Positions 1 to 64,000 of a stretch of DNA of 64,000 nucleotides are shown in pieces. The stretch's first letter is position 1, and each line of letters opens with the position of its first letter. The notes beneath the pieces were generated by a model. It worked only from the letters and a program-made list of their open reading frames with translations, ran no database searches and was not told the origin of the DNA. The DNA comes from Eubacteriales bacterium (GTDB lineage: Bacteria; Bacillota; Clostridia; Oscillospirales; Oscillospiraceae), in assembly GCA_030536515.1 (NCBI GenBank), contig JAUNPV010000010.1, forward strand, positions 1-64,000, in the 5' to 3' direction. The position numbers and the translations under genes were made by a program.

Positions 1-2
1 AA

Positions 3-752
3 ATACTTGAGTACAACCCCTGCGTAGGAATATCGGGAAAGGGTGGAAGACCAGCAAAAAAGAAGGATGCACTAACGGACCGGCAGGTAGCGGTGCTTTT
101 GGATACGGTTCGGGGACTTCCACCTTATCTGTTTATTATGCTCGGCCTCTATTCGGGCCTACGCCGGGAAGAAATACTTGGGCTGCAATGGGATTGTGTA
201 TTCCTGGACGAATCCACTCCCTATATCTCAGTGAGGCGGGCATGGCGCACAGAGCATAACAGACCCGTGGTTTCTACGGTTCTAAAGACCAAGGCGGCCA
301 AAAGGGATATTCCGATTCCCAAATGTTTGGTGGATTGCCTGCGGGAAGCCAAGGCAATCTCTAAATCAGACTATGTGATTGCGGACAGCGAAGGACAGCC
401 TTTAGCTGCGTCGCAGTTTCAAAGGGTGTGGCAGTATGTTGTTGTTCGGTCCACCAAGCCACGCAACTACTATAAGTATGTGAATGGACAGAGTATCAAA
501 TACACAGTGGAGCCAACGATTGGTATGACACAGAAGAACAATCCCAATATCCAATATACGCTGGATTTTGATGTGACCCCACACCTGCTACGGCACACTT
601 ACATCACGAACCTTCTTTATGCAGGCGTTGATCCCAAGACAGTTCAGTATCTTGCAGGACATGAAAACAGCAAAACAACTATGGACATTTATGCGAAGGT
701 GAAATATAATAAGCCAGAAGAGTTGTTCAAGGTAGTGAACAGTGCGCTTTAA
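3..752 (+). CDS. Tyrosine-family site-specific recombinase (integrase), 5' end outside window
   Basis: This is the catalytic domain of a phage/ICE-type tyrosine recombinase, which cuts and rejoins DNA at attachment sites. The frame is open to the left edge, so the N-terminal DNA-binding part lies outside the window; the GTG at 93 is internal. Visible catalytic elements are the first Arg in SGLRREEI, the HLLRHTY box, the AGHENS His and the nucleophile Tyr in MDIYAKV. The order and spacing fit Tn916/phage-like integrases of Firmicutes. No excisionase or cargo is visible on the right, so the mobile element, if intact, extends leftward and ends near here. The family is clear; activity and the attachment site are not shown. 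Confidence 0.93.
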   Translation: MLEYNPCVGISGKGGRPAKKKDALTDRQVAVLLDTVRGLPPYLFIMLGLYSGLRREEILGLQWDCVFLDESTPYISVRRAWRTEHNRPVVSTVLKTKAAKRDIPIPKCLVDCLREAKAISKSDYVIADSEGQPLAASQFQRVWQYVVVRSTKPRNYYKYVNGQSIKYTVEPTIGMTQKNNPNIQYTLDFDVTPHLLRHTYITNLLYAGVDPKTVQYLAGHENSKTTMDIYAKVKYNKPEELFKVVNSAL

Positions 753-938
753 CTGGCAGGATGCTGATTGAAAATGCACCGTTTTCCTCGGTTAAGGAAT
801 AGGACAACTGAACATCGAAAAGCCGGAAAAGCCCGGAATACCAAGGAAAATCGGCGCTCAAAGAAGTTTAGTACGGCTTGAAGGCCGCCCGTCGGGCTCC
901 TCAGTTCTCCAAGCGCTAAATCTTATATTTTCTGCAAA

Positions 939-977
939 ATTCCCCGAAATCGCAAGATTTCGGGGAATCTCTTTTTT
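939..977 (+). terminator. Rho-independent terminator after integrase
   Basis: Perfect 13-bp stem (ATTCCCCGAAATC / GATTTCGGGGAAT) with a GCAA loop, followed by CTCTTTTTT. The 753-938 stretch before it has no recognisable gene; it could hold the element's attachment site, but no duplicated att core is visible inside the window. Confidence 0.85.
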
Positions 978-1002
978 CCGTCGGATTTTCTGAATCCCCG
1001 CA

Positions 1003-1031
1003 TTGACAAGTCTGCTTTCTTATGATATACT
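1003..1031 (+). promoter_or_regulatory. Sigma-A promoter of the GntR-ABC operon
   Basis: TTGACA (1003-1008), 17-nt spacer, TATACT (1026-1031). This is a near-consensus housekeeping promoter, and its -10 overlaps the operator palindrome beginning at 1030. Confidence 0.85.
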
Positions 1032-1053
1032 GTTATGCAGAACAGCATAACAG
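1030..1053. promoter_or_regulatory. Operator-like perfect palindrome for the GntR repressor
   Basis: CTGTTATGC (1030-1038), 6-nt centre, GCATAACAG (1045-1053): a perfect 9+9 inverted repeat starting inside the -10 box and covering the likely transcription start. The position suits autorepression by the YtrA-like regulator encoded just downstream. Binding is inferred. Confidence 0.65.
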
Positions 1054-1077
1054 TAATAACACAAGGAGGATGCGGCT

Positions 1078-1461
1078 TTGAAGCTGATTATTTCCAATGT
1101 ATCCGGCCTTCCCATTTATGAGCAGATCAAGCAGCAGGTGAAATCGGCGATTTTGTCGGGGGAGCTGCGGGAGGAGGAGATGCTTCCCTCTCTGCGGACT
1201 CTGGCGAAGGATTTGAAAATCAGTGTGCTGACGGTGACACGGGCCTACACCGAGCTGGAGCAGGAGGGCTTTGTGAAAAATGTGCAGGGCCGGGGGTGCT
1301 TTGTCATGGGGTCCGGGTCGGCGCTGATTCGGGAGCAGCTGATTGCCAAGGTGGAGCACCATCTCACCCAGGCCATTCAGGCGGCAGCCATGGCGGAGCT
1401 TTCCACCGACCAGCTGCACCGTCTTTTGGACATTTTAACGGAGGTAACACCGGATGACTAA
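1078..1461 (+). CDS. GntR family transcriptional regulator, YtrA subfamily
   Basis: Short (127 aa) GntR regulator. An N-terminal winged helix (IYEQIKQQVKSAILSG, then LRTLAKDLKISVLTVTRAY as recognition helix) occupies about residues 8-75, and the remaining ~45 residues form only a short helical tail rather than a ligand-binding domain, as is typical of the YtrA subfamily. These proteins usually repress a co-transcribed ABC transporter. The TTG start is chosen because AGGAGG lies 8 nt upstream (1064-1069). The stop overlaps the start of the ATPase gene by 8 nt, indicating translational coupling. Confidence 0.9.
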   Translation: MKLIISNVSGLPIYEQIKQQVKSAILSGELREEEMLPSLRTLAKDLKISVLTVTRAYTELEQEGFVKNVQGRGCFVMGSGSALIREQLIAKVEHHLTQAIQAAAMAELSTDQLHRLLDILTEVTPDD

Positions 1462-2314
1462 CTATTTAGAGGTAAGAGACCTTTCCAAAACCTTTGACAC
1501 CTTTCAGCTCCGAAACGTCAGCTTTACCCTGCCCAAGGGCTATATCATGGGCCTCATCGGTCCCAACGGGGCAGGAAAAACCACCACCATCAAGCTGATT
1601 CTGAATATGCTGAAGCCCTCCGGCGGCGTTGTCCGGGTCCTGGGAATGGATGCCGCCGGCCAGGCGCAGCAGGTGAAGGCGGAGCTGGGCGTTGTGTTCG
1701 ACACCAGCTATTTTAGCGACCAGTGGACGGTATCGGAGGCCGAAAGGGCCATTTCCGTCTTTTATCCGGGCTGGGACCGGGGGAAATTTGCCCGGCTGCT
1801 GGAGCAGTTCCACATTGCCCCCGGGAAGAAGGTCAAGGCCCTTTCCAAGGGGATGCAGATGAAGCTGATGCTGGCCTGCGCCTTTTCCTACGACGCCAAG
1901 CTGCTGATTCTGGACGAGCCCACCAGCGGCCTTGACCCGGTTTCCAGGGATGAGCTGCTGAGCATTCTTGCCGCCTACATTGAAGACGGCCAGCACAGCG
2001 TCCTCTTTTCCACCCACATCACCGCCGATTTGGAGCGCTGTGCCGACTATATCACCTACCTCCGGTCCGGTCAGGTGTTTTTTACCGGCAGCAAGGATGA
2101 ATTTGTGGATATGTTCCGCATTGTCAAGGGCGGAACGGAGGAGCTTACTGACGAAATCAGGGAACGGGCGGCGGGTATGCGCACCTTCCCCACCGGCTTT
2201 GAGGCCCTGGTGAAAACCGAGGATATCCCCCGCTTCCCGGGCCTTACGGTGGAGGGCGCTTCTATGGACGAGATTTTGGTGTTTACACGCCGGGAGGGTG
2301 AGGAAAATGGGTAA
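1454..2314 (+). CDS. ABC transporter ATP-binding protein (YtrB-like)
   Basis: Cytoplasmic ATPase subunit, 286 aa, that powers the membrane partner encoded next. Walker A GPNGAGKTT (about residues 36-44), the signature region ALSKGMQMK, Walker B LLILDEPTSGLDP and the switch His in FSTHI are all present. A roughly 70-residue C-terminal extension follows the nucleotide-binding domain, as in bacitracin/YtrB-type exporters. It overlaps both neighbours, so regulator, ATPase and permease are one operon. In this arrangement the transporter usually answers cell-envelope stress or antibiotics; the substrate cannot be read from sequence. Confidence 0.93.
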   Translation: MTNYLEVRDLSKTFDTFQLRNVSFTLPKGYIMGLIGPNGAGKTTTIKLILNMLKPSGGVVRVLGMDAAGQAQQVKAELGVVFDTSYFSDQWTVSEAERAISVFYPGWDRGKFARLLEQFHIAPGKKVKALSKGMQMKLMLACAFSYDAKLLILDEPTSGLDPVSRDELLSILAAYIEDGQHSVLFSTHITADLERCADYITYLRSGQVFFTGSKDEFVDMFRIVKGGTEELTDEIRERAAGMRTFPTGFEALVKTEDIPRFPGLTVEGASMDEILVFTRREGEENG

Positions 2315-2957
2315 TATATGGAAGGCGGCGAGGCTGGACCTGGCTCTGGTGCGGCCGTATTGGAAGTCTGTCTGCTTTAATCTGGTTCTGCCCGTCGTCT
2401 TTGCGGCGGTCAACCGCTCTTTGCTCACCGGCATCTGCTTTGCCATGAGCACCATGGCCATGGCCACGGTCTACCCCTTTTCCATCGCCGAGAAAAACGG
2501 CATGGAGCGGCTGTACGGGATTTTGCCTGTGCCCAAGGGGGCGCTTGTGCTGGGGCGGTATGTTTTCGTTTTGGCAATGGGCCTTCTTTCCCTGGGCGTT
2601 TCCCTGCTCGCCCAGCCGCCGGTCCTGAGGCTGCTGGGCGTGCCGGTGGAGCCGTCGGAAATTGTGACCGCCGCTGCTGTGGGAGCCCTTCTGTTTGTGC
2701 TGTTCATGGTGTTTCAGGTTCCGGGGTATTACCGATTCGGCTCCATCAAGGGCCGGGCCTTTCTGTACATCCCCGTTGGAGGCTTTCTGGTCATCTCCCT
2801 GGCTCTTTCCAAGGTGCCCGCCGTGGGCAGGTGGGTCGATTCCGCTGCGGAGGCGGCGCCGGGACGGCTGATTTTCTCCGGGGCGCTTATTCTGCTTACC
2901 CTGTGCGCCCTGTCGGTCCTGCTGTCCGTCCGGATAATGGAGAACAAGGAGCTGTAA
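2307..2957 (+). CDS. ABC-2 type membrane permease
   Basis: Polytopic membrane protein (216 aa from the ATG at 2307; an in-frame GTG at 2298 would add three residues but has a poorer ribosome-binding-site distance). Hydrophobic segments fall roughly at residues 23-55, 77-100, 115-140, 155-175 and 190-210, consistent with about six helices of an ABC-2 half-transporter. It overlaps the ATPase gene by 8 nt. No periplasmic domain or substrate motif is visible. Export of a peptide or drug is inferred from the YtrA-YtrB-like context. Confidence 0.85.
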   Translation: MGNIWKAARLDLALVRPYWKSVCFNLVLPVVFAAVNRSLLTGICFAMSTMAMATVYPFSIAEKNGMERLYGILPVPKGALVLGRYVFVLAMGLLSLGVSLLAQPPVLRLLGVPVEPSEIVTAAAVGALLFVLFMVFQVPGYYRFGSIKGRAFLYIPVGGFLVISLALSKVPAVGRWVDSAAEAAPGRLIFSGALILLTLCALSVLLSVRIMENKEL

Positions 2958-3087
2958 TCCCCGAATTTTTTCAAAGTGTTTTCACCATATTTCCAGCCAA
3001 AACCCGGCTTTGGGACAAGCTGTACAGTTTTCCAGGAACATTCTGTGTAAAAAACGTGAAAATTTCGTAAGGATGCTCTTTCATGCC

Positions 3088-3116
3088 TTTACAAAACGAC
3101 AAAAAAGTGCTATGAT
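3088..3116 (+). promoter_or_regulatory. Promoter of nifJ
   Basis: TTTACA (3088-3093), 17-nt spacer, TATGAT (3111-3116); AGGAGG at 3142-3147 precedes the TTG start by 9 nt. The 2958-3087 stretch upstream holds nothing else recognisable. Confidence 0.8.
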
Positions 3117-3156
3117 ATAGGGGACAAAAATTGAATACTTTAGGAGGTATTTCGTT

Positions 3157-6681
<3,525 letters not shown>

Positions 6682-6711
6682 TTCCTTCACATCCGCTTCC
6701 TAACCAATATG

Positions 6712-6740
6712 ACCGCCCCCGGTTTCCGGGGGTGGTTTTC
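6712..6740 (+). terminator. Terminator after nifJ
   Basis: 11-bp stem (ACCGCCCCCGG / CCGGGGGTGGT, one G-T pair) with a TTT loop and a short T tract; it ends just before the ribosome binding site of the next gene. Confidence 0.7.
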
Positions 6741-6756
6741 TCAAAAGGAGACACCT

Positions 6757-7254
6757 ATGCAGCTTCAAACCAAGCGTCTTGTGATTCGGGACTACCGGGA
6801 CAGTGACATTCCCGATATGCTGGAGATTTTCGGCGATTCCCTGGTCATGGAATTCTGCGAGCCGCCTTACGACGAGGCAAGGCTCAGAAAAGCCCTGCCC
6901 CTGTTAAAAAAGGTCTCCTATGCTGTGACCCTGGACGGGAAAGTCATCGGCCATGCTCTATTCAAGCAGCTGCCCATGGAGGAAGATGGCATTTACGAGA
7001 TTGGATGGATTTTCGGAAGAAAATACTGGGGCCGGGGCTATGCTTACGAGGCAGCCCAGGCGCTGGTGGACTACGGCTTCCGGCAGCTGCACCTCCACAA
7101 AATCTGCGCAGAAACCGTTGACCCGGCGAAGTCCGGCGGCCTGGCCCAAAGGCTGGGCATGGAGCCGGAAGGAAGGTTCCGGGCCCACACCCGTGACCTA
7201 ACCGGAGCTTGGGCAGACCTTTTCTGGTATGCCATTGTAAATTCCGAGGAGTAA
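6757..7254 (+). CDS. GNAT family N-acetyltransferase (RimJ/RimL type)
   Basis: 165-aa acetyltransferase starting MQLQTKRLVIRDYRDSD, the characteristic N-terminus of RimJ/RimL-like GNATs. The acetyl-CoA binding loop region reads FGRKYWGRGYAYEAAQALVDYGF (about residues 85-107), and a later conserved strand reads KICAETVDPAKSGGLAQRLGM. AAGGAG at 6745-6750 supports ATG 6757 rather than the upstream in-frame ATG at 6709. The substrate may be a protein N-terminus or a small molecule and is not identifiable. The small gene at 7268 follows after 13 nt. Confidence 0.88.
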   Translation: MQLQTKRLVIRDYRDSDIPDMLEIFGDSLVMEFCEPPYDEARLRKALPLLKKVSYAVTLDGKVIGHALFKQLPMEEDGIYEIGWIFGRKYWGRGYAYEAAQALVDYGFRQLHLHKICAETVDPAKSGGLAQRLGMEPEGRFRAHTRDLTGAWADLFWYAIVNSEE

Positions 7255-7267
7255 AAAGGAGAATATT

Positions 7268-7423
7268 ATGCTCTGCACCATCATCGACATCCGGGGCGAC
7301 TACGCCTTTGTGAAATACGACGACACCGGCGTGGTCTCCGAGGTGGCCATCGCCCTGCTGCCCTTCGGGGTGGACGTGGGGGACCGGCTGAAGTTTGAAA
7401 ACTACGAGTTTGTGCAAATCTGA
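7268..7423 (+). CDS. Small uncharacterised protein (51 aa)
   Basis: Begins MLCTIIDIRGDYAFVKYDD and ends YEFVQI. AAAAGGAG (7255-7262) lies just upstream and the gene follows the acetyltransferase by 13 nt, so co-transcription is likely. The alternation of short strands (IIDI, YAFVKY, VVSEVAIALL) and the GDRLKFENYEF turn suggest a small beta-barrel, loosely like DUF3006-type proteins that start with a DRFEG(D/E)YAVVE pattern. The function is unknown and the resemblance is by eye only. Confidence 0.65.
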   Translation: MLCTIIDIRGDYAFVKYDDTGVVSEVAIALLPFGVDVGDRLKFENYEFVQI

Positions 7424-7573
7424 GGTTTATTGCGTCAACAGCAAAAGTTTCGCATCAGCAGGAATACGATTTTTTTACATTCTTTTTCCATAATTGCGAT
7501 AGCGGAATGAGCTTTCCCCGGGTATCCTTGTTTCAGCAAAGAAGCTGACCTTTGCTGAACGGAGGCGCACCCT

Positions 7574-8011
7574 GTGAAAAAGATTTACCTTCTGAATATA
7601 GCAGCCTATGTTTTGTTCCTGTGTGTAAACAAGGTGCTTTATGCCGGGGTCATTTCCATGGAGATTCCCCTTGCGTTGTTTACTCTGCTGAATACCGGCT
7701 TTATCTTTCAGCTATGCTGCCCAAATAAATCTGCGTTTTATAGCAAATATCAGCCCCTCATTTGGGGCTTATCACTGATTGTTCTGGTGCTGGAGCTGGG
7801 GTGCTTTGTGCTTTCCATCCCAAGCTATTCGGTCAATCAGGCACGCTGCGCCTTGCAGAGCGCAGACAGCACAGCAGAAATCCGGTTTCACTCGGTTATG
7901 GGTACGAAGGAGGGTTTGACTCCTTTTGTGAAAAAGGGCTATGTTTTTTCAAAGGAAGGCGAGTTCCTCTTTTTTAATCCTGTGTCGGGAGAATCCTTCA
8001 CCCTGAATTAG
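7574..8011 (+). CDS. Hypothetical membrane protein
   Basis: 145 aa with three hydrophobic segments (about residues 4-26, 28-47 and 62-85), then a soluble tail of about 55 residues that probably ends outside the membrane. GGAGG (7561-7565) precedes the GTG start. Just upstream is a 9-bp inverted repeat (TCAGCAAAG 7533-7541 / CTTTGCTGA 7550-7558) that could be an operator or leader hairpin. I do not recognise the family. The GC content is lower than in its neighbours. Confidence 0.7.
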   Translation: MKKIYLLNIAAYVLFLCVNKVLYAGVISMEIPLALFTLLNTGFIFQLCCPNKSAFYSKYQPLIWGLSLIVLVLELGCFVLSIPSYSVNQARCALQSADSTAEIRFHSVMGTKEGLTPFVKKGYVFSKEGEFLFFNPVSGESFTLN

Positions 8012-8048
8012 CCATTCCATAAAAGTGATAAAAAACCAATAATTTTCC

Positions 8049-8076
8049 TTGCTTTTTTCTGAGAGTATGATAGAAT
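8049..8076 (+). promoter_or_regulatory. Probable brnQ promoter
   Basis: TTGCTT (8049-8054), 16-nt spacer, TAGAAT (8071-8076), followed by AAGGAGG 8 nt before the ATG at 8112. Confidence 0.6.
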
Positions 8077-8111
8077 GAGTTCATACTTTATTAAAAAAGG
8101 AGGAAACGAGT

Positions 8112-9416
8112 ATGTCCATCAACAAACGTCAGATGATGAAAATCAGTTTTCTGCTGTTTTCCATCTTCTTCGGTGCCGGCAATTTGATTTTTCCGCCCTT
8201 CCTGGGGCAGTGTGCAGGTTCTGCCATGGTACCCGCCCTGGTAGGCTTTCTGGTAACGGCGGTGGTTCTGCCGGTATTGGGCGTGATCGTCATCGCCAAG
8301 TTTGGCGGGCTGGACAAGCTCTCCTCCCGGGTGGGCCCCAGATTTGCCATTTTCTTCTCCATTCTCATTTACCTGTCCCTGGGTCCCGGCCTTGCCATCC
8401 CCCGTGCCGCCTCGGTGCCCTTTGAAATGGCTGTGGCCCCCTATCTGTCGGAGGCCGCGCCCCTGACGGTCTGGCGGCTGGGGTATTCCCTGGTGTTCTT
8501 CGCCGTGTCGCTGTGGCTGTGCCTGACCCCCAGCAAGCTGCTGGACCGGTTCGGCTATGTGCTGACCCCTGCCCTGCTGCTGCTGATTTTCGTGCTGGGC
8601 GTCAGCTTCCTGGCCCGGGGCACCGTGGCCGTGGCGCCGCCCCAGCCGGAATATGCCTCCGGCGGGCTGATGAAGGGCTTCATTGACGGCTATCAGACCA
8701 TGGATGCCATTGCGGGCCTCAACTTCGGCCTGGTGGTGTCCACCACCCTGATGACCATGGGCATCACCGGAACGGACAGCATCGTCCGCCACACCCGCCG
8801 GGTGGGCCTGTGGGTGGGGCTGATGCTGGGCCTGGTGTATGTGATGCTGGCGTATCTCGGCATGGCCAGCTCCGGCGTTTACTCCATCGAGGGCAACGGT
8901 GCCTGGACTCTGCGATGCATTGTCGAGCAGCTCTACGGCGAGGCCGGGGCCATCGTCATTGCCTCCATTTTCACCCTGGCGTGCCTGACCACCTGCGTGG
9001 GGCTCACCAACTCCATTTCTCAGTTCTTTAACCAGCTGTTCCCGAAGATTTCCTACAGGGGCTTCGTGTACATCATCACGGGCTTTTCCTTCCTGGTGTG
9101 CAACCAGGGGCTGAACACCATTCTCAGCATTTCCGTGCCGGTGCTCAACGCCATCTACCCGGCCTCCATTCTGCTGATTCTCATGGGTCTGTGCGACCGG
9201 TATTTTGAGGGCAACCGGCTGGCCTACCCCCTGACCATCGGCCTGGTGGGCGTGGTCAGCGTGGTGTACGCCCTGTACGGCATCGGCCTGACCCCGGCCC
9301 CCGTCACCGCCGCCTTCGCCTGGCTCCCCGGCTTCGAAGCCGGCTTCGGCTGGGTCCCCGTGGCAGTTGTCTGCCTGGCGGTGAGTGTGGTATTCGGAAG
9401 AAAAAAAGCAGCGTAA
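8112..9416 (+). CDS. brnQ: Branched-chain amino acid transport system II carrier protein
   Basis: LIVCS-family Na+-coupled transporter for leucine, isoleucine and valine in the cytoplasmic membrane. At 434 aa with about 12 hydrophobic helices it has family-typical length. The N-terminal FFGAGNLIFPPFLGQ signature (about residues 19-33) and PGLAIPRAASVPFEMAV (about 95-111) are diagnostic. It is a single-gene transcription unit closed by the hairpin at 9434. Nothing in the leader looks like a T-box or leucine attenuator. Confidence 0.95.
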   Translation: MSINKRQMMKISFLLFSIFFGAGNLIFPPFLGQCAGSAMVPALVGFLVTAVVLPVLGVIVIAKFGGLDKLSSRVGPRFAIFFSILIYLSLGPGLAIPRAASVPFEMAVAPYLSEAAPLTVWRLGYSLVFFAVSLWLCLTPSKLLDRFGYVLTPALLLLIFVLGVSFLARGTVAVAPPQPEYASGGLMKGFIDGYQTMDAIAGLNFGLVVSTTLMTMGITGTDSIVRHTRRVGLWVGLMLGLVYVMLAYLGMASSGVYSIEGNGAWTLRCIVEQLYGEAGAIVIASIFTLACLTTCVGLTNSISQFFNQLFPKISYRGFVYIITGFSFLVCNQGLNTILSISVPVLNAIYPASILLILMGLCDRYFEGNRLAYPLTIGLVGVVSVVYALYGIGLTPAPVTAAFAWLPGFEAGFGWVPVAVVCLAVSVVFGRKKAA

Positions 9417-9433
9417 ATCCCAATATTATTGAT

Positions 9434-9459
9434 AATCCCCCGCCTTTTGGCGGGGGATT
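9434..9459. terminator. Bidirectional terminator between brnQ and the pilin-like gene
   Basis: AATCCCCCGCC - TTTT - GGCGGGGGATT, a perfect 11-bp stem between two convergent genes, with T-rich sequence on the plus side. Confidence 0.85.
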
Positions 9460-9461
9460 GT

Positions 9462-10019
9462 TCATTTTCTTCTGCGTCTGCACAGCAGCAGCCCCGAGCC
9501 GGACAGGACCATTCCGGCGGCTCCCAGGAAGGGCTCCATGGGCTGGCCGGTGGCGGGGATGTCCATGATTTCGCATTTGGGGAAGGCCTGGACGTGCCAC
9601 TGGTATTCGTATGGAAGGGTCACCAGGATTGGCTCCATGGGGTAAAAGCCCACCGACGGCTGGGTCTGGACCAGCAGGTACAGCCCCTCGGGCAGGCCGG
9701 AAAATTCGGCAGACCCCTCCCCGTCCAGCGGCTTTTCCAGCCCTGCCTCCTCCACGGAATCTGCCAGCCACCTGGCGAGAATCGAGGACAAAGCGTCCTC
9801 CCCCTTGATGATGCCGCTGCCAAAGGCCTCCGTCAGGCTGTAGTCCGGCCCCGCCGGGACCCCCACCTGGTAAAGCGACACAGACCCGCCGGCAGCTCTG
9901 TCCTCCCCCTGGGCCAGGGTCACCTGGATGGACCCCAGGGTCTGCCCCGCCATCACCGGCAGTCCCAGGGCCACCACAGCCCCCACCGCCGCCAGGCCGC
10001 ACATTAGCTTTCTGAACAT
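9462..10019 (-). CDS. SpaA-like pilin/surface protein with LPXTG-type sorting signal
   Basis: 185-aa exported protein. There is a signal peptide (about 1-24, ending PVMAGQ), one SpaA/prealbumin-like beta domain (SVSLYQVG, then EFSGLPEGLYLLVQTQ at about 105-120), then IPATG at 154-158, a hydrophobic stretch and the tail CRRRRK, which together form a sortase sorting signal. GGGGAG sits upstream of the chosen ATG; a longer frame upstream lacks a signal sequence. No sortase or other pilin gene is nearby, so it must rely on a sortase encoded elsewhere. The protein is small for a major pilin; a minor pilin or wall-anchored adhesin is possible. Confidence 0.82.
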   Translation of the reverse strand: MFRKLMCGLAAVGAVVALGLPVMAGQTLGSIQVTLAQGEDRAAGGSVSLYQVGVPAGPDYSLTEAFGSGIIKGEDALSSILARWLADSVEEAGLEKPLDGEGSAEFSGLPEGLYLLVQTQPSVGFYPMEPILVTLPYEYQWHVQAFPKCEIMDIPATGQPMEPFLGAAGMVLSGSGLLLCRRRRK

Positions 10020-10105
10020 TGTTGACTCCCCTTTCGTGTTGGTGTATTCAGTATACACGCAGGGGAAAGCAGAAGAAGTCGAAGCCCCGTTCAGAACAAA
10101 AAAAG

Positions 10106-10205
10106 CCTTCCCCCGGGGGGAAGGTGGATTGCCCGAAGGGCAAGACGGATGAGGAATGCGGGCGGAAACGTCATGTGCGGTACAGGGACGTGCCTCCACC
10201 CAGCT
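10106..10205. repeat. F1 repeat, left half only
   Basis: Starts with the F1 outer palindrome CCTTCCCCCGGGGGGAAGG, then the mini-hairpin TTGCCCGAAGGGCAA, then the F1 core beginning CGGATGAGGAATGCGGGC. The core stops at 10205. Its last 60 bases (10146-10205) recur inverted at 12331-12390 with 53 of 60 identical by eye count. Confidence 0.85.
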
Positions 10206-10215
10206 AAAACAAACC

Positions 10216-10246
10216 GTAGGGCGGCGTGCCCTCACGCCGCCGCTGG
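10216..10246. repeat. F4 GC-rich hairpin repeat
   Basis: GTAGGGCGGCGTG-ccct-CACGCCGCC followed by GCTGG. The inverted copy at 12703-12733 has the same 31 bases, on the other side of the AT-rich cassette. Between 10247 and 10372 nothing else is recognised. Confidence 0.8.
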
Positions 10247-10372
10247 TTCCGACAGCTGAGCAGTCCCGGCAAAGCACCCAATACCTTCCCGGTGGAAATG
10301 CTCATGTACGGTAAAAAAGCAAAAACCGAAAAAGAGACAGACAGTCAGAAGCCCACTGTTCCGTAAAATTAG

Positions 10373-10401
10373 TGGACATTTACTGCTGAAGATGCTATAA
10401 T
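10373..10401 (+). promoter_or_regulatory. Promoter of the AT-rich cassette
   Basis: TGGACA (10373-10378), 17-nt spacer, TATAAT (10396-10401); AGGAGG at 10427-10432 precedes the TTG start at 10441. Confidence 0.8.
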
Positions 10402-10440
10402 GTAGTTTTAAGGAGATATTTTTTTGAGGAGGAACAGTCA

Positions 10441-11319
10441 TTGAACAAAACAGAACATAAGTTTTCAACATCGAAAACACTTGTAAATATCCTTGTTTAC
10501 TTTCTGTTGTTCTTAGCAGGAGAGTTGTTTAGCAGCATACCTTTTGATTTGCTTTTTTCGTTTGTGGAACTTCCAAGCAGTGCGTTATATGTAATTTTTA
10601 GAATGTTGGGGGCTTTATTCCTAACCGTTTTCCTTTTCTGGCTTTATACAACAAAAGGGCTTCATATGAAAATGAAGGACTTTGGTATAACTCTGAACAT
10701 AACAAAATGGGGAGTCCTAATATCTATTCTGCTGCCTGTGTTTGTTGCAGCTATTTTTACAGTGATTGGAACAGTTGAAGTGAACTCCTTTTCAGTGGGT
10801 GAAACAGTTCTAATCATAATCGCTTCCATGCTTATAGCACTAAAGTCAGGAATAACAGAGGAAATGTTGTTTCGTGGGTACATTATGAAGTCATTGGAAA
10901 GCAGGTGGAATCAATGTATCGCCATTTTCGTTCCATCATTTCTTTTCAGTTTAGTACACATTCCATCCATGGAAACTTTTACAGTTGGCGGTATTGCGCT
11001 TTTAATGATAAGCGGTACATTGGTAGGAATCATGTTTTCTCTTGTTGCCTATAAAGGAAATTCCATAGGGAATAGTGCCTTATTACATACCGTATGGAAC
11101 TTTGTTATGATAACAGATGTTCTTCATATTACAACAGCACAAGGAACTTATGGAACGCCCATTTTTTCGATAATGATACCTTCGGACAATGCTTTGCTTA
11201 CAGGGGCAGGGTTTGGAATGGAGGCATCTATCATCGCAATCATCGGATACATTCTTATTTGCGGGCTTGTATTAAATCAAAATGTTTCCCAATACATTGA
11301 ATTTGAAATAAAGGAGTGA
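10441..11319 (+). CDS. CPBP-family intramembrane metalloprotease (CAAX/Abi)
   Basis: 292 aa, about eight membrane helices, with the CPBP motifs EEMLFRGY (about residues 140-147), a central His in SLVHIPS and the third motif GNSALLHTVWNF. CPBP proteins are glutamic/metal-type membrane proteases; bacterial members process peptides or act as bacteriocin self-immunity (Abi) proteins. The gene is strikingly AT-rich and codes with A/T third positions, unlike its neighbours, which suggests recent transfer. It is followed after 9 nt by an MccF-like gene, so an immunity or resistance role for the pair is a reasonable inference. Confidence 0.9.
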   Translation: MNKTEHKFSTSKTLVNILVYFLLFLAGELFSSIPFDLLFSFVELPSSALYVIFRMLGALFLTVFLFWLYTTKGLHMKMKDFGITLNITKWGVLISILLPVFVAAIFTVIGTVEVNSFSVGETVLIIIASMLIALKSGITEEMLFRGYIMKSLESRWNQCIAIFVPSFLFSLVHIPSMETFTVGGIALLMISGTLVGIMFSLVAYKGNSIGNSALLHTVWNFVMITDVLHITTAQGTYGTPIFSIMIPSDNALLTGAGFGMEASIIAIIGYILICGLVLNQNVSQYIEFEIKE

Positions 11320-11328
11320 CATGATATT

Positions 11329-12330
11329 ATGAAGGCAAAAAAGGCAGAAAAAGAAATGGTAATTGGAGTATTTTCATCATCTTCGCCTATTTCAGCGACT
11401 GTACCTGTTCGATATGACAGAGGTGTTCAATACTTAGAATCAAAAGGGTATAAAGTTATAAATGGAAATCTGTATGGGAAAAAAGAAAGCTATCGTTCTG
11501 GTACAATTAAGGAACGAGCTGACGAATTTAATGAACTTCTGCATAATGAAGATATTCAAATATTGATGGCTTCTATTGGTGGAAACAACACTAACTCTAT
11601 TCTCCCGTATATTGACTACGAATATCTGAAAGCACATCCTAAAGTGGTTATTGGATATTCCGATACAACAGCATTGTTACTTGCAATTTATGCTAAAACA
11701 GGGCTTATCACATTTTATGGTCCGGCAGTGGCTTCATCTTTTGGCGAATTACCTCCATTTGTAGATTGGACATTTGACTATTTTCATTCAATGCTAAATG
11801 AGAAAATGAATTATCCTTATTATTTTAATAAGCCAACGGTATGGACAGATGAATTTATTAACTGGAGTGAACAAGACCGTTCTAAAGAGCAATATGCGAA
11901 CGATTGGATTTGCGTCAATCCGGGGAGCTGCCAAGGGCGTTTGATTGGTGGTAACTTAAATACGATGGAAGGATTTTTCGGAACTGAATATATGCCGGAA
12001 ATAAAAAATGGAGATATTCTTTTTATTGAAGATTCCTTAAAAGATGCTTGCACGATAGAACGCTCGTTTTCGCTTTTGAAACTTGCGGGTGTGTTTGATA
12101 AGGTAAGTGGTATTATTTTAGGCAAACATGAAAAATTTGATGACAATGAAACAGGAAAACGCCCTCATGAAATTCTTTTGGAAGTAATTGGTGATACAAA
12201 AATTCCGATATTAGCGGATTTTGATTGTTGTCATACACATCCAATGTTTACAATGCCGATTGGATGTAAAGTCATGCTGGATGCAACTAATAAACAGGTG
12301 GCGTTAATGGAAGCACCTTTAGATTACTAG
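11329..12330 (+). CDS. S66 family peptidase, MccF-like (LD-carboxypeptidase superfamily)
   Basis: 333-aa serine peptidase of the LdcA/MccF family. The Ser-Glu-His triad is visible: Ser111 in GYSDTTALLLA, Glu234 in LFIEDSLKDA, His302 in CCHTHPMFTMPIG. The last motif and the SIGGNNTNSILPYIDYE segment resemble MccF, which cleaves processed microcin C-type nucleotide-peptides, more than cell-wall LdcA. There is no signal peptide, so it acts in the cytoplasm, again as in MccF. It shares its AT-rich composition and operon with the CPBP gene. The specific substrate is unknown. Confidence 0.9.
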   Translation: MKAKKAEKEMVIGVFSSSSPISATVPVRYDRGVQYLESKGYKVINGNLYGKKESYRSGTIKERADEFNELLHNEDIQILMASIGGNNTNSILPYIDYEYLKAHPKVVIGYSDTTALLLAIYAKTGLITFYGPAVASSFGELPPFVDWTFDYFHSMLNEKMNYPYYFNKPTVWTDEFINWSEQDRSKEQYANDWICVNPGSCQGRLIGGNLNTMEGFFGTEYMPEIKNGDILFIEDSLKDACTIERSFSLLKLAGVFDKVSGIILGKHEKFDDNETGKRPHEILLEVIGDTKIPILADFDCCHTHPMFTMPIGCKVMLDATNKQVALMEAPLDY

Positions 12331-12410
12331 AGCCTGGTGGAGGCACGTCCCTGTACCGCACATCACATTACTGCCTGCATTCCTCATCCGCCCCAGTGTG
12401 CGCACTGGGG
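12331..12410. repeat. F1 repeat arm, inverted, closing the AT-rich cassette
   Basis: 12331-12390 is the inverted counterpart of 10146-10205; it is followed by the mini-hairpin CCCCAGTGTGCGCACTGGGG (12391-12410). It begins immediately after the stop codon of the S66 peptidase. Confidence 0.85.
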
Positions 12411-12566
12411 CACCTAATAAATTAAGGAGCGATTGCCACCGGCAATCGTTCTATTTTCATCTGCTGCGCAAAGCACCACCCCCGGGGGAAGGTGTTGGTG
12501 CATCGCCGGGATTGCTCAGTTGATGGACATTGCAGCGGTCTGGGGGCAGTTCCCACATCTGCAAGG

Positions 12567-12645
12567 AACCGGCTTTCCAATCAGGAAAGCCGGTTGCGGC
12601 CTCCTGGTTGGAGGCCGACGGGAGGGTCAGTGACCCTCCCCTACA
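12567..12645. repeat. F3 repeat: chain of GC-rich hairpins
   Basis: Three consecutive hairpins: AACCGGCTTTCC/GGAAAGCCGGTT, GGCCTCC/GGAGGCC, and GGGAGGGT-cagtg-ACCCTCCC ending CCTAC. The same hairpin order with different inner sequences occurs at 62933-63008. A partial F1 end (CCCCCGGGGGAAGG) lies near 12480. No gene is seen in 12411-12742. Confidence 0.75.
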
Positions 12646-12702
12646 GGGGGTGCGGCAACCCCCGGGGGTATTGCGTCGCCGGGAGCAGTCACATATCGTC
12701 AC

Positions 12703-12733
12703 CCAGCGGCGGCGTGAGGGCACGCCGCCCTAC
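12703..12733. repeat. F4 GC-rich hairpin repeat, inverted copy
   Basis: GGCGGCGTG-aggg-CACGCCGCCCTAC, inverted twin of 10216-10246. Confidence 0.8.
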
Positions 12734-12742
12734 GGTTTATTC

Positions 12743-12769
12743 AAAAGCCGGGCATCTGCCCGGCTTTTT
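12743..12769. terminator. Terminator of the symporter-aminotransferase operon
   Basis: AAAAGCCGGGCA / TGCCCGGCTTTT stem with a very short loop and T runs on both sides; usable in both directions, and placed 7 nt after the minus-strand stop. Confidence 0.85.
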
Positions 12770-12775
12770 CTTTGT

Positions 12776-13999
12776 TCAGTCCAGCTTATCGGGCTTTACC
12801 TTCATGACCTTTCTCTGGTAGAAGGCGATGCCCTTGGCCAGGACGTCCATGGCCCGCTCCAGGTCCTCCTGCTTCAGGACGTAGGCGATGCGGACCTCGT
12901 TGATGCCCTTGCCGGGGGTCTCGTAGAAGGGGGCGCCGGGGGCGAACATCACCGTGTCGCCCCGGTCGGTGAACTCCTCCAGGAGCCAGTGCTGGAACTT
13001 GTCGGCATCGTCCACCGGCAGGCTCGCCATGACGTAGAAGGCCCCCATAGGTTCCTCCACCACCACGCCGGGGATGTTGCGCAGCTTGCTGACCACCGTG
13101 TCCCGGCGGCGGCGGTACTCCTCCTTGCTGATGCGGAAGAACTCATGGTCCACGTCATACAGGGCGGCGGCGCCAATCTGGTCGATGGTGGCCACGCTCA
13201 GCCGGGACTGGCAGAATTTAAGCAGCGCCTGCTGCAGTTCCTTATTTCTCGTCACCACGCAGCCCACCCGGGCGCCGCAGGCGGAGAACCGCTTGGACAC
13301 GGAGTCGATAATCACCAGATTCTCGTCGATGTCCCGGAAATGGGCCATGGTGGGCACGCCAAATTTGTCGTCATAGCAGAATTCCCGGTAGACCTCGTCG
13401 CAGATCAGGAACAAATCGTGCTTTTTGGCAATGTCGGCAATCATCCGCATTTCCTCCTGGCTCAGCACCACGCCGGTGGGGTTGCCGGGGTTGGTGATGA
13501 GAATGGCCCGGGTGTTCTTGGTGATGAGGCTTTCAATGCGCTCCCGGTTGGCATAGCGGTAGCCCTCCCAGGGGTTGGTGGGCAGGGCCCGGATGACACC
13601 GCCGGCGGCGTGGACGAAGGTGGTGTAGTTGGGATAGTAGGGCTCGGGGATGATGACCTCGGTGTAGGGGTCCAGGATGCTCAGGCAGGTCAGCAGCAGC
13701 GCCTCGCTGCCGCCGGCGGTGACCAGCACGTCGTTTTCGTCCAGGTCCACCCCCAGCTGGCTGTAGTAGCCCCGGACGGCATCGATGAGCACAGGCATAC
13801 CGGGGGACTCGGCATAGGCCAGGGTCTTTTCGCCGAACTGGCGGACGGCCTCATAGTAGGCCGGCGGCGTGGGCAGGTCCGGCTGGCCGATGTTCAGGTG
13901 GTAGATTTTCTTACCGGCCTTCTGGGCCTTCACCGCATAGGGGTGGAATTTGCGCATGGGCGAGGGCTCGCAGCGGTTGGCGTTGATGGAAATTTGCAT
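12776..13999 (-). CDS. Pyridoxal-phosphate aminotransferase, class I/II (aspartate aminotransferase-like)
   Basis: 407-aa fold-type I aminotransferase transferring amino groups between amino and 2-oxo acids. Visible are the N-terminal NIGQPDLPTPP, the cofactor pocket TAGGSEALLLT, NPGNPTGVVLS, CDEVYREF and the Schiff-base Lys in DSVSKRFSACGARVG, with an Arg close to the C-terminus in VRIAYVLK for the substrate carboxylate. GGAG 7 nt upstream supports ATG 13999. It begins 2 nt after the alanine/glycine symporter stop, so the operon may import and then deaminate an amino acid, perhaps alanine. Exact specificity is not readable. Confidence 0.93.
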   Translation of the reverse strand: MQISINANRCEPSPMRKFHPYAVKAQKAGKKIYHLNIGQPDLPTPPAYYEAVRQFGEKTLAYAESPGMPVLIDAVRGYYSQLGVDLDENDVLVTAGGSEALLLTCLSILDPYTEVIIPEPYYPNYTTFVHAAGGVIRALPTNPWEGYRYANRERIESLITKNTRAILITNPGNPTGVVLSQEEMRMIADIAKKHDLFLICDEVYREFCYDDKFGVPTMAHFRDIDENLVIIDSVSKRFSACGARVGCVVTRNKELQQALLKFCQSRLSVATIDQIGAAALYDVDHEFFRISKEEYRRRRDTVVSKLRNIPGVVVEEPMGAFYVMASLPVDDADKFQHWLLEEFTDRGDTVMFAPGAPFYETPGKGINEVRIAYVLKQEDLERAMDVLAKGIAFYQRKVMKVKPDKLD

Positions 14000-14001
14000 A
14001 A

Positions 14002-15351
14002 TCATTCTCCTATCTCTTTTGTCAGACGGCGCAGCTCCGGCAGAAGCAGCGCCAGGGAAATCAAATTCGGAATGGCCATCAGGCCGTTGACGGTTTCGGA
14101 AAGCTGCCAGACAGAGGCGGTGTCCGCCACACAGCTGACCACCACCACCCCCATCTGGACCCAGACGAAGGCCCCGGCCCAGGCGCTGCCCAGCAGGAAT
14201 CGGGCGCAGGCGGAACCGTAAAGGCCCCAGCCCAGCACCGTCGCCACGGCGAAGCAGACGAGGAAGGCCGTCAGCAGCACCGGTGCGCCCGCCCCGTAGA
14301 ACCGGGCAAAGGCCGCGGTGGTCAACTGGCCCCCCACGTCCCGGCCGTAGGGAATGGGCACGCCGCTGACCAAAATCACCAGGGCCGTCAGGGTGCAGAT
14401 GACGATGGTGTCCAAAAACACCTCCACCATGCCCAGCAGCCCCTGCTGGGCGGGCCGGTCCACACTGGCGGCGGCGTGGGCGATGGAGGCCGTGCCCATG
14501 CCCGCCTCGTTGGTGAACACCCCCCGGCTGCATCCGATGCGCAGAGCCTCCACGGCGGAGCCAAGCATCCCGCCGGTGACGGCTCTGGGGTCAAAGGCCC
14601 CCCGGAAAATGGCGGCAAGAGCAGCAGGCAGGGCGGCCCGGCCAGCCCACAGGGCGTACAGGCACAGCAGGATGTACCCGGCGGCGGCGAAGGGCACCAG
14701 CTTTTCCGCCGCAGAGCCGATGGCCCCGGCCCCGCCCCGGAGAAGGTTCCCCAGGAAAGCCGCCAGCACGACGCCCAGGGCCAGGTAAAACCCCCGGCCG
14801 GGGGCTGCCCCGAAGGCGGAAAGCACTCCGCCGACCCCCGAAGCCACGGCGCTGACCTGGGTGGCGTTGCCCACCCCGAAGGCGGCGATGATGCCGAACA
14901 CGCAGTAGGCCTTGGCCAGAGGCAGCCATTTTCTCCCCAGGCCCCGGGCGATGGTGTACATGGGTCCCCCAGCAAAGCCCTCGGGGGTCCGCACCCGGTA
15001 GCGCAGGGCCAGGGTGGCCTCGGCGAATTTGGTAGCCATGCCCAGGATGCCGCACAGCCACATCCAGAAAATGGCCCCGGGGCCCCCCAGGCACAATGCC
15101 CCCGCCACCCCCACCAGGTTCCCGGTGCCCACGGTGGCGGCCAGGGCGGTGCACAGGGCCTGGAAGCCCGTGACCCCCTCCCCGCCCCTTGCGGGCCGGA
15201 GCTGGGCCAGAAACCGCCTCATGGCCCGGGGAAACAGCCGCAGCTGGACAAGCCCAAGGCCCGCCGTCAGCCACAGCCCCACGCCCAGAATCAGCACCAG
15301 CGCCGGGACCCCCCAGACCAGGGAATGGAGCTCGGAAAGTAATTTGGTCAT
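14002..15351 (-). CDS. Sodium:alanine/glycine symporter (AGCS family)
   Basis: 449-aa membrane symporter with 10-11 helices that takes up alanine or glycine with Na+. Family hallmarks seen are the FQALCTALAATVGTGNLVGVA segment (about residues 64-84), GPGAIFWMW, GGPMYTI and SRGVFTNEAGMGTASIAHA (about 300-318), the AGCS signature. GGAGGAC precedes ATG 15351; the longer in-frame extension upstream runs through repeat DNA and is rejected. First gene of a two-gene operon with the aminotransferase. Confidence 0.94.
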   Translation of the reverse strand: MTKLLSELHSLVWGVPALVLILGVGLWLTAGLGLVQLRLFPRAMRRFLAQLRPARGGEGVTGFQALCTALAATVGTGNLVGVAGALCLGGPGAIFWMWLCGILGMATKFAEATLALRYRVRTPEGFAGGPMYTIARGLGRKWLPLAKAYCVFGIIAAFGVGNATQVSAVASGVGGVLSAFGAAPGRGFYLALGVVLAAFLGNLLRGGAGAIGSAAEKLVPFAAAGYILLCLYALWAGRAALPAALAAIFRGAFDPRAVTGGMLGSAVEALRIGCSRGVFTNEAGMGTASIAHAAASVDRPAQQGLLGMVEVFLDTIVICTLTALVILVSGVPIPYGRDVGGQLTTAAFARFYGAGAPVLLTAFLVCFAVATVLGWGLYGSACARFLLGSAWAGAFVWVQMGVVVVSCVADTASVWQLSETVNGLMAIPNLISLALLLPELRRLTKEIGE

Positions 15352-15472
15352 GTTGTCCTCCCAGAATACCACTTTTTTGTGGAAATTGCAAGAATAAAGT
15401 TGCAGGAAGCATAAAAAAAGCAGTCCCCACTTGGGAAACTGCTTTCGTGTAAGGGATATTTTTTCACCGCAC

Positions 15473-15684
15473 CCCCAATACCTTCCCCCGGGGGGAAGGT
15501 GGATTGCCCGAAGGGCAAGACGGATGAGGAATGCGGGCAGTAACCTAACGTGCGGTACAGGTCCGTGCCTGTTGGTGGGTTCGTTTATCATTCAGCAAGC
15601 ACTGACGGCTACGACATCCAGCCTTGCCGCCCGCATTCCTCATCCGTCACGGCTACGCCGTGCCACCTTCCCCCCGGGGGAAGG
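15473..15684. repeat. F1 repeat, full copy
   Basis: CCCCCAATA edge, outer palindrome, mini-hairpin TTGCCCGAAGGGCAA, core starting CGGATGAGGAATGCGGGC and closing GCCCGCATTCCTCATCCG, right mini-hairpin CACGGCTACGCCGTG, closing palindrome. The whole copy is a long imperfect inverted repeat. No gene is visible between 15352 and 16177. Confidence 0.85.
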
Positions 15685-15695
15685 TTTTTGCACCC

Positions 15696-15813
15696 GCCCG
15701 TCGGCCCCCGGCGAGGGGGCCGCTTCCCAGTATTGCGGCTTGCGCCGCCTGATTTGCCGGGGGGCAAATCAGCGGGAGGGATACTATCCCTCCCCTACGG
15801 GTGCGGGGGAAGG
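15696..15813. repeat. F3 repeat, direct copy 1
   Basis: Hairpins GTCGGCCCCC/GGGGGCCGC, GCGGCTTGCGCCGC, TTTGCC/GGCAAA and GGGAGGG-atactat-CCCTCCC in a row. It is repeated almost exactly at 16033-16149. Confidence 0.75.
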
Positions 15814-15814
15814 C

Positions 15815-15932
15815 TTAGTGAAAAGTGAAGAGTGAAGAAGTAAGAAGTGTGGTATCGGCTTCGCCGATGATTTTTAAAAAGTGGCGAAGCCAAACCTTAC
15901 CTCTTCACTATTCACTATTACTTCTTCACTAA
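15815..15932. repeat. F7 A/G-rich inverted repeat
   Basis: TTAGTGAAAAGTGAAGAG at the left and TATTACTTCTTCACTAA at the right form an imperfect terminal inverted repeat around a hairpin-rich middle (GGCTTCGCC). It abuts a truncated F1 right half and looks inserted between two repeat blocks. No coding potential. Confidence 0.65.
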
Positions 15933-15938
15933 CTTTGA

Positions 15939-16157
15939 CCTGTCGCCATCCCTCATCCGTCACGGCTACGCCGTGCCACCTTCCCCCCGGGGGAAGGTTT
16001 TTGCCCCCGCCGTAGGGGCGGGTTACCAACCCGCCCGTCGGCCCCCGGTGAGGGGGCCGCTTCCCGGTATAGCGGCTTGCGCCGCCTGATTTGCAGGAGG
16101 CAAATCAGCGGGAGGGATACTATCCCTCCCCTACGGGTGCGGGGGAAGGTATTGGGG
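15939..16157. repeat. F1 right half plus F3 direct copy 2
   Basis: 15939-15998 is the right half of F1 (CACGGCTACGCCGTG mini-hairpin and closing palindrome); 16033-16149 repeats 15696-15813 with one short indel. Relative to copy 1, an extra hairpin (GGGGCGGGTT-acc-AACCCGCCC) is present at about 16015-16036. Confidence 0.75.
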
Positions 16158-16177
16158 GACGGGGGAAGATTGGAGGC

Positions 16178-16519
16178 CTATTCCCAGGTTTCCCAGATTT
16201 CGGGGTGGTAGCCGGCGGTGGCTTGTTTTCCGTTTCTGACCACCGGGGTTTTCATCAGGGCGGGGTCGTCGAAAACCTTGTCCTCCTTGGCGCGCTTATC
16301 TTCCATGTACTTCATCAGGGTGATGTCCGGGGCCTTGGCGTTCCAGTCGATGAGATTGTCGATGCCGCCCACTGCCCGCAGGACAGAGTCAAACTCCTTG
16401 CCGGACATTCCGTATTTGTTCAGGTCGATAGACTGGAATTTGATGCGCCGCTCTTTGAACCAGCGCTCAGCCTTTTTCGTGTCAAAGCACTTGCTTTTTC
16501 CAAAAATCTGAATGTTCAA
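16178..16519 (-). CDS. ArsC/Spx-family thioredoxin-fold protein
   Basis: 113 aa starting MNIQIFGKSKCFDTKKAERWF. One Cys lies where ArsC/YffB proteins carry the redox Cys (KCFDTKKA), and the C-terminal part DPALMKTPVVRNGKQATAGY matches the family's cis-Pro region. There is no CXXC, so it is not classical Spx. It starts at a TTG that overlaps the truA stop (TTGA) with an AGGAGG box inside truA, so translation is coupled. Arsenate reduction is not established; many such proteins have unknown targets. Confidence 0.87.
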   Translation of the reverse strand: MNIQIFGKSKCFDTKKAERWFKERRIKFQSIDLNKYGMSGKEFDSVLRAVGGIDNLIDWNAKAPDITLMKYMEDKRAKEDKVFDDPALMKTPVVRNGKQATAGYHPEIWETWE

Positions 16520-17250
16520 TAGATTACCTCCTCCAGGCACAGGCCCTGGGGCGGGGCCAGGAAGCCTGCCTGTTCCTGTCTTGCGCCGAACAGGCCGGGG
16601 ATACTGTCGGCAGTCCGCTCTCCCCTGCCCACCTCTACCAATGTGCCCACCAGAATGCGGACCATGTTATAAAGAAAGCCGTTGCCGGTGAACCGGATGC
16701 GTATCTCCCGGTCCGTCTGCTCAAAGTCGATGGCGCGGAGGTACCGGACCGTGGATTTTTTCATTTTGGCATTGCCGCAGAAGGCGGAAAAGTCGTGCCG
16801 GCCCGTTAAATGCGCCGCCGCCTGCTCCATGGCCGCCAGGTCCAGAGGGCCCTCCAGCACCGTCACGTACCGGCGCTCAAAGACGCAGGGGTCCTGGCTT
16901 TGCCAGATGCGGTAGAGGTAGGTTTTCTCCCGGGCGTTCAGCCGGGCGTGGAACCGGGGCGACACCTCCTTGCAGGAGTATATGCCGATGTCCTCGGGCA
17001 GATACCGCCGGAGCTTTTCCAGAATTTCCTCCGCCGCCATGGGGCTTTCGCAGTGGAAGTTCGCCACCTGGCCCCGGGCGTGGACCCCGGCGTCGGTACG
17101 GCCGCTGCCGCTGATTTCGACGCCCTCTCCCAAAATTCGGGACAGGGCCCTTTCGATTTTCCCCTGGATGGTGTCCTCCCGGCCCGGGAGCCGCTGCCAG
17201 CCCCGGTATCGGGTGCCGTCGTAGCAAATATCAAGCCGCAGATTCCGCAT
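16516..17250 (-). CDS. truA: tRNA pseudouridine(38-40) synthase TruA
   Basis: Converts uridines 38-40 in tRNA anticodon arms to pseudouridine. 244 aa, normal length. The catalytic Asp lies in SGRTDAGVHARGQVANF (about residues 50-66); YLYRIW, RHDFSAFC and GNGFLYNMVRILVGTL are conserved family segments. GGAGG lies just upstream of ATG 17250. Its start overlaps the small gene upstream and its stop overlaps the ArsC-like gene. Confidence 0.96.
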   Translation of the reverse strand: MRNLRLDICYDGTRYRGWQRLPGREDTIQGKIERALSRILGEGVEISGSGRTDAGVHARGQVANFHCESPMAAEEILEKLRRYLPEDIGIYSCKEVSPRFHARLNAREKTYLYRIWQSQDPCVFERRYVTVLEGPLDLAAMEQAAAHLTGRHDFSAFCGNAKMKKSTVRYLRAIDFEQTDREIRIRFTGNGFLYNMVRILVGTLVEVGRGERTADSIPGLFGARQEQAGFLAPPQGLCLEEVIY

Positions 17251-17359
17251 AGTCCTCCCATTCCTCTCTGGCCTCCCGCTCGGTGTCCGCCGAAAACAGG
17301 AACTTGCCGCTTAAATCATAAACCTGAACGTGTCCGCCAACATAACGCATGGAATACAT
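17231..17359 (-). CDS. Small uncharacterised protein (42 aa)
   Basis: MYSMRYVGGHVQVYDLSGKF followed by an acidic helical tail (TEREAREEWEDY). It has a GAGG box 8 nt before the ATG and overlaps the truA start by 20 nt, so it is probably the first gene of the truA unit. The pattern of one beta hairpin and an acidic helix is clear; the function is unknown. Plausible but unproven as a real protein. Confidence 0.55.
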   Translation of the reverse strand: MYSMRYVGGHVQVYDLSGKFLFSADTEREAREEWEDYAESAA

Positions 17360-17473
17360 AATCCGCACCTCACTTTTTGTTTGTGAGGATAGTATAGCAT
17401 GATATAAGTCCAATAAAACGGACTAATTTGCTTGGCAGCACACTTTTTTTCAACTCAGTCGCAGGAACTGCAC

Positions 17474-17499
17474 GGCGGCCTGGGGGCAGGCCGCCCTAC
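17474..17499. repeat. F4 GC-rich hairpin repeat
   Basis: GGCGGCCTG-gggg-CAGGCCGCCCTAC, between the hydrolase stop (17511) and the truA-unit promoter region. Confidence 0.75.
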
Positions 17500-17510
17500 G
17501 GTGCGACCCG

Positions 17511-18431
17511 TTATGAGCCGATTTTCTTCCGCAGCCAGCGGGCGATGTGTTCGCAGACCTCGTCTTTGTTGATTTCGTTGAGGATTTCGTGGCGGTCCAG
17601 GGGGTAGATGTGGGTGGTGATGTCCTGCATCCCCGCCTCCCGGAAGGCCTGGGCGGCCTTGCGAACGCCCTTGCCGTAGCTTCCCACCGGGTCGTCGCCT
17701 CCGGCGATGAAGAACACCGGCAGGTCCTTGCGCATTTTGTCCAAATTTTCCTTCTTCTCAATGTACAAAATGCCAGTCAGCATATCCCGGACCAGGCCGG
17801 CGCTGGGGGTGAAGCCGCAGAGGGGGTCCGCCATGTAGGCATCCACCACGGCGGCATCCCGGGTGAGCCAGTCGCACTTGGTCCGGGGGTGCTCCACCCG
17901 CTTGTTGTAGGCCCCGAACATGAGCTTTTCCAGGGCGGGGCTGGGGGTGGTTTCGCCGCTCTGGGCGCAGACCGCCTCCACCACCCGGATGAGGGCCGGC
18001 AGGGCGAAGGCCGGCTGCCAGCCGGTACCGCAGATGATGGCGGCGGCAATGCCGGAATCTGGGTGGGTGCACAGGAGGGTCCGGGCCATAAAGGAGCCCA
18101 TGGAGTGGCCAAACAGGACGTAAGGAAGGCCCGGGTGGGCCGCCATGGTGTCCGTCATCAGGCGGTAGCTGTCCTCCACGGCGGTGAACCAACCGCCCCG
18201 GAAATAGCCCAGCTCCCCCTCCCGGACGGAGCCGCCGTGGCCCATGTGGTCCTCCGCCACCACCAGAAAGTCCTGGCGGTTCAGGAAGCTGGCAAAGTAA
18301 TCGTACCGCTCCACCCGCTCGGCAATGCCGTGGACAATCTGCAAAACGGCCCTGGGCTCCCGGTCCGGGGTCCAGATGCAGGCGCGAAGCTGTCCTCCCC
18401 CCAGGGAGGGGTAAAAGATGTCCTGTCTCAT
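17511..18431 (-). CDS. Alpha/beta hydrolase, lysophospholipase/monoacylglycerol lipase-like
   Basis: 306-aa serine hydrolase of the Hydrolase_4 group. The oxyanion region is IVHGIAERVERYDYF, the nucleophile elbow is GHSMGSF (about residues 107-113), the acid is probably an Asp in AGGDDPVG and the base is His in PLDRHEILNE near the C-terminus. There is no signal peptide, so it is cytoplasmic or loosely membrane-associated. Release of fatty acids from monoacylglycerol or lysophospholipid is inferred from the family. ATG 18431 is the start of conserved sequence; the in-frame extension upstream is rejected. Confidence 0.9.
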   Translation of the reverse strand: MRQDIFYPSLGGGQLRACIWTPDREPRAVLQIVHGIAERVERYDYFASFLNRQDFLVVAEDHMGHGGSVREGELGYFRGGWFTAVEDSYRLMTDTMAAHPGLPYVLFGHSMGSFMARTLLCTHPDSGIAAAIICGTGWQPAFALPALIRVVEAVCAQSGETTPSPALEKLMFGAYNKRVEHPRTKCDWLTRDAAVVDAYMADPLCGFTPSAGLVRDMLTGILYIEKKENLDKMRKDLPVFFIAGGDDPVGSYGKGVRKAAQAFREAGMQDITTHIYPLDRHEILNEINKDEVCEHIARWLRKKIGS

Positions 18432-18465
18432 GGTGTTTCCTCCTGTTTTTTTATAAATCCGCACC

Positions 18466-18574
18466 GTAGGGCGGCCTGCCCTCAGGCCGCCGGGCAGTGA
18501 CGGGATCGTGGAAGCAAGAAAGGTACTGCTGTGTTTTCGTGATGCTGCGGCGGCCTGGGGGCAGGCCGCCCTAC
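18466..18574. repeat. Inverted pair of F4 hairpin repeats
   Basis: F4 units at 18466-18491 (GTAGGGCGGCCTGCCCTC...) and 18549-18574 (opposite orientation) are separated by about 57 bp, so the whole segment can fold into one large stem. It lies between the copper ATPase stop and the hydrolase start. Confidence 0.75.
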
Positions 18575-18579
18575 AGGTA

Positions 18580-18780
18580 TTATCCTACCACCTCGTAGCC
18601 TGCGTCGGTGATGGCTTTCTTGACAGCCTCGGCGTTGACCTCGCCGGTGACGGTGACGTTTTTCTTTTCCAGGTCCACCACGGCATCCGTTACGCCGGGG
18701 AGGGCCTTGCACACCTGCTCCACACGGGCCTTGCAGTGGCCGCACATCATGCCGTTGACGAAAATAATCTGCTCTTTCAT
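18580..18780 (-). CDS. Candidate internal gene: CopZ-like copper chaperone made from inside copA
   Basis: Within copA, an in-frame ATG at 18780 has CCTCCT on the plus strand (AGGAGG on the coding strand, 18789-18794) exactly 8 nt upstream. Starting there gives a 66-aa free-standing HMA protein MKEQIIFVNGMMCGHCKARV..., the size and sequence of a CopZ-type chaperone. Both products from one gene would recall E. coli copA, which makes a chaperone by frameshifting, but here by internal initiation. The signal is plain; translation from it is inferred. Confidence 0.5.
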   Translation of the reverse strand: MKEQIIFVNGMMCGHCKARVEQVCKALPGVTDAVVDLEKKNVTVTGEVNAEAVKKAITDAGYEVVG

Positions 18781-21048
18781 TGGTTTTTCCTCCTGTTTGA
18801 TGGTTGTTTTCTTGGTTTTTTCTGTTTTTGGATATTGGAACAGCCGCAGTCTCAGGGCGTTGGTCACCACAAACACGCTGCTCATGCTCATGGCCGCAGC
18901 CCCCAGCATGGGGCTCAGCTGCAATCCGAGGGGCAGGAACAGGACACCCGCCGCAATGGGGATGCCCAGGCTGTTGTAGAAGAACGCCCAGAATAGATTC
19001 TGGCGGATGTTTCGAATGGTGGCCCGGCTCAGCTGCACGGCGGCGCTGACGGCCTCCAGGCTGCTGTTCATCAGCACCACGTCGGCGGACTCCATGGCAA
19101 TGTCCGTGCCTGCCCCGATGGCCATGCCCACGTCGGCGGTGACCAGGGCCGGAGCATCGTTGATGCCGTCGCCCACCATCAGCACCCGGCGGCCCTTGCT
19201 CTGAAGGTCCTTCACGGCCCCGGCCTTGTCGGCGGGCAGCACATCGGAGATGACGTGGGTGATGCCGGCCTTGGCCGCCACGGCCTGGGCGGTGGCCTGA
19301 TTGTCGCCGGTGAGCATCACCACCTCCAGGCCCATGGCCTCCATGGCCGCCACGGCCTCCCGGGAGGTGTCCTTCAGCACGTCGGAGGCGGCCACGGCAC
19401 CCAGGAAGGTTTTGTGCTCGTCCGCAAAGTACAGCGGGGTCTTTCCCTGGGCCGCCAGGGCCGGGAATTGGGGAGCCTCCACCCCCAGCTCCTCCATGAG
19501 GCGGGCATTGCCGCCGTAGCAGCGGGTTCCCTTTACGGTTCCCGTAACGCCCCGGCCGGGAAGGGTTTGGAAATCCCCGGCTTCGGGATAGGCGGTGTCC
19601 CCTATTTTTTCCAGGATGGCCTTGGCAAAGGGGTGCTCCGACCGGCATTCCAGGGCGGCGGCCACCGCCAGCAGGCTCTGCTCATCCAGGCTGCCCGGGA
19701 GGATGTCCGTCACCTGGGGGCGGCCTGTGGTGAGGGTGCCGGTCTTATCCAGCACCACGGTGTCCACCCGGTGGAGATTTTCCAGGGCCCGGGCGTTTTT
19801 GAACAGGACCCCCAGCTGGGCCCCCCGGCCGGTGCCCACCATAATGGCCACCGGGGTGGCCAGCCCCAGGGCGCAGGGGCAGGAGATCACCAGCACCGAC
19901 ACGGCGCAGTTCAGGGCAAATTCCATGCCGTACCCCGCTGCCATCCAGGCGACGAAGGTCACGGCGGCAATGGCCATGACCACCGGGACGAAAATACCGG
20001 CAATTTTGTCGGCCAGCCGGGCGATGGGAGCTTTGGAGCCGCCGGCCTCCTCCACCATGCGGATGACCTGGGCCAGGGTGGTGTCGCTGCCCACCTTGTC
20101 GGCCCGGAATTCCAGGTAGCCCTCGGCCAGAATGGTGGCGGCGGCCACGGTGTCCCCGGGGCCCTTCTCGGCGGGGACGCTTTCCCCGGTGAGGGCGCTC
20201 TGGTCCACGGCTCCCCGGCCTTCCAAAACGGTGCCGTCCACGGCAATCCTTCCGCCGGAGCGGACCAGGACGGTGTCGCCGGGGACCACCTGCTCCACGG
20301 GAAGCTCCAGCACCTGGCCGTCCCGGCGGACGGCGGCGGTTTTGGGGCTTAAATCCATGAGGCTGCGGATAGCGTCGCCGGTGCGGCCCTTGGCTCTGGT
20401 TTCCAGATACTTGCCCAGGGTGATAAGGGTCAAAATCATGGCGGCGGACTCAAAATACAGGTTTTCCCGGTAGGTTTCCACCACATCCCAGGCCCCGTGG
20501 CCCATGGCCCAGGCCATGCGGAACAAGGCCGCCGCCCCGTAGAGCAGGGATGCCAGGGAGCCCACCGCAATGAGGGAATCCATATTGGGGGCCCGGTGCC
20601 ACAGATTTTTCAGCCCCCGGCTGAAATAGACCCGGTTTAAATACACGGCGGGCAGGGTCAGGAAAAATTGGAGCAGCGCCGCCACCAGGGCGTTTTCCCG
20701 GCCATGATACCAGTGGGGGGCCGGAAGGCCCACCATGTGGCCCATGGTGAAGTACATCAAAATCACCAGGGAAATGCCGGAGCCCCACAGGCGCACCCGC
20801 ATTTCCTTCATGGGGTCCTCCTTCGGCTCCCGGGGAGCCTGGGTTCCAGGGCGGCTGGCGCCGTAGCCCGCCGCCCGGACGGCCTGAATCACCGCCTCGG
20901 ACACATCGGAGGCCGCCTCCACCTCCATGGTCCCGGCAAGGAGATTGACCTCCGCCTTTTCCACACCGGCCACGGCGGCGCTGACCTTCTCCACCCGGGC
21001 GGAGCAGGCGGCGCAGGTCATGCCGGTGACATTGAATTTCAGTTTCAT
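18580..21048 (-). CDS. copA: Copper-translocating P1B-type ATPase with N- and C-terminal HMA domains
   Basis: 822-aa Cu+ exporter in the cytoplasmic membrane. There is an N-terminal HMA domain with GMTCAAC (residues 9-15), eight predicted helices, the ion site in ISCPCALGLATP (about 388), the phosphorylated Asp in DKTGTLTTG (about 433) and the hinge GDGINDAP (about 626). Unusually the frame continues without a stop into a second HMA domain at the C-terminus (GMMCGHC), which looks like a CopZ chaperone fused by readthrough. ATG 21048 has GAGGG 6 nt upstream. It is divergent from an HxlR regulator. Copper rather than silver is inferred from CPC. Confidence 0.94.
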   Translation of the reverse strand: MKLKFNVTGMTCAACSARVEKVSAAVAGVEKAEVNLLAGTMEVEAASDVSEAVIQAVRAAGYGASRPGTQAPREPKEDPMKEMRVRLWGSGISLVILMYFTMGHMVGLPAPHWYHGRENALVAALLQFFLTLPAVYLNRVYFSRGLKNLWHRAPNMDSLIAVGSLASLLYGAAALFRMAWAMGHGAWDVVETYRENLYFESAAMILTLITLGKYLETRAKGRTGDAIRSLMDLSPKTAAVRRDGQVLELPVEQVVPGDTVLVRSGGRIAVDGTVLEGRGAVDQSALTGESVPAEKGPGDTVAAATILAEGYLEFRADKVGSDTTLAQVIRMVEEAGGSKAPIARLADKIAGIFVPVVMAIAAVTFVAWMAAGYGMEFALNCAVSVLVISCPCALGLATPVAIMVGTGRGAQLGVLFKNARALENLHRVDTVVLDKTGTLTTGRPQVTDILPGSLDEQSLLAVAAALECRSEHPFAKAILEKIGDTAYPEAGDFQTLPGRGVTGTVKGTRCYGGNARLMEELGVEAPQFPALAAQGKTPLYFADEHKTFLGAVAASDVLKDTSREAVAAMEAMGLEVVMLTGDNQATAQAVAAKAGITHVISDVLPADKAGAVKDLQSKGRRVLMVGDGINDAPALVTADVGMAIGAGTDIAMESADVVLMNSSLEAVSAAVQLSRATIRNIRQNLFWAFFYNSLGIPIAAGVLFLPLGLQLSPMLGAAAMSMSSVFVVTNALRLRLFQYPKTEKTKKTTIKQEEKPMKEQIIFVNGMMCGHCKARVEQVCKALPGVTDAVVDLEKKNVTVTGEVNAEAVKKAITDAGYEVVG

Positions 21049-21165
21049 ACGCATCCCTCGCTTTTCTTTATTATCCGGCACAATGGGGAAAAAATCAACG
21101 GTCTTTCGAAAAATCCCCGGATGATTCACAATTTCGTAACAAATGCGCCGTCCTTTGCTGGTACT

Positions 21166-21193
21166 ATTCTATCATACAAGCTCCAAAATACAA
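21166..21193 (-). promoter_or_regulatory. Probable copA promoter
   Basis: On the minus strand TTGTAT (21193-21188), 16-nt spacer, TAGAAT (21171-21166). No clear CsoR or CopY operator is seen. Confidence 0.5.
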
Positions 21194-21237
21194 GTATGCA
21201 CTATTTTGTGCCATACTTCCCTTTTGGATACTAATCT

Positions 21238-21269
21238 CTGTCATTGTGAGGAATGGTTCGCAATGACAG
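21238..21269. repeat. Minimal F2 hairpin
   Basis: CTGTCATTGTGA / TCGCAATGACAG around a short centre: the two ends of the F2 repeat with almost no insert, just upstream of the HxlR gene. Confidence 0.6.
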
Positions 21270-21286
21270 AGGAATGGAGGGAATTG

Positions 21287-21652
21287 ATGATTTTAACCGA
21301 AAGCTGCCCCGTGGAGGCCACCCTGGACCTGATTGGGGGCAAATACAAGGCGCTGATCCTGTGGCATTTGTCCCAGGGGGCCCTGCGGTTTTCCGAGCTG
21401 CGCAAGCGTGTGTCCCGGGCCACGCCGAAAATGCTGACCCAGCAGCTCCGGGAGCTGGAGCAGGACCAGCTGGTCCACCGGGAGGTTTTTCCCGTGGTGC
21501 CCCCCAAGGTGGAATACTCCCTGACCCCCTCCGGCCGGAGCCTGATGCCCATTCTCGCCGCCATGCGGGACTGGGGCGCCGGGTATCTGGCCGGCAAGGA
21601 CCAGCAGAGCTGCTGCTTTATGATGCACACCGACCCAACCACTACAAAATAA
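21287..21652 (+). CDS. HxlR family winged-helix regulator
   Basis: 121-aa DNA-binding protein. It starts [28 protein letters not shown], the HxlR hallmark with a single Cys near the N-terminus that can act as a redox or electrophile switch; [20 protein letters not shown] is the helix-turn-helix. GGAGG at 21276-21280 supports ATG 21287 over upstream in-frame starts. It lies 10 nt before degV and divergent from copA; which of them it controls is not shown. Confidence 0.9.
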
Positions 21653-21662
21653 GGAGAATCCC

Positions 21663-22505
21663 ATGAACATCAAAATTTTATCCGACAGCACCTGTGACCT
21701 CTCCCCCCGGCAGATTCAGGACCTGGACATCGGCATTCTGCCCCTGGTGGTGGTCCGGGACGGGGCGGAATACTACGACGGCGTTTCCATCACCCCGGCG
21801 GAGATTTTCGCCCACGTGGCCGCCGGCGGGGCCCTTTGCTCCACCGCCGCTGTGAACGTGGGGGTGTACCAGGAGGCCTTTGAAAAATATGCAGGCCGGT
21901 ACGACGGGGTGGTCCATATCAACCTCGGCTCCGATTTTTCCTCCTGCTACCAGAACGCCTGTCTGGCGGCGGCCCAGTTTGACAACGTCCGGGTCATCGA
22001 CTCCCGGAACCTGTCCACCGGCCAGGGGCTGGTGGTGCTGAAGGCCTGGGAGCTGGCCCAGAGCTGCACGGACCTGGATGCGCTGAAGGAGGAGCTGGAC
22101 GCCTTTACGGGAAAGGTGGAGGCCAGCTTCCTGGTGGACAAGCTGGACTATCTGGTGAAGGGGGGCCGCTGCTCCTCCGCCGCCGCTCTGGGGGCCAACC
22201 TGCTGAATCTGAAGCCCTGCATTGAGGTCAAGGACGGCAAAATGTCCGTGGGCAAAAAGTACCGGGGCAGCTACAGCAAGTGCCTGGCCAACTACGTCAA
22301 GGACCGGCTGTCCGGCCGGGAGGACCTGGACCCCGGCAAGCTGTTCATCACCTACACCACCGTGGACGAGGCCTGCCACAAGGCCGTGGTGGATGCGGTG
22401 GCCGCCTACGGGAATTTTGAAACCGTCTGGGAGACCGTCGCCGGGTGCACCATCTCCTGCCACTGCGGCCCGGGGACTTTGGGGATTCTGTTTGTGCGCA
22501 AGTAA
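21663..22505 (+). CDS. DegV family fatty-acid-binding protein
   Basis: 280 aa. DegV/FakB-like proteins bind a fatty acid and present it to the kinase FakA for phosphorylation before membrane lipid synthesis. Visible are the N-terminal ILSDSTCDLSP, the STAAVNVGVY segment, a LSTGQGLVVLKA helix and the KLDYLVKGGRCS motif that contacts the lipid head. No fakA gene is nearby. Co-transcribed with the HxlR gene. The family is certain; the bound lipid is unknown. Confidence 0.93.
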   Translation: MNIKILSDSTCDLSPRQIQDLDIGILPLVVVRDGAEYYDGVSITPAEIFAHVAAGGALCSTAAVNVGVYQEAFEKYAGRYDGVVHINLGSDFSSCYQNACLAAAQFDNVRVIDSRNLSTGQGLVVLKAWELAQSCTDLDALKEELDAFTGKVEASFLVDKLDYLVKGGRCSSAAALGANLLNLKPCIEVKDGKMSVGKKYRGSYSKCLANYVKDRLSGREDLDPGKLFITYTTVDEACHKAVVDAVAAYGNFETVWETVAGCTISCHCGPGTLGILFVRK

Positions 22506-22530
22506 GGGCAATGCACATTGATAGGCGGCT

Positions 22531-22601
22531 TCGCCGACAGAACGGATAAATCCGTTCCCTACTGGCTGGTTCGGCGGAACGGATAAATCCGTTCCCTACT
22601 G
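22531..22601. repeat. F5 tandem repeat
   Basis: Two tandem copies of AACGGATAAATCCGTTCCC-TACTGGCT separated by GGTTCGGCGG; each contains the palindrome AACGGATaaATCCGTT. A related unit lies at about 28595. Confidence 0.75.
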
Positions 22602-22612
22602 GCTTTTTCATC

Positions 22613-22640
22613 TTGTAATTTTTTCCCCATGTGGTATACT
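22613..22640 (+). promoter_or_regulatory. Promoter of the threonine/serine exporter
   Basis: TTGTAA (22613-22618), 16-nt spacer, TATACT (22635-22640). Confidence 0.65.
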
Positions 22641-22672
22641 GGTAGGCGACTACAAAACACAGAGGATTTACC

Positions 22673-23908
22673 ATGGATTACAATACGCTTTTGGACCTGG
22701 CTACGGACCTGGGGTATGAGCAGGCCATGGCCGGTGCGGAGACCTTCCGGGTGGAGGAGAGCGTCAGCCGGGTCATGGCGGCCTACGGCGTGGAGGCGGA
22801 GGTCTTTGCCATTCCCAACTATCTGGTGGTGAGCATCATCACCGACACCGGCAAGCCCATCACCCGGATGCGCCGCATCGGCTACCACGGCAACGACCTG
22901 GATGCCGTGGAGCAGTTCAGCGGTTTGAGCCGCCGCCTGTGCAGCCTGACCCCGGAACCCGTGGAGGCCCTGCATTGGCTCCAGGCGGTCCGGGAAAACC
23001 GGCGGTACTACCCGGTGGCGGTGCAGTACTTGGGGGACTTCCTGGGAGCCCTGGGCTACGGTCTGTTCTTCGGCGGCAGCTGGCTGGACGGCCTCTGCGC
23101 CGGGCTCTGCGGCCTGGTGGTGGGCTTTATCAACAGCATGATGAGCGATATGCGGGCCAACTACTTCTTCCGCACCATCGCCGCCTCCTTTTTCATGGCA
23201 ATCCTGGCCTACGGCCTGGGGGCTGCGGGCATCTGCGCCAACCCCGACGCCGCCACCATCGGGGCGCTGATGCTGCTGGTGCCCGGTCTGCTGTTCACCA
23301 ACGCCATGCGGGACATCATCTACGGCGACACCAATTCCGGCGTCACCCGGTTCGTCCAGGTGGTGCTGATTGCCGTTGCCATCGCCCTGGGCACCGCCAG
23401 TGCCTGGCACCTGGCCACCTCCCTGTGGGGCACCCCGGCGAGCCGGGCGGCCATCGCCTATTCCATCCCCGTGGAGTGCTTCTTCGCCCTCATCGGCTGT
23501 GTGGGCTTTTCCATTCTGTTCAACATCCACGGCCCCGGCGGGCTGCTGTGCGCCATCGGCGGCGTGCTGGCCTGGGGGGTTTACCGGGTGGCCCTGGAGC
23601 TGGGGGCCAGCGATATCCTGTCGTATTTCTGGTCCGCCGTGTTTGCCTCCCTTTATTCGGAGATTATGGCTAGAATTCGGAAATTCCCTGCAATTTCCTA
23701 TCTGGTTGTTTCCATTTTTCCCATTATCCCCGGGGCTGGCGTGTACTACACCATGAACTTCGCCGTCCGGGGCCAGATGGACCAGTTCGCCAGCCGGGGA
23801 ATGCACACCGCCGCCATTGCAGGGGTCATGGCCGTGGGCATTTTGCTGGTATCCACGGTGTTCCGGATGTACGCCGACTGGAAAATGCAGAAGCAGAAAA
23901 CAAAATAA
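22673..23908 (+). CDS. Threonine/serine exporter family protein (ThrE, fused halves)
   Basis: 411-aa membrane exporter. The N-terminal soluble part (residues 1-115, with YGVEAEVFAIPNYLVVSI) is the ThrE/DUF1212 domain, followed by two sets of about five helices; the second set, from about residue 270, corresponds to the ThrE_2/DUF3815 half that is often a separate gene. ThrE removes excess threonine or serine by proton antiport. A single-gene unit with its own promoter and a shared terminator. Confidence 0.92.
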   Translation: MDYNTLLDLATDLGYEQAMAGAETFRVEESVSRVMAAYGVEAEVFAIPNYLVVSIITDTGKPITRMRRIGYHGNDLDAVEQFSGLSRRLCSLTPEPVEALHWLQAVRENRRYYPVAVQYLGDFLGALGYGLFFGGSWLDGLCAGLCGLVVGFINSMMSDMRANYFFRTIAASFFMAILAYGLGAAGICANPDAATIGALMLLVPGLLFTNAMRDIIYGDTNSGVTRFVQVVLIAVAIALGTASAWHLATSLWGTPASRAAIAYSIPVECFFALIGCVGFSILFNIHGPGGLLCAIGGVLAWGVYRVALELGASDILSYFWSAVFASLYSEIMARIRKFPAISYLVVSIFPIIPGAGVYYTMNFAVRGQMDQFASRGMHTAAIAGVMAVGILLVSTVFRMYADWKMQKQKTK

Positions 23909-23909
23909 T

Positions 23910-23950
23910 AAAACGTGTCATCCTTTGCTGCGCTCAGGATGACACGTTTT
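23910..23950. terminator. Bidirectional terminator between thrE-like and sirtuin genes
   Basis: AAAACGTGTCATCCT / AGGATGACACGTTTT, a perfect 15-bp stem with an 11-nt loop and T runs on both strands, between convergent genes. Confidence 0.9.
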
Positions 23951-23954
23951 TTAT

Positions 23955-24668
23955 TTATAATTGCGAGAAAATATCCCCCAGGCTTTCGTGGAACACCAGG
24001 TTGGCATAGCGGTCGTAGGGAGTCTCGTCCCGGTTGATGAGGACCAGGCGGCTGCCCCGGTAGTAGTTCACCAGACCGGCGGCGGGGTACACCGTTAGAC
24101 TGGTGCCGGCCACAATCAGCATATCCGCCGCCGCAATGGCGGCCACGCTTTTTTCGATGGTCTGCTGGTCCAGGCCCTCCTCGTAGAGGACCACATCGGG
24201 CTTGACAATGCCGCCGCAGCTGCACCGGGGCACCCCGGGGGCATCCCGGACAAACTCCGCCGGGTAGAATTTCCCGCAGCGGGTGCAGTAGTTGCGCAGG
24301 ACGCTGCCGTGGAGCTCGTAGACCCGGCGGCTCCCGGCCTTCTGGTGGAGGCCGTCGATGTTCTGGGTCACCACCGCACCCAGCCGCCCCTCCTGCTCCC
24401 ACCGGGCCAGAACCCGATGGGTGATGTTGGGCTCAAACCCCAACGGCAGCATTTTCTCCCGATAAAACCGGAAAAAATACGCCGGGTCCCGCTCATAAAA
24501 GCTGTGGCTGATGATTCTCTCCGGCGGGTAGTCAAACTTCTGATGATAAAGCCCATCCACCCCCCGAAAATCCGGAATCCCGGATTCCGTGCTCACACCT
24601 GCGCCGCCGAAGAAGACGATGTTTTTCGATTCCTCCACCCAGGCTTTTAGGATTTCTAATTTTTCCAC
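23955..24668 (-). CDS. NAD-dependent protein deacylase, Sir2 family
   Basis: 237-aa sirtuin that removes acyl groups from lysine using NAD. Visible are GAGVSTESGIPDFRG (about residues 21-35), TQNIDGLH, the catalytic His in YELHGSV, zinc ligands CTRC and the CSC pair, and the NAD site GTSLTVYPA. AAGGAGG lies 7 nt before the GTG start at 24668; an upstream in-frame ATG has no ribosome binding site. Similar to CobB/SrtN of Firmicutes. Confidence 0.94.
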   Translation of the reverse strand: MEKLEILKAWVEESKNIVFFGGAGVSTESGIPDFRGVDGLYHQKFDYPPERIISHSFYERDPAYFFRFYREKMLPLGFEPNITHRVLARWEQEGRLGAVVTQNIDGLHQKAGSRRVYELHGSVLRNYCTRCGKFYPAEFVRDAPGVPRCSCGGIVKPDVVLYEEGLDQQTIEKSVAAIAAADMLIVAGTSLTVYPAAGLVNYYRGSRLVLINRDETPYDRYANLVFHESLGDIFSQL

Positions 24669-24703
24669 AGGGCCGCCTCCTTTTGTTACGTGGCACATCA
24701 TGT

Positions 24704-25111
24704 TTAAGGTTGAATATTCAGCTGCTGCTTCAGTGCATTTTGAAGGACAAGGGAGAAGTTGATATTTCGCTCCATGGCGGCGGCGTTCAGCCAGGCCGGA
24801 AGGGTGACTGTCCTGTTGATGCTGCGGTTTACCCGCTCCATCCGCACGGAGGGCATATAAACATCCACCAAAACTGCACGGTCGTGTTCCCCAAGGGCAA
24901 TGTCCTCCAAACGGCTGGGTGTCGGAATGGGTTCGCCGTCCTCCTCCAAGCCGAACAACGCACAGCCCAGCAGCTCTCTGGCGCTTAAAAAGGCATCATT
25001 GTCATCCGTTCCGCTGGTCGCCACATCCAGGTCGGGGAAAACCACAGCAATCTCCTCCCCCGGCGCATAGGTAAACACGGCGGGATAAAGATATCGGTCA
25101 TTTTTCTTCAT
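24704..25111 (-). CDS. hicB: HicB-type antitoxin
   Basis: 135-aa antitoxin partner of HicA. The N-terminal half (YLYPAVFTYAPGEEIAVVFP, SARELLGCALFGLEEDG) is the partial RNase H-like HicB fold; the C-terminal half (RSINRTVTLPAWLNAAAMER) is a ribbon-helix-helix that binds the operon promoter. GGAGG precedes ATG 25111. It lies 80 nt downstream of hicA and 35 nt upstream of the sirtuin start on the same strand. Confidence 0.92.
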   Translation of the reverse strand: MKKNDRYLYPAVFTYAPGEEIAVVFPDLDVATSGTDDNDAFLSARELLGCALFGLEEDGEPIPTPSRLEDIALGEHDRAVLVDVYMPSVRMERVNRSINRTVTLPAWLNAAAMERNINFSLVLQNALKQQLNIQP

Positions 25112-25191
25112 GCTGTTCACCTCCATTTTGGGAAAGCTCTGATTGAGTCGCAAGGTTTTTGCACCAAGTCGTCAGGAGGGAAGGCCGGGGC

Positions 25192-25389
25192 TTACCGGAA
25201 CCGGAGCCCCGACTGCCGCTCAATGGAATCCAGGGTTTTGCGGGGAATGTCTTTGTCCGGATGCTTCACCGTTACCCGCCCCGGCTTCACCGGATGCTTG
25301 TATTGATGATGGCTCCCAACGACATTTACTTCATACCATCCGTCCTCCATCAGCAGGCGAAGAACCTCCCTTGACGAGTAGCTTTTCAC
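25192..25389 (-). CDS. hicA: HicA-type mRNA interferase toxin
   Basis: 65-aa double-stranded-RNA-binding-fold toxin that cleaves mRNA. SYSSREVLRLLMEDGWYEV, the catalytic His in GSHHQYKHP, and VTVKHPDKDIPRKTLDSI are the family pattern. AGGAGGG upstream fixes the GTG start at 25389, giving the usual HicA size. It is first in the operon, ahead of hicB. Confidence 0.93.
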   Translation of the reverse strand: MKSYSSREVLRLLMEDGWYEVNVVGSHHQYKHPVKPGRVTVKHPDKDIPRKTLDSIERQSGLRFR

Positions 25390-25411
25390 AGTCTTCCCTC
25401 CTGACACAGCC

Positions 25412-25440
25412 AATATAACACATACTATTCTATTTGTCAA
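25412..25440 (-). promoter_or_regulatory. hicAB promoter
   Basis: Minus strand TTGACA (25440-25435), 17-nt spacer, TATATT (25417-25412). The spacer and -10 contain AATAGAATAGTATG and are AT-rich; HicB autorepression here is inferred from the family. Confidence 0.85.
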
Positions 25441-25502
25441 GCGGGGAAACAAATATTTTTATATGTGTTAAAGGGCTATCAGGTTTGCAGTAGCAAGCTC
25501 GG

Positions 25503-26030
25503 TCATGCCAACTCCATGTGGACGAACTGGTTGTCGATGGCGTAGGCGTAGCGGATTTCGGGCTGGGCCTGGGCTTGGGGGAGGAGCTGGGCGGCTGGGT
25601 GGCCTGGGATGCGGAAGTCTACTGCACGGCCTGTCAGGTGTTTGCTGTTGGGGACGCCACCGACCTCGGCATTGTGGCGGGGGCAGCGGGGGCCGCTGGA
25701 CACCTGGAAGGGGGCGTCAAAGTGGGTCCGAAGCCGCTGGCAGACCCGGACCAGGGTGTGGTCCACGTTGTTGAGCCCACAGCAGGGACAGGCGAACTCC
25801 GACGGAGCGAAATTGGGCACGGTGTCCCAGAAGTCCTCCCCGTCCTCCCGGGCAACCGCCTGGCGGAGCGCCGCCTGGGTCTGCTTTCCCGGGATGCCGT
25901 CGGGGTCCAGGCCTGCGGATTTCTGGAACTCCACCGCCGCCTGCCGGGACTGAGGCCCCCAGGCCCCGTCCACCGGGGCGGTGTAGCGGCCAAGATAGGC
26001 CAGCAGGTGCTGAATTTGTTCGATGGTCAT
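25503..26030 (-). CDS. Peptidoglycan-binding / M15 (VanY-like) peptidase
   Basis: 175 aa. Residues about 2-55 form a PG_binding_1 domain (YLGRYTAPVDGAWGPQSRQAA, then PDGIPGKQTQAALRQ); the rest is a zinc peptidase M15 domain with ligands in SKHLTGRAVDF and FVHMEL. There is no signal peptide. This architecture is common in phage endolysins and stray lysin genes of Clostridia. AGGAGGT 7 nt upstream supports ATG 26030. No phage structural genes are nearby; a holin-like gene lies at 40461. Confidence 0.88.
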   Translation of the reverse strand: MTIEQIQHLLAYLGRYTAPVDGAWGPQSRQAAVEFQKSAGLDPDGIPGKQTQAALRQAVAREDGEDFWDTVPNFAPSEFACPCCGLNNVDHTLVRVCQRLRTHFDAPFQVSSGPRCPRHNAEVGGVPNSKHLTGRAVDFRIPGHPAAQLLPQAQAQPEIRYAYAIDNQFVHMELA

Positions 26031-26093
26031 GTGCATACCTCCTTTTCCCTTTTATTCTAGCGAAGATGCGGAGGTTCTGCCATCGAAAATTAG

Positions 26094-26136
26094 CGAAAAA
26101 AATGTGTCATCCTTCGCTTTTGCTTTGGATGACACA
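26094..26136 (-). terminator. Distal terminator of the SRP-trmD operon
   Basis: TGTGTCATCC / GGATGACACA stem (26103-26136) followed on the minus strand by a run of seven T. It lies about 300 bp past the trmD stop, beyond the MITE and repeats. Confidence 0.7.
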
Positions 26137-26164
26137 TGATTTCGTTTTGTGCTTATCGGATTAG

Positions 26165-26325
26165 GGAGCCTCTGAATAAATCGGCAAGAGCTGGCAGCAA
26201 GGGATTTTGGCCCGGATGAAAGTATGGAAAGCGGCGGAATACTGGATGTATTTCCCACTTTTCATACTGCACAGCCGGGGCAAAAGACCCGCTGTCCAGC
26301 CGCAGTCGATTGATTCAGAGGTTCC
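26165..26325. mobile_element. 161-bp MITE with 19-bp terminal inverted repeats and TTAG target duplication
   Basis: Left end GGAGCCTCTGAATAAATCG and right end (complement) GGAACCTCTGAATCAATCG match at 17 of 19 positions. TTAG occurs directly on both sides (26161-26164 and 26326-26329). The flanking repeat has an uninterrupted relative at 35091-35110 with a single TTAG, which acts as an empty site. It has no open frame, so it is a non-autonomous element needing a transposase from elsewhere. Confidence 0.8.
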
Positions 26326-26414
26326 TTAGCTCAGCTTGTCATGGCGAGCCAGTGGCAGGTATACCATAATGCAGCCCTTTCCCGGTGTGGCGGCCTGAGG
26401 TCAGGCCGCCCTAC
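26326..26414. repeat. Remainder of the composite repeat interrupted by the MITE
   Basis: TTAGCTCAGCTTGTCAT, then an F2-like start (GGCGAGCCAGT), then the F4 unit GGCGGCCTG-aggt-CAGGCCGCCCTAC (26389-26414). Same order as in 35099-35208. Confidence 0.7.
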
Positions 26415-26436
26415 AGCCTTTACCGGGTGAAGCCGA

Positions 26437-27186
26437 TCAGCACATTTCGTTTTCCTCGGCCTCCATTTCCTTCAGGAGCTTCTTATCCTGCTTGGAGGTG
26501 AGGTCCAGCTTTTCGTACATATCCGGGCGGCGGGCTTTGGTGCGGCGGAGGGCCTGCTTTCTGCGCCACTGGCGGATTTTTTCGTGGTTGCCGGACAGGA
26601 GAATCTGGGGCACCTCCCGGCCGTGCCAGACGGCGGGACGGCTGTACTGGGGGTATTCCAGCAGCCCGTTAAAGTGGCTCTCGTCCTCGAAGCACTCGGG
26701 GTCCGCCAGCACCCCGGGGACCATCCGGCAGACGGCATCGGTGACGGCCATGGCGGCGATTTCCCCGCCGGTGAGGACAAAGTCCCCCAGGGAGATTTCC
26801 TCGTCCACGCACTCGTCGATGAACCGCTGGTCAATGCCCTCGTAGTGGCCGCAGACCAGGATGATGTTGTCCAGCCCAGACAGGCGGATGGCGTCGGCCT
26901 GGGTGAAGGTGTGGCCGCAGGGGGACAGATACACGGTGTGGACCGGTCCGGCGGCCTCGTCGCAGACGTGCTCCCAGCAGCGGTAGATGGGGTCGGCGGT
27001 CATCACCGCCCCCCGGCCGCCGCCGTAGGGATAGTCGTCCACCTGGTTCTGCTTGTTGGCGGTGTAGTCCCGGATTTGGTGGGTGTCGATGTGAATGAAG
27101 CCCCGCTCCTGGGCCCGGCCCAGGATGCTCTCACTCAGCACGTCCCCCAGGGTCTCCGGGAACAGGGTCAGAATGTCAATTCTCAT
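26437..27186 (-). CDS. trmD: tRNA (guanine(37)-N1)-methyltransferase
   Basis: SPOUT-class enzyme methylating G37 of tRNAs to prevent frameshifting. 249 aa, standard length. Conserved segments are MRIDILTLFPE, DYPYGGGRGAVM, the knot region CGHYEGIDQRF and DFVLTGGEIAAMAV. It overlaps rimM by 11 nt and is the last gene of the SRP operon. Confidence 0.98.
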   Translation of the reverse strand: MRIDILTLFPETLGDVLSESILGRAQERGFIHIDTHQIRDYTANKQNQVDDYPYGGGRGAVMTADPIYRCWEHVCDEAAGPVHTVYLSPCGHTFTQADAIRLSGLDNIILVCGHYEGIDQRFIDECVDEEISLGDFVLTGGEIAAMAVTDAVCRMVPGVLADPECFEDESHFNGLLEYPQYSRPAVWHGREVPQILLSGNHEKIRQWRRKQALRRTKARRPDMYEKLDLTSKQDKKLLKEMEAEENEMC

Positions 27187-27667
27187 CGGTGCGCATCCCC
27201 TCCAGCAGCTTCACCTGCATCCGGTTTGCCTCCAGGTCCGTGGACAGGATGAACTGCTTCACGGCGGGAATCATGTACTCATGGTCCCCCTGGACCACGT
27301 AGACAGAGTTGCCAGGATAGTCCAGCACCTCGGAGATTTTGCCGATGGACTCCTCCCCGGCGAACACCTCCACGCCAACCAGCTCGGCGGCGAAAATCAC
27401 GTCGCCGTCAATGTCCTCCCGGTACAGCTCCACCACCCGGCCCCGGAGGGCCTGGGCGGCCTCCATGGTGTCCACCCCGGAGAGCTTGAGCAGGTTGCAG
27501 GTCTTTTGGACCCGGCAGCTTTCCACGGTATATGCTTTTCCGCCAATGCGGCAGCGGTCAAATTCACAGAGCATCGCCGGGTCGTCCAGCCAGGACAGGA
27601 CCTTGCACTCCCCCCGGACCCCATGGGTGGTGACAATTTCCCCGGCTTCAATAAATTGGAGTTTCAT
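27176..27667 (-). CDS. rimM: Ribosome maturation factor RimM
   Basis: 163-aa factor needed for 30S head maturation. The N-terminal RimM barrel (AGEIVTTHGVRGECKVLSW, about 7-25) and the C-terminal PRC-like barrel (ELVGVEVFAGEESIGKISEVL) are visible. AAGGAG precedes ATG 27667. The stop overlaps trmD. An F1 repeat separates it from khpA upstream. Confidence 0.96.
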   Translation of the reverse strand: MKLQFIEAGEIVTTHGVRGECKVLSWLDDPAMLCEFDRCRIGGKAYTVESCRVQKTCNLLKLSGVDTMEAAQALRGRVVELYREDIDGDVIFAAELVGVEVFAGEESIGKISEVLDYPGNSVYVVQGDHEYMIPAVKQFILSTDLEANRMQVKLLEGMRTDEN

Positions 27668-27687
27668 TCTAATCTCCTTCCTTATAG

Positions 27688-27890
27688 CCTTCCCCCTTGC
27701 GGGGAGAAGGTGCCCCAGTTCGCAAGCTGGGGCGGATGAGGGGTGTTCCCTCTTATGAGTTGTACCGCAGGGCGATGCCTCCCGAAGTGTAAGGGGAGCC
27801 ATTGCGCCCTGCGTGAGCACTCAGTTGTCGTACACCCCTCATCAGTCACCAGTCCGTGGACTGGTGACAGCTTCTCCCGAGGGAGAAGCC
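27688..27890. repeat. F1-type repeat inside the SRP operon
   Basis: Diverged F1 copy: outer stem CCTTCCCCCTTGCGGGGAGAAGG, left mini-hairpin CCCCAGTTCGCAAGCTGGGG, core CGGATGAGGGGTGT...ACACCCCTCATCAG, right mini-hairpin CACCAGTCCGTGGACTGGTG, outer stem again. It sits between khpA and rimM in the direction of transcription and would fold in the mRNA. Confidence 0.8.
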
Positions 27891-27942
27891 TTTGGGGGAA
27901 GCCTAACGAAAAATGCGTGACGAAATGTCACGCATAGTCCGT

Positions 27943-28173
27943 TTAATCCACGATTTCGACCGTGACCTTTTCGCCGGTGCGCTGGGCTACGGTTTTCACA
28001 ATGGTGCGGATCTCTTTTGCGATCCGTCCCTGGCGGCCAATGACCTTGCCCATGTCGCCTTCTGCCACACGGAGCTCCAGCACCTTGCCGTCCTCGTCCT
28101 CGATTTCGGTTACGGTAACTGCCTCAGGGTCGTCCACCAGATTCTTTGCCATGTACAGCAAAAGTTCTTTCAT
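27943..28173 (-). CDS. khpA: KH-domain RNA-binding protein KhpA (YlqC)
   Basis: 76-aa single KH domain with the RNA-contacting GXXG loop as GRQG in MGKVIGRQGRIAKEIRTIV. In Firmicutes KhpA pairs with KhpB and affects division and sRNA stability. It follows rpsP by 22 nt, in its conserved place. Confidence 0.95.
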   Translation of the reverse strand: MKELLLYMAKNLVDDPEAVTVTEIEDEDGKVLELRVAEGDMGKVIGRQGRIAKEIRTIVKTVAQRTGEKVTVEIVD

Positions 28174-28195
28174 AGTGGCCTTCTCCTTTTGGGAT

Positions 28196-28435
28196 TTACA
28201 GCACGCCAGCGTTCTTCAGCAGGCCACGAACGGTGTCGGTGGGCTGTGCGCCGTTCTTGATCCAGTTCTGGGCCTTCTCCACGTCCACGTTGATGACGGC
28301 GGGGTTGGTCAGGGGATTGTAGGTACCGATCTCCTCGATGCAGCGGCCGTCACGGGGGCTGCGGGAGTCAGCGACAACAATGCGGTAGAAAGGAGCCTTC
28401 TTAGCGCCCATTCTTCTCAGTCTGATCTTAACCAT
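28196..28435 (-). CDS. rpsP: 30S ribosomal protein S16
   Basis: 79-aa ribosomal protein beginning [21 protein letters not shown], the S16 signature, and containing [11 protein letters not shown]. It follows ffh and precedes khpA on the same strand. Confidence 0.98.
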
Positions 28436-28517
28436 GAGAGTTTCACCTCCATAAATAATCTGAAATAATCTATATCGCAAAGCAAATTGCTTTTGGCGAA
28501 CTAATCTGCCTTCCCCT

Positions 28518-28619
28518 TCGTAGGGGAGGGGCTTGCCCCCTCCCGCAGATGCAGGAATCGGGGCGCTGCGGACAGGGCTGTCCCTACAAACGGAACGGAT
28601 GAATCCGTTCCCTACGGTG
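28518..28619. repeat. F3/F5-like hairpins between ffh and rpsP
   Basis: GTAGGGGAGGGGcttgCCCCCTCCC, then GACAGGGCTGTCCCTAC, then AACGGATGAATCCGTTCCC-TAC: three compact palindromes ending two bases before the ffh stop, within the SRP operon. Confidence 0.7.
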
Positions 28620-28620
28620 C

Positions 28621-29970
28621 TCAGAAGCCGGGGAAGCCGCCGAAGCCGCCCAGGCCTTTCATGCGCTTCATTTTCTTGCCCATGCCGGGGCCGGAGAACT
28701 GCTTGATGAGCTTGCGCATCTGTTCGAAGGATTTGAGCAGCTTGTTCACATCCTCCACCCGCAGGCCTGCGCCGGCGGCAATGCGCTTTTTCCGGCTGGC
28801 ACCGATAATCTCCGGCTTTTCCCGCTCCCGGGGGGTCATGGACAGGATGATGGCCTCGGTGTGGGCCATGGCCTTTTCGTCCACCTTCAGGCCCTTCATG
28901 CTTGCGCCGCCGGGCATTTGGGCCAGAATGTCCTCCATGGAGCCCATGGACTTCATCTGAACCATCTGGTCGTAGAAGTCCTGGAGGGTGAATTTGTTGG
29001 ATTTCAGCTTTTCCTCCATCTCGGCGGCCTTTTTTGCGTCGTAGGCCTTCTCCGCCTTTTCGATGAGGGTCAGCATATCGCCCATGCCGAGAATCCGGCT
29101 GGCCATCCGGTCGGGATGGAAGGGCTCGATGTCCTCCAGCTTTTCGCCGATACCGGCGAACTTGATGGGCTTGCCGGTGATGGCCCGGACGGACAGGGCT
29201 GCACCGCCTCTGGCGTCGCCGTCCAGCTTGGAGAGCATGACGGAGTCGATATCCAGCCACTCGTTGAAGCTCTGGGCGGCGTTGACGGCATCCTGGCCGG
29301 TCATGGCGTCGATGACCAGCATGATTTCGTCGGGCTTGACGGTGGCCTTGATGGTTTTCAGCTCGTTCATCAGAGCCTCGTCCACGTGGAGGCGGCCGGC
29401 GGTGTCCAGGAACACCATGTCATAGCCGTGCTGGCGGGCGTAGAGGACCGCCTCCTTGGCGGTGTCCACCGGGTTCTGGGTGCCCTTTTCAAAGACGGGG
29501 ATGCCCAGCTTCTCGCCGCAGACCTTCAGCTGCTGAATGGCGGCGGGGCGGTAGATATCGCAGGCCACCAGCAGGGGGTTCCGGCCCTGGCGCTTCATAA
29601 GGCCGGCCAGCTTGGAGCCGTTGGTGGTTTTACCCGCGCCCTGAAGGCCAACCAGCATGACCACGGTGGGGCCGTTGGGGTTGATGGTGATGTGCTTCGT
29701 GTCGCTGCCCATGAGCTTGCACAGCTCCTCGTTGACGATTTTTACAATCATCTGGGCAGGGGTGAGAGATTCCAGCACGTCGGAGCCGACGCAGCGCTCG
29801 GTGACGGATTTGGTGAAATCCTTGACCACCTTATAGCTGACATCCGCTTCCAGCAGTGCCATGCGAATCTCCCGCATGGCCTCCTTCACGTCGCTCTCTT
29901 TCAGGCGGCCCTTGCCGCGCAGCTTTTTGAAGGTGGCGGAGATTTTTTCAGTTAAGCCTTCAAATGCCAT
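28621..29970 (-). CDS. ffh: Signal recognition particle GTPase Ffh
   Basis: 449-aa SRP54 homologue that binds signal sequences and SRP RNA and docks with FtsY. N domain (1-85), G domain with [15 protein letters not shown] (about 107-121), DTAGR and [14 protein letters not shown], then the methionine-rich M domain (about 300-449) ending [18 protein letters not shown]. It starts 3 nt after the ylxM stop. Confidence 0.98.
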
Positions 29971-29973
29971 AGT

Positions 29974-30318
29974 TTATTCCTCAAGTGCCCGGGCGGCGGA
30001 AGCAATTTTCCGGGCCAGGGCGATGACTGTTTCATCCTTGCAAGATTCCAGGGCTTCGGCGGCGGAGAGAATTTCCGCAACGGCCCTGCGGCCTGCCAGG
30101 TCCCGGCGGACGCAGCCGGTTTTCTCCTCCATGGTCCTGAGGAGCTGCTCGGCCCGGCTCAGATTGTCGTGGACCCCCTGGCGCGTGATGCCCAGCTCCT
30201 CGCCGATTTCCCCCAGGGACATATCCTGGTGATAGCGCAGCTCAAAGCACTCCTTCTGCCGGTCCGTCAGCAAATCGCCGTAATAGTCGTACAGAAGGAC
30301 CAGCTCCATTGCATCCAT
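29974..30318 (-). CDS. ylxM: YlxM family helix-turn-helix protein (UPF0122), SRP operon
   Basis: 114 aa, with sigma-70 region 4-like HTH: LTDRQKECFELRYHQDMSLGE followed by ELGITRQGVHDNLSRAEQLL. Always linked to ffh in Firmicutes; proposed to modulate SRP. AGGAGG about 8 nt before ATG 30318; the longer in-frame extension would overlap the promoter and is rejected. Confidence 0.92.
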   Translation of the reverse strand: MDAMELVLLYDYYGDLLTDRQKECFELRYHQDMSLGEIGEELGITRQGVHDNLSRAEQLLRTMEEKTGCVRRDLAGRRAVAEILSAAEALESCKDETVIALARKIASAARALEE

Positions 30319-30361
30319 CGAACCAACCTCCTGTAAAGCGTCTCGCCTTGATACCTGTTGG

Positions 30362-30390
30362 ATTATAGCATACCCCGGCCGGGGTGTCAA
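30362..30390 (-). promoter_or_regulatory. SRP operon promoter with palindromic spacer
   Basis: Minus strand TTGACA (30390-30385), 17-nt spacer, TATAAT (30367-30362). The first 12 spacer bases are the perfect palindrome CCCCGGCCGGGG. Confidence 0.88.
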
Positions 30391-30489
30391 GTGTTTTTTC
30401 CTTACATCACAAATTTCTTTTTCCGTTTTTGTGCAAGACGCACTATGCGTTATGCCCCTAGTAGTTCGTAACGTCTAAAACTACAGATT

Positions 30490-30634
30490 GTCATTGCGAA
30501 CCATCCCGCAGGATGGTGTGGCAATCCGTTCTCTTTTTCATTTTTCCAAAGGATAAATGAACTGATTGGTGCTATGCACCAATCAGTGGAAATGCGGATT
30601 GCCACGCCAGTCTGCGGACTGGCTCGCAATGACA
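30490..30634. repeat. F2 repeat, full copy
   Basis: TGTCATTGCGAACC, mini-hairpin CCATCCCGCAGGATGG, TGTGGCAATCCG, a central hairpin CTGATTGGTGC/GCACCAATCAG, then CGGATTGCCACG, mini-hairpin CCAGTCTGCGGACTGG, CTCGCAATGACA. The element is an inverted repeat overall. It is preceded and followed by AACGTCTAAAA/TTTAGGCGTT-like flanks. No gene in 30391-30686. Confidence 0.8.
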
Positions 30635-30686
30635 TCCCAAACGTTTAGGCGTTACAGGCTGCGGCTTGAGAGTGGCCTTGGGGCTG

Positions 30687-31331
30687 CTACAGCACCCGGT
30701 ACCAGCGGGTCAGCTCCTTTGTTTTGAGAAAGCCCATTTTTTCGTACAGCCCGATGGCTCTTTCGTTGGTGGAGGACACCTCCAAAATGATGTCCGCCCC
30801 CTCCACCAGGGACATGAGGGTGTGCATTAAAATTTCCCCGCTGCCCTGCTGCTCCGCCGCCACCGCCAGCAGCTTGGTGTCCTCCATCCAGCCGATGCCC
30901 AGGAGCCTCCCGTCCCGGTGGATGAAGTAGGTGCCCAGGGCCTCGGCGATGCGCTGCTCGTCCCGGTTTTCCAGGGTGGCGGCGTGGGGCACCGGGGCCA
31001 TGAGGCGGTTGTAAACCGACCGGAACTGCCCTGCCGTTGCCTCGGTCACCGGAAAGAGGCAGGCGATTTTGTCCCGGTCCGGGCGGGCCGGGCCCCGCAT
31101 TTCCAGGGTGACGCAGTCCAGGGGCCAGGCCGTCAGGCCCTCATGGCCGGTGGCGTACACCCGCTCCGCCCCCGCCATGCGGCAGAAGGAAATGCACTGA
31201 TTCAGGTGATCCTCCAGGCCCCCGGGCTGCACGTCCCGGACGTGGAGGAAGGCTGTTTTCCGGTAGGGTATCTCCTTCAAAATCAGGCTGGCAACCCCGT
31301 ATTCGGTTGTAAAAAACGGAAAATCCCGCAT
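30687..31331 (-). CDS. GNAT family N-acetyltransferase
   Basis: 214 aa. The N-terminal half is unlike common GNATs; the C-terminal half carries the acetyl-CoA fold (IGWMEDTKLLAVAAEQQGSGEILMHTLMSLV, then LEVSSTNERAIGLYEKMGFLKTKE). The loop AAEQQGSGE replaces the usual RGxGxG/A, so cofactor binding may be atypical. Transcribed alone. Substrate unknown. Confidence 0.82.
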   Translation of the reverse strand: MRDFPFFTTEYGVASLILKEIPYRKTAFLHVRDVQPGGLEDHLNQCISFCRMAGAERVYATGHEGLTAWPLDCVTLEMRGPARPDRDKIACLFPVTEATAGQFRSVYNRLMAPVPHAATLENRDEQRIAEALGTYFIHRDGRLLGIGWMEDTKLLAVAAEQQGSGEILMHTLMSLVEGADIILEVSSTNERAIGLYEKMGFLKTKELTRWYRVL

Positions 31332-31509
31332 AATTCCCCTCCTTTTTCTTCTATGATACCAGGGATTTCGCCGGTTTTCAAGTGATAATTTTCATAACTT
31401 TTTCATATTTTTTGTGCAGGATGCACACAGGGAGCCGCCAGGTTTGGGCTGCAAAATGGGTTCTTGTTCCAATCTTTTGGAAAAATAATGATTTTCTCCC
31501 TTTTAGGGG

Positions 31510-31537
31510 TTGCTTTTCAAAGAATACGGTGTATAAT
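31510..31537 (+). promoter_or_regulatory. Promoter of the 76-aa gene
   Basis: TTGCTT (31510-31515), 16-nt spacer, TATAAT (31532-31537), then AAAGGAGG at 31564-31571. Confidence 0.75.
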
Positions 31538-31579
31538 ATGCCTGTGTGTCAACCAACCTTACGAAAGGAGGTTCATTCC

Positions 31580-31810
31580 ATGAAGAAGATCATCTGCAAG
31601 CGTGAATACGACACTGAGACTGCAACCCTGATCAAGACTTATTTCAGCGGCGCCTTTGGCGATGCCGCCGGCTATGAGGAGGATCTGTATCAGACGCCCG
31701 AGGGCCTGTATTTCCTGCGGGTCTGCGGCGGCGCATCTTCCATCTACCCCAGCGAGGACATCAAGCGGTTAGCCAAGTCCAAGGTCAACGAGTGGATTGA
31801 GAACCACTAA
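31580..31810 (+). CDS. Small conserved-looking protein (76 aa), unknown function
   Basis: MKKIICKREYDTETATLIKT followed by YQTPEGLYFLRVCGGA and KRLAKSKVNEWIENH. Predicted as a compact alpha/beta protein with no membrane segment and no metal motif. It has a strong promoter, a strong ribosome binding site and its own terminator, so it is probably well expressed. The AAKREYDTETA-type start is reminiscent of small phage or plasmid-borne proteins, but I cannot assign a family. Confidence 0.75.
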   Translation: MKKIICKREYDTETATLIKTYFSGAFGDAAGYEEDLYQTPEGLYFLRVCGGASSIYPSEDIKRLAKSKVNEWIENH

Positions 31811-31826
31811 TCTACATAGAAATCAT

Positions 31827-31859
31827 GGGTCTGCCTTGGCGCAGACCCTTTTTCTTTTC
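31827..31859 (+). terminator. Terminator after the 76-aa gene
   Basis: GGGTCTGC - cttggc - GCAGACCC followed by TTTTTCTTTTC. Confidence 0.88.
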
Positions 31860-31935
31860 TTGACAGAATGTGCTATAATGATGGTAGAGTAACCGGCTAT
31901 CCGGGGCCGCTGGGCCTGGGATAGCTACGAACTGG

Positions 31936-32814
31936 ATGTGCGATATGAGAAAATTTCTTTGCTTTCTGTGTCTTTGCGCCCTGCTTCTGGGCGGGTGCGG
32001 CAGGCAGGCGGCAACCGCGGACATTGCCGCCACCACTCTGCCGGTGTATGAGTTCACCGCAAGGCTCTGCCAGGGAACGCCCCTTACCGTTGCCCGGCTG
32101 GTGACGGAGCAGGTGTCCTGCCTTCACGACTATTCCCTCAACGTCCGCCAGGTGAAGGCCGCCGAGGCCGCCCGGGCCATTGTCATCTCCGGGGCGGGGC
32201 TGGAGGAATTTATGGAGGACCTGCTGGCGGAGGAAAAAACCATCGACGCATCCGCCGGCATTGCCCTTCTGTGCGGCGAAGGCGAGGACCACGAGGACCA
32301 CGAGGGCCACCACCACGACCGGGACCCCCACATCTGGCTGGACCCGGAAAACGCAAAGCAGATGGCGCAAAACATCTGCGAAGGCCTTTCCCGGCGGTTC
32401 CCTGACTATGAAGATGCCTTTGAAGGAAACCTTGTTGGGCTTCTGGCCGACCTGGACCGCTTGCAGGTCTACGGCGAGAGCGCCCTGGACAGCCTTGGGT
32501 GCCGGGAGCTTATCACCTTCCACGACGGCTTTTCCTACCTGGCCCGGGCCTATGACCTGGACATTCTGAAGGCCGTGGAGGAGGAAAGCGGCAGCGAGGC
32601 CTCCGCCAAAGAGCTGATTGCGCTGATTTCCCTGGTGGAGCAGCACCGGCTGCCCGCCATTTTCACCGAGCGCAGCGGCAGCACCTCCGCCGCCGCCATC
32701 ATCGCCCGGGAGACCGGTGCCAGGTGCTTCTCCCTGGACATGGCCATGGCCGGGGACAGCTATTTCCAGGCCATGTACCACAACTTTGACACCCTGAAGG
32801 AGGCCCTCCAATGA
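31936..32814 (+). CDS. znuA: Metal ABC transporter substrate-binding lipoprotein (zinc/manganese)
   Basis: 292-aa extracellular lipoprotein that captures Zn2+ (or Mn2+) for the ZnuBC pump. Signal peptide with lipobox LLGGC (Cys about residue 19), an early TTLPVYEF segment, a His/Asp-rich loop EDHEDHEGHHHDRDPHIWLD (about 115-134) typical of zinc-specific ZnuA, and a later HDGFSYLARAYDL His ligand. An in-frame ATG at 31945 is an equally likely start. The stop overlaps znuC. Confidence 0.92.
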   Translation: MCDMRKFLCFLCLCALLLGGCGRQAATADIAATTLPVYEFTARLCQGTPLTVARLVTEQVSCLHDYSLNVRQVKAAEAARAIVISGAGLEEFMEDLLAEEKTIDASAGIALLCGEGEDHEDHEGHHHDRDPHIWLDPENAKQMAQNICEGLSRRFPDYEDAFEGNLVGLLADLDRLQVYGESALDSLGCRELITFHDGFSYLARAYDLDILKAVEEESGSEASAKELIALISLVEQHRLPAIFTERSGSTSAAAIIARETGARCFSLDMAMAGDSYFQAMYHNFDTLKEALQ

Positions 32815-33563
32815 AATTTCCTCCCAGCTCCGCCGACCACGGCCACGCCTGCGTTCTGCGGGTGGAGAATCTGTCCGTGAACATCGGCAGCGACTGTATC
32901 TTAAAAAACGTCAACCTCCATGTCCACTGCGGCCAGCTGGTGGCCCTCATCGGCCCCAACGGCGCAGGCAAATCCACCTTTCTCAAGGCCGTTCTGGGCC
33001 AGCGGGAGTACGAGGGCGTGATTGCCTTCTCCCAGCCCGGCCAGCGGAGCCGGAAGCCCCGGATTGGCTATGTGCCCCAGAGCCCTGCCTTTGACCCCAG
33101 CGACCCGGTGTCCGTGGCGGACCTGTTCGCCTGCTGTATGTCCCGGCGGCCCGCCTTTTTAGGGCTGGGAAAGTCCATGCGCCAGACGGTGCTGGAGTGC
33201 CTGGAGCGGGTCCACGGGGTGGAGCTCATCGACAAGCGGGTGGGGACTCTGTCCGGCGGCGAGCTGCAGCGGGTGCTGCTGGCCCTGGCATTGGAGCCCA
33301 TGCCCAACATTCTGATTCTGGACGAGCCGTTGTCCGGCGTAGACATCGAGGGCATGGAAAATCTCATGGATATGCTGGATGAAATCCGAAAAACCTACGA
33401 TTTGTCCATTCTGATGACCACCCACGATTTTTCCATGCTGCCCAGATATGCAGACCAGGTGGTGCTGATTGACCACGCCGTGCTGGTCCACGGGGACCCG
33501 GAAACGGTGCTGGCCTCGGCGGAATTTGCCCGGGCCTTTCAGATGAAGGGGGGAAAACCATGA
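32811..33563 (+). CDS. znuC: Metal ABC transporter ATP-binding protein
   Basis: 250-aa ATPase. Walker A GPNGAGKS, the Q-loop region GYVPQSPAFDP, signature LSGGELQRV, Walker B ILILDEPLSGVD and switch His MTTHDFSML. It overlaps both znuA and znuB by 4 nt (ATGA). Energises import of zinc or manganese. Confidence 0.95.
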   Translation: MKFPPSSADHGHACVLRVENLSVNIGSDCILKNVNLHVHCGQLVALIGPNGAGKSTFLKAVLGQREYEGVIAFSQPGQRSRKPRIGYVPQSPAFDPSDPVSVADLFACCMSRRPAFLGLGKSMRQTVLECLERVHGVELIDKRVGTLSGGELQRVLLALALEPMPNILILDEPLSGVDIEGMENLMDMLDEIRKTYDLSILMTTHDFSMLPRYADQVVLIDHAVLVHGDPETVLASAEFARAFQMKGGKP

Positions 33564-34399
33564 GCCTTTGGTACGCCCTGTGCGAGGCGCTGCCTGTGGA
33601 AATGCTTCGCTGGGATTTTATGAAAAACGCCCTGCTTGCCATGCTGCTGATGGCACCGCTGTTTGGGCTGCTGTCCACCATGATTGTCACCGGGCGGATG
33701 AGCTTCTTCTCCGACGCTCTGGGCCACTCGGCCTTCACCGGCATTGCCATCGGGGCCATCTGCGGGCTGACGGCCCCCATCGGGGCGGCGGTGGCGTTCA
33801 GCATTTTCTTCGCCCTGCTGTTCTCCTACGTCCGCAGCCGCAGCAGCCAGTCGGCGGACACCCTCATCGGCGTGTTTTCCAGCACCGCCGTGGCTCTGGG
33901 CATTTTTGTGGCCACCCTGGGCGGCGGCAGCTTTACCAAATATAACAAATTCCTCATCGGCGACATTCTGTCTGTCAGTCCCCAGGAGATTGGGCTGCTG
34001 GCGGCGGTGCTGCTGGGCGTGGTCATTTTCTGGTGTCTGGGGGCCAACCGGCTGACTCTGACCGTTATCCATCCCCAGCTGGCCGCCTCCCGGGGCATTC
34101 CCGTGGGGCTGGAGCAGACGGTGTTCACCGTGGCGGTGGCGGTGGTGGTGACTCTCAGCATTTCCAGCGTGGGGCTGCTGATATTAAACTCCCTGCTGGT
34201 GCTGCCCGGGGCATCCGCCCGGAATGTGTCCCGGAATTTGAAGCAGTACCATGTGTTTTCCGTGGTGCTGGCTCTGGCGGCGGGGCTGGGGGGGCTGACG
34301 GTATCCTACTATTTCGGCTGCTCCGCCGGGGCTGCCATCAGCCTGATTTTGGCTGTTTTCTTTGGAATTACCTTCTGTTTGCGGAGAAAGGCTGGATAA
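33560..34399 (+). CDS. znuB: Metal ABC transporter permease
   Basis: 279-aa ABC-3 family membrane protein with about eight helices; GRMSFFSDALGHSAFTGIAIG is the conserved cytoplasmic loop region contacting the ATPase. Last transport gene of znuABC. No Zur or MntR gene is in the window. Confidence 0.94.
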   Translation: MSLWYALCEALPVEMLRWDFMKNALLAMLLMAPLFGLLSTMIVTGRMSFFSDALGHSAFTGIAIGAICGLTAPIGAAVAFSIFFALLFSYVRSRSSQSADTLIGVFSSTAVALGIFVATLGGGSFTKYNKFLIGDILSVSPQEIGLLAAVLLGVVIFWCLGANRLTLTVIHPQLAASRGIPVGLEQTVFTVAVAVVVTLSISSVGLLILNSLLVLPGASARNVSRNLKQYHVFSVVLALAAGLGGLTVSYYFGCSAGAAISLILAVFFGITFCLRRKAG

Positions 34400-34400
34400 T

Positions 34401-35081
34401 ATGGACGCAACGATTCAAGCCATCGCCCGGATGCACAGCGATTTCAAAACCAAATTCGGCATTCCCCGCCAGGCGGGGCTGGTGGAGGAGCTGCGCTCCA
34501 CCATCGTCTTTGAGCCGGAATTCCGAAACGATGACGCCCTGCGGGGCATTGCGGAATTCTCCCACCTGTGGCTCATCTGGCAGTTTTCGGAGGCGGTCCG
34601 CCAGGACTGGTCCCCCACGGTGCGGCCGCCCCGGCTGGGCGGCAACGTCCGCATGGGGGTCTTCGCCACCCGGTCTCCCTTCCGGCCCAACAGCCTGGGG
34701 CTGTCCTGCGTTCGGCTTCTGGGGGTGGAGCGGACCGCAGAACTCGGCACGGTGCTCCACGTAGGCGGCGCAGACCTCATGGACGGGACCCCCATTTTTG
34801 ACATCAAGCCCTACGTCCCCTACAGCGACAGCCACCCGGAGGCGGCGGGAGGCTTTACGGACCGGACCGGGGAATTTCTGCTTCAAGTGGACTTCCCCCC
34901 TGCCCTGCTGGCCCTGCTGCCGGAGGACAAGCGGGAGGCGGCCCTGGGCGTCCTCAGCCACGACCCCCGGCCCTCCTACCAGCGGGACCCGGACCGGGTG
35001 TACGGGCTGCGCTTCGCCGGGTATGATATCCGCTTCCAGGTCCGGGGGGAGAGGCTCACGGTTTTGGAAGTCAATCAATAA
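34401..35081 (+). CDS. trmO: tRNA (N6-threonylcarbamoyl-A37) N6-methyltransferase, TrmO/TsaA family
   Basis: 226 aa. Methylates t6A37 to m6t6A in tRNA-Thr using S-adenosylmethionine. Family segments: HSDFKTKFGIPRQ, FATRSPFRPNSLGLSCVRLL (about 92-111) and LMDGTPIFDIKPYVPYSD (about 135-152), then a C-terminal DPDRVYGLRFAGYDIRF. It begins one base after znuB, so it shares the operon, although the function is unrelated. Confidence 0.93.
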   Translation: MDATIQAIARMHSDFKTKFGIPRQAGLVEELRSTIVFEPEFRNDDALRGIAEFSHLWLIWQFSEAVRQDWSPTVRPPRLGGNVRMGVFATRSPFRPNSLGLSCVRLLGVERTAELGTVLHVGGADLMDGTPIFDIKPYVPYSDSHPEAAGGFTDRTGEFLLQVDFPPALLALLPEDKREAALGVLSHDPRPSYQRDPDRVYGLRFAGYDIRFQVRGERLTVLEVNQ

Positions 35082-35090
35082 AAAATGTGC

Positions 35091-35232
35091 TTATCTGGTT
35101 AGCTCAGTTTGTCATTGCGAGCCAGTTCCCTTTTCTGGTGTGGCAACCTGTTTCCCCCTGTTTTCAGGTAGAAAACAGGGGTGGCGGCCTGAGGTCAGGC
35201 CGCCCTACAGTCTTTGCTGAGCTAACCCGATA
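35091..35232. repeat. Composite repeat (uninterrupted relative of the MITE-bearing repeat)
   Basis: Ends are an inverted repeat: TATCTGGTTAGCTCAG at left, CTGAGCTAACCCGATA at right. Inside are an F2-like start (TCATTGCGAGCCAGT) and the F4 unit at 35183-35208. TTAG at 35099-35102 is the position where the MITE sits in the 26-kb copy. Confidence 0.75.
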
Positions 35233-35247
35233 CAAATAAAAAAATGA

Positions 35248-35292
35248 TGTCATTCTGAGAAGCCTGGCGGCTTCTCAGAATGACATTTTTTT
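35248..35292. terminator. Bidirectional terminator, trmO / CPBP gene
   Basis: TGTCATTCTGAGAAGCC / GGCTTCTCAGAATGACA, perfect 17-bp stem with a TGGC loop and seven T after it on the plus strand, A-run before it. Confidence 0.92.
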
Positions 35293-36220
35293 ACAGCATA
35301 AACAGCATCATCAGTGCCATAAGCACCGTGAACACCAGGATGCCGGGGCTGGTGAAGAAGCATTTCAGCACCCGGCGGTCCATCCACTCTCCCTGCCGCC
35401 AGGCCCGGATGTCCCGGCGCTTCACAATCAGAATGACCGCCGCTGCCAGGGTGGAGCCCACCAGCAGGCCGTAGTCCAGGATGCCGGCGGCAGTCTCGGG
35501 CAGGAGCATCAAAAGCCTTGTCAGCAGGTCCGCCACCACCAGATTGTTAAAGGCGTGCAACGCCACGGACCACCACAGGGAGTAGTTCACCGTTACATAG
35601 CCGAAAATCAGCCCCACCAGGAAGGCATAGGGGGTCTGCATCAGGTTGCCGTGGTACATTCCAAAGAGGAAGGCGGACCCCAAAATGGCAAACCGCCTGC
35701 CATAGGGCTGCAGGGACCGGAGCACCAGGCCCCGGAACAGCACCTCCTCCGCCACAGGGGCCAGGATGGAGGCGTAGAGGAACATACTGAAGGTATCTGA
35801 GGACCCGGAAATGTCCTCCAAATAGGGCATCACCGACCGGTCAAACTGGTTCAGCACCGCCTCAAGGCCGGTAATCCACAGGCTGTTCAGCAGCTGGCAG
35901 CCCACCATCAGAACGGCGGCGGCGAAGAAAATTCCGGCAGAAATAGGCTTTTCCTGGTGGAACAGCTCATTTTTCCAATATTCTCCGCCCTTCCAGCTGA
36001 TAAGGACCACGGCTCCCGCCAGAATGGTCAGAATATACCCCCAGCCGTTGCCCATCATCACATCCCAGTCGGGGACCATGCCCCGCAGGAGGAAGGCGGC
36101 CTCGTCCAGCACCGCCGCCAGGTTGGTCAGCAGGAACAAGATGGCAAAGTAGGCAAGCAGCACCCAGCCAATGGGACTGAACCGGCGGCGGAGCCATTTG
36201 TTAATCTGTTTGTCAGTCAC
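35291..36220 (-). CDS. CPBP-family intramembrane metalloprotease
   Basis: 309-aa membrane protein with about eight helices and the CPBP motifs EEVLFRGLVLRSLQ (about 158-171), FLFGMYHGNLMQ and SVALHAFNNL. Unlike the AT-rich copy at 10441 it has host-like composition and is followed on neither side by a bacteriocin gene. It overlaps the FAD-dependent protein gene by 8 nt, so it is in an operon with two oxidoreductases. Target proteins unknown. Confidence 0.92.
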   Translation of the reverse strand: MTDKQINKWLRRRFSPIGWVLLAYFAILFLLTNLAAVLDEAAFLLRGMVPDWDVMMGNGWGYILTILAGAVVLISWKGGEYWKNELFHQEKPISAGIFFAAAVLMVGCQLLNSLWITGLEAVLNQFDRSVMPYLEDISGSSDTFSMFLYASILAPVAEEVLFRGLVLRSLQPYGRRFAILGSAFLFGMYHGNLMQTPYAFLVGLIFGYVTVNYSLWWSVALHAFNNLVVADLLTRLLMLLPETAAGILDYGLLVGSTLAAAVILIVKRRDIRAWRQGEWMDRRVLKCFFTSPGILVFTVLMALMMLFML

Positions 36221-37796
36221 GGTTGTCTCCTCTCTCCAGCAGCTTTTCAGCGGTCATCATGCCGTCCAGGGCAGCGGACATAATGCCGCCTGCGTAGCCG
36301 GCTCCCTCGCCGGTGGGGTACAGCCCCCGGAGGGCCGACTGGCGGCCTTCGTCCCGGAGGATGCGCACCGGCGAGGAGCTGCGGGTCTCCGGGGCCGTGA
36401 GGACGGCGTCGGGACCGGCGAAGCCCTTCAGCTTCCCGTCCAGCAGCGGCAGGGCCTCCGAAATGGAGGCTGTGATTTTTTCCGGCAGCACATCGTGAAG
36501 GTCACACCAGTGGACCCCGGGCCGGTAGGTGGGCTCCACCGACCCAGGACCGACGGAGGGCCGTCCTGCCAGGAAGTCCTCCACCCGCTGGGCCGGGGCA
36601 CGGTAGCTGCCGCTGGCCCGGTAGGCCGCTTCCTCCACCTGCCGCTGCCAGACCATGCCGCCCAGAGGTCCCGCCGAGGGGAAGTCGGCGGGATTCACCG
36701 TCACCAGCAGGGCGGCGTTAGCGTTCTGCCCGTCTCTGGCCCAGTTGCTCATGCCGTTGGTGACGGTCCGGCCCGGCTCGCTGGCCGCCGCCACCACCTG
36801 GCCCCCGGGGCACATACAGAAGGTGTACACCGTGGCGTTTTCCAGGTGCTGGACCAGCTTATAGTCCGCCGGAGGCAGAGCGGGATTCTCCCCGCCGTAT
36901 TGGGAAGCATCCACGTTGGACTGCCGGTGCTCAATGCGCACGCCCATGGCAAAGGGCTTTGGCTCCATGGGGATGCCAGAGTTCAGCAGCATCTCAAAGG
37001 TATCCCGGGCGCTGTGGCCAATGGCCAGAATCAGATTGTCACAGGGAATTTCCTCCCCGTGATTGGTTTTTACCCCGGTGATTTGGCCGTTTTCCTGGGA
37101 AATGCCCGTCACCTGGGTGTTGAAGCAGATTTGACCACCCAGGCTGAGGATGCGGTGGCGGAGATTCTGGACCACCTCCACCAGCACGTCGGTGCCGATG
37201 TGGGGCTTGGCATCGTAGAGAATGTCCTCGTGGGCCCCGGCCTTGACGAACTGCTCCAGCACCCAGCCGATGCGGGGGTTGCTGACACCGGTGTTCAGCT
37301 TGCCGTCGGAGAAGGTCCCGGCGCCGCCCTCGCCGAACTGGACGTTGCTGGCCGGGTCCAATTCCCCGGTTTTCCAGAATTTTTCCACCTTTTCATGGCG
37401 GGATTGGGCATCCTCCCCCCGCTCCAGCACCAGAGGCCGCTGCCCCGCCATGGCCAGGACCAGGGCGGCAAACATTCCCGCCGGGCCGAAGCCCACCACC
37501 ACAGGCCGCTTTTCCGGGGCCGGGCCGGGCTTGGGGGGCCGGTAGAAGGACACCGGGGCCAGGGCGGCCCGCTTGCAGCCGCAGGCTTTCAAAATCTTCT
37601 TTTCACTGCCCTCCACCGCCACGTCAACGGTGTAGATAATTTTCACATCCGGCTTTTTCCGGGCGTCCACACTGCGCCGGACGATGCTCAGCTGCCGCAC
37701 CCGGGAATTGGGGATGCCCAGCAGCCGGGCTGCCTCGTATTGGAGCTGGTGGGCGCTGTGCTCCGGGGGCAGGGGGATATCTCGCAATCGAATCAT
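36213..37796 (-). CDS. NAD(P)/FAD-dependent oxidoreductase (large bacterial family, uncharacterised)
   Basis: 527 aa. An N-terminal domain of about 90 residues (SRVRQLSIVRRSVDARKKP) precedes a Rossmann FAD site VVVGFGPAGMFAALVLA (about 97-113), the NVQFGEGGAGTFSDGKLNTG segment and GLYPTGEGAGYAGGIMSAAL near the C-terminus. The family is widespread in anaerobes and annotated as FAD-dependent dehydrogenase; its substrate is unknown. GGGAGG precedes ATG 37796. Coupled to the upstream HI0933-like gene by an ATGA overlap. Confidence 0.9.
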   Translation of the reverse strand: MIRLRDIPLPPEHSAHQLQYEAARLLGIPNSRVRQLSIVRRSVDARKKPDVKIIYTVDVAVEGSEKKILKACGCKRAALAPVSFYRPPKPGPAPEKRPVVVGFGPAGMFAALVLAMAGQRPLVLERGEDAQSRHEKVEKFWKTGELDPASNVQFGEGGAGTFSDGKLNTGVSNPRIGWVLEQFVKAGAHEDILYDAKPHIGTDVLVEVVQNLRHRILSLGGQICFNTQVTGISQENGQITGVKTNHGEEIPCDNLILAIGHSARDTFEMLLNSGIPMEPKPFAMGVRIEHRQSNVDASQYGGENPALPPADYKLVQHLENATVYTFCMCPGGQVVAAASEPGRTVTNGMSNWARDGQNANAALLVTVNPADFPSAGPLGGMVWQRQVEEAAYRASGSYRAPAQRVEDFLAGRPSVGPGSVEPTYRPGVHWCDLHDVLPEKITASISEALPLLDGKLKGFAGPDAVLTAPETRSSSPVRILRDEGRQSALRGLYPTGEGAGYAGGIMSAALDGMMTAEKLLERGDNRD

Positions 37797-39004
37797 GTGT
37801 TCCTCCCGGCGTGGGAACCGGCCAGACGGCCCGAGCTCCACGCCCATTGTAAATTATAGCCGCCGCAGTCCCCGTCCACGTCCAGCACCTCGCCGCAGGC
37901 GTAGAGGCCGGGGACCAGGCGGCTTTCCATGGTGGTCCTGTCAAATTCTTCGGTTACCATGCCGCCGGCGGTGACCTGGGCGCAGTCCATGCCCATGGGC
38001 TCCGTCAGAGGCAGTTCAAAGGCCTTGACGCAGCGGCACACCTCGTCCAGGGCAGCCCGGTCCAGGCCGGAGATGGGCTGCTGGCTGCCGATGCCCGCCG
38101 CCTGGGTCAGCACCCGGCCAAGGCGGTTGTGGAGAATGCCCGTCAGCAGCTCCCCGGCGGGAAGCGGAGTTTTTCTTCTCATTTCCAGCATTTCCAGCAG
38201 CTTTTCCCGGGAAATATCCGGCAAAAAGTCCAGGCGGCACAGCCACTCTCCCCCGCCCTGGCACACGTCCCGGGACAGCTCAAAAATCACCGGCCCCGAC
38301 AGGCCAAACTGCGTAAATTGCAGCTCCCCGGTGCTCTGGGAGAAAATTTCCCCATTTCGAACCACGGCGGCATGGCAGTTGGCCCGGACGCCCTTAAGGC
38401 CTCCGACGCCGCCCCAGGCGGTTTTCAGCTGGACCAGGGTGGGCCGGAGCCTGGTGCACCTGTGGCCCAGGGACCGCAGCAGCCTGTAGCCGGACATGGA
38501 CCCGCCCAGCTTCGTCCCGGCAAGGCCGCCGCAGGCGATGATCAGGCGGTCACAGTGGATGCTTTCGCCGTTGCCCGCAAGGAGGAAGCCTTCTTCGGTT
38601 TTCTTCACTTTATCCACTTCAAAGCCCAGCTTTTGGGTGATATTTGGCTTTTCCAGAGCAAATCGCAGCACATCCACCACGGAATTGGCCTGGTCCGAAT
38701 AGGGATACACCCGGCCCGAAGGCTCCACCACGGTGTAAAGGCCCAGGCCCTCAAACCAGCCCAGGGTCTCCTCCGGCGGGAATTTTTCCAGGGCGAAGGC
38801 GGGAAAGGCGGCCTCGTCCCCGTGGTAGCCCCGGACGGCTGCATGGAGGTTTGTTAAATTACAGCGGCCGTTGCCGGTGGCCCCCAGCTTCCGGCCCACC
38901 CGGGCCTGCCGCTCCAGCAGCACCACCCGGACCTCCGGGTTTTCCGCCGCCGCCAGGGCCGCCGCCATCCCCGAGGCCCCGCCGCCTATAATGCCAATTA
39001 CCAT
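37793..39004 (-). CDS. HI0933/BaiN-type NAD(P)/FAD-dependent oxidoreductase
   Basis: 403-aa flavoprotein. FAD site GIIGGGASGMAAALAAAE (about 4-21), LERQARVGRKLGATGNGRCNLTN (about 30-52, the HI0933 signature), and MDCAQVTAGGMVTEEFD / GLYACGEVLDVDGDCGGYNLQ at the C-terminus. BaiN of bile-acid dehydroxylating clostridia belongs to this family, but so do many proteins of unknown role; no other bai gene is present. First gene of the operon. Confidence 0.92.
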   Translation of the reverse strand: MVIGIIGGGASGMAAALAAAENPEVRVVLLERQARVGRKLGATGNGRCNLTNLHAAVRGYHGDEAAFPAFALEKFPPEETLGWFEGLGLYTVVEPSGRVYPYSDQANSVVDVLRFALEKPNITQKLGFEVDKVKKTEEGFLLAGNGESIHCDRLIIACGGLAGTKLGGSMSGYRLLRSLGHRCTRLRPTLVQLKTAWGGVGGLKGVRANCHAAVVRNGEIFSQSTGELQFTQFGLSGPVIFELSRDVCQGGGEWLCRLDFLPDISREKLLEMLEMRRKTPLPAGELLTGILHNRLGRVLTQAAGIGSQQPISGLDRAALDEVCRCVKAFELPLTEPMGMDCAQVTAGGMVTEEFDRTTMESRLVPGLYACGEVLDVDGDCGGYNLQWAWSSGRLAGSHAGRNT

Positions 39005-39070
39005 GTTTTCCTCCCATACCCTTTGTCATCCTCGTGAGGCAAGCAGCCTGTAACGCCTAAACTTTAGCAA

Positions 39071-39217
39071 TGTCATTGTGAAGAAGTAGGGCACACTGGC
39101 GTGGCAATCCGCATCCCCTCTGTTTGGTGCATAGCACCCAGCAGTTCATTTTCCCTTCGGAAAAATGAAAAAGAGAACGGATTGCCACACCAGCCTGCTG
39201 GCTGGTTCGCAATGACA
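39071..39217. repeat. F2 repeat, full copy
   Basis: TGTCATTGTGAAG ... CGTGGCAATCCGC at left; GAACGGATTGCCACACC, mini-hairpin CCAGCCTGCTGGCTGG, TTCGCAATGACA at right. The middle shares TTTTTCATTTTTCC-like and GGTGCATAGCACC-like blocks with the 30.5-kb copy. Nothing coding in 39005-39357. Confidence 0.75.
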
Positions 39218-39357
39218 GTCTATCGTTGCAGCCGAAACGAACCACTGGGATGACAAACTTCTATATTTTTTACATTATACTCTAAAAACTTCATCTGCAC
39301 AAGAAAAATCTCTTTCAACTTTTGAAAAGATGTGTTATACTGGGTGGTGGTGATGGT

Positions 39358-40143
39358 ATGGACCGAAAAAACATTGACAAAATCGCCGCCAATCCCGAGG
39401 ATCGGCTGCTGCTGGCCAAGCTGTGGGATAAGATTAACGGCGCCATTCAAAAAAATATCCCCGCCGGCACCGGCTTTCTCTCCCCCCGGGAGCTGGAAAT
39501 GGCCCGGTTTTTATTCGGCTCTCCCCAGGGGCTTTACGCCTTCGGCGGCTACGCCGGGGCCGAGCGGAAAATGCTCGTCTACCTGCCGGACTATCTGGAA
39601 GATAGCAGCCTTTGGGACCAGGACGGGCCCCTTCGGTGCCTGCGCTGCACCTTCTACCAGGGGGACAGCCTCAGCCACCGGGATTTTCTGGGGGCTCTCA
39701 TGGGCGCCGGGGTGGCCCGGGAGACGGTGGGAGACATCTGCGTGGGCGAGGGTGTCTGCGATTTCTTCGTGACGGCGGAGATTGCCCCCTATATTTTGCA
39801 GAATTTCACCGCCGCCGGCCGGACGAAGCTGCGCATTCAGGAGATTCCCCTGGCCGAGGCCGTCATCCCCGAGCCGGAGGTGAAGGAAATCAAGGACACT
39901 CTGGCCTCCCTGCGGCTGGACAGCGTCATTGCGTCCGGCTTTCGCATTGGCCGGTCCCTGGCGGCCCAGCACATTGCCGCCGGGAAGGCCGCCATTGACG
40001 GTCTGCCCTGCGACAAGCCCGACCGGCCTGTGGCCCAGGGTATGAAAATCTCCGTCCGGGGCCTGGGCAAGCTGAAGCTCCAGACCGTCGGCGGGCGGAC
40101 CAAAAAGGACAGAATTTCGGTGGTCATCCACCGGTATGTGTGA
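39358..40143 (+). CDS. ylmH: YlmH-type S4-domain RNA-binding protein
   Basis: 261 aa. A C-terminal S4 RNA-binding domain (about 185-245: LRLDSVIASGFRIGRSLAAQHIAAGKAAIDG) follows a YlmH-specific region (FLSPRELEMARFLFG, FLGALMGAGVARETVGDICVGEG). In Bacillus YlmH has been linked to rescue of stalled ribosomes and peptidyl-tRNA. ATG 39358 is chosen because conserved sequence begins there. DUF896 follows after 9 nt. Confidence 0.93.
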   Translation: MDRKNIDKIAANPEDRLLLAKLWDKINGAIQKNIPAGTGFLSPRELEMARFLFGSPQGLYAFGGYAGAERKMLVYLPDYLEDSSLWDQDGPLRCLRCTFYQGDSLSHRDFLGALMGAGVARETVGDICVGEGVCDFFVTAEIAPYILQNFTAAGRTKLRIQEIPLAEAVIPEPEVKEIKDTLASLRLDSVIASGFRIGRSLAAQHIAAGKAAIDGLPCDKPDRPVAQGMKISVRGLGKLKLQTVGGRTKKDRISVVIHRYV

Positions 40144-40152
40144 GGTAATGTT

Positions 40153-40356
40153 ATGGACATGAACGAAGTCATCGCCAGAATCAACGTCCTGGCCAGAAAA
40201 GCAAAGCAGGGTCCCCTGACCCCCGAGGAGCTCCGGGAGCGGGATGCTCTCCGCCGCCGGTACATCGATTCCGTCAAGCAGAGCCTGGTGGGCCAGCTGG
40301 ATAACACCTACATCCTGGAGCCCGACGGCACCAAGCACAAGCTGCCGCATAAATAA
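40153..40356 (+). CDS. DUF896 / YnzC family small protein
   Basis: 67-aa helical hairpin protein: IARINVLARKAKQGPLTPEE, then RDALRRRYIDSVKQSLVGQL, the DUF896 pattern. In Bacillus members are SOS- or stress-linked but the molecular role is unclear. Co-transcribed with ylmH. Confidence 0.92.
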   Translation: MDMNEVIARINVLARKAKQGPLTPEELRERDALRRRYIDSVKQSLVGQLDNTYILEPDGTKHKLPHK

Positions 40357-40393
40357 TTCCGAATCCCCTTCGAGCTTCGGACTGCTTCTTTTT

Positions 40394-40430
40394 GCCGGAG
40401 TTGCACAAAAATGTGCAACTCCGGCCTCTT
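40394..40430 (+). terminator. Terminator after the DUF896 gene
   Basis: GCCGGAGTTGCACA - aaaa - TGTGCAACTCCGGC, perfect 14-bp stem, then CTCTTTTC. Confidence 0.88.
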
Positions 40431-40460
40431 TTCGCCCCAGGGGTGAAAGGAGGTGAAGCT

Positions 40461-40868
40461 GTGAAGGAACATATCTGCGCAGGACTGGGCATGGTCGGCG
40501 GGGCGGTGGCGGCCTTCTTCGGCGGCTGGGACGCCGCCTTTGGGGCGCTGCTGACCTGCATGGGGGTGGATTTTCTCTCCGGGAGCCTGGTGGCTCTGGT
40601 GTTCCACAAAAGCAAAAAGACCGGCTCCGGGGCCTACAATTCCGCCTACGGCCTGAAGGGCCTGTGCCGCAAGGGCCTGATGCTCCTGCTGGTGCTGGTA
40701 GGCGTCCAGACAGACGCCCTGCTGGGCGTGGACTACACCCGAAACGCCGTGTGCCTTGGCCTGTGCGCCAACGAGATTTTGTCCATCGTGGAAAATCTGG
40801 GCCTGGCGGGAATTCCCATGCCAAGGGCTATTGTAAGGGCGCTGGAGCAGTTGCAGGAAAAGGAATAG
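40461..40868 (+). CDS. Phage holin family protein (Holin_4/TcdE-like)
   Basis: 135 aa with three or four hydrophobic helices (about 8-24, 28-48, 70-90, 95-115); FGALLTCMGVDFLSGSLVAL is the Holin_4 signature. Holins make membrane pores for lysins; clostridial relatives can also help toxin export. AAAGGAGGTG precedes the GTG start. It has host-like composition and no phage neighbours. Its last ~15 codons are duplicated at 43150-43197. Confidence 0.88.
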   Translation: MKEHICAGLGMVGGAVAAFFGGWDAAFGALLTCMGVDFLSGSLVALVFHKSKKTGSGAYNSAYGLKGLCRKGLMLLLVLVGVQTDALLGVDYTRNAVCLGLCANEILSIVENLGLAGIPMPRAIVRALEQLQEKE

Positions 40869-40877
40869 GGAGGATAG

Positions 40878-40907
40878 CGGCAGCCGAGTTTCGGCTGCCG
40901 TTTTTTT
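40878..40907 (+). terminator. Terminator after the holin-like gene
   Basis: CGGCAGCCGA - gtt - TCGGCTGCCG, then seven T. It is followed by a block (TTCTTCTTTCC... GATATAATGACAAAAA) resembling the ygiQ promoter region near 45040-45080. Confidence 0.9.
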
Positions 40908-41042
40908 CTTCTTTCCTTTCTCCACGGCTTCTGATATAATGACAAAAATGGGGTTTTACTCCTTTGATATTGAAAAGCTGGAATTAAAAAACACGCAGTT
41001 GATCAACACACATAGAAGCCTGCGGTCATTTTTATCTTTTTG

Positions 41043-41071
41043 TTGAAACGCATTTGTTAATATGCTATACT
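41043..41071 (+). promoter_or_regulatory. Promoter of membrane protein copy 1
   Basis: TTGAAA (41043-41048), 17-nt spacer, TATACT (41066-41071); AGGAGG at about 41091. Confidence 0.8.
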
Positions 41072-41105
41072 AAATGATAGTATCAATTTAGGAGGATACT
41101 TTGTC

Positions 41106-42782
41106 ATGCTTGAATTACAGAAATATAAAAACAATTTCGAGCGTTTTCTCATTGTGCTAGTTATCATGTGTATCATCGCTTACCTGATTGTATATGCAAC
41201 TATGAACATTTTTGGATTTACGCTTTTTTGCGATTCCGATATGTACCTCGATACCTTGATTGCAAAATTGATGTGGGAGCAAAAGACGCTGTTTCCCGAT
41301 GGATGGGTTTTTGGCAATCAGTTCTATGTGATTGCCACACCTGTGCTTGCTGCCTTGCTATATGGAATGATAGGCAATGTTAATACTGCAATGGTATTGG
41401 CAACTGAGATTATGACTTTTTTCATCCTACTATCTTTTTGGAAGCTGCTGCGTGCACTAACAAAGGATTGCCTTGCCATTGCAGTCGGATGTATGCTTCT
41501 TCTTTCGTCCATTATTGCGCCAAACACTCCATACTCCTTCACTTCTCAGCTTTTCTTCCTGCAAGCCAGCTATTACGCCTGTTATTTGATTACATTCTGT
41601 GTTGTTTTAGGAGACTATATTCGGTCCTTTCAAGGAAACAAAGTGAGTATTTCGTGGATATTCTCACTTTTATTGTGCTTTGCTACAGGTATGCAAAGTC
41701 TTAGGCAAACAGTCATTATGGTGCTTCCTATCCTCGTATGCGAGTTATTTCTTGCTTTTCGACGATTGATATATCGGCAAAAGCCATGGTCCGAAGGAAA
41801 TTATAGCAGTTTGATTCATGCTTTCAGCTATGGCATCGCAAATATTTTAGGACTTATCACTATCAACCTACTGAATATCCCCAATACCTCTATATATGGT
41901 AATACACAGCTGACTCCAATTACTCAGATTCTAAAAAAAATTCCGCCCATCTTGGAGTGTCTATTTGAAATTACCGGCTTGAATTTTGGTTTTGCGCAAG
42001 GTGCTCCTTTGCTTCTCATATTTTTCAGCATATCTCTTGTTCTCCTCTTTTCTATTTCCCTTGTCTTGTGGGTTGTACACATAAAAGCGCAGGAAACTCC
42101 GCTAAAATTATGCTGGCTTGTATGTCTAGTAGGTATAATTGGTGTTTCTCTTTCAACCGTTTTCACAAATACAAATATCAGAACAATCTATCTTTTTCTA
42201 TGGTATCCTCTTGCTGCACTTTCTGCAATTACTATTCTCCTCAAAATTCCACGAAAGTATAAATATACGCTTGCTTTGCTCCTGTGTGTTTTTAGTTTTG
42301 GAAACCTGTTTTATAGTTATAAATACGGCGCAGAGCTTGCTCTGCAAAATGATTCATCCCTGGCCGGAAGGGCCTTCCGAAAAGCGAGGGATTACGGTTA
42401 CAGAAGTTATGCAGAAACCCTTGATAATCACGAAAATGCCAAGCAAATGTGCCAATGGGCTATGGATGGGGGCTACGAGTATCTTTATGGCGATTGGATT
42501 ACCGTTCCCCATGTAGCTGTTCATTCCGATGGTAAGCTAGAAGCCGGATGTTGGAAGGAAGGTGAGGTTTTTCAGATTCTGGGGTACATAAACCTTCAAA
42601 ATATCTATGGAACACTGGAAAATCAAAATGCACTTTATATATTTACGCCTGATGATGAAAAAACGGGCCTTCTCGCCGCTCTGGAGCGAGGAATTACCCT
42701 AACGAAGGTTGCAGAATTCGGAGAGTATATTGCATACACCTCCCCGATTCCACTTATGCAGCGCGGCGAGTCAACCACATAA
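41106..42782 (+). CDS. GT-C-like multi-pass membrane protein, AT-rich copy
   Basis: 558 aa, about 11 predicted helices and an extracellular C-terminal domain of about 130 residues (NHENAKQMCQWAMDGGYEYL...). After the first helix the loop reads FCDSDMYLDTLIAKLMWEQK; an acidic D-x-D in this loop is where GT-C glycosyltransferases hold their catalytic Asp. So lipid-linked sugar transfer to the envelope is a guess from topology. Paralogous along its length to the gene at 43302, but far more AT-rich than that copy and than the region. No family name recognised. Confidence 0.8.
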   Translation: MLELQKYKNNFERFLIVLVIMCIIAYLIVYATMNIFGFTLFCDSDMYLDTLIAKLMWEQKTLFPDGWVFGNQFYVIATPVLAALLYGMIGNVNTAMVLATEIMTFFILLSFWKLLRALTKDCLAIAVGCMLLLSSIIAPNTPYSFTSQLFFLQASYYACYLITFCVVLGDYIRSFQGNKVSISWIFSLLLCFATGMQSLRQTVIMVLPILVCELFLAFRRLIYRQKPWSEGNYSSLIHAFSYGIANILGLITINLLNIPNTSIYGNTQLTPITQILKKIPPILECLFEITGLNFGFAQGAPLLLIFFSISLVLLFSISLVLWVVHIKAQETPLKLCWLVCLVGIIGVSLSTVFTNTNIRTIYLFLWYPLAALSAITILLKIPRKYKYTLALLLCVFSFGNLFYSYKYGAELALQNDSSLAGRAFRKARDYGYRSYAETLDNHENAKQMCQWAMDGGYEYLYGDWITVPHVAVHSDGKLEAGCWKEGEVFQILGYINLQNIYGTLENQNALYIFTPDDEKTGLLAALERGITLTKVAEFGEYIAYTSPIPLMQRGESTT

Positions 42783-42787
42783 GTTTT

Positions 42788-42829
42788 GAGCCATTCTTTT
42801 CATCAAGCGGAAAGAATGGCTCTTTTTCT
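42788..42829 (+). terminator. Terminator after membrane protein copy 1
   Basis: GAGCCATTCTTT / AAAGAATGGCTC with an 11-nt loop, then TTTTTCTTTTTT. Downstream is a TATAATGACAAAAA promoter block matching that of ygiQ. Confidence 0.88.
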
Positions 42830-42890
42830 TTTTTCCTTTCCCCCAAACTTCTGCTATAATGACAAAAAGAACTTTTAGGAGGTAGGCAAA

Positions 42891-42989
42891 ATGTTTCTGC
42901 CCATTTCGAAGGAGGAAATGCTGGACCGGGGCTGGAAGAGCTGTGATTTTGTTTATGTCATTGGCGATGCCTATAGGGATTCCGTGTAG
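42891..42989 (+). pseudogene. 5' fragment of ygiQ (duplicated remnant)
   Basis: Codes [20 protein letters not shown] and twelve more residues, then a stop (TAG). The first 28 codons match the start of the intact ygiQ at 45102 with three substitutions, and the preceding promoter and AGGAGGTAGG box are duplicated too. The match ends at GDAY; the rest of the gene is missing. Confidence 0.88.
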
Positions 42990-43130
42990 CTATTGGGCTT
43001 TAACTTTTGCTGGAGCCTTGCCCTCGCTTGGGGCTTTATATGCGATTCCTGTTCGTCAGGCCAGAGATTTGCCTCCGCCTTCCTTCAGATTCCGCCTCAC
43101 GACGTACACCCTTGGCTTTGGCTATATTCA
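42990..43130 (-). other. Probable group II intron fragment (non-coding)
   Basis: Read on the minus strand this stretch contains GTGTACGTCGTGAGGCGGAA, TCTGAAGGAAGGCGGAGGCA, CTGACGAACAGGAATCGCAT and ATAGCTACACGGAATCC in that order, which I recognise as resembling domain I of clostridial group II introns. No reverse transcriptase and no domain V hairpin are present, so it is a scrap. Recognition is from memory, without a search. Confidence 0.5.
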
Positions 43131-43146
43131 TCCCACTACCAGACGG

Positions 43147-43197
43147 ATGCAGAGGGCTATCGTAAGAGCGCTGGAACAGTTGCAGAAAGCGGAATAA
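43147..43197 (+). pseudogene. 3' fragment of the holin-like gene (duplicated remnant)
   Basis: Reads ...RAIVRALEQLQKAE then TAA, matching the intact holin C-terminus RAIVRALEQLQEKE (40827-40868). It is followed by its own terminator, as in the original. Confidence 0.85.
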
Positions 43198-43202
43198 TGA
43201 TG

Positions 43203-43238
43203 AAGCGGGCAGCCTCACTTGGGGCTGCCCGCTTTTTT
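43203..43238 (+). terminator. Terminator after the holin fragment
   Basis: AAGCGGGCAGCC / GGCTGCCCGCTT with an 8-nt loop, then TTTTTT; positional equivalent of 40878-40907 but with a different stem sequence. Confidence 0.88.
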
Positions 43239-43243
43239 ATAGC

Positions 43244-43272
43244 TTGCAACACCCGGAAAATGGTGCTATACT
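43244..43272 (+). promoter_or_regulatory. Promoter of membrane protein copy 2
   Basis: TTGCAA (43244-43249), 17-nt spacer, TATACT (43267-43272). Confidence 0.82.
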
Positions 43273-43301
43273 AAGGAAAAACGAAAAACAGGAGTTTTAG
43301 T

Positions 43302-44990
43302 ATGGCTCAATTACAAAAGCGGCGGCTTCCACCTGGATATTGGCTTGCGGGGATGGTGGTTTTCTGTATTTTCGCCTATCTGGTCATCTTTGCCATTATG
43401 AATATCTATGGCTACAAGCTGTTCTCCGATGCCGATAAATACGCTGACACCCTTCTCTCCCGGCTGATGTGGGAGGAAAAGACCCTGTTTCCGGATGGGT
43501 GGGTGTTCAGCAACCAATATTATGTGGTTGCGACACCTGTGCTGGCTGCGCTTTTTTATGGTGTCACCGGCAATGTAAACACCGCCATGGTCCTGGCCAC
43601 CGAGCTGATGACGCTTTTCATCATTGTCAGCTTTCTGTGGATGACCTTCTCTTTTACCGAGGGCACAGCCCCTGGCCGGTGGCTGCTCTGCCTGTTCGGT
43701 CTTCTGCTTTTGATCTGCTCCACCATGGCCCCGGATATCCACGGGAACCGGCCCTCGGAGATTTTCTTTTTGCAGGCAAGCTATTATGCCTGCTACCTCA
43801 TCGGCTTTTTTGTGGTGGTGGGGGATTACGCCCGCACGTTCCGGAGCCGGGAGCGGCGGCTTTGCTCCTGGGGGCTGGCCCTGTTTCTCAGCTTTGCCCT
43901 GGGCATTCAGAGCCTTCGCCAGACGGTTGCCATGATTTTGCCCCTTCTGGCCTACGAGATTTTTCTGGCCCTCCGGCGGCTGTGCCTGCGGCAGCCCCTG
44001 TGGACGGCGGAGACACGCCCCAGCCTTTTCCGGGCCATCAGCTATGCCGCCGCCAATGTCCTTGGCATTTTCACCGTTTCCTGGATTGACCCTCTTCATT
44101 CCAGTCTCTACGGCAGCTTTCAGCTCACGCCTCTGGACCAGCTCTGGCCCCGCATCCAGGCCCTTTGGCCTGCTTTTCAGGTGATTTCCGGGTTAAAATA
44201 TTCGGTCAGTGCCGGGTATTCTCCGTTCTTCACGGTTTTCAGTCTGGTTTTGATTGGCATTGTGGCGGCGGCAATCCTTCTGTGGCTGGCAAACATCCGA
44301 AAGTCCGAGGGGCCTCTGGAAATCTGCTGGCTGGTGTGTCTGATTGGGCTGCTGGGGACCGCCCTGTCCACGGTGGTCATCGGCATCAATATCCGGGATA
44401 TTTACCTGTTTCTGTGGTATCCGCTGGTGGCGCTGTCCGGTATCATTCTGATGAAGCACCTGCCACGGTGGTCAAAGGGGCTGCTGATTGTGCTGATTTG
44501 TCTGCTGAGCCTTGTGAATCTGCGCAGCGGCTACACCTACGGTGCCCAGAGCGCCCTGCTGAACAGCCCCTCCTACGCCGGCAAGGCATTCCGGCTGATT
44601 CGTGACTACGGTTTCAAAAGCTACGCCACCATTGACGAGGATTACCATAACACCGAGGCCCTCTGCGACTGGGCCATGGCTGAGGGCTATGACTACGTCT
44701 ACGGCGACTGGTACACCGCTCCCGAAATTGCCGTTCATTCCGGCGGCCGCCTGGCAGCCTGCCACTGGTGGATAGAGAGTGTATTTGTCCCCAACGACCG
44801 TCTGATTTACCGTCATTTCTACGACGACGAGGACAACGCCAGAGCCGTCTACGTCTTTACAGACCGGGACGAGCAGCTCGCCCTGGACCTGGCAGCCGAA
44901 CGGGGCGTGGAACTGACCAGGCAGGCCGAATTCGGCAAATACACCGCCTACACCTCCCCGGTCCAGCTGTTCACCCGCACCTGGGACTGA
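43302..44990 (+). CDS. GT-C-like multi-pass membrane protein, GC-rich copy
   Basis: 562 aa, paralogue of the 41106 gene with host-like GC content. Same topology: first helix, then FSDADKYADTLLSRLMWEEK with the D-x-D type acidic loop, shared blocks TLFPDGWVF and GNVNTAMVLATE, about 11 helices and an extracellular tail (YDYVYGDWYTAPEIAVHSGG). Probably a glycosyltransferase-like envelope protein; not identified. Its own promoter and terminator make it a single-gene unit. Confidence 0.82.
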   Translation: MAQLQKRRLPPGYWLAGMVVFCIFAYLVIFAIMNIYGYKLFSDADKYADTLLSRLMWEEKTLFPDGWVFSNQYYVVATPVLAALFYGVTGNVNTAMVLATELMTLFIIVSFLWMTFSFTEGTAPGRWLLCLFGLLLLICSTMAPDIHGNRPSEIFFLQASYYACYLIGFFVVVGDYARTFRSRERRLCSWGLALFLSFALGIQSLRQTVAMILPLLAYEIFLALRRLCLRQPLWTAETRPSLFRAISYAAANVLGIFTVSWIDPLHSSLYGSFQLTPLDQLWPRIQALWPAFQVISGLKYSVSAGYSPFFTVFSLVLIGIVAAAILLWLANIRKSEGPLEICWLVCLIGLLGTALSTVVIGINIRDIYLFLWYPLVALSGIILMKHLPRWSKGLLIVLICLLSLVNLRSGYTYGAQSALLNSPSYAGKAFRLIRDYGFKSYATIDEDYHNTEALCDWAMAEGYDYVYGDWYTAPEIAVHSGGRLAACHWWIESVFVPNDRLIYRHFYDDEDNARAVYVFTDRDEQLALDLAAERGVELTRQAEFGKYTAYTSPVQLFTRTWD

Positions 44991-45001
44991 CCGAAAAACT
45001 G

Positions 45002-45038
45002 CGCCATTCCTCCCACTTTGGAAGGAATGGCGTTTTTT
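45002..45038 (+). terminator. Terminator after membrane protein copy 2
   Basis: CGCCATTCCT / AGGAATGGCG with an 11-nt loop, then TTTTTTC. Confidence 0.85.
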
Positions 45039-45101
45039 CTTCTTCCCTTTCTCCCGAGAATCTGCTATAATGACAAAATCATCTTTTAGGAGGTAGGAAA
45101 A

Positions 45102-47012
45102 ATGTTTCTGCCCATTTCGAAGGAGGAAATGACCGAGCGGGGGTGGGAGAGCTGTGATTTTGTTTATGTCATTGGCGATGCCTATGTGGACCATCCCAGC
45201 TTTGGTCATGCCATTATCAGCCGGGTACTGGAGAGCCACGGGTACAGCGTTGGCATTATCTCCCAGCCCGATTGGAAAAATCCCCGGTCCATTGACGTGT
45301 TCGGGCGGCCCCGGCTGGGGTTTCTGGTCACCGGGGGGAATATGGACTCCATGGTCAACCACTATTCCGTCACCAAGCACCGCCGGAAAACCGACGCCTT
45401 TACCCCCGGCGGCGTGATGGGGCGGCGGCCGGACTATGCCACCGTTGTCTACTGCAACCTAATCCGCCAGACCTATAAGGATGTGCCTATTCTGATTGGC
45501 GGCATTGAGGCGAGCCTGCGGCGGCTGGGCCACTACGACTACTGGTCCGAGACCATGAAGCGGTCCATTCTGCTGGACTCCCAGGCGGACCTTTTGATGT
45601 ACGGCATGGGCGAAAAGAGCATCGTGGAGATTGCCGACGCCCTCAACGCCGGCATGGCTGCCCGGGACATCACCTATGTGGACGGGACGGTGTTCCGGGC
45701 GTCCGAGCTGGACGAAAGCCTGCCCACGGTGGTCCTTCCCTCTTTTGATGAATTGAAAACCGACAAGCGACGCTACGCCGAGAGCTTCAAAATCCAGTAC
45801 GGCAACTGCGACCCCTTCACCGCCAAGCGGCTGGCAGAGCCCTACGGCAGGGAGTTCGTGGTCCAGAACCCGCCTCAGAAGCCTCTGACCACCCAGGAAA
45901 TGGACGAGGTCTACGGCCTGCCCTACGAGCGGACCTATCACCCCAGCTACGAAAAGGCCGGAGGGGTCCCCGCCATCGAGGAGGTCAAGTTCAGCCTGGT
46001 CAGCAACCGGGGCTGCTTCGGAGCCTGCTCCTTCTGCGCCCTGACCTTCCACCAGGGCCGCATCATCCAGACCCGGAGCCACGAGTCCATCCTGGCCGAG
46101 GCGGAAAAAATGGTGAAGGACAAGGATTTCAAGGGCTACATCCACGATGTGGGCGGCCCCACCGCCAATTTCCGGCACCCGGCCTGCGACAAGCAGCTGA
46201 CCAAGGGGGCCTGCGGCGGCCGCCAGTGCCTGTACCCCACCCCCTGCAAAAACATGAAGGCCGACCACTCCGACTACATCGCCCTGCTTCGCAAGCTGCG
46301 GAAGATTCCCGGGGTGAAGAAGGTATTCGTCCGCAGCGGCATCCGGTTTGACTACCTGCTGGCGGACAAGAAGGACACCTTCTTCCGGGAGCTGGTCCAG
46401 CACCACATCTCCGGCCAGCTGAAGGTGGCCCCGGAGCACGTGTCCGACGCCGTGCTGGCCCGGATGGGCAAGCCCCGAAACGAGGTTTACAACCGGTTTG
46501 TGGAGAAATACTTTGCGCTGAACAGGCAGTACGGCATGAACCAGTTTCTGGTGCCCTACCTCATGTCCAGCCACCCGGGCTCTACCCTGAAGGAGGCCGT
46601 GGAGCTGGCGGAGTACATCCGGGACATGGGCTACAACCCGGAGCAGGTCCAGGACTTCTACCCCACCCCCTCCACGCTGTCCACGGTGATGTACTACACC
46701 GGCCTGGACCCCCGGACCATGGACCGGGTCTACGTGCCCACGGACCCCCACGAAAAGGCCATGCAGCGGGCGCTGATTCAGTACCGGAACCCCAAAAACT
46801 ACTATCTGGTCCGGGAGGCCCTCCTGGCCGCCCACCGGGAGGACCTGATTGGCTCCGGCCCCAAGTGCCTCATCCGGGCCGTGCCGCCAAGAGCCGGAGG
46901 CCACGCAGCCCCGCCGCCCAAGGCCCCGGCCAAGGGGAAACCGGCGGCGAAAAAGCCGGAGGTCCGAAAGGTCCCGCCGAAAAAAGTGGCCGTAAAGGGG
47001 AAGAAGCGGTAA
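45102..47012 (+). CDS. YgiQ family radical SAM protein
   Basis: 636-aa radical S-adenosylmethionine enzyme. An N-terminal YgiQ domain ([20 protein letters not shown], about 20-39) leads to the 4Fe-4S motif CFGACSFC (about 302-309), then APEHVSD and [17 protein letters not shown] at about 445-530, and a basic Pro/Lys-rich tail ([20 protein letters not shown]). The reaction is not known for this family. TATAAT at 45066-45071 and AGGAGGTAGG upstream. Confidence 0.94.
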
Positions 47013-47023
47013 AGCACGCCCTC

Positions 47024-47164
47024 TGTAGGGGAGGGTCACCGACCCTCCCGCCGAAAATCCGTCCAGGATTTTCGGATAAACCCGTTTTGCACCAACGAAA
47101 ATGACAGGGCGCTCTGTAGGGGAGGGTTATCAACCCTCCCGTCGGCCCCCGGCGAGGGGGCCGC
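47024..47164. repeat. Two F3-type hairpin blocks
   Basis: GTAGGGGAGGGT-caccg-ACCCTCCC followed by CCGAAAATCC/GGATTTTCGG, and GTAGGGGAGGGT-tatca-ACCCTCCC followed by GTCGGCCCCCGGCGAGGGGG. Same stem, different loops. No gene in 47013-47239. Confidence 0.75.
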
Positions 47165-47239
47165 AGCCAGGCTTGATTTTGCAGAACGCTCAGTTCCAAC
47201 ACAACGGTAACGTACAAAAAATCAAAAGGAGGAACCAAT

Positions 47240-47746
47240 ATGGAAATCATCTATCGGGAAGCCACCCCGGGGGACGCTGGGGCACTGCTGGACTTTCTGA
47301 AAATCATAGGCGGAGAAAGTGACAATCTGAACTTCGGCGCAGAAGGGCTGCCCTTCACCGTGGCACAGGAGGAGAAGTTTTTGGAAAAGAACAGCTCCAA
47401 CGCCCCCGGCTATCGGATGCTGCTGGCCCTGGATGGAGATAATGTTGTGGGGAGTTCCACAGTGGAGAAATACAGCTCCCACCGCAGCGCCCACCGCTGT
47501 CAGTTTTCCATTGCTGTCAGAAAAAGTCACTGGGGGAAAGCCATTGGCAGCGGCCTCATGGAACGGCAGCTGGAATTTGCCAAAAAGGCCGGTGCGGAGA
47601 TTATGCAGCTGGCGGTCCGCTCGGACAATGTCCGGGCCATGGGGCTGTACAAAAAGTTCAGCTTTGTCCCCTTCGGCACCTATCCCCGGTTTTTCAAAAT
47701 CGGCGGGGCATATTTCGATGCGGTGTATATGACGAAATCGCTGTAA
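47240..47746 (+). CDS. GNAT family N-acetyltransferase
   Basis: 168 aa beginning MEIIYREATPGDAGALLDFL. Acetyl-CoA site SIAVRKSHWGKAIGSGLMER (about 92-111; W-G-K-x-I-G in place of RGKGIG), then LAVRSDNVRAMGLYKKFSFV, the C-terminal GNAT strand. AAAGGAGG upstream. Substrate unknown; YhhY/PhnO-like members modify amino compounds. Confidence 0.9.
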   Translation: MEIIYREATPGDAGALLDFLKIIGGESDNLNFGAEGLPFTVAQEEKFLEKNSSNAPGYRMLLALDGDNVVGSSTVEKYSSHRSAHRCQFSIAVRKSHWGKAIGSGLMERQLEFAKKAGAEIMQLAVRSDNVRAMGLYKKFSFVPFGTYPRFFKIGGAYFDAVYMTKSL

Positions 47747-47752
47747 AAAAAG

Positions 47753-47781
47753 CATCCTGAGCGCTGCTCAGGATGTTTTTT
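47753..47781. terminator. Bidirectional terminator
   Basis: CATCCTGAGC / GCTCAGGATG with a 3-nt loop, A-run before and T8 after, between the convergent acetyltransferase and hydrolase genes. Confidence 0.9.
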
Positions 47782-48549
47782 TTATTTCCGATACATCTCC
47801 CAGAAGGCCACGGCCTTTTGAAGCCAGCCTTCGCAGGGGAGGCCCTTGCCCAGGCCGACGCCGTGGCCGGTGTTTTTGTATTCGGTGCAGACGCAGCTTA
47901 CCCCGTTTGCATCCAGGGCAGCCATGAGCATTTTGCTGTTTTCCGGGTCCACGCAGTCGTCGTCCTCCCCCCACCACAGGAAGGTGGGCGGGTAGGCTTC
48001 GGTAATCTGGGTTTCCACGCTGGTCCGATAAACGGTCTCCGGGCTGGGGTCCGGGCCGAGGAGGTGGTCCCTGGAGCCCTGGTGGGCCTTTTCCCCCATG
48101 GTCACCACCGGGTAAAGCAGCACCATGGCCCCGGGCCGGGGCAGGTCAAAGTGTTTCCAGCCCATGGACTCGGTGCCGAAGCTGGCGGCCAGGTGGCCAC
48201 CCGCCGAGGCGCCCCAGACGGAGTAGCCGGTCATGTCCAGCTTCCAGCGTTTTGCCTTGGCGAACAGCTCCCGGACGGCCCGGGCCAGGTCCTCCTGGGG
48301 GGCGGGGTAACGGCCCTTCTCCCGGACCCGGTAGTAAAGGACCACGGCGTGAATGCCCATGGCGTTCAGCTCCCTGGCCAGGGGACGGCCCTCGATGGTG
48401 GTGCACACCCGCCGGTAGCCGCCGCCGGGTATCAAAATCGCCACAGGATGGACCTTGCCGTCCCGGACGAGATACGGACGGATGCCGTAGGCATTTTTCC
48501 GCATTGTATCAAAAAACAGTCCAATTTTCTGCCGAAGCGGTCTATCCAT
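47782..48549 (-). CDS. Alpha/beta hydrolase, acetyl-esterase/BD-FAE-like
   Basis: 255 aa. Oxyanion region LIPGGGYRRVCTTIEGRPLA (about 40-59), nucleophile GASAGGHLAASFG (about 110-122), Asp in GEDDDCVDPENS and His in NTGHGVGLG. There is no signal peptide, so it is a cytoplasmic esterase, probably acting on acetylated sugars or small esters. AGGAGG supports ATG 48549. Its start overlaps the folA stop (ATGA). Confidence 0.9.
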   Translation of the reverse strand: MDRPLRQKIGLFFDTMRKNAYGIRPYLVRDGKVHPVAILIPGGGYRRVCTTIEGRPLARELNAMGIHAVVLYYRVREKGRYPAPQEDLARAVRELFAKAKRWKLDMTGYSVWGASAGGHLAASFGTESMGWKHFDLPRPGAMVLLYPVVTMGEKAHQGSRDHLLGPDPSPETVYRTSVETQITEAYPPTFLWWGEDDDCVDPENSKMLMAALDANGVSCVCTEYKNTGHGVGLGKGLPCEGWLQKAVAFWEMYRK

Positions 48550-49031
48550 CAGGGTTTCCTCCTGTAAAGGCACATTTCATAGGCAATGCCCTGCTCCTCC
48601 CCGGATTGCAGGACCTTTTCCAGGTACCAATCTGCATTCTCATCCAGGTTTAGGAAAAAGGTGTCGCTTTCGGGGCAGGCGTGGATTTTGGTGACGTAGG
48701 CCGTGTCGCACCAGGGCAGCAGCTGGCGGTAGACGCTGCCGCCGCCGATGACCATGGCCCGGGGGGCAGCCTGGGCCAGAGCCAGGGCCGCCTCCGGGGA
48801 GTCGCAGACGGTGAAGCCGGGCAGCTCCCGGACGCTTCGGGTCAGGGCCACGTTGACCCGGCCGGGCAGAGGCTTCCGGCCGGGGAAATCCTCGATGGTC
48901 CGGCGGCCGGCAATGACCAGGCAGCCCCGGGTGGTCTCCCGGAAAAATTTCCGGTCGGCACTGAGGGCAATGGGCTGGGTCCCATCCCGGCCAATGCCCC
49001 AGTCGTCGTTGACGGCTACGATTAGTTCCAT
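48549..49031 (-). CDS. folA: Dihydrofolate reductase
   Basis: 160 aa. Reduces dihydrofolate with NADPH. MELIVAVNDDWGIGRDGTQPI has the DHFR start with the W-G-I-G loop, GCLVIAGRRTIEDFPGRKPL the NADPH strand, and VIGGGSVYRQLLP the GG motif. The usual active-site acidic residue after the second strand aligns with the DRKFFRETT helix. Operon order thyA-folA-hydrolase is typical for folate/dTMP synthesis. Confidence 0.95.
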   Translation of the reverse strand: MELIVAVNDDWGIGRDGTQPIALSADRKFFRETTRGCLVIAGRRTIEDFPGRKPLPGRVNVALTRSVRELPGFTVCDSPEAALALAQAAPRAMVIGGGSVYRQLLPWCDTAYVTKIHACPESDTFFLNLDENADWYLEKVLQSGEEQGIAYEMCLYRRKP

Positions 49032-49052
49032 ACTCGATTCCTCGCACTTTCT

Positions 49053-49151
49053 GTAGGGCGGCCTGCCCTCAGGCCGCCGACGGCGCAAGCCGCATTTTTC
49101 GTATCACGCAAAAATGTTGGGAAACGGCGGCCTGAGGGCAGGCCGCCCTAC
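49053..49151. repeat. Inverted pair of F4 hairpin repeats
   Basis: F4 units at 49053-49078 and 49126-49151 in opposite orientation around a 47-bp centre containing GGCGCAAGCCGC; same layout as 18466-18574. Lies between thyA and folA, within the transcription unit. Confidence 0.75.
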
Positions 49152-49160
49152 GGTTTGTTA

Positions 49161-49991
49161 TTAAATCGCCATGGGGATTTCGAACTCGAAGGGGTGGAAT
49201 TTGTAATTCTCCAGCTTAAAGGAATCCTTGGTGAAGGCGTAAAAATCGGTGACGGATTTGTCCACGGTGAAGGTGGGGGCGTCGTAGCCCTCCCGGTCCA
49301 GCATGGCCTTGACGGCGGGGATGTGGCGGTCGTAGATGTGGCAGTCGGCGATGACGTGGACCAGCTCCCCCACCTCCAGGCCCGCCACCTGGGCCATCAT
49401 GTGGGTGAGGACGGCGTACTGGACCACGTTCCAGTTGTTGGCGGTGAGCATATCCTGGGAGCGCTGGTTGAGGATGGCGTTGAGCTGGTTTCCGGTGACG
49501 TTGAAGGTCATGGAGTAGGCGCAGGGGTACAGGTTCATCTCGTGGAGGTCCTCAAAATTGTAGATATTGGTGAGGATGCGCCGGGAGGCGGGGTTGTTTT
49601 TCAGGTCAAAAATCACCCGGTCCACCTGGTCGAACATTCCCTCTTTGTACTGGTGCTTGATGCCCAGCTGGTAGCCATAGGCCTTGCCGATGGTGCCGTC
49701 CTCCCCTGCCCACTCGTCCCAGACGTGGCTGCCCAGGTCGGCAATGCGGTTGGACTTCTTCTGCCAAATCCACAGCAGCTCGTCCACGGCGGACTTCCAG
49801 TAGGTCCGGCGCAGGGTCATAATGGGGAATTCCTCCGAAAGGTCATAGCGGTTCACCACGCCGAATTTTTTGATGGTGTGGGCGGGGGTGCCGTCGGCCC
49901 AGTGGGGCCGGACCGCCTGGCCCTCGTCGGAAAACCCGTTGTTCAGAATATCCAGGCACGTCTGCCGGTAAAGTTCATCAGCTCTGCTCAT
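49161..49991 (-). CDS. thyA: Thymidylate synthase
   Basis: 276 aa. Makes dTMP from dUMP with methylene-tetrahydrofolate. Catalytic Cys in YPCAYSMTFNVTG (about 167), the LNQRSQDMLTANNWNV dUMP-binding segment and HVIADCHIYDRHIP. The sequence has the longer bacterial class with TRRTYWKSAVDELLWI-like helix. GGAGG precedes ATG 49991. Confidence 0.96.
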   Translation of the reverse strand: MSRADELYRQTCLDILNNGFSDEGQAVRPHWADGTPAHTIKKFGVVNRYDLSEEFPIMTLRRTYWKSAVDELLWIWQKKSNRIADLGSHVWDEWAGEDGTIGKAYGYQLGIKHQYKEGMFDQVDRVIFDLKNNPASRRILTNIYNFEDLHEMNLYPCAYSMTFNVTGNQLNAILNQRSQDMLTANNWNVVQYAVLTHMMAQVAGLEVGELVHVIADCHIYDRHIPAVKAMLDREGYDAPTFTVDKSVTDFYAFTKDSFKLENYKFHPFEFEIPMAI

Positions 49992-50056
49992 AGTCTGCCT
50001 CCAAGCGTTTTTGTTATCATAGCATATCGGGCCTCGAAAGGCAAGCGGAAATGAAT

Positions 50057-50161
50057 TGTCATTGCGAGCCAGTGCGCACACTGGTGTGGCAATCCGTATT
50101 TCCCCTCATCGCAAGGAGGACGGATTGCCACACCATCCTGCGGGATGGTTCGCAATGACAA
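50057..50161. repeat. F2 repeat
   Basis: TGTCATTGCGAGCC, mini-hairpin CCAGTGCGCACACTGG, TGTGGCAATCCG, short centre, CGGATTGCCACA, mini-hairpin CCATCCTGCGGGATGG, TTCGCAATGACA. Confidence 0.8.
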
Positions 50162-50179
50162 GGTGAAGGACATAAGAAA

Positions 50180-50206
50180 GCTCCCGCAGGGTTTTCCTGC
50201 GGGAGC
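50180..50206 (-). terminator. Terminator of the SH3-repeat protein gene
   Basis: GCTCCCGCAGG - gtttt - CCTGCGGGAGC (perfect 11-bp stem), followed on the minus strand by TTTCTT; T-rich on the other side as well. Confidence 0.82.
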
Positions 50207-50219
50207 CTTTGGTTTTTTC

Positions 50220-53200
50220 TTACAGCAAATCGCTCAGGCTGACCCAGCCCAGCTCGGTGCGGCCCATGTTGCCGACGATTTCAAGCAAATCGATGGTGGC
50301 CATGCTGGTGTAGGAGCCCACCTTTTCGGTCTTGTTCATGTCGGAGTAGATGGGGGTGCCGGGGTTGTACACCACACGGGCATCCTCCACACCGGCAATG
50401 CGGGGAACCAGGTCGATGTAGTACAGGTAGACCCAGCCTGCATCGCAGCGGCCCCAGGCCATGCCATCGGAGATGGTGGTCTCGTAGATGTAGATGGTTT
50501 CGCCCTTCTTCAGCTTGCGGACCTCGGTGGAGTTGGTGGTGGCCTTGGCACGGACCTTCAGCTCGTCGGTGTTGATAACCTTGCCGTCGTAGCGGTAGTT
50601 GCCGTCGGACTTGCCGGTGTCGCCGGTGCTGTTGTTATTGTTGTTGGTGGAAGACGAATTGTTGTTGGGGGTGGTGGGCTTGGTCTGCTCGGTCTGCTCA
50701 TACAGAGCACCCTCGGACATATAGTCCAGCCGAATCCAGCCGGTCTCGCCCTCGAACTCAATCTGTCCCCAGACCTTGTCCTTGACAATATTCAGAGCAG
50801 TGACCTGGACCTTGTCGCCCTTCTTCAGCTGACCCTTAGAATCGCCGCTGCCGTCCTTGTTGGGGCGGACATTCAGAGTCTCGGAGCCGGTCAGAGTGTG
50901 GGTCTTTTCATCCAGAGCATCCAGCTGAATGTGCTTCTGGGGATCACGGATGTAGCCGTCATTGATACGTGCCCAGTAGCTGGTCACAGTCTCCTCAGTG
51001 GTAGTGCCGGAATCTGTATCGTCCTCAACCTCGACCTTTTCCACAACTGCAATCAGCTCATAGATGGTCACAGGGTCGCCAGAGTGAAGCTGCTTCACAG
51101 CGAAGTCATGGCCTTCTTCTTCCAAATGCTTCTCGGTGGTGGCAAATACATTCACATACTCCAGGTCCGGCTTGATTTCGCCAGTGTAAACTGCGGTGGT
51201 GGTGGTGCGGTCAACCTCATCGTAGTCCTTGACCCAAGAGCCGCCGTTGGGGGCATCCGGCTCGGGGGTATCCACTTCCTCGTTAATCATGGAGATGTAG
51301 TCCATGCAGACCCAGCCCTTGTCGCAGCGGCCCCATCTGGTGGTACCGACATATTTGGTTTCCAGAATCTTCACAGGCGTACCGGGCAGCAGCTTGTTGC
51401 CGACGATGGCGTAGGCCGTGCCGGGGCCGGTGCGGACGTTCAGACCGCCGTAGGTATTGGCAACCACGCCGTTGCCGTGGGAGGAGGGCGCATTGGTGGT
51501 GGAGCTGGAGCTGCTGATTTCCACGTAGTCGCCGTAGACCCAGCTGCTGGTGTCGGGGTTGTTGTCCACATCCACGTCCAGCTTGTACCAGCCGTCCCGC
51601 TCCTTCAGCACCTTGGCAGTGGTGCCCCGGGTCAGCTGGCCGACGAACTTGCCGGAAATCTTGCTGTCGGCACGGACGTTGACACGGTCAGCGCCCACGA
51701 TGGTGGCAATGCCCTTGTCGCTGGAGGTGGTGGTGCTGGTGACCTTGTCTGCACGCTGGGCGTACTTGGAGGCCAGGTTAATCCAGCCGTTCTCCTGAGC
51801 TGCATTTTCGTTGGTCAGCTCGGTGGTGTAGCCCCAGATGTTTTCGCCAACCATCTGGATGCCGGAAACGGTGAAGGTATAGCCCTTGTTCAGCTTGAGC
51901 ACAGACTCTGCGCCGCTATTGGCATCGTCACGGACGGTGACGTTGTCAGCCACAACCTTGAACTTGGCAGGGTTCAGACTGACGGGGGCAGATTTTTCAT
52001 CCAGCACTTCTGATTTAGTTTTGGTTTCGTTGGTCACCTTGACCCAGCCGTACTGGGTGGCGTCCTTACCCTTGCTGTTCTTATAGGTCCAGCCAATCTT
52101 TGCCCAGGTACCATCGGGGGTGACCTTCATGGTGATGATAGAAACGGTCTTGCCAGCATCAGGCTGGACAGAGGTCTTGCTGGAAACCTCAGAGGTGTCG
52201 GAATAGACAAAACCAGGACCAACATACTTGCCGCTGTAGGTGTAGCTCAGAGAGCCGGAGTTGGACACGTCGCTGGAGCCGCTGAGCATCTTCACGCTGG
52301 CGTAGGTCATGCAGAACCAACCGGCGGAGGTGCGGCCCCACTGGTGGCCGTTGACGGTCTTAATCTCGTAGACGTTCACAGTCTCGTTGTGGCCCAGGGA
52401 GCCGACAATCTTGTTGTCGGTACCGGCTGCATTGCGCAAGTTCACATAGCCGTTGTAGGTGATGGTGGCGTTGGCAATGACAGTATTTGCAGAAGTGGAG
52501 CCGGAAGAGGATTGTTCATTTTTAGCGGTGTTATAGTCGGTGTACATCAGGGCAATCCAGCCGATGGGGGTATCTGCACTGCGGCTCTTGTAGGTCTTGC
52601 CCCACAGGAAGCCGTTGGCATTCTCGGTGCGGGAGATGTACACTCTGTCGTTCTGCTTCAGGGTGGCCGTCTTGGCGGAGTAGATGTTGGCCTCCTTGCG
52701 GACATTCAGGAAGGAGTTGGTCACGTTGACGCCAATCCGCTCGCTGCCGGGCGTGCCGGAATCGCCGCTGGAGGAGGAACCGCCGGACACCTTGACCCAG
52801 CCCTTGCCCTCAATTTTGCCCCATCTGGTGCCGTCAGAGGCCAGGTAATCCTTGCAGATTATTGCGCTGGCATCCGCTGTCCCCGCCTTTTCAGCACTGG
52901 TGCTGGGGGTCTTGAAAATGTCGGCAGTCTTGCCCAGCTTGTAGCTGACATCGGGGTTGCTGTCAGCCGTGCTGGCCGTGGTGCTGGTGCTCTGCCACAG
53001 GGCCACCAGATTCTTGTTGCTGCACCCGGAGTTCAGCTCTGCGGAGCGGCTGGTAGCCTTTTCTTCCGTTCCATCGCTGGAGATGTACCAGCCCAGGAAC
53101 TTATAGCCGCTTCTGGTGGGCTTGACGGGATGCTCGACGGACTTGCTGGAATCGTAGTCCATCTTGTATTCGTCACCCTGGGCCATGTAGCCGCCGTTGG

Positions 53201-53777
53201 TGTGATAGGTAACGGAGGTGTAGTTGTCGGGCACATCGTTGGAATAGACATTGTTCATGTACATATTCACAATGACCTTATTCCGATTCATTGCACCCTC
53301 ACCGTAGACACCGTTCATGGCGGTCAGCAGCTCAGCGGTGCTGCCCTTGTTGACCACAACGGTCTTTACCGTGCCGGTGCCGGACATCCAGGCGGTGCCG
53401 GACAGGTAGGAGAATACCACCAGGGCATCAAACTGGTTCTGCTTCAAAGTCAGGCTGTTGTTGGAAGCAAAATTGTTGACCGTGGTGTCCAGCTTCTTCA
53501 GAGCCTCTCTCAGGCGCTGATCGCCGATGGTCTGGTTGATTTTATGGGTTTTAGCATCCTTATGGTTGGACTCCGTACAGACAGTGCCGTAGCCAATACG
53601 GTACTCGTCCGTATCGCCAACCTTGTAGCACTTGTCTCTGAATTTCACCATGTTCTTCAGAACAGAGATAGCGGCGGCGCTGGTCGAGCGGCTGGCTGCG
53701 GATGCGGTGACGGCGGCCGCGGGAACCAGGCTCACCAGCATGATCAGAGTCAGCATAACGCAAATAAATCTCTTCAT
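50220..53777 (-). CDS. Large secreted protein: degenerate lysozyme domain, Listeria-Bacteroides repeat, about 11 SH3-like repeats
   Basis: 1185 aa. Signal peptide 1-28 (ending TASAAS). Residues about 36-185 are a GH24/T4-type lysozyme domain (RIGYGT, QFDALVVFSYLSGTAW), but the positions of the catalytic Glu, Asp and Thr read Val44, Val53 and Arg60, so it is probably inactive. Residues about 195-245 (VTYHTNGGYMAQGD ... YKFLGWYIS) are a Listeria-Bacteroides repeat. From about 265 to the end there are about 11 SH3-type repeats, many with LNVR or VTVRDD cores and W-G-(R/Y) turns. No sorting signal. Likely cell-wall-bound through the SH3 modules; function unknown. Confidence 0.85.
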   Translation of the reverse strand: MKRFICVMLTLIMLVSLVPAAAVTASAASRSTSAAAISVLKNMVKFRDKCYKVGDTDEYRIGYGTVCTESNHKDAKTHKINQTIGDQRLREALKKLDTTVNNFASNNSLTLKQNQFDALVVFSYLSGTAWMSGTGTVKTVVVNKGSTAELLTAMNGVYGEGAMNRNKVIVNMYMNNVYSNDVPDNYTSVTYHTNGGYMAQGDEYKMDYDSSKSVEHPVKPTRSGYKFLGWYISSDGTEEKATSRSAELNSGCSNKNLVALWQSTSTTASTADSNPDVSYKLGKTADIFKTPSTSAEKAGTADASAIICKDYLASDGTRWGKIEGKGWVKVSGGSSSSGDSGTPGSERIGVNVTNSFLNVRKEANIYSAKTATLKQNDRVYISRTENANGFLWGKTYKSRSADTPIGWIALMYTDYNTAKNEQSSSGSTSANTVIANATITYNGYVNLRNAAGTDNKIVGSLGHNETVNVYEIKTVNGHQWGRTSAGWFCMTYASVKMLSGSSDVSNSGSLSYTYSGKYVGPGFVYSDTSEVSSKTSVQPDAGKTVSIITMKVTPDGTWAKIGWTYKNSKGKDATQYGWVKVTNETKTKSEVLDEKSAPVSLNPAKFKVVADNVTVRDDANSGAESVLKLNKGYTFTVSGIQMVGENIWGYTTELTNENAAQENGWINLASKYAQRADKVTSTTTSSDKGIATIVGADRVNVRADSKISGKFVGQLTRGTTAKVLKERDGWYKLDVDVDNNPDTSSWVYGDYVEISSSSSTTNAPSSHGNGVVANTYGGLNVRTGPGTAYAIVGNKLLPGTPVKILETKYVGTTRWGRCDKGWVCMDYISMINEEVDTPEPDAPNGGSWVKDYDEVDRTTTTAVYTGEIKPDLEYVNVFATTEKHLEEEGHDFAVKQLHSGDPVTIYELIAVVEKVEVEDDTDSGTTTEETVTSYWARINDGYIRDPQKHIQLDALDEKTHTLTGSETLNVRPNKDGSGDSKGQLKKGDKVQVTALNIVKDKVWGQIEFEGETGWIRLDYMSEGALYEQTEQTKPTTPNNNSSSTNNNNNSTGDTGKSDGNYRYDGKVINTDELKVRAKATTNSTEVRKLKKGETIYIYETTISDGMAWGRCDAGWVYLYYIDLVPRIAGVEDARVVYNPGTPIYSDMNKTEKVGSYTSMATIDLLEIVGNMGRTELGWVSLSDLL

Positions 53778-53815
53778 AGCTTCTTACTCCTTTGTGTTCT
53801 AATGTAAGTAACTGC

Positions 53816-53844
53816 ATTATAACAGAACCGTTTACAAAATGCAA
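53816..53844 (-). promoter_or_regulatory. Promoter of the SH3-repeat protein gene
   Basis: Minus strand TTGCAT (53844-53839), 17-nt spacer, TATAAT (53821-53816), then AAGGAGTAAGAAGCT before ATG 53777. Confidence 0.82.
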
Positions 53845-54070
53845 CCCCTTTTTGAAAAATAATTACATTTTTGTTACAGAAAGTCAGACCGTTCTGTAAC
53901 TTCTCGGAATCTTCGGGCGGAAGTATTTATTTTTGTCATTTTCTCCCCCTTCTCCCCTGTTTCCTCCGGGCAAAGTTGTAACCGCTGCCCGATTCCCCTG
54001 GCAAATATTCTCCATTGACATTTTTTTGCCCCCCTGCTATACTCCGAAGTAACAAAAACCCCCTCTGCCC

Positions 54071-54170
54071 TGTCATTGCGAAGCCAGTGCCGCCGCACTG
54101 GCTGTGGCAATCCGCTCTTTTTCCAGAGGACGGATTGCCACGCCAGTCTTTGGACTGGCTCGCAATGACA
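54071..54170. repeat. F2 repeat
   Basis: TGTCATTGCGAAGCCAGTGC ... CTGTGGCAATCCG, short centre, CGGATTGCCACG, mini-hairpin CCAGTCTTTGGACTGG, CTCGCAATGACA. It ends 30 bp before the mnmA start. 53845-54070 shows no gene. Confidence 0.8.
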
Positions 54171-54199
54171 AGGCGGGGGAAATGCCAAGGAGGTGCAAC

Positions 54200-55243
54200 A
54201 TGAAAGCAATGGTAGGCATGAGCGGCGGGGTGGACAGCAGCGTGGCCGCCTGGATGGTCCTGCAGGAGGGGCTGGAATGCCTGGGCGGGACTCTGCGGCT
54301 GCACAGCTTCGGCTGCGGCGGCGAGGACGGGGTCCGGGACGCCGCTGCGGTGGCTCGGCGCATGGGCATCGCCCACTATGTTTTTGATTTCCAGGACCTT
54401 TTTCGGGAGCAGGTCATCCTCCCCTTTGCCCGGGCCTACGCCCAGGGCCTGACCCCCAACCCCTGCATCCGGTGCAACCAGTACCTGAAATTCGGGGCCA
54501 TGCTCCAAACCGCCCTGGACCTGGAGTGCGAGTACGTGGTCACCGGACACTACGCCCGCATTCGCCGGGAAAACGGCCGGTATCTGCTGTACCGGGCCGC
54601 TGACCGGGCCAAGGACCAGAGCTATTTTCTGGCCGGTCTGACCCAGCACCAGCTTGCCCACACCAAATTCCCCCTGGGAGAGCTGACCAAGCCCCAGGTC
54701 CGGGACATTGCCCAGGCCCAGGGCTTCGTCACCGCCGGAAAGCGGGACAGCCAGGACATCTGCTTCATCCCCGACGGGGACTACGCCGCCTTCCTGGCAA
54801 GGCTTACAGGGGAAGCCGCCCCGGCGGGGGATTTTCTGGACCGGGAGGGCAATGTAGTGGGCCGCCACCGGGGGGCCGTGTGCTACACCGTCGGCCAGCG
54901 CCGGGGCCTGGGCCTGGCCATGGGGGAGCCGGTGTACGTCTGCGGCAAGGATATGGCCGCCAACACCGTCACCGTGGGGCCCAACGAGGCCCTGTTCTCC
55001 GCCGCCCTCCGGGCCGGAGACTGGAACTGGTACCCCTTCCCTGCCCTGACGGAACCCATGGAGGTCACCGCCAAAATCCGCCACTCCCAGTTCGACCGGG
55101 AGGCCACGGTATACCCGGCGGCGGAGGGCTTCGCCCGGGTGGAATTCAAAGAGCCCCAGCGGGCCATCTCCCCGGGCCAGGCGGTGGTCCTCTACCAGGG
55201 AGACATGGTGGTGGGCGGCGGAACCATTACCGAGGCGCTGTAA
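54200..55243 (+). CDS. mnmA: tRNA-specific 2-thiouridylase MnmA
   Basis: 347 aa. Inserts sulphur at C2 of the wobble uridine in tRNA-Lys/Glu/Gln. PP-loop MVGMSGGVDSSVAAW (about 4-18), the first catalytic Cys in NPCIRCNQYLKFG (about 90-102) and the second in RDSQDICFIPDGDYAAFL (about 186-203), then the C-terminal beta-barrel. AAGGAGG precedes ATG 54200; the in-frame extension upstream is repeat DNA. Confidence 0.95.
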   Translation: MKAMVGMSGGVDSSVAAWMVLQEGLECLGGTLRLHSFGCGGEDGVRDAAAVARRMGIAHYVFDFQDLFREQVILPFARAYAQGLTPNPCIRCNQYLKFGAMLQTALDLECEYVVTGHYARIRRENGRYLLYRAADRAKDQSYFLAGLTQHQLAHTKFPLGELTKPQVRDIAQAQGFVTAGKRDSQDICFIPDGDYAAFLARLTGEAAPAGDFLDREGNVVGRHRGAVCYTVGQRRGLGLAMGEPVYVCGKDMAANTVTVGPNEALFSAALRAGDWNWYPFPALTEPMEVTAKIRHSQFDREATVYPAAEGFARVEFKEPQRAISPGQAVVLYQGDMVVGGGTITEAL

Positions 55244-55271
55244 TAATTCATATCGGGTTGATACAGCGAAA

Positions 55272-55427
55272 GCCTCCCCTGTGTAAGGGGAGGTGGGCGG
55301 CGAAGCCGCTCGGAGGGGTTGTTCCCCTGCACTTCCCCATTGTACCATGTTACCGGCTGCTCAGTAAGGGGAAGTTTTTCAACCCCTCAGTCAGCTACGC
55401 TGACAGCTCCCCTTACACAGGGGAGCC
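55272..55427. repeat. F1-like repeat with a different outer stem
   Basis: Outer stem GCCTCCCCTGTGTAAGGGGA / TCCCCTTACACAGGGGAGCC, left mini-hairpin GCGGCGAAGCCGCT, core CGGAGGGGTTG...CAACCCCTCAG, right mini-hairpin TCAGCTACGCTGA. Same architecture as F1 but different sequences. Confidence 0.75.
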
Positions 55428-55473
55428 TTTGGCCCGTACCACGCTTTGCTTGCTGAGTAAAGTCGATAAGCAG

Positions 55474-55530
55474 AAAAACCATGTCATTGCGACCAGTCTG
55501 AAGGCTGGTTTCGCAATGACATGGTGTTTT
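55474..55530. terminator. F2-derived bidirectional terminator
   Basis: CATGTCATTGCGA / TCGCAATGACATG with inner stem CCAGTCTGAAGGCTGG; A-run on the left (AAAAACC) and GGTGTTTTTTA on the right. Minimal F2 element between convergent mnmA and the YfhO gene, placed and shaped like a terminator. Confidence 0.75.
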
Positions 55531-58197
55531 TTATTTCTGGAACTTTCCCTTTTTCCCCTTCACCAGCCAGGCCGGGCGGTAGGCGGCGGCTGCGATGGCG
55601 GCGAAGGCCAGGGCGGACAGGAGGCTTATCTTCCAGCCCAGGGAGAAGGCGGGGTTACGGTAGGTAAGCACCACCTCGTGGGTCCCCTGGCTCAGCGGCA
55701 GGGCGGCCATGCAGTCCCCCACCAGCACTGTCTCGGTCCTCCGGCCGTCCACCGTGGCCGTCCAGTTGCCGTTCTGGGGGATGGAGGTGTACAGCAGCCC
55801 CTCCCGGTCGCAGCGGATAACCCCCGCCACCCTGGTGGGCTTGAAGGAGGTCAGACGCCAGGTGGCGGCATTCAGCCGTTCATAGCCCTGCCAGAACAGC
55901 TCCCCGTCCAAAATGGCGGCACTGACGGTGGCGGTGGAATTTTCCCCGGCGTCAATTTCAATCCGGACGCCGATAACGTCCCCGGCCTTCACATCCCCCA
56001 CGGCAATCATCTGGGGCAGACTGATGGTCTCCTTGTACAGGTCCGCCCCGTTGACGCTGACGTGGTAGTCGTTGCGCTTGGGCAGGTTCAGATGCAGGCA
56101 GGCGTAGCCGTCCCGCCGGGCGGTGAAGGAATAGCTCAGCTCTCCCCCAGCCTCGGCGCTGTAGCGGACGCTGCCGCCGGCGGATACATCCTCCACGGTG
56201 ACGGTATCGGTGCCGGTGACCTGCTGGTCCTCCCCGGAGATTCGGTGCCACACGTCCTGATTCAGGCCGGTGGCGGCGCTGAACAGCTGGTCCTGGAAGT
56301 GGAAGGCGTTGACGGAGGCATCAAAGGTCAGCTCCCCCAGAGCCTCCTCCGCCAGGAAGGCCAGAGGAAGATAGGCCCTGTTTTCCAGCAGGGTGGTGCT
56401 GCCAAAGCTGTTGGCCACGGTGTAGAAGCTGCTGGACCGGTCCCGGCCGTCCCGCTCAATCCGGTATTTCAGCCCCAGAAACAGGTCCGCCACCGGGGAG
56501 CTTTCCTCATATAAATAGCGGTTGTAGGTGTTCTTGGCGCTGAAGCCCAGGGCCTTCATAAACTCCGTCACGTGGACGTTGGCGGAGGAGGTGAAGGTGG
56601 TGATGCCATTGTAGTTGTTCAGGGCCCCGTCGTTGAGGGTCTGGGAGTGGGTGGTCTCCGCCCGGAAGAAGGGGTTGTCCGCCTCCCGCTCATGCATATA
56701 GCGGATAACCGAGGCGGTGTGCTCGGTGCCCTTGGGGTAATTGGCCACCGAGGTGCCGGTGAAATACAGGCCGAAGCACACCAGGGTGCCCACAAGCTCG
56801 GCGCAGAGAATGCCCAGCAGCAGCTTTTTCCCAATGGCCCCCGGCTCGTCCTCCGCCTCCCTGCCGGCCCCCGCCAGCAGGGCCATGGTATACAGCGCCA
56901 GAAAGACCCCGTTGTAGATGATATAAACGGGGATGTCCAGGCTCCCCACCGGCACAGTGGTTTTCAGGTCCTTGCAGCAGGCCAGGATTCCCGCCGTCAG
57001 CAGAGCGGCCAGCACCACCCGGCGGCCATCGAACCGCTGGCGCAGCGTCCAGGCCCGGTAGGCCATGTACAGCACCACAAAGCTGTAAAGGAAGCTGAAC
57101 CGGTAGGGAATCATGTTGGTAAAATGGAAGCCGTGCCAGATATAGTCCAGCTGGCGGATGATGAAGCTGAGATTGAAAAACACCAGCAGCCCCACGGCGC
57201 AGAGCTTGTCCCGCAGGCGCACATCCGGGGACAGCAAGTAGAGAAACATCAGCAGGATGCTGAAAATGCCGCAGTAGAGATTGGGCAGGCCCTCCTTGAA
57301 ATTGGGCTTGATGGCCCCGCCCATGTTGCCCGCCACCTGGCGCATGGCATCCAGCAGGCCCTTCCAGGTGTGCTCGTCGGCAATGTTCAGCCGGAAGCCG
57401 GTGGGGAATTTGTTGACACTGGACTGGGTGGTTTGCAGCGCCGCCAGGGCCGGCAGCTCCAGAATGGCCGTCATGCCGATGGCCAGCACCGAGAACAGCC
57501 CCACCCGGAACAGGTCGGCGAAGAACTTCTTCCACCCGCCCCACCGGCAGAACTGATAGACGAAAAAGGTGAGAAACACAAAAATGCAGGTGAACAGGCC
57601 GATATAGTAGTTGGAGAAGATGGACAGAAACAGCGTTCCCGTGTACAGCAGAAATTTCTTCTCCTCCAGCAGGGCCTTCAGCCCCAGCACCACCAGAGGC
57701 AGCAGCGCAAAGGTGTCCAGCCACATGACGTTCCACTGAAAGCCCAGGGCCCAGGCGCACAGGCCGTAGCACCCGCCAAAGACGGCGGTGGACCAGTCCG
57801 TTCTGCGGAAGGTCTTTTGCAGGAACAAGGCGAAGAACAGCCCCGCCAGCCCCAGCTTCACCGGAACCAGCAGAGAGAAGAATTCCAGCAGCCACCCCTC
57901 CGGCACCAGCACGCTGAGCAGATTCAGCGGCGAGGCCAGGTAATAGGAAATCAGCCCCAGATAGTCCATGCCCAGGCCCGTGGACCAGGTGTACAGCAGC
58001 CCGTCGCCGCTGCGCAGCGCCCGCCGGAAGGCAGCAAAGAAGGGATAGTACTGGTGGTACATATCCGAATACAGCATGGAATACTTGCCAAAGGGCTCGT
58101 ACTGGCTGATGAGCATGACAAACAGCATCCCCACGCAGGGGATGGCAAAGGCCAGCGCAAGGCTACCCGGTTTTTTTCGTCTGAGCTGTAAGTCCAT
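55531..58197 (-). CDS. YfhO family membrane protein (GT-C-like)
   Basis: 888 aa, about 13-14 helices (to about residue 490) and a large extracellular beta-rich C-terminal domain (SGGSVRYSAEAGGELSYSF, NDYHVSVNGADLYKETISLP) with a last anchoring helix. Early loop LYSDMYHQYYPFFAAFRRAL carries the acidic residues of GT-C enzymes. In Bacillus YfhO glycosylates lipoteichoic acid with GlcNAc; similar envelope decoration is inferred. GGAGG precedes ATG 58197. Confidence 0.9.
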   Translation of the reverse strand: MDLQLRRKKPGSLALAFAIPCVGMLFVMLISQYEPFGKYSMLYSDMYHQYYPFFAAFRRALRSGDGLLYTWSTGLGMDYLGLISYYLASPLNLLSVLVPEGWLLEFFSLLVPVKLGLAGLFFALFLQKTFRRTDWSTAVFGGCYGLCAWALGFQWNVMWLDTFALLPLVVLGLKALLEEKKFLLYTGTLFLSIFSNYYIGLFTCIFVFLTFFVYQFCRWGGWKKFFADLFRVGLFSVLAIGMTAILELPALAALQTTQSSVNKFPTGFRLNIADEHTWKGLLDAMRQVAGNMGGAIKPNFKEGLPNLYCGIFSILLMFLYLLSPDVRLRDKLCAVGLLVFFNLSFIIRQLDYIWHGFHFTNMIPYRFSFLYSFVVLYMAYRAWTLRQRFDGRRVVLAALLTAGILACCKDLKTTVPVGSLDIPVYIIYNGVFLALYTMALLAGAGREAEDEPGAIGKKLLLGILCAELVGTLVCFGLYFTGTSVANYPKGTEHTASVIRYMHEREADNPFFRAETTHSQTLNDGALNNYNGITTFTSSANVHVTEFMKALGFSAKNTYNRYLYEESSPVADLFLGLKYRIERDGRDRSSSFYTVANSFGSTTLLENRAYLPLAFLAEEALGELTFDASVNAFHFQDQLFSAATGLNQDVWHRISGEDQQVTGTDTVTVEDVSAGGSVRYSAEAGGELSYSFTARRDGYACLHLNLPKRNDYHVSVNGADLYKETISLPQMIAVGDVKAGDVIGVRIEIDAGENSTATVSAAILDGELFWQGYERLNAATWRLTSFKPTRVAGVIRCDREGLLYTSIPQNGNWTATVDGRRTETVLVGDCMAALPLSQGTHEVVLTYRNPAFSLGWKISLLSALAFAAIAAAAYRPAWLVKGKKGKFQK

Positions 58198-58310
58198 GAT
58201 GGTCCTCCCGGTGTGCATAGTAGTTTTAGTTTACCACTTTTTTCCGCTTCCGTAAAGTGTTATGTAAATTTATTTTGTAATTTATTTCTTAAGATTTTCT
58301 AAAGCCCGTC

Positions 58311-58503
58311 CCCCAATACCTTCCCCCGGGGGGAAGGTGGATTGCCCGAAGGGCAAGACGGATGAGGGATGGCGAGCAGTTATGGCTTGCAGCATCTGAC
58401 GGTGGTGCATACAAGGTCCGACCTGTCGCCATCCCTCATCAGTCACCAGTCTGCGGACTGGTGCCAGCTTCCCCCCGGGGGAAGCTATTGGGCCGGGGGA
58501 AGG
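58311..58503. repeat. F1 repeat, full copy A
   Basis: CCCCAATACC edge, outer palindrome, left mini-hairpin TTGCCCGAAGGGCAA, core CGGATGAGGGATGGCG...CGCCATCCCTCATCAG, right mini-hairpin CACCAGTCTGCGGACTGGTG, closing palindrome. The core is nearly identical to copy B at 59753, but both mini-hairpins differ. 58198-58310 shows no gene. Confidence 0.85.
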
Positions 58504-58515
58504 TTTTTGGGTGCA

Positions 58516-58580
58516 CCCGTAGGGCCCGGCATCCTTGACGGGCCGCTGGCAGATCGGCACGTCCGGGAGGCCGTGCCCTC
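58516..58580. repeat. F6 inverted repeat, left copy
   Basis: CCCGTAGGGCCCGGCATCCT ... GGCACGTCCGGGAGGCCGTG; recurs inverted at 59664-59731 with only a few differences by eye. Confidence 0.8.
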
Positions 58581-58621
58581 CGCCGCAAACGAAAACCGGG
58601 AGCCTCAAGGCTCCCGGCTCA

Positions 58622-59209
58622 TTACAAGCCAAATGTTTTCCGATTTGTCTCAATGCCCAGCATTTCCCCGAATTCCATGGCCCAGGGAAGAAACCCGGAG
58701 CACATGGCCGTGACGATGTTCCCAGAGCGGAGGAAGCCCGCCGGGATGGGGTCCCGGAGGTTTGCAGGCCAGTCGTGGAGCAGCGCCAGCTCCTCCCGGG
58801 TGAAGCCCTCCTCCGCAAGGCCCCGGGCATCCACCCCGGCCATAAAGGGCTTTCCGGCCAGCATCCCCGCCTTCAGCAGCAGCACAGGCCCCACGGAAAT
58901 GGCCCCGATGGGCATTCCGTCGAATTTCCGAACAAAGTCCAGAACCGCTTCGTCCTCCACCGCCTCCCGGATATCCTCGGCCCCCGGCAGCAGCAGACTG
59001 TCAAACTGGGCAATATCCAGCTCCTCGATGGACTTATCCGGCATGACTGAAAGGCCCTCCTCGCTTTTCACCAGGGCCTTGCGTCTGGCAAACACGGTGA
59101 TGGGCTTTCCGGCCAGGGCCAGCATTTCCAGGGCGGGTGCAATTTCGAAATTGCAGAAGCCCGGGTAAATCAGCACCGCCGTCCGTTTCCTGGGCTCAGA
59201 CCCGTTCAT
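58622..59209 (-). CDS. DJ-1/PfpI superfamily protein lacking the nucleophile Cys
   Basis: 195 aa. FNFEIAPALEML holds the conserved acidic residue (Glu22), LLLPGAEDIREAVED and then the elbow GAISVGPVLLL, where the usual A-I-C-x-G cysteine is Ser105. Hence it is probably not a cysteine-dependent deglycase or protease of the YajL kind. GAGGAG 7 nt upstream supports ATG 59209. It overlaps the bPH gene end by 14 nt, so the two are co-translated. Function unknown. Confidence 0.87.
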   Translation of the reverse strand: MNGSEPRKRTAVLIYPGFCNFEIAPALEMLALAGKPITVFARRKALVKSEEGLSVMPDKSIEELDIAQFDSLLLPGAEDIREAVEDEAVLDFVRKFDGMPIGAISVGPVLLLKAGMLAGKPFMAGVDARGLAEEGFTREELALLHDWPANLRDPIPAGFLRSGNIVTAMCSGFLPWAMEFGEMLGIETNRKTFGL

Positions 59210-59588
59210 CATCCATCTCCTCGTCGTCATCGGCGCTGCTGGTCATAATCTCCCCCACCCGCATCCGGCGGCGGATTTTCATTTCCTCCACCTGGGTGTG
59301 GAGCTGCTCCTTGACGGCCAGGGGGTCCTTGATGTTTTTCAGCACCAGAGTTGGGGAGCTTTTGTCCGAGGACAGCACCGTCACCGTGCCCACGCCGAAA
59401 ATGCGCTGCCACAGGCTGCGGCTGGTCTGGATATCCCGGACCCGGTACAGCAGCAGCTCGTCATCCCGGATGCTGAGCAGCCCCTGGGACAAAAACAGCC
59501 GGTCCTCCGACAGGGCATACCGGGTAAAGCTCAGCGGCAGCCCGAAATACCGCTTCCGGTCAGACCAAAGATAAGAAATGTTGGACAT
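59196..59588 (-). CDS. Bacterial PH (bPH_2) domain protein
   Basis: 130 aa. LPLSFTRYALSEDRLFLSQG, RDDELLLYRVRDIQTSRSLWQRIFGVGTV and SPTLVLKNIKDP give the bPH_2 fold (YdbS/YvcA-like), usually next to membrane helices, but this one has none and ends in a long basic then acidic helix (RRRMRVGE...DDDEEMDDE). Coupled to the DJ-1-like gene. Role unknown. Confidence 0.88.
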   Translation of the reverse strand: MSNISYLWSDRKRYFGLPLSFTRYALSEDRLFLSQGLLSIRDDELLLYRVRDIQTSRSLWQRIFGVGTVTVLSSDKSSPTLVLKNIKDPLAVKEQLHTQVEEMKIRRRMRVGEIMTSSADDDEEMDDERV

Positions 59589-59663
59589 AAGTGTTCCTCC
59601 CCGTTTTTTCTTCCATTGTAAGTCCGGGAGAGCCGATTGTCAAGGAAAAACACGGAACCGCAA

Positions 59664-59731
59664 CCGTAGGGCACGGCCTCCCGGACGTGCCGTTCCGCCA
59701 GCGGCCCGTCAAGGATGCCGGGCCCTACGGG
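59664..59731. repeat. F6 inverted repeat, right copy
   Basis: Inverted counterpart of 58516-58580; ends CCGGGCCCTACGGG. Confidence 0.8.
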
Positions 59732-59752
59732 GTGGGGCAAATGAGCGGCGCA

Positions 59753-59947
59753 CCCCCAATACCTTCCCCCGGGGGGAAGGTGGCCGAGCGTAAGCGAGGT
59801 CGGATGAGGGATGGCGTGCAGTTATGGCTTGCAGCATCTGACGGTGGTGCATACAAGGTCCAATCTGTCGCCATCCCTCATCAGTCACCAGTGTTGCGAC
59901 ACTGGTGCCAGCTTCCCCCCGGGGGAAGCTATTGGGCCGGGGGAAGG
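59753..59947. repeat. F1 repeat, full copy B
   Basis: Same orientation and near-identical core to copy A, but left mini-hairpin CCGAGCGTAAGCGAGG and right mini-hairpin CCAGTGTTGCGACACTGG. With copy A it brackets the DJ-1/bPH pair. Confidence 0.85.
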
Positions 59948-59979
59948 TTTTGGGACGGTGGGTGCGGCAAAACCTTTCA

Positions 59980-60008
59980 TTGTCTTTTCCTCCCCTGTCC
60001 TGTATAAT
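59980..60008 (+). promoter_or_regulatory. Promoter of the sigma factor operon
   Basis: TTGTCT (59980-59985), 17-nt spacer, TATAAT (60003-60008): a housekeeping-type promoter. An ECF-type autoregulated promoter was not recognised. Confidence 0.72.
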
Positions 60009-60097
60009 AAAATAAATTTTCCCAAATGAGTGAGATTTCCCCTCCCCCTTCCGTCTATCAGGGTGAGGAAGCAAATACACAAGTGAGGTGAGCCCCA

Positions 60098-60652
60098 ATG
60101 GATGACAGTCAGATTATTGAATTGTTCCTCGCGCGGAATGAGGACGCTATTTTTCACACCCAGCAGTCCTATGGCCGGCGGCTTTTTTCCCTGGCGGACA
60201 GCATCGTGAAAAACCGTGAGGACGCTGAGGAAAGCGTCAACGACACCTACTGGCGGGCCTGGGATACCATTCCTCCCCAGCGGCCCCAGCATTTCTTTGC
60301 ATACCTGGCCAGAATCTGCCGGAATTTCTCCCTGGACCGGCTGGACTGGAAAAATGCAGCCAAGCGAAGGGCCGAGGTGGTGAGCATGACCCAGGAGATG
60401 GAGCAGTGCATCCCCGATGCCAGCCGGGACCGGGAGCTGGAACGCCGGGAGCTGGGGATGGTTCTGGACGCATTCCTCCGGTCCCTTTCCCGGGAAAACC
60501 GGCTGGTGTTCCTGCGCCGGTACTGGTATGTGGACACCATCGCCGAAATCGCCGCCCGGTACGGCCTCAGCGAAAGCGCCGTCCAGATGCGCCTGCACCG
60601 GACCAAGGCAAAGCTCAGCGACTACCTTGAAAAGGAGGGTATCTGCGTATGA
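60098..60652 (+). CDS. ECF-type RNA polymerase sigma factor
   Basis: 184 aa. Region 2 AEESVNDTYWRAWDTIPPQ (about 43-61) with the AYLARICRNFSLD helix, and region 4 LSRENRLVFLRRYWYVDTIAEI with HTH ARYGLSESAVQMRLHRTKAKL (about 128-170). No region 3. Directs RNA polymerase to a small regulon, presumably envelope-related, as its gene overlaps that of a membrane partner by 4 nt (ATGA). Confidence 0.94.
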   Translation: MDDSQIIELFLARNEDAIFHTQQSYGRRLFSLADSIVKNREDAEESVNDTYWRAWDTIPPQRPQHFFAYLARICRNFSLDRLDWKNAAKRRAEVVSMTQEMEQCIPDASRDRELERRELGMVLDAFLRSLSRENRLVFLRRYWYVDTIAEIAARYGLSESAVQMRLHRTKAKLSDYLEKEGICV

Positions 60653-62643
60653 ACGGAAAGGATATTTTTCTGGGTCTGAGCTACATCGGCGAGGACCTGA
60701 TTGACGAGGCAGAGCACGCCGCCTTCCCGGCCAAACGGCGCCTCAGTCTCAAAAAGCCCCTGCTGCTGGCTGCTGTTATTGCTATGGCGGTGATGCTGGT
60801 GGGCTGCGCCGCCGTGTATGTGCTGCATTTGCAGGATTTGAAAATCGGCCAGCAGGCAGACACCCGCAGATTTGACGAGTACGGCAAGCTGATTACAGAG
60901 CAAAAGAGCATGGTGGACGTTCTGACCCCCCACGGCATGAAGGACAGCCCCATCCAGCTGGCCGCCCAGGAGTGGGTGGATTTTACAAGCACCTATGACC
61001 CGGACCGTCTGCTGATGGAAAATGAGAACGTCCACGGCATTCCCGACAACTGCTGGTTCACCTACGGCTGCTACACCTGGGACATGGTAAACAAGCTGGA
61101 GGAGATTACGGAAAAATACGGTCTCAAGCTGCTGGACAAGTTCATTGTGGCCCAGCGGTGGGAAAAGCAGCTGATGTACGACGCTCTGGGCATCGGCGGC
61201 GTGGTCCGCCCCGAGGTCCCGGTCAAAATCGAGGAATTTTCCGGCACCTGCTACCCCAACGGGAATTTTGACAGTGATTTGGACCTGACTCTGACGGAGA
61301 ACGCTCTGTGGACCGGCCGGTGGTTCGGCACATACGCCTACTCCAAAAAGGACGTGTTTGAGCCGGTGACCACCTTTTTGTCCGAGGATGCTTACCGGCA
61401 GTGGAACTACAAAACCGCCGACGGCACCCAGGTGCTGCTGGTGCTGACCAAGGGTGGAAACGGCATGGTTTTCGCCGATGTGGGTGACGCCACCATTTTC
61501 ATCCGGCTCAGCCCCGACCTCCCCATGCTCCGGGAGGACAGCCAGATTCCCACCCAGCAGGCCCTGGCGCAGATGGCGGATATTTTCGACTATCATGTAA
61601 GCCCCGCCGCCTTTGACCGGGAGGCCCTGGTATCCCAGCTGGGCATGGCCGAGGCCGAGCGCAAGGCCGCCGAGCCTGTCTATCTGGACCCGGTGTACAC
61701 CGACTACGGAGAATTTCTGAACACCCAGCCCTGGCTGGACACCCTGTACTATGCCCTGTACGACCTGGATTTTAACGGCGTGGAGGAGCTGCTTCTGGGC
61801 AGCGGCGACGGCAGCTTTGAGGCGGCCTACACCGTAACGGACGGTCAGGTCCACCCCTTCGAAACGGGATTCAACCAATACTGGCTCTGCCAGGACGGTG
61901 TTTTGGAGGCCGTGAGCTTGGACCCCTTGGACCCGGGTTATGTAAGTCACCAGTATTTCACTTGTCAGGATGACACCCATCTTGATGCCGACGCCGTCAG
62001 CTGCCGGGACGGTGTTTGGCGGAAGGGAGTGTTTGACCAGGCTGTGGAGATTTCCCGGGAGGAAGCCCAGGCGGCCCTTGCCAAGCATCCCCGCATGGAA
62101 ATTCCATTCAAATCTGCCCTGGACTATCCCATGAATGGGACCACCCTGGGAGAGTTTATCCGGGCGCATGACCCGGTCCGGACGGCGGAGGATATTCGCA
62201 GGCTCTACGCCGAATTTGCCGCCCGGGAATATTCTGTGGAGGATTTCCCGGGGGCAGAGTACACCCTGATGGATGTGACCGGGGACGGCCAGGAGGAGCT
62301 GCTCATCAGAACCTGGGATGATGACCCGCCCGGCGTTTTCAGCGCCTACCGGGACCAGGTTGTGTGGATTCCCATTCACGGCTATCTCTGCGAAAACAAC
62401 GTGTTCATGCAGGTTGAAGAATTCGCAGACCAGCTCCGGGGCGCAGGGTGCAAGTATTACTTCTGGCATCTGGAAGGGACGAAGCCTGTGTTCCTGGAAC
62501 GGCTCATCCACAATCTCAGCAGTGAGACCTGGATGTCCGACTGGGATGCCCCGGAGATACCCGAAGCAGAAGCCCAGGCCATCCTGGCCAAATACCCCCG
62601 GCTGGAGCTGGATATGAAGCCCCTCAGCGAATTGGTACAATGA
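60649..62643 (+). CDS. Sigma-factor-coupled membrane protein with large extracellular domain (putative anti-sigma/sensor)
   Basis: 664 aa. Cytoplasmic N-terminus (1-35, with FLGLSYIGEDLIDEAE), one helix (about 36-58, LLLAAVIAMAVMLVGCAAVYVL), then about 600 extracellular residues. Two segments, DLDFNGVEELLLGSGDG (about 376-392) and DVTGDGQEELLIRTWDDD (about 542-559), look like D-x-D-x-D/NG-x-E-L-L calcium-loop motifs of Firmicutes surface proteins. The N-terminus resembles small DUF-type anti-sigma tethers. ATGA overlap with the sigma gene implies a cognate regulator. What it senses is unknown. Confidence 0.83.
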   Translation: MNGKDIFLGLSYIGEDLIDEAEHAAFPAKRRLSLKKPLLLAAVIAMAVMLVGCAAVYVLHLQDLKIGQQADTRRFDEYGKLITEQKSMVDVLTPHGMKDSPIQLAAQEWVDFTSTYDPDRLLMENENVHGIPDNCWFTYGCYTWDMVNKLEEITEKYGLKLLDKFIVAQRWEKQLMYDALGIGGVVRPEVPVKIEEFSGTCYPNGNFDSDLDLTLTENALWTGRWFGTYAYSKKDVFEPVTTFLSEDAYRQWNYKTADGTQVLLVLTKGGNGMVFADVGDATIFIRLSPDLPMLREDSQIPTQQALAQMADIFDYHVSPAAFDREALVSQLGMAEAERKAAEPVYLDPVYTDYGEFLNTQPWLDTLYYALYDLDFNGVEELLLGSGDGSFEAAYTVTDGQVHPFETGFNQYWLCQDGVLEAVSLDPLDPGYVSHQYFTCQDDTHLDADAVSCRDGVWRKGVFDQAVEISREEAQAALAKHPRMEIPFKSALDYPMNGTTLGEFIRAHDPVRTAEDIRRLYAEFAAREYSVEDFPGAEYTLMDVTGDGQEELLIRTWDDDPPGVFSAYRDQVVWIPIHGYLCENNVFMQVEEFADQLRGAGCKYYFWHLEGTKPVFLERLIHNLSSETWMSDWDAPEIPEAEAQAILAKYPRLELDMKPLSELVQ

Positions 62644-62670
62644 CATTTTGCCCCGGTCACGCTCATGCAC

Positions 62671-62890
62671 CCCCAAAACCTTCCCCCGGGGGGAAGGTGC
62701 CCCAGTGCGCACACTGGGGCGGATGAGGAATGCGGGAGATAACGTGATGTGCGGTACAGCTACGGGCTTGCTGGCAGGTATTGTTTAGCATTCAGCAGGC
62801 ACGGACGTTTCCATCATCCAACGTTTCCGCCCGCATTCCTCATCCGTCACGGCTAACGCCGTGCCACCTTCCCCCCGGGGGAAGGTATTG
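62671..62890. repeat. F1 repeat, full copy
   Basis: CCCCAAAACC edge, outer palindrome, left mini-hairpin CCCCAGTGCGCACACTGGGG, core CGGATGAGGAATGCGGG...CCCGCATTCCTCATCCG, right mini-hairpin CACGGCTAACGCCGTG, closing palindrome. Confidence 0.85.
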
Positions 62891-62932
62891 TTGCGCCGCC
62901 GGGGGTGCTTAGAAATTTTGTTGTCTGCAATG

Positions 62933-63008
62933 AACCGGCTTTCCAGGTGGAAAGCCGGTTGCGGCCCCCAACCAGGGGGCCGACGGGCGGGTTGGTAACC
63001 CGCCCCTA
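62933..63008. repeat. F3 repeat: chain of GC-rich hairpins
   Basis: AACCGGCTTTCC/GGAAAGCCGGTT, GGCCCCC/GGGGGCC, GGGCGGGTT/AACCCGCCC. Same order as 12567-12645 with altered inner stems. No gene in 62644-63018. Confidence 0.75.
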
Positions 63009-63018
63009 CTGATTATGG

Positions 63019-64000
63019 TTACAAAATCAGGCAAATCAGCCCCGTAGCGCCCTCGTTGACGATTCTTGTCAGCGTCCCCCGGAATTTGCCTCTTACGTCC
63101 TCGGGCATTTGGACCAGCTTGGCGGTGAGGCCCTCCTGGATGAGGTCGTAGACGGATTTGCCGAAGATGTTGCTCTGCCACAGCTGCTGGGGGTCCTCGC
63201 CGGTCAGGTGGGCGATGAGGTCCCGGGACTGCTTTTCGTCGCCCACCATGGGGCTGATTTCCGTGTCGATGTCCACCCGGACCATGTGGATGGAGGGGGC
63301 CCCGGCCTTCAGCTTCACCCCGAAGGCACCGCCCTTGCGGACGATTTCCGGGGTCTCCAGGCGCATTTCCTCCGCCGAGGGCATGACGACCCCGTAGCCC
63401 GTGGCCTTCACGGCGGAGAGGGCGTCGGAAATCTTGTCGTACTCCTGCTTCACCCGGGCCAGGTCCATGAGAAGTCCCAGCAGCTGGGCCTCGTTTTCGA
63501 TGGGAAGTCCCGCCTTGCTGCTTAAAATCTCATAGTACAGCCCCTCGGGCAGGACGATTGCGCAGCTGACCGTTCCATCGGCCAGGTCCACCCCCCGGAG
63601 GCTGTAGTCCTGGACCGCCTCCAGGTCATTTAGGCCCGCCAGAGTTTCCTCCGCCTGGCCCAGGTTTCCAATCTGCCCGGCCCGCTGGAGCAGCGCCCCG
63701 TACAGCTGGGTTTTCACCGGGTGCTCCGGCTCCAGAGCGTCCAGCCACCGGGGCAGGTACACCCGAAGCTCCGACATGGGGAAGGTGTACAGCAGGGCCC
63801 TCAGCAGGCGGCTGATGCCCTGGCTGTCCAGCGCCTGGCAGTCCGCCGCCAGCGGCTCCACCCCGAACTCCCGGCGTATCTGGTCCCGGACCGCCGCAGC
63901 CGCCTCGCCGGCGGGGTTCTGGGAGTTGATTATAATAAGGTAGGGTTTCCCCGTTTCCTGCATATCCCGGATGGCCTTTTTCTCCGCCTCCACATAGTCC
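63019..64000 (-). CDS. spoIVA: Stage IV sporulation protein A, 3' part
   Basis: At least 327 C-terminal residues; the frame is open to the right edge, so the N-terminal TRAFAC GTPase/ATPase part with Walker motifs lies outside. Recognised by KPYLIIINSQNP (the nucleotide-pocket N/S-x-x-P region), MSELRVYLPRWLDAL, ATGYGVVMPSAEEMRLETPE and GEDPQQLWQSNIFGKSVYDL. SpoIVA polymerises on the forespore surface as the coat base layer, so this organism is an endospore former or recent descendant of one. Confidence 0.96.
   Translation of the reverse strand, partial: DYVEAEKKAIRDMQETGKPYLIIINSQNPAGEAAAAVRDQIRREFGVEPLAADCQALDSQGISRLLRALLYTFPMSELRVYLPRWLDALEPEHPVKTQLYGALLQRAGQIGNLGQAEETLAGLNDLEAVQDYSLRGVDLADGTVSCAIVLPEGLYYEILSSKAGLPIENEAQLLGLLMDLARVKQEYDKISDALSAVKATGYGVVMPSAEEMRLETPEIVRKGGAFGVKLKAGAPSIHMVRVDIDTEISPMVGDEKQSRDLIAHLTGEDPQQLWQSNIFGKSVYDLIQEGLTAKLVQMPEDVRGKFRGTLTRIVNEGATGLICLIL

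What the first reader, a model, noticed from the sequence alone, without database searches (positions are those of the whole stretch)
58311..59947. F1 repeats swap whole mini-hairpins between near-identical copies
Copies A (58311-58503) and B (59753-59947) have outer palindromes and a core of about 75 bp that differ at only about four positions by eye, yet the left mini-hairpin is TTGCCCGAAGGGCAA in A and CCGAGCGTAAGCGAGG in B, and the right one is CACCAGTCTGCGGACTGGTG in A and CCAGTGTTGCGACACTGG in B. Across the window the same slots also hold CCCCAGTGCGCACACTGGGG, CCCCAGTTCGCAAGCTGGGG and CACGGCTACGCCGTG. Point mutation would not preserve the core while replacing both arms of a stem. This looks like hairpin exchange by template switching, or a site where small palindromes are written in.
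Basis: partly seen in the sequence, partly recalled or inferred. Interest (0 to 1): 0.72.

Follow-up and report, generated by a model that had tools for sequence, protein, structure and literature searches.

The report
Mini-hairpins that swap between DNA repeats
In this gut bacterium's genome, short repeated DNA elements that are otherwise nearly identical carry different tiny hairpins in fixed slots, and some of the same hairpins turn up inside an unrelated repeat family, so the hairpins are likely exchanged between copies as ready-made modules, probably by copying errors at folded DNA.

Summary
Copies A and B differ at 3 of 80 core bases; the left mini-hairpin is wholly different, the right one in its inner part. 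The genome holds 116 exact half-units (reversed-pattern control 0). Slots are palindromes from a shared pool and nearly independent of the core: 8 of 61 F1 pairs with cores at least 90% identical share a slot. A second family, TCATTGCGA-hairpin-GCAATCC (189 matches), behaves alike (1 of 38) and shares 7 exact hairpins with F1 (0.08 expected for random stems). Both arms change together: 31 paired swaps and 20 symmetric indels against 14 single-arm substitutions and 1 single-arm indel. One orthologous locus in phage contigs differs by a whole slot between unchanged boxes. Against exchange in place: 51 of 51 loci with flanks at least 99.5% identical, and 3 of 3 at 94-99.5%, keep their tip; in relatives G432 and G017 slots follow the core better. 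I favour template switching between hairpin-bearing copies, with the fold under selection; gene conversion is the main rival. No Y1 transposase was found in the genome, so REPIN membership fails. Which enzyme moves the elements is unknown.

The parts
58311..58503 (+). Element copy A: two facing half-units around an 80-base core
58319..58339 (+). A, left outer palindrome plus GTG (G-type half-unit)
   Evidence: sequence
58340..58360 (+). A, left slot GATTGCCCGAAGGGCAAGACG
58361..58440 (+). A, core from GATGAGG box to CCTCATC box
58441..58464 (-). A, right slot (C-type), GCACCAGTCCGCAGACTGGTGACT on its top strand
58465..58484 (-). A, right outer palindrome plus CTG
   Evidence: sequence
59753..59947 (+). 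Element copy B
59783..59802 (+). B, left slot GCCGAGCGTAAGCGAGGTCG (tandem G.A stem)
59803..59882 (+). B, core; 3 differences from A
59883..59908 (-). B, right slot GCACCAGTGTCGCAACACTGGTGACT on its top strand
10106..10154 (+). single F1-type half-unit, slot GATTGCCCGAAGGGCAAGACG
15481..15684 (.). F1-type pair with another core family (GATGAGGAATGCGGG), slots GATTGCCC... and GCACGGCGTAGCC...
15951..15997 (-). F1-type half-unit, slot GCACGGCGTAGCCGTGACG
27689..27888 (.). F1-type pair with other outer loops; slots CCCCAGTTCGCAAGCTGGGGCG and TCACCAGTCCACGGACTGGTGACT
62679..62885 (.). F1-type pair; slots CCCCAGTGCGCACACTGGGGCG and GCACGGCGTTAGCCGTGACG
30491..30632 (.). second family (TCATTGCGA-tip-GCAATCC), inverted pair with different tips
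39179..39215 (-). second family, single half-unit
50059..50158 (.). second family, inverted pair
54073..54168 (.). second family, inverted pair; one tip CCAGTGCCGCCGCACTGG is also an F1 slot elsewhere in the genome

Best explanation
The F1 repeats are inverted pairs of half-units (outer palindrome, mini-hairpin slot, GATGAGG box) whose mini-hairpins reassort among copies almost independently of the core, and the exchange likely happens by template switching (copy-choice) between repeat copies while the hairpins are single-stranded. Shown: the modular anatomy, the shared pool of slots, the near-absence of slot-core linkage in this genome, the paired arm changes, and the sharing of exact hairpins with a second family. 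Inferred: a nascent or displaced strand folds at a hairpin, re-anneals at the matching box or stem of another copy, copies its tip and returns; the same step inside one hairpin, arm copied from arm, would give the symmetric substitutions and indels. Inferred: the fold is kept by selection, probably as single-stranded DNA on the top strand of G-type half-units, because GN(N)A loops and G.A mismatches are nearly confined to that strand and a tandem-G.A stem persists uncorrected in several genomes. Untested: that an enzyme supplied in trans moves the elements.
For: Slots of near-identical copies differ in 53 of 61 F1 pairs and 37 of 38 second-family pairs at core identity 0.9 or more. One slot pool serves several unrelated cores, and one alternative outer end occurs in 7 units with 6 different slots. 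31 allele pairs differ by a Watson-Crick to Watson-Crick swap at one base pair (21 of transversion type) and 20 by a base pair gained or lost on both arms, against 14 single-arm stem substitutions and 1 single-arm indel. Seven hairpins are identical in F1 and the second family of this genome. One orthologous locus (L574, L560 against L575) has a wholly different slot between identical outer palindrome and box. Strand bias: GN(N)A loops 84 against 4, G.A or A.G mismatches 94 against 1 T.C or C.T; DNA energies favour the top strand 121 to 4 in G-type slots. Template switching is known to make and mend perfect stems in one event (PMC8794818, abstract seen).
Against: Tips stay put in 51 of 51 orthologous loci at 99.5% flank identity or more and 3 of 3 at 94-99.5%. 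A weak slot-core link remains (permutation p 0.02 at identity 0.9 and 0.05 at 0.65 for F1; 0.60 and 0.04 for the second family). In G432 and G017 slots follow the core better. C-type slots show no strand preference in energy (36 to 31). The tandem-G.A stem CCGAGC-GNNA-GCGAGG is not corrected to a perfect palindrome in 12 plus 7 units of several genomes, so arm-to-arm copying is not pervasive. Some of the 7 shared hairpins may be parallel mutants of one shared CCAGT hairpin. One odd pair among the 31 rests on a doubtful fold.
Confidence: 0.45

Rival explanations
1. Ordinary ectopic gene conversion (RecA-type homologous recombination) between the many copies: shared outer palindromes, boxes and cores give homology on both sides and the slot between them is converted as a heterologous loop.
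For: High copy number (116 F1 half-units; 189 second-family matches); identical outer palindrome and box on either side; slots shared by several core families; slot diversity is low where the pool is uniform, as in G017.
Against: Between unrelated core families only about 9 bases of box flank the slot on the core side (sequence); two families without common boxes share tips; conversion by itself does not create new paired-arm alleles.
Confidence: 0.28
2. Stepwise compensatory mutation under selection for the hairpin fold, with slots diverging copy by copy.
For: Paired substitutions; strand-specific loops and mismatches suggest a constrained fold; 14 single-arm variants exist; orthologues across species show paired stem change (L142/L132 against L145).
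Against: 21 of 31 paired swaps are transversion type and cannot pass through a G.T pair; 20 symmetric indels against 1 single-arm indel; identical long slots on unrelated cores need exchange.
Confidence: 0.14
3. Each new insertion is assembled by a recombinase acting on folded half-units, taking its two ends from different resident elements, as a transposition step rather than a copying error.
For: Slots are stable in place but differ between copies; G-type slots prefer one strand; outer end, slot and core all reassort.
Against: No Y1 transposase in the genome; no enzyme identified; does not explain tips shared with another family.
Confidence: 0.1
4. Assembly artefact: repeats of different loci were mixed by the assembler.
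For: The genome is a draft of 48 contigs, and many contigs of G432 end in or beside these repeats.
Against: A and B lie inside one contig with unique flanks; tips agree in 51 of 51 orthologous loci at 99.5% identity or more between contigs of the collection.
Confidence: 0.03

Closest known systems
REPINs / REP-RAYT elements (Bertels and Rainey 2011, PMC3116915; passages seen)
   Same: Short, numerous, mostly inverted doublets of a palindromic unit with a spacer, predicted to fold as single-stranded DNA; compensatory changes in the stem were noted there too.
   Different: Here each unit has two hairpins with a freely exchanged slot; no Y1 transposase (PF01797) in the genome; no GTAG or CGTC tag seen at the units (sequence; the tags are known to me from the PMC3733652 listing).
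[quoted passage not shown]
   Same: Short, non-coding by appearance, inverted ends, dispersed.
   Different: Ends carry interchangeable hairpins; target duplication not established; mobilising enzyme unknown.
Integron attC sites (PMC2727003, PMC6393395; abstracts in search listing)
   Same: Recognition of a folded single strand with a sequence-variable hairpin is the working analogy.
   Different: No integrase, cassette or conserved attC boxes were looked for; an analogy only.
Pneumococcal BOX / RUP / SPRITE repeats (PMC3049150; start of abstract in listing)
   Same: Families of small interspersed repeats in a Firmicute.
   Different: Not compared by sequence; modular boxes there are recalled, and exchange of hairpins between families is not something I saw described.
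Template-switch mutations and quasipalindrome correction (PMC8794818, PMC8604942, PMC7202029; abstracts)
   Same: One event can change both arms of a stem.
   Different: Described there within one locus; here tips seem to pass between loci and between repeat families.

Membership tests
REPIN (REP/RAYT) | Inverted doublet of a palindromic unit, many copies per genome | tested here: met
   116 exact half-units, 48-49 paired elements
REPIN (REP/RAYT) | Y1 (RAYT-type) transposase in the genome | tested here: not met
   PF01797: 0 matches in the 98% complete genome; found in 5 of 14 control genomes
REPIN (REP/RAYT) | GTAG or CGTC tag at the foot of the palindrome | tested here: not met
   Units read GTG or CTG before and CG or ACT after the slot
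MITE | Short element with terminal inverted repeats | tested here: met
   A: arms 58312-58340 and 58464-58492, 93% complementary
MITE | Target site duplication on insertion | tested here: inconclusive
   Filled and unfilled sites compared; no clean duplication read
MITE | Related autonomous element with a transposase | not tested
   Only PF01797 was searched
Integron attC | Integrase and conserved attC boxes | not tested
   No search made
Rfam structured RNA | Match at gathering score over A or B | tested here: not met
   Only a group II intron at 42939-43106

The most novel reading that the evidence does not exclude
Gut Clostridia carry a genome-wide pool of mini-hairpin cassettes, about 10-40 bases long, that move between the slots of several non-homologous palindromic repeat families, keeping the fold but not the sequence: a hairpin-exchange process acting when repeats are copied, distinct from transposition of the repeats themselves.
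Probability: 0.3. Interest if true: 0.85.

Novelty: new variant of a known kind. Interest (0 to 1): 0.64.

Why it matters
How both arms of a stem change together is an old puzzle. Here hundreds of near-identical copies per genome, with conserved boxes on both sides of each slot as internal controls, make it directly testable whether template switching, gene conversion or selection does it. If tips really pass between unrelated repeat families, the hairpin would be a unit of exchange smaller than any mobile element I know of.

Tried and rejected
REP/RAYT membership was rejected after the PF01797 search. No Rfam family covers A or B. A hammerhead-like reading of CTGATGAG was considered from memory and dropped for lack of an Rfam match. 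One functional RNA spanning the element is disfavoured: G-type slots prefer their own top strand while the two half-units face each other, and many elements are G/G. Rapid rewriting in place is disfavoured.

Pairs with different tips at 100% flank identity (L090/L107/L407 and L093/L096) were mismatched units of tandem or clustered repeats; removes them by stricter offsets. The slot-core table dropped elements with equal core and slots; one search repeats it with copies separated by place, with nearly the same numbers. In one search one of the 31 paired swaps (GCCGAGCGCAAGCGAGGTCG / GCCGAGCGTAAGCAAGGTCG) rests on a doubtful fold.

Comparison of G432 with three relatives 87-91% identical: at the nine places printed (of 18 G432 stretches; 11 were used in the query) I saw no F1-type element aligned in place in the other species; one (L253/L272) has a CTCCCC-type cousin in the same gap. 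So slot change could not be dated that way. For the A-B neighbourhood no genus relative was above about 81% identity. Literature searches listed no description of these repeats; they cover open-licence papers only and the listings were capped.

Full report
What is there. The window is contig C3:1-64000 of a 2.63 Mb draft genome of 48 contigs. A relative of the same genus, G446, has a contig of the same length (34,156) and content as a contig of Oscillospiraceae isolate RGIG3015 from goat rectum, so the window comes from an Oscillospiraceae bacterium, by inference. Copies A and B are each two facing half-units around an 80-base core. A half-unit reads, on its top strand, CTTCCCCC-NN-GGGGGAAG, then GTG or CTG, a palindromic slot, then CG or ACT, then GATGAGG. 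I call them G-type (GTG...CG) and C-type (CTG...ACT). A and B differ at 3 of 80 core bases; the left slot differs completely, the right one in its inner part.

How many and where. The exact pattern occurs 116 times in this genome and 0 times in the reversed control; in 9 of 61 genomes of the genus, own included; in 4 of 393 genomes drawn from the class, own included; in 42 stretches of IMG/VR contigs; and, with a longer box, in 21 stretches of GTDB genomes, Oscillospiraceae or Clostridiales by title. A looser pattern over the sequence then held gave 376 half-units with 196 distinct type-and-slot combinations. Slots pair better than shuffled slots, 7.66 against 4.21 pairs. All patterns demand intact boxes, so decayed copies are under-counted.

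Slot against core. In this genome 48 elements fall into core families of 25, 12, 5 and 2 elements and four single ones, and the same slots recur in the larger families. With copies separated by place (49 elements) pairs share a slot in 8 of 61 cases at core identity 0.9 or more, 10 of 130 at 0.8-0.9, 30 of 569 at 0.65-0.8, 25 of 513 at 0.5-0.65 and 65 of 1499 below; a small link remains (permutation p 0.02 at 0.9, 0.05 at 0.65). The outer end varies too: an alternative end CGTCCCCCTTGC occurs in 7 units with 6 different slots and with several cores. In relatives the picture differs: G017 13 of 28 and G432 6 of 6 pairs at 0.9 or more share the slot, and G446 had no such pair. Decoupling is strong here and not universal.

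A second and third family. The F1 slot ACCAGTCCGCAGACTGGT was seen inside TGTCATTGCGA...TGGCAATCC. That family has 189 matches in this genome, 0 in the control, and occurs in 11 of 12 genomes tried. It also comes as inverted pairs; of 38 pairs with cores at least 90% identical only 1 shares a tip (27 elements), and two further hairpins inside its core vary by eye in the same way. From the listed part of the 189 matches, 46 inner hairpins of 5 base pairs plus loop were compared with 49 from F1: 7 are identical, also over 6 base pairs, against a mean of 0.082 and a maximum of 3 for random stems. Parallel mutation of one shared CCAGT hairpin may explain some of the seven, but not the shared hairpin itself. 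In G446 the listed second-family tips are rich in CCAGT while the listed F1 slots have none, so sharing is not uniform among genomes. A third family, TCATCCTGAG...AAGGATC, has the same plan in 5 of 8 genomes, not in this one; by eye it shares the GAGC-GNA-GCGA type.

How the arms change. Among distinct F1 alleles of one type and length, 31 pairs differ by a Watson-Crick to Watson-Crick swap at one base pair, 21 of them of transversion type; 20 pairs differ by one base pair gained or lost on both arms; 14 differ by a single-arm stem substitution and 1 by a single-arm indel. Loop changes are frequent (58 allele pairs with one loop change). Template switching can do such paired changes in one step (PMC8794818, abstract seen). 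Against it as the only force, the imperfect tandem-G.A stem CCGAGC-GTAA-GCGAGG recurs uncorrected in several genomes. The top strand carries GN(N)A loops 84 to 4 and G.A or A.G mismatches 94 to 1. DNA energies favour it in G-type slots 121 to 4, but not in C-type slots, 36 to 31; RNA energies give 92 to 5 and 31 to 37. Alleles are related, so these counts are not independent. I read them as selection for a folded single strand plus exchange.

Time. Among IMG/VR and GTDB loci, 616 flanked units of the three families gave 57 orthologous loci: 51 of 51 with flanks at least 99.5% identical, 1 of 1 at 97-99.5% (L095/L105, 98.5%) and 2 of 2 at 94-97% keep one tip; of 3 below 90%, one is unchanged, one differs by a base, and one has a wholly different slot. 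That last locus is L574 and L560 (slot GCGCGTAGCGCCG) against L575 (TCGCGCCGCTTCGCGGCGTGACG): outer palindrome and GATGAGG are the same, the left flank matches in 477 of 502 aligned columns, the right in 96 of 101 before it diverges. Across species, L142 and L132 against L145 show a paired stem change in place. Slots thus seem to change between copies far more readily than within one place, but only three loci cover the 94-99.5% range, and they come from other lineages than this genome.

Neighbours. In G432 several F1-type elements lie inside a larger end, AAATTGTGCTTTAGCTGATTAAG; at one orthologous site (L258/L277, left flank 89.9%) the relative has the same end but another interior, TTGACAATTGACAG. 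L122 and L111 show a full element against a single short hairpin at one site. Both suggest that nested inverted repeats can exchange inner parts at more than one level; this is inference.

Verdict. Template switching among copies is my preferred mechanism at 0.45, gene conversion next at 0.28. It works like a REPIN population, and in principle like folded attC sites, but it fails the RAYT test and is filed under no family. Papers: PMC8794818 abstract and start of introduction; PMC3116915 passages; PMC2727003, PMC6393395, PMC3049150, PMC8604942, PMC7202029, PMC2817692 and PMC3733652 search listings only.

Noticed in passing
window 58516-58582 and 59665-59731: A 67-base inverted repeat (96% complementary) of yet another palindromic type lies just inside A and B, flanking the two genes between them; a similar CCGTAGGGG... 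type sits at gene ends in relatives (L263, L265).
   Followed up: partly
window 42939-43106: Group II intron domain match (RF02001), the only Rfam match of the window at gathering score.
   Followed up: no
L090 2671-2856 and 4985-5103: Short tandem arrays of the TCATTGCGA family in a phage contig in which neighbouring units carry different tips.
   Followed up: partly
L258 against L277; L257 against L264; L254 against L286: The same larger end with a different palindromic interior at corresponding sites in two related species; the left flank aligns in all three, the right side is not clearly orthologous.
   Followed up: partly
L111 4650-4930 and 5280-5450 against L122: One site with an element facing an unfilled gap, another with an element facing a single terminator-like hairpin.
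   Followed up: no
G000 half-units with other outer loops, e.g. L207, L228: Many of these are preceded by A-runs (AAAG-CCTTCCCCC), so read outward they look like terminator hairpins followed by T-runs.
   Followed up: no
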